This document shows positions 1-22,225 of a stretch of 22,225 nt of DNA, one piece after another. The first letter of the stretch is position 1. Every line of letters begins with the position of its first letter. Made by a program: the position numbers and the translations under genes. The notes beneath the pieces were generated by a model, which was not told where the DNA came from, ran no database searches, and saw only the letters and a program-made list of their open reading frames with translations. The stretch is from a virus. Location: the IMG/VR virus record IMGVR_UViG_3300043399_000724, positions 1-22,225 of that record, one strand, 5' to 3'.

Positions 1-22
1 ATCTCCATAAGTTGTGTAAGAC

Positions 23-80
23 GCCTACCCATTCGTCCGAGCGTATCGCCTACGGCGCCCGCTCAACTCAAACGTTAGAC
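23..80 (+). repeat. attC site 1
   Basis: R'' is GCCTACC at 23-29 (one base off the usual YYAAC ending) and R' is GTTAGAC at 74-80. Between them, GAGCG (39-43) pairs with CGCTC (59-63), and an inner CGCC pairs with GGCG. The stretch CTCAACTCAAACGTTAG at its right end closely resembles the right end of class 1 integron cassettes such as aadA. The stop codon of the minus-strand gene at 75-350 is the complement of TTA at 75-77, inside R'. Confidence 0.75.
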
Positions 81-350
81 ATCATCAGTTCGTCTTTCCG
101 CAGGAAATCCAGTTTTCACGAAGGCCTGCGGGTATTTGTCGCCAAAGTCTTCGACGGTCGTCGGCATCTGCGAAAGTGCCGCTACCGCCTTGATCGCGGC
201 TTCCCACTCGGCATTCGATGCCGCGAACGAATCGCCATCGTTGAAAGACACCTTGCGCATCATCTGGCCATTTCCAAGCATCCAGCACTCGATGGTCACG
301 CCGGGGCGAATGTGCGATTCAATCGTTTTCAGAGCGTCAAGAAGATTCAT
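75..350 (-). CDS. cassette A gene, unknown 91-aa protein
   Basis: Not recognised. The product is 91 aa, with no signal peptide, membrane segment or cysteine pair; it starts MNLLDALKTIES and is mildly acidic. I chose the ATG at 350 because GAGG lies five bases before it; an in-frame ATG at 383 would begin inside the attC2 R''-L'' region and has no such site. The gene fills cassette A: its start is 19 bases from the R'' box of attC2, and its TAA stop lies inside the R' core of attC1, so exchange at the core would preserve the stop. It is transcribed leftward, probably as the distal part of the sak3 operon. The opposite-strand frames look like shadows, since they read straight through the attC stems. 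Confidence 0.68.
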   Translation of the reverse strand: MNLLDALKTIESHIRPGVTIECWMLGNGQMMRKVSFNDGDSFAASNAEWEAAIKAVAALSQMPTTVEDFGDKYPQAFVKTGFPAERRTDDV

Positions 351-368
351 GTTTTCCTCAAAAATGAT

Positions 369-437
369 GTCTAACCATTCCATCGAGCGGAGATCAACCG
401 GCAGGCCGGTTGCTCCCGCTCATGTCAAACGTTGGGC
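369..437 (+). repeat. attC site 2
   Basis: R'' is GTCTAAC (369-375) and R' is GTTGGGC (431-437). The left flank CCATTCCATCGAGC and right flank GCTCATGTCAAAC pair imperfectly, as in L''/L'. A longer variable stem follows: GAGCGGAG and AACCGG on the left, CCGGTT and CTCCCGCTC on the right. The flanks are almost the same as in attC3 while the central stem differs, which is the usual pattern for sites in one array. It separates cassette A from cassette B. Confidence 0.82.
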
Positions 438-438
438 G

Positions 439-669
439 TCATACTTCGAGGCCGTGATTCTTGGCGCTGCCTTCCGCGTGGTCGGCAAATGCTTGTTGAT
501 CGGCCTTCAATTCGTGCCACCTCGGCGCCATGCCGAGAGCAATCTCAGGGTGGTTCAGCATCCACACGATCATCTGATTCACCTGCAAAGGCAGGTTGTT
601 GTGCGCAATGTGGATGCGTGATCCTGTTGAGGTTTTCGCCTTGTAGTCAGCGAGGATGGTTGTTCTCAT
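439..669 (-). CDS. cassette B second gene, unknown 76-aa protein
   Basis: Not recognised. The 76-aa product begins MRTTILADYKAKTSTGSRIHI and has a central segment rich in aromatic and methionine residues (QMIVWMLNHPEIALGMAPRW). There is no signal peptide. The ATG at 669 overlaps the TGA of the upstream gene in an ATGA junction, so the two genes of cassette B are translationally coupled and would travel as a unit. The TGA stop at 439-441 lies one base outside the R' box of attC2; here the core sequence is GTTGGGC, which cannot supply a TAA, so the stop comes from the next bases. The coupling and the cassette boundaries argue for a real gene; function is unknown. Confidence 0.68.
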   Translation of the reverse strand: MRTTILADYKAKTSTGSRIHIAHNNLPLQVNQMIVWMLNHPEIALGMAPRWHELKADQQAFADHAEGSAKNHGLEV

Positions 670-944
670 GCCAATGACTCCAGTGTGTAATCACCGATCT
701 GCACAACGATGTGCCCGTCTTCGGTTTCAAAACTCACGGCCTCGCCGTGCCAGCAAAGATGCGCAATGCAGTCACGCATGTGATCGTCGGCTTGGCATTG
801 CGGTATCGAGAATTCATCAATGCCGCTTGTCGCCGTGCCTTCGCACCGGATCAACTCTTCAGCCGCCATGGTGGCTATTCGGTGCGCTCGGTCATCGGCC
901 ATCTTCTCAGCAAGCTCACGCACAATCTTTTCTGCCGCGTTCAT
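666..944 (-). CDS. cassette B first gene, unknown 92-aa protein
   Basis: Not recognised. The 92-aa product has a helical, charged N-terminus (MNAAEKIVRELAEKMADD) followed by a cysteine/histidine-bearing part (IPQCQADDHMRDCIAHLCWH) and a short beta-like end (GHIVVQIGDYTLESLA). Three cysteines and two histidines lie within about 20 residues, which could bind a metal, but no named zinc-finger pattern fits. The ATG at 944 is chosen because GGAG stands seven bases upstream; a TTG at 956 is in frame but overlaps that site. The start lies 20 bases from R'' of attC3. It is coupled by ATGA to the next gene. Expression probably comes from the sak3 promoter. Confidence 0.68.
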   Translation of the reverse strand: MNAAEKIVRELAEKMADDRAHRIATMAAEELIRCEGTATSGIDEFSIPQCQADDHMRDCIAHLCWHGEAVSFETEDGHIVVQIGDYTLESLA

Positions 945-963
945 ATCGATCTCCAAAAATGAC

Positions 964-1021
964 GCCTAACCCTTCCATCGAGCAGACGGCCTCCGGCCGC
1001 TGCTCATGTCAAACGTTAAAC
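964..1021 (+). repeat. attC site 3
   Basis: R'' is GCCTAAC (964-970) and R' is GTTAAAC (1015-1021). The flanks CTTCCATCGAGC and GCTCATGTCAAAC match attC2. The inner stem pairs GAGCAG (980-985) with CTGCTC (1000-1005) and GGCC (988-991) with GGCC (995-998), leaving unpaired bases on one side, as attC sites do. This is the clearest of the three sites. The TAA stop of the minus-strand gene at 1016-1252 is the complement of TTA at 1016-1018, inside R'. Confidence 0.85.
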
Positions 1022-1252
1022 GCCTTTTTCCGCCCCGACACGCTCAATCTCGCGTATCACCTCAATCCGAGAAAGCGCCTCGTGTGCTGCGTCAATCTCT
1101 GCCGCGTCATCGAATTGTCCGGACTGCATTCGTACAACCGCATCCCTGAGCGCGTGGATTGCGTCAAGCCGAGCATTCCGCAGCGCGTGCAGGCGACCAA
1201 GCTCTGCCATGGCCTCGGCATCGTTCAAATCAGGTAGCTTGCGCAGCGTCAT
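1016..1252 (-). CDS. small helical protein downstream of sak3, 78 aa, ends in attC core
   Basis: Not recognised. The 78-aa product is almost entirely predicted helix, rich in Ala, Glu and Arg (LNDAEAMAELGRLHALRNAR, then DAAHEALSRIEVIREIERVG), and could form a coiled coil. There is no membrane segment. The ATG at 1252 has GAGG nine bases before it and overlaps the end of the sak3-like gene by 23 bp, so the two are co-expressed. The TAA stop is formed by the R' box of attC3. The gene lies beyond the last attC, on the phage-backbone side. Its C-terminus may therefore have been set, or shortened, when the attC array joined the operon. Confidence 0.7.
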   Translation of the reverse strand: MTLRKLPDLNDAEAMAELGRLHALRNARLDAIHALRDAVVRMQSGQFDDAAEIDAAHEALSRIEVIREIERVGAEKGV

Positions 1253-1817
1253 TTTTTGACCTCGCTTGTGCTGTCTTGTCCATTGCTGCGGCGCGCAATT
1301 CATCGGCGGCGGCATCGTCGCCCATCTGCTCAGTGACGGCCAGAGCCTCGCGCAAAATCTCTTTCAGCTCGCCGGAGTTTTTCGCGCACATGATCCAGGT
1401 CTTTCGCTCCTCGATCCAGTCTCGGCGCTGGCGCTCTTTGTCTGCGTCATCTTCGGGCGGCAAATCCTCTCCGGCGTAGATGTACAGCCCGAGCCCGTGC
1501 ATGGCGCAGGCCTTGGTCATGCACCTCATGATCGTGTCGCTGATTTTGCGGGCGTCAGGGTTTTTGATCGCGTTGTTTTTATGATCCATGCACGGCAATA
1601 GGCACTCCCTGCGGATGCCTTTGATCGTCACCCAGGTGTGCACCATTGCCGTATCGCCGATCATCATGCACGGCTTATCCCCGTACAGAACCACTCCCCA
1701 GGTGGCCGCAGGATCGTTCTTCAGCACCTCAGCCCAGGCCCACGCCCAGCTCAGGTACGTCAACTGGCCCTTTTTCTCGGTGTGCTCGTTTACGTTGATC
1801 TTGAGTAGCTCACTCAT
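1230..1817 (-). CDS. Sak3-like single-strand annealing protein (DUF1071)
   Basis: The 195-aa product carries the landmarks of the DUF1071/Sak3 group of phage single-strand annealing proteins: NVNEHTEKKGQLTYLSWAWA near residues 9-28 and IMRCMTKACAMHGLGLYIY near 96-114, followed by AGEDLP. Members of this ERF/Rad52-related group anneal complementary single strands during phage recombination and end repair. The C-terminal third is charged and helical and looks like an ordinary variable tail. I prefer the ATG at 1817 because AAGGGG (1828-1823) stands five bases before it; an ATG at 1820 and a GTG at 1823 are in frame but too close to that site. It is coupled to a 23-codon leader gene upstream and is driven by the promoter at 1921-1949. 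No partner exonuclease is visible in the window. Confidence 0.85.
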   Translation of the reverse strand: MSELLKINVNEHTEKKGQLTYLSWAWAWAEVLKNDPAATWGVVLYGDKPCMMIGDTAMVHTWVTIKGIRRECLLPCMDHKNNAIKNPDARKISDTIMRCMTKACAMHGLGLYIYAGEDLPPEDDADKERQRRDWIEERKTWIMCAKNSGELKEILREALAVTEQMGDDAAADELRAAAMDKTAQARSKNDAAQAT

Positions 1818-1819
1818 CA

Positions 1820-1891
1820 TCACCCCTTGAATGTCCCGGCTGCGTCAGTTTCGTAGCCCTCTTGCTCATCCGGAAAATCGTGTTCGTTCAT
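1820..1891 (-). CDS. 23-aa acidic leader gene before sak3
   Basis: A 23-codon frame starts at ATG 1891, with AAGGGG nine bases upstream, and ends in TGA at 1822-1820. The product begins MNEHDFPDEQEGYETD and is strongly acidic. It is the first frame after the mapped promoter. Its own C-terminal codons carry the AAGGGG that serves as ribosome site for the sak3-like gene, and its stop overlaps the cluster of in-frame start codons of that gene. Translating it would keep the next ribosome site open, so it may act as a coupling leader, a small protein, or both. No family is recognised. Confidence 0.55.
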   Translation of the reverse strand: MNEHDFPDEQEGYETDAAGTFKG

Positions 1892-1915
1892 CTCAGCCCC
1901 TTTTGTGTTTGTGTC

Positions 1916-1933
1916 ACTGCATCATAGTGCAGT
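1916..1933. promoter_or_regulatory. operator-like dyad O1 on the sak3 promoter
   Basis: ACTGCA (1916-1921), six bases, then TGCAGT (1928-1933): a perfect 6-bp inverted repeat covering the whole -10 box of the leftward promoter. The same layout recurs at 3577-3594 and 3648-3665 beside the HTH gene. A repressor bound here would block polymerase. The most likely ligand is the HTH protein encoded at 3677-3877 (inference). Confidence 0.6.
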
Positions 1934-1949
1934 AAATCGAGCGGTGCAA
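1921..1949 (-). promoter_or_regulatory. sigma70-type promoter for the sak3/cassette operon
   Basis: On the minus strand, TTGCAC (1949-1944) and TATGAT (1926-1921) are separated by exactly 17 bp. The -10 box matches consensus at five of six positions and the -35 at three. Transcription would start near 1914, leaving a short leader before the first ATG at 1891. Operator O1 overlaps the -10 box. This would drive the leader gene, the sak3-like gene and the attC-flanked genes. Confidence 0.62.
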
Positions 1950-1974
1950 GGGCCTTTTTTGTAACAGTCGAGAA

Positions 1975-2509
1975 TCAATGGGCGGACTACCTCTTACACA
2001 TGACGCCTACCTACCTCAACCTTCTATCGGCTGTGCTGGCCTGCGGCGCCATGTACCCTTTACCGACCGCCGTGCCCAGTTGTTACGTGAGCTATCGGGT
2101 GGCTAGCCCGCTACCTCCAGCGCTTGCGAATTCCCAGATTCCGGCCCGGGTTGATCGTGTGCCATTGCCTTGCGGCTCCGGCTATGCTGGTTTCCGCTTC
2201 GGCTTTCGCTTCGGCGGGGCGTGCGCCCCTTTGTGAGGGGAGGTCGTATATCGCTCCGCTTTCGCAGAGCTAGGGCCGTGTGGTAGCCCGGGTAATTTTC
2301 TCGCCCTGTTTTGTGGGTGCGGCCCAGAGTAAGCACCTTGCGGTGTTTGGTGGCCCATTAGCTAACGCGCCCTGACGATCCCAGAACGCAGAAAGGCCCT
2401 TTTCTGCTGCGCTCTGTGCTTGGACGGCGGTTGGGGCCGAAAGCCCCACAGAACGCATGAGAAAAGGGCCTCATGCTGATGTTTATCCTATGCCGTCCAA
2501 GCAGTGGAT
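1975..2509 (-). ncRNA. putative large structured non-coding RNA
   Basis: No credible gene occupies this stretch. The minus-strand transcript can form the following. A perfect 11-bp helix pairs 2502-2492 with 2428-2418 and encloses two hairpins: GCATGAG/CTCATGC (2476-2455, loop GCCCTTTT) and TGGGGC/GCCCCA (2448-2432). Next comes hairpin GCAGAAA/TTTCTGC (2407-2388, loop AGGGCC). The loops of the first and third hairpins are complementary. GGGCCG (2325-2320) pairs with CGGCCC (2278-2273). GNRA-capped stems lie at 2345-2334 (GCAA), 2270-2253 (GAAA, 7 bp) and 2176-2167 (GCAA), and GGGGC/GCCCC at 2229-2216. GNRA loops appear in these stems only when read on the minus strand, which sets the direction. 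It is not RNase P RNA or tmRNA by their signature sequences. Size and style recall the large ornate phage RNAs (ROOL, GOLLD), but membership is untested. Ends are approximate. Confidence 0.6.
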
Positions 2510-2515
2510 GACTGC

Positions 2516-2544
2516 ATCTTAGGACATTGGCAGGATCAGCGCAA
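2516..2544 (-). promoter_or_regulatory. candidate promoter for the structured RNA
   Basis: TTGCGC (2544-2539) and TAAGAT (2521-2516) on the minus strand are 17 bp apart, predicting a start near 2509, a few bases before the 11-bp closing helix of the RNA. The boxes match consensus at three and four positions. ACTGCA at 2511-2516 plus TCTTAG copies the left half of operator O1 in the same register to the -10 box, but the right half is degenerate. The -35 box overlaps the end of the preceding gene. Confidence 0.42.
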
Positions 2545-2697
2545 CCCCCCTAGCTTTGATTCGTGCCGCGCCGCCTGGGCAATGTAGGCGCACCCCATAG
2601 CATCCGAGCACATCCCATCAGCCCAACTCAAGAAGTGCCAGCGGTGCGCGGCTTTCGCTGCGTGTGCGTGGTATTTGCGCAACAGCCAGCCAATCAC
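2536..2697 (-). CDS. unknown 53-aa protein, GTG start
   Basis: Not recognised. The 53-aa frame starts at GTG 2697, which overlaps the TGA of the upstream gene (GTGA), with GGAGG six bases before it. The product begins MIGWLLRKYHAHAAKAAHRW and is basic and histidine-rich, with two cysteines in a small central motif (DGMCSDAMGC). Longer in-frame extensions upstream only shadow the neighbouring gene. It is the last gene of the five-gene leftward operon that starts at 3548 and is followed directly by the structured RNA region. The overlap and ribosome site make it likely to be real; function is unknown. Confidence 0.55.
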   Translation of the reverse strand: MIGWLLRKYHAHAAKAAHRWHFLSWADGMCSDAMGCAYIAQAARHESKLGGLR

Positions 2698-2870
2698 AGA
2701 ACCTCCGCCAGAAGTTGCGCGACGTTGATAAAACACCACACGGCGAAGCACATCACGCCGATAACTGGTAGCCCTACTCGCTGGCGGCGACGTGGAATCT
2801 TGATCTGATTGGCGTCGGCCATGGCACCGCCTGAGCCCAAAATGAAATTTGCTTCGCGTTCGTTTCTCAT
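2694..2870 (-). CDS. small single-pass membrane protein, 58 aa
   Basis: Not recognised. The 58-aa product has a polar N-terminus, a basic patch (KIPRRRQR) and one C-terminal hydrophobic segment (GLPVIGVMCFAVWCFINVAQ), suggesting an inner-membrane protein with its N-terminus in the cytoplasm. The ATG at 2870 has GGAGGA about eight bases upstream, lying within the preceding 25-codon gene; an internal ATG at 2822 is a weaker alternative. It ends in a GTGA overlap with the next gene. Small early membrane proteins of this kind are common in phages and often act on the host, but no such role is shown here. Confidence 0.6.
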   Translation of the reverse strand: MRNEREANFILGSGGAMADANQIKIPRRRQRVGLPVIGVMCFAVWCFINVAQLLAEVL

Positions 2871-2872
2871 TT

Positions 2873-2950
2873 TCACAGTCCTCCAAATTTTGACCGCTGC
2901 CACTGGCGGTATTGTTCTTCCAAGAATTCTTTGATCTGTTCAGGTGTCAT
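2873..2950 (-). CDS. 25-aa coupled mini-gene
   Basis: A 25-codon frame starting MTPEQIKEFLEEQYRQWQRS begins at ATG 2950 in a 4-bp ATGA overlap with the stop of the upstream membrane-protein gene and ends at TGA 2875-2873, two bases before the next ATG. Its last codons contain the GGAGGA ribosome site for the gene at 2870. The product would be a single amphipathic helix. The exact fit between two neighbours supports translation; it could be a working microprotein or only a coupling device. Confidence 0.5.
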   Translation of the reverse strand: MTPEQIKEFLEEQYRQWQRSKFGGL

Positions 2951-3117
2951 CGTGGCGTCGCAAACATGAGAGGGAACAGGCTAGACAGCCAGAAAATAAG
3001 GGCGATCAACCCTAGGCAAATGATGAGCGTCGCAACCGGATGTTGAAAAAACCAGTCCTTTTCTGCCTCGCGCATCATTTCTTCGTAGAGTTCAAGGTCG
3101 AAATCTTTGTCTTGCAT
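2947..3117 (-). CDS. small single-pass membrane protein, 56 aa
   Basis: Not recognised. The 56-aa product has an acidic N-terminal half (MQDKDFDLELYEEMMREAEK) and one strong hydrophobic segment (ATLIICLGLIALIFWLSSLF), so it is probably anchored in the inner membrane. I chose ATG 3117 because GGAG stands six bases upstream; the same GGAGCTAATC leader precedes the structural gene at 21772. An alternative start at 3186 overlaps the previous stop as TAATG and would add 23 residues, but lacks a clear ribosome site. The gene ends in an ATGA overlap with the 25-codon mini-gene. Confidence 0.6.
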   Translation of the reverse strand: MQDKDFDLELYEEMMREAEKDWFFQHPVATLIICLGLIALIFWLSSLFPLMFATPR

Positions 3118-3185
3118 GATTAGCTCCAGGTGTAAAAGTTTGGCCGTGCGTGAGTCTGTCAAAAACCAGCGCAACGGCCCGTACA

Positions 3186-3548
3186 TTACTGCTTGCCAGC
3201 CAAATAAGTGATGATCGCAAGCGCGGCCGCTTGGCGCGCGGTGGGCATCTGTGCTAGTTGCTCCTCGCTGGCCCCCCGCTCAGTGCGCCAGTACGCACGC
3301 TCACAATACGCGTCATGGGCGGCCATCACAATCACGCCGATCAGCGCCGGGTCGCGTTTTTTGATGGCGGCGGCGATCTGCTCCTCGCACTCAGAGTAGA
3401 GTGGTTCGAGCACGTCGTCTTTGTCATTGAGCATCAATTCGTAATTCGGGCCGAAGTCTGGCGCTCCGAACTCAGCCCTGCGCCGTGCGAGCATCTCGTC
3501 GTGCTCGTGCCAGTATTTTTCCTCTGCGTCGTGATCGTAGCCGTCCAT
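3186..3548 (-). CDS. first gene of leftward early operon, unknown 120-aa protein
   Basis: Not recognised. The 120-aa product is soluble and largely helical, with an acidic, histidine-bearing N-terminus (MDGYDHDAEEKYWHEHDEM) and an Ala-rich C-terminal helix. The ATG at 3548 is preceded by AAGGGG nine bases upstream; an in-frame GTG at 3578 lies inside the predicted -10 box and would be upstream of the transcript start. The promoter at 3577-3606 drives this gene and the four small genes after it, and operator O3 overlaps that promoter. The position corresponds to the first early-operon gene of a temperate phage, but no function can be named. Confidence 0.65.
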   Translation of the reverse strand: MDGYDHDAEEKYWHEHDEMLARRRAEFGAPDFGPNYELMLNDKDDVLEPLYSECEEQIAAAIKKRDPALIGVIVMAAHDAYCERAYWRTERGASEEQLAQMPTARQAAALAIITYLAGKQ

Positions 3549-3576
3549 CTCTAGCCCCTTCGTTGTTGGTGTGGCC

Positions 3577-3594
3577 ACTGTACACCGTTGCAGC
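3577..3594. promoter_or_regulatory. operator-like dyad O3 on the leftward early promoter
   Basis: ACTGTA (3577-3582), six bases, then TGCAGC (3589-3594). This matches the O1 dyad at 10 of 12 arm positions and has the same spacing. The left arm is exactly the -10 box of the leftward promoter, the same relation as at O1. It lies 71 bp from O2, center to center. Confidence 0.5.
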
Positions 3595-3606
3595 GAATCT
3601 AGTCTA
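3577..3606 (-). promoter_or_regulatory. leftward early promoter
   Basis: TAGACT (3606-3601) and TACAGT (3582-3577) on the minus strand are 18 bp apart, each matching consensus at four of six positions. The predicted start near 3570 gives a leader of about 22 bases with an AAGGGG ribosome site before ATG 3548. It faces away from the HTH-gene promoter. Confidence 0.5.
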
Positions 3607-3641
3607 GGGATTAACCCTGCGGCTCACTCTGTTTTGTTCGC

Positions 3642-3670
3642 TTGCATACTGCAAACGGGTGCACTACACT
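3642..3670 (+). promoter_or_regulatory. rightward promoter of the HTH regulator, predicted leaderless
   Basis: TTGCAT (3642-3647) and TACACT (3665-3670) are 17 bp apart. Counting the usual six to seven bases past the -10 box puts the transcript start at 3677, the A of the regulator's ATG, and no ribosome site precedes that ATG. Lambda cI made from PRM is the classical leaderless precedent. Operator O2 fills the spacer and touches the -10 box. Confidence 0.52.
3648..3665. promoter_or_regulatory. operator-like dyad O2 on the HTH-gene promoter
   Basis: ACTGCA (3648-3653), six bases, then TGCACT (3660-3665): 11 of 12 arm positions match O1. An overlapping smaller dyad, TTGCA-TAC-TGCAA (3642-3654), covers the -35 box. 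Binding here by the product of the adjacent gene would give autoregulation. Confidence 0.5.
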
Positions 3671-3676
3671 GCGGCC

Positions 3677-3877
3677 ATGAACACACCAGAAATCCAATCA
3701 AAGCTTGGCCTTTTGTGCACGTCAGAAATCAAGCGGTTGTCCGAAATCTCAGACGTTGCGGAGCGCACTATTTGGAAAATCCGAAGCGGCGGCACAGTGA
3801 GCGCAAGCGAGCCAGTGCGGGATAAGCTCGCGCTCGGACTGCGCAAGATGCGCCCCCGCAAGAGGGCGGAAAAATGA
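3677..3877 (+). CDS. small HTH (Cro/C1-type) transcription regulator
   Basis: The 66-aa product fits a small lambda-repressor-like DNA-binding domain. The N-terminal helix (TPEIQSKLGLLCTSEIKRLS) leads to the likely helix-turn-helix ISDVAERTIWKIRSGGTVSA (about residues 24-43), whose TIWKIRSG part is typical of the recognition helix and turn of XRE-family proteins. The basic tail (RKMRPRKRAEK) may add DNA contacts. No dimerisation or cleavage domain is present, so it is Cro-like in size. The ATG at 3677 is used because it coincides with the predicted transcript start and an upstream in-frame ATG at 3659 lies within the promoter. It overlaps the next gene by ATGA. It is the natural candidate to bind operators O1-O3. 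Confidence 0.68.
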   Translation: MNTPEIQSKLGLLCTSEIKRLSEISDVAERTIWKIRSGGTVSASEPVRDKLALGLRKMRPRKRAEK

Positions 3878-4284
3878 GCGAGGCAATCTACTACATCAAG
3901 CGAGGGCGCAGGTATGTGCCATCACTCAACGTGCGCGAATGGTCGCAGGACACAATGCAGGTCGGCCAGTCTCGGCTGGAGACATGCACAGCTAGCGGCC
4001 AGCGTGTGTATCAGTACGACATTGAGCCTGACTTCGCGCCGCTTGCAGCCGCCCTGGCGCTTGTGCGTGAAGAGCTAGTTTCGCGCATCAGGTTATCAGC
4101 GATTGCTGAACCATCGGCAGGCATGACGACAGATTACACCGCAGATCAGCTCGCAATCCTCGCCGAGTTTCGGGAGCGCATGGCGCAGGCTGGCGGGCTT
4201 TTACCGGCGTCATGGGATGTCAAAAGCGCCCACGCCATTGCGCAGGCCGTGTGCGAGATTATCGAGGCGCGCACATCTCGCTGA
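3874..4284 (+). CDS. partner gene of the HTH regulator, unknown 136-aa protein
   Basis: Not recognised. The 136-aa product begins MSEAIYYIKRGRRYVPSLNV and has a short beta-rich N-terminal part (about 1-50), then a helical region (from PDFAPLAAALALVREEL onward). No membrane segment or signal peptide is seen. It starts in an ATGA overlap with the regulator gene and has no other promoter, so it is co-expressed. Its 3' end overlaps the 3' end of the Rz1-like gene on the other strand by 26 bp (4259-4284), and no terminator separates the two converging operons. A regulatory partner role is plausible from position only. Confidence 0.62.
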   Translation: MSEAIYYIKRGRRYVPSLNVREWSQDTMQVGQSRLETCTASGQRVYQYDIEPDFAPLAAALALVREELVSRIRLSAIAEPSAGMTTDYTADQLAILAEFRERMAQAGGLLPASWDVKSAHAIAQAVCEIIEARTSR

Positions 4285-4516
4285 TGCCAGCGGCGCAGGC
4301 GCATTTGCGGTACTGAATCGAGGTTTCGATCAGCGCAATTGTGGTGGCCCCGAAGCTCGGGTCAATGATCGGAGCTAGCTTCGGGCAGCTTGCCACCACC
4401 AGGGGAGATACCTCGGGCGGCGTTGATGTTGTCGAGCATCCCAGCATGGTGCTGACAGTCAACATAAACAGGCACCTCGCGCACCACCGTTTGAGCTTTG
4501 CTTGTGATCGTGACAC
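4259..4516 (-). CDS. Rz1-like outer-membrane spanin lipoprotein
   Basis: This 85-aa product has a basic N-terminus (SRSQAKLKRW), a hydrophobic stretch and the lipobox TMLGC with the lipidated Cys at residue 27, followed by a Pro/Ser-rich linker (STTSTPPEVSP) and the ASCPKLAPIIDPSFGATTIA block common in Rz1-like spanins. It would sit in the inner leaflet of the outer membrane and pair with the Rz-like protein to fuse the two membranes at lysis. I chose GTG 4516 because GGAGG stands six bases before it; an upstream in-frame ATG at 4567 has no ribosome site. The gene is embedded out of frame in the Rz gene and runs about 100 bp past its stop. Confidence 0.8.
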   Translation of the reverse strand: MSRSQAKLKRWCARCLFMLTVSTMLGCSTTSTPPEVSPLVVASCPKLAPIIDPSFGATTIALIETSIQYRKCACAAGISEMCAPR

Positions 4517-4700
4517 GCTGCACCTCCAATTTGCTGATCGCATGAGCTGCCGCACTTGCCGCTGCATTGCTGGCTAGCGTCACGGCGGCATCTTCGCGGG
4601 CCTGGGCTGCGTACTCAACATCTTGCCCGATTCTGTACGCGGCAAACAGTGTGCCAGCCCACACGGCAACGCCTGCGAGCAGGGTGTATGGGCCGATCAT
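4362..4700 (-). CDS. Rz-like inner-membrane spanin
   Basis: The 112-aa product has an N-terminal membrane anchor (YTLLAGVAVWAGTLFAAYRI, about residues 5-24), then an Ala-rich helical periplasmic part (about 30-70) and a C-terminal segment VVREVPVYVDCQHHAGMLDN, a pattern seen in phage Rz-like proteins. It would span the periplasm from the inner membrane and bind the Rz1 lipoprotein encoded within it in another frame. The ATG at 4700 overlaps the endolysin stop (ATGA). The order endolysin, Rz, embedded Rz1 is the classical lysis arrangement of phages of Gram-negative hosts. Confidence 0.8.
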   Translation of the reverse strand: MIGPYTLLAGVAVWAGTLFAAYRIGQDVEYAAQAREDAAVTLASNAAASAAAHAISKLEVQRVTITSKAQTVVREVPVYVDCQHHAGMLDNINAARGISPGGGKLPEASSDH

Positions 4701-5197
4701 GCGAGCCGTCCCGCTCTGAGTACGGCCACGCTCATGGGTGGAAGCGGCGCAGCCTCTGGCACATCAACCTCAGATGGCCAGCGGTAGCCAAGGATAGCCC
4801 CACGGTCGAATGTGGCGTAGCTCACTTGGTCCGCCTGATTGCCGCCTAGGCCGATGATATTACCGGTAACGTCGCGGGCCACCACAAAAAACACATGCGC
4901 ACCACCTGGGCGGCGGATCACGGCCACGCAGCCCAATACCGGGTGGCTAAGCTTTTGCCCCCAGTCAAGGTAGCTGGCCGCGCCCTCAAATCGTGACGAT
5001 TTAACCCCGCCTCGCTCAAGGCAGGCACCCACGAATGCGGCGCACCACGGTGTCTCGTCGTCTTTGATCCCGCCGCGCTTGATGTCGCGCCACATCTGCA
5101 CAATCTCTGCCGTGTGCTGCGGGCCTTTTGTCTCGCGCAATCCGTAGAGTTTCGTAGCCTCGTGTAGCCATGCCTGGGCCGGATGTATCTCGCTCAT
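4697..5197 (-). CDS. endolysin, TIGR02594/CHAP-like peptidase
   Basis: The 166-aa product resembles the phage endolysin group annotated as TIGR02594, with an NlpC/P60-CHAP-type fold. The likely catalytic Cys is in DETPWCAAFVGACLERGGV (about residues 46-64) and the likely His in RPGGAHVFFVVARD. LGGNQADQVSYATFD near the C-terminus is also typical. It would cleave the peptide part of peptidoglycan. No signal sequence is present, so it needs a holin. The ATG at 5197 sits in an ATGA overlap with the gene before; an in-frame upstream start at 5215 is less likely. It is followed by the spanin pair. Confidence 0.78.
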   Translation of the reverse strand: MSEIHPAQAWLHEATKLYGLRETKGPQHTAEIVQMWRDIKRGGIKDDETPWCAAFVGACLERGGVKSSRFEGAASYLDWGQKLSHPVLGCVAVIRRPGGAHVFFVVARDVTGNIIGLGGNQADQVSYATFDRGAILGYRWPSEVDVPEAAPLPPMSVAVLRAGRLA

Positions 5198-5406
5198 GGT
5201 GTCATCACTCCACAAACTCTAGCCAATTGCAGCGCCGCCGCAGACTCGATCCGTAGTGCTGCCCGGGCCGTCGCTGGGTTTACAAGCGCATAGGGCAAGT
5301 AATCCATCAGCGAAGGAGGATCGCAGTCTACCTCCGCTTTCATATCTGCCATCTGCTCGCGTAGTTTTGATGCAGCAAGCCGGGCCCCGTCACTCGTCCC
5401 GCTCAT
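5194..5406 (-). CDS. small unknown protein in lysis operon, 70 aa
   Basis: Not recognised. The 70-aa product is soluble and mostly helical (SDGARLAASKLREQMADMKA, later PATARAALRIESAAALQLAR) with a Pro-bearing middle (DCDPPSLMDYLPYAL). Both ends are ATGA overlaps, with the secreted-protein gene before and the endolysin gene after, so it is part of the same translational chain. No holin or antiholin features are seen since there is no membrane segment. Confidence 0.62.
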   Translation of the reverse strand: MSGTSDGARLAASKLREQMADMKAEVDCDPPSLMDYLPYALVNPATARAALRIESAAALQLARVCGVMTP

Positions 5407-5987
5407 TTGCAGAGCGTCACACGATTGGGCGCAAAGTCAGGAGCGAAGGTCATGTAGGCCCCTGACCGTGGCAAGTTGTGATTGCACCCAGCGCCCACAG
5501 CAGCGCGGGCCACTTCGCGCGTACCCCTCACCCCATTGGCAAACTCATACACTGGACGGCTCAGGCTCGGCAGATTCGGAGCAACTCGGTAGGTGTACAG
5601 GTCAGCAGGGCGCGCAGCTTCTTGAATCGCTCGTGCCGCTGCACTGTTGACACTGCGCAGCATCTCCGGGTGATCTGCACCCCAGGTCGCCCGGCTCTCA
5701 AGCCACGCCCAGTCGCGGCGGGCCAGGGCATCGTGCCATGCGGCAGGGTCTGCGAAATGAGTGACCCCCCATGCGGTGGCTCGGCGGGTATACGGGCCAA
5801 TACCAGACGCCGGAGGGCACCACCACGCGGCCCACAATACGACTGGGGAATGTACGTTGCCAGTGGTTAGCCCTTTGCCGGTACCACCCACCTCGACGGG
5901 TACGCAAGCCTCAGCGTCTTGCAATGCAAGCGCGGCAAAAAACCAAACCCACACGCCCACGCAGATGATTTGCGCCAGCCGCCTCAT
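5403..5987 (-). CDS. secreted unknown protein, 194 aa
   Basis: Not recognised. A signal peptide is clear: basic start MRRL, hydrophobic core IICVGVWVWFFAALAL and a likely cleavage site after DAEA near residue 27. The mature part has four cysteines (CVPVE, WWCPP, GAGCNH, TLCK), enough for two disulfides, and many tryptophans. It would act in the periplasm or be exported. It lies between the holin candidates and the endolysin, with ATGA overlaps on both sides. A role in lysis control or superinfection exclusion is possible, but nothing in the sequence shows it. Confidence 0.65.
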   Translation of the reverse strand: MRRLAQIICVGVWVWFFAALALQDAEACVPVEVGGTGKGLTTGNVHSPVVLWAAWWCPPASGIGPYTRRATAWGVTHFADPAAWHDALARRDWAWLESRATWGADHPEMLRSVNSAAARAIQEAARPADLYTYRVAPNLPSLSRPVYEFANGVRGTREVARAAVGAGCNHNLPRSGAYMTFAPDFAPNRVTLCK

Positions 5988-6301
5988 GACTCAAGCTCCG
6001 GGAATTGCAAGCGAGCGCGGAACTTCTTGGCGTGGATCGGCAACCCAAATCTCCACGTGTGCCAGCTCATCACCAACCAACTGGCCGCAGCAATCAAACC
6101 GATGCGGTCAGTTGTCAAAGGGGACCGGGTGAATGCGTCGATGCCCTGCCACGCGCAGTAAAGGAGCATCGCCCCATGAAACGAAACGACAGACAGTTTC
6201 GTCGTGCTCCAGGTCATCAGGTTCAATCGGCAGATGTATGCCGCCACCAGCCCCCCGCAAGCACCGACTACCAGGGACCGAATGAGAAGTTCACTTGTCA
6301 T
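5984..6301 (-). CDS. three-segment membrane protein, holin candidate
   Basis: The 105-aa product shows three hydrophobic segments (LLIRSLVVGACGGLVAAYIC, VVSFHGAMLLYCAWQGI, IGLIAAASWLVMSWHTW) and a basic C-terminal tail (HAKKFRARLQF), the size and topology of a class I holin. Holins assemble in the inner membrane and release the endolysin at a set time. It overlaps its neighbours by ATGA at both ends. Several membrane proteins lie next to each other here, so which one is the holin cannot be told from sequence. Confidence 0.6.
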   Translation of the reverse strand: MTSELLIRSLVVGACGGLVAAYICRLNLMTWSTTKLSVVSFHGAMLLYCAWQGIDAFTRSPLTTDRIGLIAAASWLVMSWHTWRFGLPIHAKKFRARLQFPELES

Positions 6302-6657
6302 TGCTTGGCCCCGAGTTTTTCAGCCCACCCGCGCAGCAGGCTTGGGAGTTGCTCAATCAACCCACTGAGCATTGGGTGCGCCACGGCGGCGAGAATCCCT
6401 GAGATTGCGTTGCGGGCCTCCATGCTCTTGGCATATTGGGCCTCTGCGATCCAGGTGCCGACAAACGCGGCCACGAATACGACCCCGAGAAACACCGCGA
6501 TGGCCTTGTATTTGCCGACCTCTCGCGCAAACAGCAGACCGATGCACCCACCAGCGAAAGCCGCTACAAGCGCGTGCGGCGCGATCCCGAATAGCCCGAC
6601 AGTCACCGCAGCTACACCAGCGGCCACAGCCGTTGCCCCCTGCTCTGTCACACTCAT
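6298..6657 (-). CDS. membrane protein, holin-like, 119 aa
   Basis: The 119-aa product has two or three hydrophobic segments (TAVAAGVAAVTVGLFGIAPH, HALVAAFAGGCIGLLFA and AIAVFLGVVFVAAFVGTWIA) and a C-terminal amphipathic helix (LSGLIEQLPSLLRGWAEKLG). The Gly/Ala-rich N-terminal part resembles proteins commonly annotated as phage holins. I chose ATG 6657, which overlaps the previous stop as ATGA; the longer in-frame extension upstream is out-of-frame reading of the neighbour. It may be the holin or an antiholin partner of the next protein. Confidence 0.62.
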   Translation of the reverse strand: MSVTEQGATAVAAGVAAVTVGLFGIAPHALVAAFAGGCIGLLFAREVGKYKAIAVFLGVVFVAAFVGTWIAEAQYAKSMEARNAISGILAAVAHPMLSGLIEQLPSLLRGWAEKLGAKQ

Positions 6658-6980
6658 TTGCTCCCCCTGATGAGTGACACACCGACTAAAACAGCGCCGA
6701 TCGCCACAACCATGGACACGGGGCGCCCAGTGGTCGTGTCGCAAACAAAATCCGCACTGTCCCACTTGTAAAACGCCCCGCATCCAGATTGCAACAAACC
6801 GAGCAAAGCGCCAAAACCGCACACAGCGAACCACTCTCGACCGTTGTCTCGTGCTATTTTAGCGAGTAGAACGGCCAGAAGCATACCCTCTAGCACGTAA
6901 TGAGCTAGGGGGCCATCACTGAAAGCCTGCCATCCGTAGAACGCCGCGATGATGGCAAGCAAAAGAGCGGCTGGGCTCAC
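6654..6980 (-). CDS. polytopic membrane protein, 108 aa, GTG start
   Basis: The 108-aa product has about four hydrophobic segments (ALLLAIIAAFYGWQAF, VLEGMLLAVLLAKIA, FAVCGFGALLGLLQSG, MVVAIGAVLVGVSLI). It starts at GTG 6980 in a GTGA overlap with the upstream 47-aa gene and ends in an ATGA overlap with the holin-like gene. Similar small polytopic proteins occur in phage lysis cassettes, but I cannot assign a family. The chain of overlaps puts it in the same translational unit as the lysis genes. Confidence 0.62.
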   Translation of the reverse strand: MSPAALLLAIIAAFYGWQAFSDGPLAHYVLEGMLLAVLLAKIARDNGREWFAVCGFGALLGLLQSGCGAFYKWDSADFVCDTTTGRPVSMVVAIGAVLVGVSLIRGSK

Positions 6981-7120
6981 TTAGGCGGGCGCCATGCAGT
7001 GCCGAGAGTCTGCGCCATGCCTTCAACGATCGAAGCGCCCGGGTTGGTTTTGCGGTATCGCCACACGCCTAAGAGGTAGCACGCAGCGAATCCAGCGAGG
7101 AAATAGATGAGGAGTTTCAT
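6977..7120 (-). CDS. 47-aa single-pass membrane protein at head of lysis operon
   Basis: This short frame starts at ATG 7120, five bases after the tailspike stop, and ends in a GTGA overlap with the next gene. The product has an N-terminal hydrophobic segment (MKLLIYFLAGFAACYLLGVW), a basic patch (RYRK) and a polar tail ending WRPPK. Topology suggests a membrane anchor with a cytoplasmic tail. The position and coupling support a real gene; function is unknown. Confidence 0.58.
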   Translation of the reverse strand: MKLLIYFLAGFAACYLLGVWRYRKTNPGASIVEGMAQTLGTAWRPPK

Positions 7121-7125
7121 GATGT

Positions 7126-9165
7126 TCACGCAATCCTATTGATTGTCAAATTTGATGGCCACGTCGAATCACCAAAACTAGGTGTCGTACCTACAACAAC
7201 GGCTGTGACGATTACAACATCACTAGCAGCAAGCTGCAAACTCAATGACCCTTGTATTTGCAGCTTTGTCGTAGAGTAAATAGATGACGTGAATAGCTTC
7301 TTAGTGCTTCCATTCACTTTTAGCTCGACATAGCTTGTGGCCGCGTTCATCGCTGTGCCGCCGAAAAGTAAATCAAAGTCTACGGAATACAGTCCGGCAG
7401 AGTTTGATGGCACAGTAAAAGCACCAGTGCCTAGGTTGAATGCTCCACGACGATCAGGGAAGGGGGCGCTAGACCATGTGAGTGTCGCAGATACACCAGA
7501 GGTAAGCGATTGCGTTGATGCTGCATCACGCTGAACAAACGCGAAACATAGTCCTGGATCATTGAGTGACACGCCTGCTGATTCAACCCCGCCAGATGTT
7601 TGATAAACACCAGGGCCCCAGCAGTTTCTGAAAATCAACTGATCGTGACCGTTATTTGATCCTGCTTGTCGATTTACCCCATACGATCCAGGGCAATACA
7701 TATTCTCGATGACGTTTATCCCAGATGACCCGTCCTTGTAGTTGTATACCTGACAGTCTAGGTGACCACCATTGAAGTGAATACCCTTAGACTTGTCCAA
7801 GAAAATAGCGCCGGTCGATCCGCCATTGCCGTAAATGTGGCATCCATCGAATGACTGACCGTTAAGTACCTGCGTACAAACTACGTTGTACTGCGGATTG
7901 TGATTGATGTTTAGCCCGTTGATGATCCCATGCGCGTGATTTGATCCATTTTGTACGCGGACACCATCCCTTACGTTGTCAATCACGTGCCCTCCGACCC
8001 AGTTAACATTTCCGGCCGAGGTTTCAATGCCAGCTTGAGCATTGCTGATCGCACGAACATTGATCACAGTCACATACTCTGCCGCACTTCCAGGGTCATC
8101 ATGCCAACCCCATACACACGCATCAAGTTTCGGGTTAACAACTACCCCACCATCTCCGCGTGCTCGCGTATTTGCACCAGGGGCGATATGCATACCGTAC
8201 CCACGGACATTCTTGATTGTCGGATCGACGACACGCCAGTTTGCACAATTTGAGACGGAAATCCCCTTTGAACTAACTCCAGTACCTGGGTCTGTCACAA
8301 GATCACCGACGATCGTAAACGGGCCAATCAGCGCCCAGTTATCGACATTGGTTGCAGCCCACATTGTTGATGTGGTGCCGGTAAATGTGAACGTCGATCC
8401 TTGAAGCAACCACACTTGTCCTGCGGGGATATTTAGCTGCGAACCGATCCGGCAGTTTAATCCTCGCGCATCAATGAATTTGGCGGCGCTTGCAGCCGCA
8501 AGTGCAAACACAGAATAATCATCTGTCGAGCCATCATTGTTGAGCGCGCCGAAGTCCTTGACGCTCACAACCTCCCGCATCTTGTCCTGAGCAGTGCGAG
8601 CAACTGCGCCGGTGCCGGATTGGATGAAGCCGACCATCTCGGCCCCATTGCCTGGGGATGTAGATGCCAGCCGCGTTACAACATCGGCGGCTGTTCCTGT
8701 TGGAGCAAGCGCATATGCAGGCTGCCCAACAGAATCAATGCCAATGAAGTACCCGGGGAAATCCGCTGGGTCGCCTGGGAGGTCGTTCAATTGGATTGGA
8801 TATGGCGCCCGGATTACCCCGCCAGTGTCTGCCCTCGTGTCTTGCAGCGCTTGCCATAGACGATTGAAATCTCTGTCTAAGGTGGACTCACGGAGTTCGC
8901 CGTTGTATTGGTAGTCAGTATCTCTAGCCAACTCAACGCGCCGACTAATCAAGATGCTCGACAAATTTGGAGGTGCAACGGTGAATGTCACCTCTCCACC
9001 GGACTGAACACCTACCCCAGACAGGGTGAATGCCGTTGTCTCTACAAGGTCGATGCTTACGACAAGATCATCCGCCGATAGCAGGTGGAATGTGTACGGG
9101 TAAACGGTTGTTGATCCGTTTCCGGTGTACTCGTTGAATGGGTCTTGGTCGATGATGCTGGCCAT
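7126..9165 (-). CDS. tailspike with T7 gp17-like anchor, pectate-lyase-type body and C1q-like end
   Basis: The 679-aa product begins with a phage T7 tail-fibre anchor domain (about 1-150; YTGNGSTTVYPYTFHLLSAD and the RDTDYQYNGELREST region). This docks on the virion tail. A VSVKDFGALNNDGSTDD motif near 200-215 opens a right-handed beta-helix typical of polysaccharide-binding or -cleaving tailspikes. The end (about 545-679; FNLGTGAFTVPSNSAGLYSV) resembles a C1q/TNF-like trimeric jelly roll. It would recognise a surface polysaccharide of the host. The body looks more AT-rich than its neighbours, as expected for a host-range module that moves between phages. The gene lies four bases after the terminase stop. 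Catalytic residues cannot be assigned by eye. Confidence 0.85.
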   Translation of the reverse strand: MASIIDQDPFNEYTGNGSTTVYPYTFHLLSADDLVVSIDLVETTAFTLSGVGVQSGGEVTFTVAPPNLSSILISRRVELARDTDYQYNGELRESTLDRDFNRLWQALQDTRADTGGVIRAPYPIQLNDLPGDPADFPGYFIGIDSVGQPAYALAPTGTAADVVTRLASTSPGNGAEMVGFIQSGTGAVARTAQDKMREVVSVKDFGALNNDGSTDDYSVFALAAASAAKFIDARGLNCRIGSQLNIPAGQVWLLQGSTFTFTGTTSTMWAATNVDNWALIGPFTIVGDLVTDPGTGVSSKGISVSNCANWRVVDPTIKNVRGYGMHIAPGANTRARGDGGVVVNPKLDACVWGWHDDPGSAAEYVTVINVRAISNAQAGIETSAGNVNWVGGHVIDNVRDGVRVQNGSNHAHGIINGLNINHNPQYNVVCTQVLNGQSFDGCHIYGNGGSTGAIFLDKSKGIHFNGGHLDCQVYNYKDGSSGINVIENMYCPGSYGVNRQAGSNNGHDQLIFRNCWGPGVYQTSGGVESAGVSLNDPGLCFAFVQRDAASTQSLTSGVSATLTWSSAPFPDRRGAFNLGTGAFTVPSNSAGLYSVDFDLLFGGTAMNAATSYVELKVNGSTKKLFTSSIYSTTKLQIQGSLSLQLAASDVVIVTAVVVGTTPSFGDSTWPSNLTINRIA

Positions 9166-9168
9166 GTC

Positions 9169-10782
9169 TCAAACCTCTAGCTTTGCTTCAAATACTGATG
9201 TGTTAGGGCGCCAGTCTTGGCGTTCTGTCGGCTCAAAGTTGGCCGTTCTGCCAATGCGTGCCGGTTGATCTGTAACAGCACCGGCTCCTGCGTCGAGGTA
9301 GTCATCAGGCTGGTCTTTGATCTGCGGGTTCCAATCTTTCATCTGATCCCACAGCGGGCCGTTCAAAACGTCAACGTGCGCCCATAGCATTCCACTATTT
9401 ATGAGTGGCTCCAGCGCTTCCATGATCCGCGTGTTCTTGTTCATCACTGCGGGCTTTGTGTTCACTGAGCATGGAATGCCGCGCTGCTTGAAGCACATTT
9501 TCAGGAAGTCAGGAACATGCCCACCAATGCCGTTAGTTTCCACGGTCACGGCGGGGATGCTGTACTTCTTGACGATTTCAGCGAGTTGAACCACTTGGCC
9601 ACCGATGATCCGTTTGCCGTCTTCGGTTGTCTCTGCAATAGGACCAGTTAGCGCTTCGACTTTGTGCCAGTAGTGCCGCCCCGCTTCATCTTGCAGGTCA
9701 AGAACAATTGCAGACACGTCGCTGTTCAGCTTCCCGCTAGATGGGTCCCACCTCAAAGAACAACCAACAATCCGAACCTGACCAAGCCACATGGTCAGAA
9801 CCTTATTCTGCGGGATTAGTTTTGGCTCTTCCGCGTATGGCTGGATTCTATTAGGGTCAAGCCTGATTTCGTGAACTGGCCTGCTCAATAGCTGATATTG
9901 GCTATCCCAGTAGTTCGTGGTCTTCGTCTTTCTGCGGCGCGTTGCAAGGTCTGCGCGGTTGAATCGCTCCGGCCACGCGCACCCGGCATAGATGTCTAGC
10001 AGCACATCAGGCGCAGCCGTGAAGATGATCGTGTTGCCTGAAACCTTGTAATCGGCACCCTCTTCTAAAAGGCGCGAGCCCTTGCCTATTCCGGAGAACA
10101 CATACTCAGGCTTGAACGGCACTTCGTAGCGCGTGCGCTTTGCGTGCTCGATGCGGTGCGCCTGCCCAAATAGTGGGATGGTCAGGCAGTCAGCGCCTAG
10201 CGCCTGCATCTTGTCGTAGATAGAGTCGTGGGTGTGTGGCGTTCCAATGAACAGTTGGCGAGCCCCCGGAACCATAATGAACGTCTGCTCACTCAGACGG
10301 TATTCGAGCTGCTCGCGGGCTTCAGGAGTTCTGATGTTTCGTGGAACTTCAATGTCGTCGTTCTGCGCCTCATCGCACCGCGCAGAAGTTACGTTTGACA
10401 GAATGCCACGGGAGTACATGCTTCCATTTCGCGGGTCGTCCGAACCGTGCACCCACCAGTTCTCCACCCCTCCCTCCCTGAACAGGCCAGCCGTCAGCTC
10501 GTGGCGGGCCAGCACGTTCTGGGTGTCGCGGCTGGTCTTGTATGCAGTCGGGTCAGATTCCGACTGGTGCAAAATCCTGAACTTGTTGTCTTTGTACAAC
10601 AGCCACGCGTTGTAAACTGCCAGGATCGTAGACTTGCCGAAGCCGCGAAAGCACCGCAAAACGGCCAACTCTCCGCGATGCTCAAGCCAGTGCACGGCCT
10701 CCCAGTGAACATCTGGGACAGCCCATCCGCGCATCTCTGCCCATAGGGCAAAGAACGTCGCAAAATTAACCGGCTTTGCCAT
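9169..10782 (-). CDS. terminase large subunit
   Basis: The 537-aa product is the DNA packaging motor of the T7 gp19 type (586 aa in T7). Walker A is RGFGKST at about residues 46-52. The region where Walker B is expected, SARCDEAQNDDIEVP, keeps the final DDIE but lacks the usual hydrophobic run. The RNase H-like nuclease shows its acidic residues in RWDPSSGKLNSDVSAIVLD, TVETNGIGGHVPDFL and QPDDYLDAGAGAV. It cuts and translocates DNA into the procapsid at the portal. I chose ATG 10782, which overlaps the small-terminase gene by 17 bp; the in-frame start at 10854 would overlap that gene by 89 bp and adds a Cys/Arg-rich peptide foreign to the family. Confidence 0.88.
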   Translation of the reverse strand: MAKPVNFATFFALWAEMRGWAVPDVHWEAVHWLEHRGELAVLRCFRGFGKSTILAVYNAWLLYKDNKFRILHQSESDPTAYKTSRDTQNVLARHELTAGLFREGGVENWWVHGSDDPRNGSMYSRGILSNVTSARCDEAQNDDIEVPRNIRTPEAREQLEYRLSEQTFIMVPGARQLFIGTPHTHDSIYDKMQALGADCLTIPLFGQAHRIEHAKRTRYEVPFKPEYVFSGIGKGSRLLEEGADYKVSGNTIIFTAAPDVLLDIYAGCAWPERFNRADLATRRRKTKTTNYWDSQYQLLSRPVHEIRLDPNRIQPYAEEPKLIPQNKVLTMWLGQVRIVGCSLRWDPSSGKLNSDVSAIVLDLQDEAGRHYWHKVEALTGPIAETTEDGKRIIGGQVVQLAEIVKKYSIPAVTVETNGIGGHVPDFLKMCFKQRGIPCSVNTKPAVMNKNTRIMEALEPLINSGMLWAHVDVLNGPLWDQMKDWNPQIKDQPDDYLDAGAGAVTDQPARIGRTANFEPTERQDWRPNTSVFEAKLEV

Positions 10783-11134
10783 GCGCCTGCATCCGGCTTT
10801 GCGCCCGCTGCATGGCTCGCTCAACGGCCTGAGCCGCTCGGCGCTCTGCGTCAATCAGGTGCTTGTCCAGCTCTTGGTCTAGCTCGGCTTGCTTCTTCTC
10901 GTCAAGCGTCTCATTACCCTGCGACCATTTAATCAGGCCTATCGCGTGCTGCATAACAACAGCAGTGGCTGCGGCGCCCTTCTTGTCCCAGTGCCGATTG
11001 CCTCGCTCTTCCTTGCTCATGTCACAAGGAAGAACACCATTACCGGACCAATAATCAGGGTCTGCCTCAGTCAAGAAAACATCGGCCATTCGCTCGGTAA
11101 CCTCTTGAAGCCTAGCAAGTTGATCGGGTCGCAT
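10766..11134 (-). CDS. putative terminase small subunit
   Basis: The 122-aa product has a helical N-terminus (MRPDQLARLQEVTERMADVF), a middle section (WSGNGVLPCDMSKEERGNRH) and a charged C-terminal coiled coil (KKQAELDQELDKHLIDAERR). Position just before the large terminase and its size fit the DNA-recognition subunit, which binds the packaging site and loads the motor. The N-terminal helices may bind DNA, but I do not see a textbook helix-turn-helix. The ATG at 11134 follows the upstream stop by two bases with GGAGT in front; longer in-frame extensions run into the ejection-protein gene. Confidence 0.68.
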   Translation of the reverse strand: MRPDQLARLQEVTERMADVFLTEADPDYWSGNGVLPCDMSKEERGNRHWDKKGAAATAVVMQHAIGLIKWSQGNETLDEKKQAELDQELDKHLIDAERRAAQAVERAMQRAQSRMQAHGKAG

Positions 11135-11136
11135 AG

Positions 11137-13728
11137 TCACTCCATAAACTCGGGCAATGCATGCCCAGGCCGCCACCAATACTCGGTGCCCTCTGTCTTC
11201 CTTGCTCGCTGTTCGGCTCTTTGTCCGTAGCCCGGATTCAGATTTTCCTGAGCAAGACCAAGAACCCACCGATCAGTAAGCAGCTTGTACTGCCACAAAT
11301 CTATAAATGGTAATTGATCGTACCCGACCTTAAGCGCCGTGGCCGCAGTCTTGGCAACCTTCTGCCCAGGCTTCGCCTTAACTGCCTCTGTAGCAATATC
11401 AAGAGCGCCACCAATCACAGCACCAGGAACAGGCCCAAGCATCCCGACCTGTTTTTGGTATGTCCGCCCGGGGTCTTCAAGTGGGGACACAAGCACATCA
11501 CCAAGGAATGAAGCGCCACCGCCAGCAGTAACCGCTTTGATCCAAAACTTGCGGCCAGCCTCTTCGCTCGGGTCTAGCGGCAGCGGCTCCTTGCCGGACA
11601 ACACTGCACGAACTTGTGTCTGGACAGCCCCCGCCAGGGTCGTGCTAATCATGAACCCAGTTGCGAGAGCGATTTTGTTCACCATCGCAGACCTAGCACC
11701 ATCTCCGCCATACAACGCTGGGGCGCCTTCAAGCCCTTGGGGTGTATTCAGCATACGATCCCAGTGGCGGGTAATCATCGCCATGGGGAATGATTTGAAT
11801 TGCATGAAGTTGCGTGCAATTTCGCCAGTCCATGTCCCTGCTTTCGCGCCACCAGTAGCAATAACACGCGTCCTGATGTCCGGGTTAACAACCGCAAACT
11901 GCGCTTCATCACTCAGGAATGCCCCCCACTTCGTGGCAACCGAGTCACGCAATCTTGCTACATCATCAGATGACGCCCATGGTGTGTTTTTTGCGATGTC
12001 TGCATCGCTGATCTGACGAATCACCGTGGCGCTCAAGAACTCACGCGGCCCGCCGTGCTTCTTCACGTCTGCGAGCTTGATGATGTCCCATTCAGCTTTT
12101 CCAATGCCCGAGCGCTCAAGGATTGCCCGGTCCCATTGGCTGATCTTGTCGAACTCTTTCCCCGCAAGAGTTTTCCCTAGGTTGTGCATGAGAGACGCTG
12201 TAAACGCGTTTCTGCCAACATTCGTCCACCAATTCATAAGCGACAACTTCATGGTCGCATTTGTGATGTCCCCTGTAATTCCGTTTTTCACATTGTCCGC
12301 CGTGAAGCGGTTCATGTCGGACACAAGCGACTCAGCAACAATCTCATGAGAAACCAAGTCCGCCCGCTGCGCCTTGCTCAATGTCTGCCCAACGAGCGAC
12401 GATAGTTGCGTGAGATATGGGATTTTGTGATAGTGCAGCATGTGGAACGTGGTCACAACATCACCAAAGCCAGTCATTGGTCCCCAAACGATTTTCCCAG
12501 CCGTCTGGATGTTGCGCATCGCCGCCAATTTGCCAGCCAGCCACCGGCCCTCTGGTGTACTGGTGTTACCGCTCACAACGTCGAAGTAAGTATCTGGCGA
12601 GAAGCCCCACTCCTTTGACTTAAAGAAGTCTTTTGCAGTGTTGACTCCAGCCGGAGCGTCTGCCATTTTTGCCAGATCAGCCTGAACTCGATGTGTCGCA
12701 GCAGCGTTTGGGCCCATGCGCTCCATCAAAGCTAGGTCGCGCGTCGTCATGCGTACATGGTTCATGATGGCGTCGTACATCGAGCCTTCGCCAAACTTCC
12801 CGGCGTAGGCCATCCATGCATCGCCATCTTTGAAGTGGATCACTCGATGATCCGACCCGCGGTTTGCGGCGCTCGGTTGCCCCTTGAATGCCCCGGGCTC
12901 GCCTGTATTCCCTAGCAACTTTCCATGGGCCTTGACAAGCATTGCAGTCACTTCTGCGTCCCCGAGCAATGCCCCATTCATGTCTACATACTGCGACCGA
13001 TCAAGCAGCGGCCTGATGTAGTCCGCCCATTCTCCAGCAGAAACAGCAGCTAGTTTTGCTTGGCTGTGTACCTGCTGCATGTATCCATACCCGAGTTTTC
13101 CCACTCGCTTGCCTGCCGCGTTTGCTCTTACTCGCGTACTCTCTGAGAACTTCAACCACGATTCGGCAGCAAGCTTCGCTAGCTTGTTGCCTGTGTGCCC
13201 GTCTGCGTTCTTGAAAATCTCACGGATGATGTCCTTCGACATCGCCGGGTTGTCTGCGTTGAATAGGAACATGGCGATCTTTCGCCCCATCCCTACACCT
13301 TCTTTGTCTCCGACCGCCGTAGTAATGTCTTGAAGTTCTTTGTACGCCTTGCGCACTTCCTGCTCGGCGTAGTTCTGCACGTTATCAAGCATCTGGACAT
13401 ATGCAGATGTTCGGCTTCTCTTGCGAGCGCCTTCCATCAAAGACTTCACCTCAGCATCAGCATCAGCCGCCCTGGCAACCTGCAATTCTGCGTTGCGCTC
13501 TTTCCATGCGGCCTCCGCCTTGAGGTCTTCAAGGATTCGCGTTGAAGCTGCTGCGTATTTCTGCTCAAGCGTGAGGCTTTGCCAAACACGGTTAGGCTGG
13601 CGTGCGTCTTCCCTTGCAAGCTGCGCAAGCGTGCTAGTCATCTTCTCTTCAATGAGCGCCATTCTGGCGTCGCTTACCTTCGCGCCTTTTGCCGCCGACA
13701 ACACCGCTTTTTTGCACTCTGGCCTCAT
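11137..13728 (-). CDS. large ejection protein, C-terminal gp16-like half
   Basis: The 863-aa product is largely helical and alanine-rich, with a hydrophobic/amphipathic region (NKIALATGFMISTTLAGAVQ, then FLGDVLVSPLEDPG) toward the C-terminus. Size and place, between the other internal virion proteins and terminase, match the distal part of T7 gp16, the protein ejected first to form a channel across the cell envelope. Similarity is positional; no enzymatic motif is visible. I chose ATG 13728, which makes an ATGA overlap with the upstream gene and gives a start MRPECKKAV; the in-frame start at 13755 is nine residues longer without advantage. Confidence 0.72.
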   Translation of the reverse strand: MRPECKKAVLSAAKGAKVSDARMALIEEKMTSTLAQLAREDARQPNRVWQSLTLEQKYAAASTRILEDLKAEAAWKERNAELQVARAADADAEVKSLMEGARKRSRTSAYVQMLDNVQNYAEQEVRKAYKELQDITTAVGDKEGVGMGRKIAMFLFNADNPAMSKDIIREIFKNADGHTGNKLAKLAAESWLKFSESTRVRANAAGKRVGKLGYGYMQQVHSQAKLAAVSAGEWADYIRPLLDRSQYVDMNGALLGDAEVTAMLVKAHGKLLGNTGEPGAFKGQPSAANRGSDHRVIHFKDGDAWMAYAGKFGEGSMYDAIMNHVRMTTRDLALMERMGPNAAATHRVQADLAKMADAPAGVNTAKDFFKSKEWGFSPDTYFDVVSGNTSTPEGRWLAGKLAAMRNIQTAGKIVWGPMTGFGDVVTTFHMLHYHKIPYLTQLSSLVGQTLSKAQRADLVSHEIVAESLVSDMNRFTADNVKNGITGDITNATMKLSLMNWWTNVGRNAFTASLMHNLGKTLAGKEFDKISQWDRAILERSGIGKAEWDIIKLADVKKHGGPREFLSATVIRQISDADIAKNTPWASSDDVARLRDSVATKWGAFLSDEAQFAVVNPDIRTRVIATGGAKAGTWTGEIARNFMQFKSFPMAMITRHWDRMLNTPQGLEGAPALYGGDGARSAMVNKIALATGFMISTTLAGAVQTQVRAVLSGKEPLPLDPSEEAGRKFWIKAVTAGGGASFLGDVLVSPLEDPGRTYQKQVGMLGPVPGAVIGGALDIATEAVKAKPGQKVAKTAATALKVGYDQLPFIDLWQYKLLTDRWVLGLAQENLNPGYGQRAEQRARKTEGTEYWWRPGHALPEFME

Positions 13729-15581
13729 GCCGATCCCCCAAATGTCAGAGCGCACTGTACAGCCGCTTCGATCAATCCGTAATCGTTTGTCCCAAGTTCG
13801 TCCGCAGTACCTTCACGCCCTTGGCGTTGAGCCTCTCTCACTGCGTCCTCTGCGGTAATCGTGTTGCCGTTCTCGTCTTTACCGACTGGTAGGTCAGGAT
13901 CGGCCTTAAGAATCTCATCGACCCTTCGGCCTGTCATATCCCTAGCCGACTCAGCAACTTGGTCAGGCTTGAGCCCTTCCTTGACCGGCGTCGAAACCGT
14001 CCCAGCTCGCGCCGCTTCCACCGCATCGGCGGCGACGTTTACTCGCGGCTCACCAGGTCTAGCCTCAATGCCTCTTGCGTAATCATCAAGGATCGCTTGG
14101 GCTCTGCGTTTGTTCACACCAGACTCAAGAATGCCAGCGAGTAGGTTTGAGGCTTCTGGCGTAAGACCTTGCTTCGCCTCTTCAAATGTCTTTACGCCTT
14201 CCTCAATTTGGCGGGCCGCCTCTTTCGCTGCGGAAACCTCTTGTGGCGGCTCTGGCCTTGCTGGTTGTTCAGCGGTCTCTGTTTTTGCTTCTACAGGCGC
14301 GGCCTCTTGCAGCTTTTCTGCTTGCGCTTTCTGAGCAACAGAGACGACAGCGGCATCCGCGATGTCTTCTGGCTTATGGGTGTCTTTCAAGCGCTCATAC
14401 TCTGAACGCGGAATCTCCACAACATCCAGCGGCTTGCCTGCGGCTTGGGCTTCTTCAATCACCCGAGCCCCGCTAATTGCGGTCACGCCAGCATCATCTC
14501 GAACGACGACAGGGGGGCCATCAGGCGCAGCGGATTTTGCGTCGATCAACTCAGGAGCAACCATTGAATGCGTTGCCTGATTCCTGATGACAGCAGCAGC
14601 CTCAACAACCGGCATAACCTTTGCCTGCGCGTCATGGAGTCGCACTAGGTTGTATGTCATCGCAGCATCAACATGCTCCTGCGACACCTTCGGCGGCGGC
14701 TCTTCAACCTTCCCCGCAAAGTCTTTTGCAGTTCCTACTTCAACTGACTTTGCGCCAACGCGAACATCTTTGATGTTCCTCGCCAATCCCTTCGCCATGA
14801 ATGGGATAGGGACAAGCGACGACACGAGTAACCCGGTTGTATCTAGCGGGTCGAACTGCTTAGCAATCTCGCCATAGTCAGCCGCTTCTAGGATCGACCT
14901 TGACGCCTGTTGCTGCGCCATGAATCCACCGGGGCCACCGATTAGATACAGCCCTGCTGTCTTCGCAAGCGTTTTGCCATACATTGGCAAAGGCGCCAGT
15001 GCTGTAAATCCAGCAGTTACGGCGCCAACAGCAGACCGGGCGCCGATAGACACCCCTTGTTGGCGGAGTTCTTCAGATTGCGTAAGACCTTCTTCGCCAG
15101 CAGCTAGCGCGATCCCATGCGGGCCCATTAGTGATCCACCAGCTAACTTTGTCGCCACCTTCGTGAATGAGAACACGAGGTTTTCAGATGTGCTGGCCGT
15201 CTTTGCGTCAGGCTTCAGGAATTCTGATGCGCTGCGAATCTCTGACCCTTCGCCAGAAACTAGGTATGTACCGGCCTCTTGTTCTGATTGGAGCCTTTTC
15301 GCCGCCTCATCTCTAGCTTTGGCTCCGGCCTCAGCCTTTACCTTGTCGAACAACTCCATAGGATCGGCGTGGGCTGGAGCGTATGCCAACCCAGCCGCCT
15401 TAGATACGTCCATCAGACTTGCCGCGACTTCGGATGCTCCGCGAGCAACCCCGGTAAATGGCGCTTTCAGAACGCCAACGCCCCAGAAGTTTCTCTCTCG
15501 TGTCTCACGAACAGGCGGGAGCGACCCCGCTGCGTCGAAGACCTTAGCCGTTTCGTTCTGATAGAACTCGTCCCAACTCAT
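13725..15581 (-). CDS. ejection protein, N-terminal gp16-like half
   Basis: The 618-aa product starts MSWDEFYQNETAKVFDAAGS. It has glycine/alanine-rich hydrophobic stretches between about 160 and 270 (FTALAPLPMYGKTLAKTAGL, LYLIGGPGGFMAQQQAS), then a long Glu/Ala-rich low-complexity region (about 350-500), probably elongated helix. The hydrophobic part could insert in a membrane during DNA delivery. T7 gp16 begins with a lytic transglycosylase domain; I see none here. ATGA overlaps at both ends couple it to the gp15-like and second gp16-like genes. Assignment is from order, size and composition. Confidence 0.68.
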   Translation of the reverse strand: MSWDEFYQNETAKVFDAAGSLPPVRETRERNFWGVGVLKAPFTGVARGASEVAASLMDVSKAAGLAYAPAHADPMELFDKVKAEAGAKARDEAAKRLQSEQEAGTYLVSGEGSEIRSASEFLKPDAKTASTSENLVFSFTKVATKLAGGSLMGPHGIALAAGEEGLTQSEELRQQGVSIGARSAVGAVTAGFTALAPLPMYGKTLAKTAGLYLIGGPGGFMAQQQASRSILEAADYGEIAKQFDPLDTTGLLVSSLVPIPFMAKGLARNIKDVRVGAKSVEVGTAKDFAGKVEEPPPKVSQEHVDAAMTYNLVRLHDAQAKVMPVVEAAAVIRNQATHSMVAPELIDAKSAAPDGPPVVVRDDAGVTAISGARVIEEAQAAGKPLDVVEIPRSEYERLKDTHKPEDIADAAVVSVAQKAQAEKLQEAAPVEAKTETAEQPARPEPPQEVSAAKEAARQIEEGVKTFEEAKQGLTPEASNLLAGILESGVNKRRAQAILDDYARGIEARPGEPRVNVAADAVEAARAGTVSTPVKEGLKPDQVAESARDMTGRRVDEILKADPDLPVGKDENGNTITAEDAVREAQRQGREGTADELGTNDYGLIEAAVQCALTFGGSA

Positions 15582-17635
15582 TGGATCCTCACGCGGACAG
15601 ACTTTCCGCCCTTGCCAAGAACTGGGCGCCCTGATTCGTACACAACATAAACACCATCTGACTCCCGAACAAGCTGACGGCCTGGGAGTGATTTTGCAAA
15701 CTCATCAGACGGCACAAGAACTCCACCAGCGAGAACCTTCCCGTCTTGCGCCTGCTCGTCAATTTGTGATTTGTCGATTGCTCGCAATTTGTCCTGGATA
15801 GCTACAGACTTAACCCCGACAGGGACAAGCGTTTTCCGCCCGTTGTGCTCGATCACCTCGCCGCCTGCCGCGAGTTTTGCTGCTCGGTGAATGTCACCAA
15901 CGGAAAGATTGCCACCATTCTCGGCAGCGATCGAATGGGCGATGTATTCAGCAGCGTTGCGGACCTTTTGGTTTACCTTCGCGTTTGCGAACGAGTCCCC
16001 GAGATATTCGCTAATCGTTGTCCCCCACTCATTCTCTTTGCGCTCAGCCTTGTCTTTTGCATCGCCTTTTGTGGATGTGCCGTTTTTCTTTGCTTCTGCG
16101 CCGATTGCAATAAGTTCTGAAACGTATCGGCCTGGCGTTGTTGATCGGCCTTGTGTGGTTGCGCTGTTTGAGTACATGAACTGATGCGCAAGAACCTCAT
16201 CCTTGCCGTCCATCTGGTTCGCCAGCGCCATAGACATGCGCGGGCCTGCGACTAACGCAATCTCGCGGATGTACGCGGCGCGCTCCTTGGCTGGCATCGC
16301 AGACAGGAACTCTTGCAGTTTGTCCGCTTGATCTTGTGTAAGCCCACTCTCAGGCTTGCCGCTCCACTTAGTAGCTGCCGCAGAAAGCTCGCGTAGGCCT
16401 TTGATCTGCTCTGCCATCTGAACCGCGTTTGTGGTCAATGTCAGATTCATCGGGCTCAAGCCAGCCCTAGCAAGATATGCAGATGTACCGTCCTTCTCAG
16501 CCGCCGTTCTGCTCGCTGACTCAACAGCCTTGATCTTTTGCAACTGCTGCGCGAGTTCAGGGCTGGCAGAAACGGCCATCCTGCGCTCAAGCTCCTGCCT
16601 CGTTGCAGCCTGCTCTTCAACTGGGCGAGATGCAAAAGACCCGTACAACTTCTGATTCTCAAGCAGTGCAGTAAACGCGGATTCCATCGGGGTGCCTCGC
16701 GTTGCAATGCGGGTCTGCTCGATCGTCTCCGGCGAAAGCGCCCCAACTAGAGAAAGGTCATTCGCGCTCTTCATCGCGGCCTCGGCCACCTTCAAGTGGT
16801 GATCCTGGCGCGCCATAGCCTGCCGCTCGCGCGCTTCTGCCGCTCGGTCGTTGTTGAACTTGTAATTGTTGATTAGGTTGTAAAGATTCGTCCGCTTCTT
16901 CTCATCTAGCGGGCTGAACTCTTCCGTCTTCAGTGTGTTGAGTACGCCATCCAAATCTTTGTTGGAGTGGCGCGCTTCGTTTATCAGCCTTACTGCCTTG
17001 TTCTCGCGGGTCGTTTCAAGGTGGCTTTGAAGCATCGCCTGAGATTGAACAGGCGTCATCCCTGCCGCACCAGACAGGCTTGACAGCGCTTCCCTTGCCA
17101 GAAAGTCAGCCATTCCCGGATCGCTAGAGTACAAGCGAGATGCGTGCTCCATCGTCTGGGATATACCGGCGCGAACGTCTTGCTGGTCACGAAGCATGAC
17201 AGTCTTAGAAATCGCTCGCCCACCAAGTGCACCACGGTGTTCAAAATCTTGCTGGACGATCTGGCGATGCGCCTGCGGAACTCCTTCAAGAATCTGCGCA
17301 GATCGCTCTTTATGGATACGCGCCCACTCTTCGCCCGCCTTGTCTTTGGCGACCTCTCCGCTCAGTACCTTGGCGTTTAACTCGTCAAGGTCAGCATTTA
17401 GCTGGTCACGCCCAGCCACCATTGCGCCACGCGCCGTGGCCTCGTCTGCCGCATCTCGCAAACGTCGCGCCGCTTCGTTTTCTCTGCGCTGAGACTCAGC
17501 AACCCCAAGCGCCGCTTCCGTAATGGCTCGGCCAACAATTGCGCCACTCGCCGCCTCTGGGCGGTCAGGATCGCGCATCTGATATGGGGCGACCGGAACA
17601 ACCTGCCCAAAGTTCTCTCCGCCTGGGATTCTCAT
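15578..17635 (-). CDS. internal virion protein, gp15-like
   Basis: The 685-aa product (T7 gp15 is 747 aa) is almost all helical, with runs such as NEAARRLRDAADEATARGAM and EWARIHKERSAQILEGVPQA, and ends in a short beta-like tail (DGVYVVYESGRPVLGKGGKS). In T7, gp15 is part of the inner core and enters the cell as part of the trans-periplasmic tube. The start MRIPGGENFGQVVPVAPYQM resembles the N-terminus of many phage gp15-position proteins. It overlaps both neighbours by ATGA. No catalytic motif is seen. Confidence 0.75.
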   Translation of the reverse strand: MRIPGGENFGQVVPVAPYQMRDPDRPEAASGAIVGRAITEAALGVAESQRRENEAARRLRDAADEATARGAMVAGRDQLNADLDELNAKVLSGEVAKDKAGEEWARIHKERSAQILEGVPQAHRQIVQQDFEHRGALGGRAISKTVMLRDQQDVRAGISQTMEHASRLYSSDPGMADFLAREALSSLSGAAGMTPVQSQAMLQSHLETTRENKAVRLINEARHSNKDLDGVLNTLKTEEFSPLDEKKRTNLYNLINNYKFNNDRAAEARERQAMARQDHHLKVAEAAMKSANDLSLVGALSPETIEQTRIATRGTPMESAFTALLENQKLYGSFASRPVEEQAATRQELERRMAVSASPELAQQLQKIKAVESASRTAAEKDGTSAYLARAGLSPMNLTLTTNAVQMAEQIKGLRELSAAATKWSGKPESGLTQDQADKLQEFLSAMPAKERAAYIREIALVAGPRMSMALANQMDGKDEVLAHQFMYSNSATTQGRSTTPGRYVSELIAIGAEAKKNGTSTKGDAKDKAERKENEWGTTISEYLGDSFANAKVNQKVRNAAEYIAHSIAAENGGNLSVGDIHRAAKLAAGGEVIEHNGRKTLVPVGVKSVAIQDKLRAIDKSQIDEQAQDGKVLAGGVLVPSDEFAKSLPGRQLVRESDGVYVVYESGRPVLGKGGKSVRVRIQ

Positions 17636-18057
17636 GGCTTGCCCCGCCAGTTGCTCTTAGCCGCAGTTCCACCGATGCTTGCGAATCCAGCAAACCCAGA
17701 CGCCATTGCTGCGTTCCCGTAGTTCTCTGCTGACTGCATCTCTCGCCGCGCTCTGCGCATGCCTGATATGCGGGTCATGGCCTCATCGCTTGCGCCAAGC
17801 CGCTCGATAGCGTCGATGTTGATCGAGGCAAATTCGTCGAGCTGCGTGCCGCTTGCTGCCGTAGCCGCCCGGGCCGCAGACTTCTCGCGCTCAACAGCCA
17901 TACGCACGCGCTTAGCTTGCTCTTCTGCGGCCTCGCGTTCTAGCCGAGCATTTTCCTCGGCCTGCTCTTGCTGCTGGTTGTAGCTGTGCACCGTCGCAGC
18001 AGTTGATGCCACAGTGCCAGCAATCGCAACGGCTTCAACAAGTCCAATTCCGCACAT
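17632..18057 (-). CDS. internal virion protein, gp14-like
   Basis: The 141-aa product has a hydrophobic N-terminal helix (GLVEAVAIAGTVASTAATVH), a highly charged coiled coil (about 28-70; QQEQAEENARLEREAAEEQA) and a Gly/Ala-rich hydrophobic C-terminal part (AAMASGFAGFASIGGTAA). In T7, gp14 (196 aa) is ejected and forms the pore in the outer membrane; the two hydrophobic ends around a coiled coil fit that role. I chose ATG 18057, two bases after the GNAT stop; TTG 18063 would add two residues and overlap that stop. It ends in an ATGA overlap. Confidence 0.72.
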   Translation of the reverse strand: MCGIGLVEAVAIAGTVASTAATVHSYNQQQEQAEENARLEREAAEEQAKRVRMAVEREKSAARAATAASGTQLDEFASINIDAIERLGASDEAMTRISGMRRARREMQSAENYGNAAMASGFAGFASIGGTAAKSNWRGKP

Positions 18058-18059
18058 GG

Positions 18060-18503
18060 TCAAAACTCCATCAAAACCCCGCAGGGCGTCATGCCCATGC
18101 GGCTCAGAAAATCAACTGTCTTCTGTGTGCCAACCATCGAACTCACTCCGAGCGTTGGGCACACTGCCCCGATTCGGTCTGCCCAGTCCATGTAACACTT
18201 AACGAGCCTTGGCGCGTGCGTCTTCCCTCTGTGATCCGGGTGGACAAAGAACACGACATCAGTAGCAGTTATGTCCGAGCTAAACCACGCCCTGCGGGCT
18301 ACGCCAATGATGACACCAACGATTTCGCCATCTACATCTGCAACCGCCGCGAAATACCCAGGGTCTTGCACAAATGAAGCAAGCGATTCGCACAACTGAC
18401 GCTCACAAAAAGCAAACTGTCTGAAACGCGGGCTTTCGCTGACCATGACCCGGCCAAGCTCGACAAGCTTTTGCACATCAGACAAGTTTGCTTTTCTAAT
18501 CAT
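18060..18503 (-). CDS. GNAT-fold acetyltransferase-like protein in the gp13 position
   Basis: The 147-aa product follows the GNAT layout. An N-terminal IRKANLSDVQKLVELG strand-helix is followed by the central strands YFAAVADVDGEIVGVIIGVA and the acetyl-CoA-binding segment VVFFVHPDHRGKTHAPRLVK (about 83-102). In the canonical RxxGxG/A loop the central Gly is Thr here (HRGKTHA), so binding or activity may be altered. T7 gp13 (138 aa) stands in the same place between nozzle and gp14. The protein may be a virion component or an enzyme modifying host or virion proteins. ATG 18503 overlaps the nozzle stop (ATGA); the longer frame upstream is a shadow of the nozzle gene. Confidence 0.74.
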   Translation of the reverse strand: MIRKANLSDVQKLVELGRVMVSESPRFRQFAFCERQLCESLASFVQDPGYFAAVADVDGEIVGVIIGVARRAWFSSDITATDVVFFVHPDHRGKTHAPRLVKCYMDWADRIGAVCPTLGVSSMVGTQKTVDFLSRMGMTPCGVLMEF

Positions 18504-20677
18504 CCAGCGTTCACCGTGAAGTTCCTGATGACTGACAGTATTGTCCACGGCATCCCCTGGGTTTGGGATAGGACAATATCTGATTCTCCGCTTGCCCACC
18601 CGAACCCGGCAACGTCCTTGATGCCGCTGAATTCGTTGACCGGCGAATCAAGGACCGAGGGGCCGAAACTGCGGAAGCTGACCTCATCCCCATTCACAAG
18701 CAGCCCGACAGAGTTAAGAAGCCTGACCCAGATATGGTGTGTGCTTTGTGCCTGAGCCTGCGCAGTACCCGTACCAGTTCCAACCTCTGGCGCCTGCAAA
18801 GTGATAGCGGCCTCATATGGCAGACCAACGTTTGCCGTAGTAACCGCTCTCGGCGCCGTAATCGCCCCGCCCGTAACAGTCGCCGTCCCCATGTAGATGT
18901 CGTCACCAACAAGCCCGACGACACGCCCTTCAAGATGTCCAAGCCCGGTGATTGATGTAGTCGGGCCGCCGAATGTCTGCGACTTCCCTGCATCAAACTT
19001 GCCACGGCCAATCGTCCAGTCTAGCCGCTCGATATAGCGCTTGGTCACTCCACCAGACACTCGAAACACACTGGCCCATGTCTCATCATTACCATCTGAA
19101 CCAGGAATGGTTGCGAACCATTCGACAGCCCCATCTGTTTCCATGGATGACATGGCAATGGTGTTTTGCTCTTTGTTGTACACAAGGCAACAGAACCCCT
19201 CTTGGTCCGTGCTAATCCAAACGGCAGTGCTAGGACGACGCGCATAGGACGTGCTGCGGACCTTATCCTTTAGCAAATGGTCAGAGTAGACAGAGATATC
19301 AACTGAGTCGTAACCATCAACCTGCTGGCGGAAGAATACCCGCAGAGCCCGCCTGCCGCGCTCAGCAAAAAGGATTTCATTGCCGACAGTGATCGGGCGA
19401 ACGACATCAGACCCCCACTCACTTTGCTTTGTGAACTGCATATTCAACTGGGAGATTGGCTTCTCAATGCCCCCCATCCCATCGAACTCTGCCCCATATC
19501 CGAAGATTAGGAGAGTCCTGGCGCTACTCAGGTATTGAATTGGGTTGACCTCATCCGCTGAAACTGTCTTGTAGATGGCGGAGTCATCCAATGTCCCAGG
19601 CTCGAAGTCGAACGCCAATCCAGAACGAGAGCCCCACAAGCTTTGCGGGTAAGCGCTTGAGTTGGCGAACCACAATCTTTGCTGGTAGAACGTGCAGGTC
19701 TTTGGGTGGCCGTCGATCGAGTTCCAGACCGACGATAAAAGCGCCCACGAGTCAGACTGCGCCGCTGTTGTGGACGTTAGTTCTCGCTTGATTACCCCAG
19801 TGGCGATCGTTGCAGATGTGTAACCAGTAAGCTTTACAAGCCCACCATTAACTTCGACATATGAGCCGACATCAGATGACCGCCATCCGTCAGCACTCAG
19901 TGTTAGCGTAACCGCAACGCCTGCCGGAGTTGCAACGCTTGGCGTGAGGATCGTTCGGGGCGAACCAGTCAATGTCCAAGAGCTTGCGGCAAATGACGTT
20001 GATGCGAATGCCACCGTGACATCAGCAGTCACGCTGGTTGACGACCCAAACGCCGTAATAGTTGCCCGGCCCCCGTCTGATACAAACTCACGACCAACAT
20101 CAGACGCAAGGAATGCAGCCGCGCCAGATGTGATCGTTCTGCCAGACCCAACAGCAGAACTGGTGATTGTTGCCGTGATTGCTGGCCTGTATCCAATCTT
20201 TGTTATTGGCGCCGGGTCAAACGATGCCGCCGTGAAGGTCCACCGCGTATCGCTGAACCGCACCAGTTTGTAAGGCGTGTGTGAACCATGCGTGAACACC
20301 ATTGTGTCAGCCGATTGACTGAAATCGAACTCGTGAACCTGATCCCCGGTGTACGGACTAACAAGCTCTACAGGTGATCCACCATCCAGGACATTTGTAC
20401 CGTTCTTCCAAACGCGGGCATATCCACTGCCGAACTCAAGCATGTATGCGTCTGTTCTCGAATAGATGAACGGCACTAGTCGTGCCTTGCCAGTGTCAAC
20501 CTTTGCTGGACCGAGATACATAAACGGCGGGCGGATAGTCACCCCACCTTGCCTCTGGACCACGCAGTTCTTGATCTGCTTCGCTGCGGAGTTGTACTTC
20601 TCAATATCAACCCGAGAGAGCAGCTCTGGACTGAACTCGCCAGCTGAGAAGTTTGTGGTGATTAGCTGCGCCTTCAT
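18500..20677 (-). CDS. tail nozzle protein, T7 gp12-like (tail tubular protein B)
   Basis: The 725-aa product (T7 gp12 is 794 aa) begins with the family-typical block TNFSAGEFSPELLSRVDIEK (about 8-27), then CVVQRQGGVTIRPPFMYLGP, as in many podovirus nozzle proteins. It is rich in beta structure throughout, with Thr/Ser-rich immunoglobulin-like segments from about 165 to 300. Six copies would form the tail nozzle below the adaptor ring and hold the tailspikes. The ATG at 20677 overlaps the adaptor stop by ATGA, and the end overlaps the GNAT gene likewise. Confidence 0.88.
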   Translation of the reverse strand: MKAQLITTNFSAGEFSPELLSRVDIEKYNSAAKQIKNCVVQRQGGVTIRPPFMYLGPAKVDTGKARLVPFIYSRTDAYMLEFGSGYARVWKNGTNVLDGGSPVELVSPYTGDQVHEFDFSQSADTMVFTHGSHTPYKLVRFSDTRWTFTAASFDPAPITKIGYRPAITATITSSAVGSGRTITSGAAAFLASDVGREFVSDGGRATITAFGSSTSVTADVTVAFASTSFAASSWTLTGSPRTILTPSVATPAGVAVTLTLSADGWRSSDVGSYVEVNGGLVKLTGYTSATIATGVIKRELTSTTAAQSDSWALLSSVWNSIDGHPKTCTFYQQRLWFANSSAYPQSLWGSRSGLAFDFEPGTLDDSAIYKTVSADEVNPIQYLSSARTLLIFGYGAEFDGMGGIEKPISQLNMQFTKQSEWGSDVVRPITVGNEILFAERGRRALRVFFRQQVDGYDSVDISVYSDHLLKDKVRSTSYARRPSTAVWISTDQEGFCCLVYNKEQNTIAMSSMETDGAVEWFATIPGSDGNDETWASVFRVSGGVTKRYIERLDWTIGRGKFDAGKSQTFGGPTTSITGLGHLEGRVVGLVGDDIYMGTATVTGGAITAPRAVTTANVGLPYEAAITLQAPEVGTGTGTAQAQAQSTHHIWVRLLNSVGLLVNGDEVSFRSFGPSVLDSPVNEFSGIKDVAGFGWASGESDIVLSQTQGMPWTILSVIRNFTVNAG

Positions 20678-21258
20678 ACCGGGCGCCCAAATCGAACAGC
20701 AACAACTGGGCTGTCACCGTAAGTCTGCGACGGATACTCTTGTCCGTCCACCGCCTTGGCTCGGGCAAGCGTGCCGACCCCACGGGCGTGGTACTCCTGA
20801 CGTAGCGACTCCATCAGGCTCGCGCTCTTGGTGATTGGATATGCCAAGTCCATAGCCATGCGCTTGACCATAACCCCAACAAGGTTGGCGTCGAACACAT
20901 TTTCTCCAATGTCTGCGATGTATCGGAGGACTAGCGTTGACGTATCTGCCAACACCTTGTTCCCCTCTAAGACGAAGTCTTCTTCACCATACACGCCGCA
21001 ATCGAGCACACGCAGACAATCACCCGGAAGTGTGAATTGAGCCGCCCACTCTCCACCAGTCGGAGGCGAAGAAAGCGGAGCAAGCACGACGCGCCGGATG
21101 GCGCAGTTCCATGGGTGAGAGCGGAGAACATCGCGCTTCGCTATTGGGTACACGTTCGCGCAGATTACAGCCCGTGGACTTGCCTCGCTCAGTGACGCAA
21201 TCGGTGCATCACCCAGCAGCATCAGTGCATTAGAGCAAATTTCTACATCTGTTGCCAT
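20674..21258 (-). CDS. tail adaptor protein, T7 gp11-like (tail tubular protein A)
   Basis: The 194-aa product (T7 gp11 is 196 aa) starts with EICSNALMLLGDAPIASLSE, the hallmark of this adaptor family, followed by a helix (ANVYPIAKRDVLRSHPWNCA) that also fits. Twelve copies would form the ring joining the portal to the nozzle. The ATG at 21258 has GGGAG about six bases upstream, set just after an intrinsic terminator, so part of its expression depends on read-through. It ends in ATGA overlap with the nozzle gene. Confidence 0.88.
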   Translation of the reverse strand: MATDVEICSNALMLLGDAPIASLSEASPRAVICANVYPIAKRDVLRSHPWNCAIRRVVLAPLSSPPTGGEWAAQFTLPGDCLRVLDCGVYGEEDFVLEGNKVLADTSTLVLRYIADIGENVFDANLVGVMVKRMAMDLAYPITKSASLMESLRQEYHARGVGTLARAKAVDGQEYPSQTYGDSPVVAVRFGRPV

Positions 21259-21270
21259 TTGAACTCCCGC

Positions 21271-21294
21271 AAAAAGGGGGGCACGAAGCCCCCC
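21271..21294 (-). terminator. intrinsic terminator after the capsid genes
   Basis: On the minus strand GGGGGGC (21294-21288), loop TTCGT, GCCCCCC (21282-21276), then TTTTT (21275-21271): a textbook rho-independent terminator. It lies between the small structural gene and the tail adaptor gene. T7 has its T-phi terminator in the same place after gene 10. Incomplete termination would give more capsid than tail protein. Confidence 0.88.
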
Positions 21295-21316
21295 TCAATG
21301 ATGCCAGCAAACAACA

Positions 21317-21772
21317 TCAGAACGAGGCGTATTGAACCTCGATGCGGATCACTTGGTTGGCAGGGACAGCAGCACCCGCGACGGTGCCGTAAATCTCTGC
21401 GTCCTGATCCAACACGTATCGCTGACCAGCGGTCAGTTTGGTGCCAGTGTTCGCCTGGATCGTTTGCGCCGCGTTGATCGCCGTTGCCGCAAGAATGGCG
21501 GTTGCGTCAATCGCCACTTTCGTGACTGGGTGACGCAAGCCAACAGCAAGCGTGCTAGATGCGGTACCGGCGCCATTGCTCAGGGTGACGGGGCACAGCA
21601 AGCGCGACCCCTTCTTGAGAACAACACCAAAGTTGATGGTGTCAGCGATAGCCGCACCCGCGTGGGTAGTCGGCATCTCACAAACTGCGACTTTAGTGTC
21701 TCCCTGGGTGTCAGGGTAAACGCGGCGGTTCAGCGCGATTTCAGCCGGAAGACGGCCATTGGTTTCTGCCAT
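21317..21772 (-). CDS. small structural (head decoration-like) protein, 151 aa
   Basis: The 151-aa product is beta-rich with high Ala/Thr/Gly content (TLSNGAGTASSTLAVGLRHP, TGTKLTAGQRYVLDQDAEIY) and has no signal peptide. A position between the capsid gene and the tail adaptor, and a composition like phage head proteins, suggest a capsid decoration or head-fibre base protein; no family is recognised with certainty. The ATG at 21772 has AGGAG six bases upstream and follows the capsid stop by 12 bases. The terminator at 21271-21294 stands after it, so it shares the high capsid-level expression. Confidence 0.68.
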   Translation of the reverse strand: MAETNGRLPAEIALNRRVYPDTQGDTKVAVCEMPTTHAGAAIADTINFGVVLKKGSRLLCPVTLSNGAGTASSTLAVGLRHPVTKVAIDATAILAATAINAAQTIQANTGTKLTAGQRYVLDQDAEIYGTVAGAAVPANQVIRIEVQYASF

Positions 21773-21784
21773 GATTAGCTCCTA

Positions 21785-22225
21785 TTACTGGAAGGCGATT
21801 TCAACGACCTTCTTCTCGTCCTGGCGACCAACGCCATACGAGGCATCCATGGAAACCTGCCAAGCGTCCTTTTTATCGGCGCGGCGGGTGACGTTGCCTT
21901 CCTCATGGCCTTGGCCGAAGTGGATTGCAGACTTGGCAAAAGCCACGGTGTAGTAGGTGGACGACGTGAATTCGATCCCGTTGTAGGGAATCCACGTGAA
22001 CCCAAGCCACTTATTAGCCACCGAGCCAGATTGCAGCATCTGCACAGCCATGAAATCGGCAGAGGTCAGCGTGGTGTCAGACAAGATGTCTTCCATAACC
22101 GCGCCGTTGTACAGAATGCACAAATCCTCGTTGGCGAATTCGTCGGCTTCGTTGTCGCGGAACAATTTGCGAGCACCGATCAGCTTGGCTTTGGTCAGAC
22201 CAGTGCCGCCGTGCGCAATCTTCTG
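21785..22225 (-). CDS. major capsid protein, C-terminal part (cut by window edge)
   Basis: 146 C-terminal residues are visible; the frame is open to the window edge, so the start lies to the right and any internal start is not real. The segment EDLCILYNGAVMEDILSDTT, then TRRADKKDAWQVSMDASYGV followed by GRQDEKKVVEIAF, matches the C-terminal pattern of podovirus major capsid proteins (a domain facing the outer shell, ending in a conserved strand). Gene order supports it: capsid, structural protein, terminator, adaptor, nozzle. Portal and scaffold genes are expected further right. Confidence 0.8.
   Translation of the reverse strand, partial: QKIAHGGTGLTKAKLIGARKLFRDNEADEFANEDLCILYNGAVMEDILSDTTLTSADFMAVQMLQSGSVANKWLGFTWIPYNGIEFTSSTYYTVAFAKSAIHFGQGHEEGNVTRRADKKDAWQVSMDASYGVGRQDEKKVVEIAFQ

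Follow-up and report, generated by a model that had tools for sequence, protein, structure and literature searches.

The window analysed here is a stretch of 22,225 nucleotides from a viral record (IMG/VR IMGVR_UViG_3300043399_000724). Its positions 1975-2509 hold no gene with a family match, which bears out the gene-free stretch described in the initial annotation. On the minus strand of this stretch lies an RNA of about 520 nt (1987-2509), supported by the match to a covariance model, R1, at 2490-2310 and by nhmmer matches to the relatives L247, L201 and L232. The next gene downstream of the RNA that has a family match lies outside the RNA, also on the minus strand, and encodes a Sak single-strand annealing protein (1230-1823; PF06378, E 4.8e-44). 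At 20-80, 369-437 and 964-1021 there are three sites resembling integron attC (RYYYAAC..GTTRRRY) that form imperfect hairpins, the first copy being degenerate; with the small minus-strand ORFs between them they make up an array like that of integron cassettes, next to Sak in this phage contig.

All parts of the RNA are given on the minus strand. A putative promoter, TTGCGC-17-TAAGAT (2516-2544), was read from the sequence. Domain A (2378-2509), for which helix pairing was checked in the window and covariation in relatives, consists of a pseudoknot closed by P1 (2509-2506 with 2381-2378), with H1 (2503-2492 with 2428-2417; 12 bp, perfect), H2 (2471-2460 with 2405-2394; 12 bp, perfect), H3 (2457-2449 with 2416-2408; 9 bp) and an apical hairpin (2447-2443 with 2437-2433). 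P1 in the window is only 4 bp long (AUCC/GGAU), at the read-off transcription start and directly before the core. H2 is followed by a U-rich, terminator-like tract (2384-2393), degenerate in the window (UUCUGCGUUC) and UUUUUU in most relatives. Domain B starts with an invariant 18-nt core, CGTCAGGGCGCGTTAGCT (2360-2377), after which come a GGCC/GGCC stem with an inserted GCAA-capped hairpin and then GCACCCACAAAA (2310-2359, by alignment to R1), the window's form of the family motif GNACCCARRA. The 3' end is a mini-ORF, ATG TGT AAG AGG TAG (MCKR*; 1987-2001), placed after an AGG-rich stretch.

RNA folding gave the minus strand of the stretch a z of -2.93 against dinucleotide shuffles, with 1 of 100 shuffles equally stable, and the plus strand no excess stability over shuffles (z -0.57). 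Comparison with homologs changed several structural details that had been proposed from the single sequence. The perfect helix reported as 11 bp is present, but its real length is 12 bp. The complementarity of GGCCCUUUU and AAAAGGGCC, suggested to be a kissing-loop pair, is also present and extends to 12 bp, but it does not join local hairpins: in homologs it is the conserved long-range helix H2. Because the strands of H2 enclose H3 and the 3' strand of H1, H1 and H2 form a pseudoknot, which replaces the three-way junction originally drawn. A local hairpin, GCATGAG/CTCATGC, is missing in most relatives. Of the hairpins, at least three, said to be GNRA-capped on the minus strand only, two have stems of at least 4 bp (CACC-GCAA-GGUG and GCUCUGC-GAAA-GCGGAGC), but the third (GCC-GCAA-GGC) has a stem of 3 bp only; the plus strand has one other GNRA hairpin with a stem of at least 4 bp. 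The promoter placed at the first helix falls below the threshold of a consensus scan in the window, but a predicted RNA start at this helix holds for the family, because promoter-like boxes (TATAAT/TATACT-like) sit about 11 nt before it in many relatives.

The minus strand from 2509 to 1987 belongs to a large RNA family specific to phages, previously unlisted and without an Rfam match. Neither the window nor its near relative L103 was among the 42 relatives used to build the covariance model R1 (162 positions, 26 nested pairs). The model finds the held-out window on the minus strand at 2490-2310 with 70.3 bits (E 4.4e-16), its sole match in 22 kb. H1 lies outside the model, and in the window it pairs at 12 of 12 positions. 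The features of the family present in the window are the H1 x H2 pseudoknot with H3, the U-rich tract, the CGTCAGGGCGCGTTAGCT core and the ACCC motif. With the window RNA as nhmmer query (2520-1930), L247, L201 and L232 match positions 118-548 (E 3e-8 to 8e-7); the long 3' part of the window RNA is therefore also common to a small subclass. A pattern specific to the window's subclass returned no close sister of the window, and a second one found, among true members, only L201, L232 and L247.

The first relatives came from a profile search of contigs with related Sak genes or terminases, and the RNA is missing in most of the Sak or terminase relatives searched. The strongest common block, the 18-mer at the start of domain B, occurs unchanged in at least 119 stretches of viral contigs. 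A search for it in the genomes of 84,980 bacteria and archaea gave 2 exact matches, neither extending into the motif, which is chance level, and did not detect the family in bacterial genomes. Cultured phages almost lack the family: the collections of cultured phages and plasmids gave only one GenBank record, MW202484.1, a metagenomic podovirus and itself environmental. The annotation of that record (L294, 33533-33892) includes a hypothetical protein, UOF77725.1, that overlaps the RNA and was probably called in error. Family RNAs measure about 250-520 nt and usually occur once per record, the record of L176 having two model matches. No earlier description of the family was found in the literature, of which coverage was partial. 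A conserved protein frame, named at the outset as the contrary case, does not run through the core, and indels are not multiples of three. The proposal of a large structured phage non-coding RNA is strongly supported by this, by the held-out covariance-model match and by two covarying pseudoknots.

In type-1 copies, domain A begins with the promoter-like TATAAT/TATACT box, followed by GUUG..., the 5' strands of H1, H2 and H3 and the apical hairpin, and continues with the 3' strands of H1, H3 and H2, a U-run, 10-20 nt and the core. The domain is pseudoknotted, since H1 crosses H2 and H3. Covariation was controlled by permuting whole 3' strands among sequences. In type-1 copies, H1 is 92.9% paired against 68.5 ± 1.9% after permutation (maximum 73.7), H2 97.5% against 81.2%, and H3 89.2% against 71.1%; the values for a local 5' hairpin are 95.5% and 91.7%. 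Short matches in Sak or terminase contigs differ in sequence yet keep the H2 pairing, with GGCCCTTTT/AAAAGGGCC in the window, GGCTCATCCC/GGGATGAGCC in L103 and GGCCATTTAC/GTAAGTGGCC in L021. A U-tailed long-loop hairpin before the core was found in 63 of 83 non-redundant relatives, compared with 10 of 361 random positions.

Domain A is swappable, several unrelated types preceding the same core. In L176, L194, L259, L260 and L271, the place of the terminator-like domain A directly 5' of the core is taken by compact H-type pseudoknots (e.g. CTACCTCCCCGACAGGTAGTCGGG); by eye, the L176 type (L176, L194, L259, L271) has no U-run. The 5' GUUG strand of type 1 (A2) can pair with CAAC at two places, one local and downstream, the other distal and before the core, and these alternative pairings could possibly constitute a two-state switch.

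P1 joins the 5' end of the RNA to the bases directly before the core. Its mean stem over all domain A types is 5.11, against 4.26 ± 0.15 after permutation, and in non-type-1 copies 4.81 against 3.63 (reached in 0 of 1000 permutations); within type 1 alone the signal is weak (88.6 against 85.7%). Because P1 links both, domains A and B are one RNA that reaches past the U-run, and because P1 spans the U-run, the functional RNA reads through it.

Domain B is closed by CAGGG/ACCCU. Its covariation was measured on 40 pairs, including the pseudoknot GAUUGA/UCAAUC, in 32 class-i copies, a subclass different from that of the window. In these copies 96.1% of cells are paired versus 74.2% when shuffled, 274 cells have two-sided changes versus 85, and slid controls reach 29.8-42.5% paired. 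The pseudoknot alone is 97.4% paired versus 63.2 ± 3.8% permuted. Covariation in class-i domain B is overwhelming; on the closing helix it is uninformative, because CAGGG/ACCCU is invariant. The covariation in homologs that the initial annotation had called for is thus present in helices of both domains. The other subclasses, including that of the window, have the core and the stem with ACCC in common, and the sequence after these differs. Two variants of domain B were also seen: in L197 and L205 the core is tandemly duplicated (CGTCAGGGCGCG...CGTCAGGGCGCG) within one RNA locus, and L265 (3402-3470) has a natural internal deletion in which the 5' core and the 3' tail, start codon included, are retained.

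In the best-covered subclass, domain B ends in a Shine-Dalgarno sequence and a start codon. Counts refer to the 46 non-redundant copies with the tail CACCCUUGGGGAACCURUG, i.e. to part of the copies. The start codon is ATG in 39 and GTG in 7; as the pattern used for searching already demanded R at the first base, the A/G restriction is not in itself independent evidence, which comes only from the absence of other tails. Codon 3 is mostly Lys or Glu (AAA or GAA). The mini-ORF stops within 8 codons in 26 of the 46, its frame runs straight into a gene of at least 40 codons in 13, and it ends at or near a gene start in 17; in 16, and in the window, there is no adjacent gene to lead into. Several copies have a TTGACA-type promoter directly after the mini-ORF. 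The tail of the window's subclass was compared with L201 and L247 by eye: the window's ATG TGT AAG AGG TAG, with Lys at codon 3, fits the start-codon feature of the family, and L201 ends in ATG GGT AAG. Translation initiation at the end of the RNA, whatever the downstream gene may be, is indicated by the ribosome-binding site (RBS), by the start codon and by the many copies in which a gene is fused or coupled to it.

The RNA sits in the replication or early regions of many phages, for example adjoining Sak in the window, and is also found by capsid or terminase genes. Downstream genes vary widely (replication initiator, capsid, terminase, methyltransferase). The first downstream gene is codirectional with the RNA in 50 of 64 cases and the upstream gene in 45 of 61. 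Replication initiators account for 8 of the 65 neighbouring proteins scanned.

A structured RNA that is so conserved and so common in environmental phages must serve infection in some valuable way. The reading we favour, with a probability of roughly 0.45, is a portable promoter-RNA-RBS leader that would control entry into the next gene in cis. The RNA would be transcribed from its own promoter, the box before P1, and RNA polymerase would have to pass domain A, which is folded as a pseudoknot about a U-tailed terminator-like hairpin and may affect elongation or termination. P1 ties the 5' end, with domain A, to the bases directly 5' of the invariant core; domain B, the compact pseudoknotted core closed by CAGGG/ACCCU, would control ribosome access, the folded RNA presenting or hiding the RBS at its base. 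This RBS would start the tiny ORF, which in many copies is fused or coupled to the gene that follows, so that the downstream frame would be controlled in cis. We tentatively suggest that such a pseudoknot-gated, terminator-like domain coupled to a structured ribosome-entry domain may be a widespread phage-specific expression switch or ribosome-recruiting RNA; if true, it would be unlike any known regulatory RNA. Against a leader in cis stand the copies with no adjacent gene after the mini-ORF, the window among them, and the TTGACA-type promoters that come next in several; the widely differing downstream genes also count against it, although a cis regulator need not show such variety. Further points against the favoured reading are the domain A types without a U-run, such as that of L176, and P1 spanning the U-run.

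A trans role stays nearly as likely, because the downstream genes vary and 16 copies have none. The RNA could then stand alone, as a protein or ribosome partner, a decoy or an RNA-only assembly of the GOLLD/ROOL kind, with the RBS serving its own turnover or its neighbours. One copy per genome (except the record of L176) in very different neighbourhoods, a promoter-like box of its own, the retention of RNA and start codon where no gene follows, and phage specificity, as in GOLLD and ROOL for the most part (PMC12286853), would suit such a role; a 3'-terminal RBS and start codon reading or coupling into a gene in 30 of 46 copies would be unexpected for a purely trans-acting RNA. It is unlikely that the RNA acts on polymerase or the origin, either as an element of antitermination or attenuation comparable to HK022 put or as a primer transcript for replication comparable to ColE1 RNAII. 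The terminator-like hairpin in domain A and the replication initiators among neighbouring proteins agree with this, but capsid and terminase regions are also among the contexts, the most conserved part, domain B, comes after the U-run, and put, which sits in early leaders, is far smaller and simpler. HEARO, the omega RNA of IscB (RF02033), was tested hardest because of its similar layout: a variable 5' stem domain, a closing helix and a tail into an RBS and ORF start, in the same order, with a tail that by eye is similar (CUUGG..GGGGAAC) in HEARO copies upstream of IscB. The HEARO model does detect IscB loci, yet it has no match on the window or on the RNA of relatives, with one weak 15-bit match in the record of L172 away from the RNA; in the reverse direction, 23 IscB loci gave no match to R1 at E up to 10. 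No RRXRR (IscB-type) nuclease was found near the new RNA in 18 records, with a profile that does find IscB in Chloroflexota. The promoter-like box abuts P1, which at this predicted start site would leave no apparent space for a 5' guide. HEARO was rejected as the family by the two model searches in opposite directions, with the IscB loci as positive control, and the reading as a relative or relic of it is largely refuted and very improbable. Chance folding in a gene desert, for which only the GC-rich sequence speaks, is refuted by the at least 119 contigs with the core, the held-out R1 match and the covariation of domains A and B.

Transcription through domain A, ribosome binding and action in cis or trans are directly testable, because the family has pseudoknots that covary, a promoter-like box ahead of the RNA and a start of translation that is conserved.

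The Rfam 15 covariance models gave nothing meaningful on the window or its relatives at gathering and permissive thresholds, among them group I and II introns, tmRNA and known riboswitches, all rejected. HK022 put is a terminator-associated cis element in phage transcripts (PMC9378689), from which the new RNA differs by its length of about 250-520 nt, its many contexts and its RBS. OLE is likewise a large ornate bacterial RNA, but the new RNA lies in phage and not in a Bacillota chromosome, has different parts and has no match to the OLE model. A resemblance to ROOL/GOLLD-type RNAs had been noted without a match to either, and the search upholds this: the GOLLD and ROOL models had no match on the window or its relatives. 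Membership is also not supported in view of an unrelated invariant core, of the putative kissing loop being an intramolecular helix and of the window having no tRNA (ARAGORN) and hence no tRNA island, near which GOLLD and ROOL are often, though not always, located; the new RNA also ends in a translation start. What they have in common is that GOLLD and ROOL are large, pseudoknotted, phage-encoded RNAs of unknown function (PMC12286853), and the family described here, equally large, pseudoknotted and phage-encoded, would join them with more handles on its mechanism.
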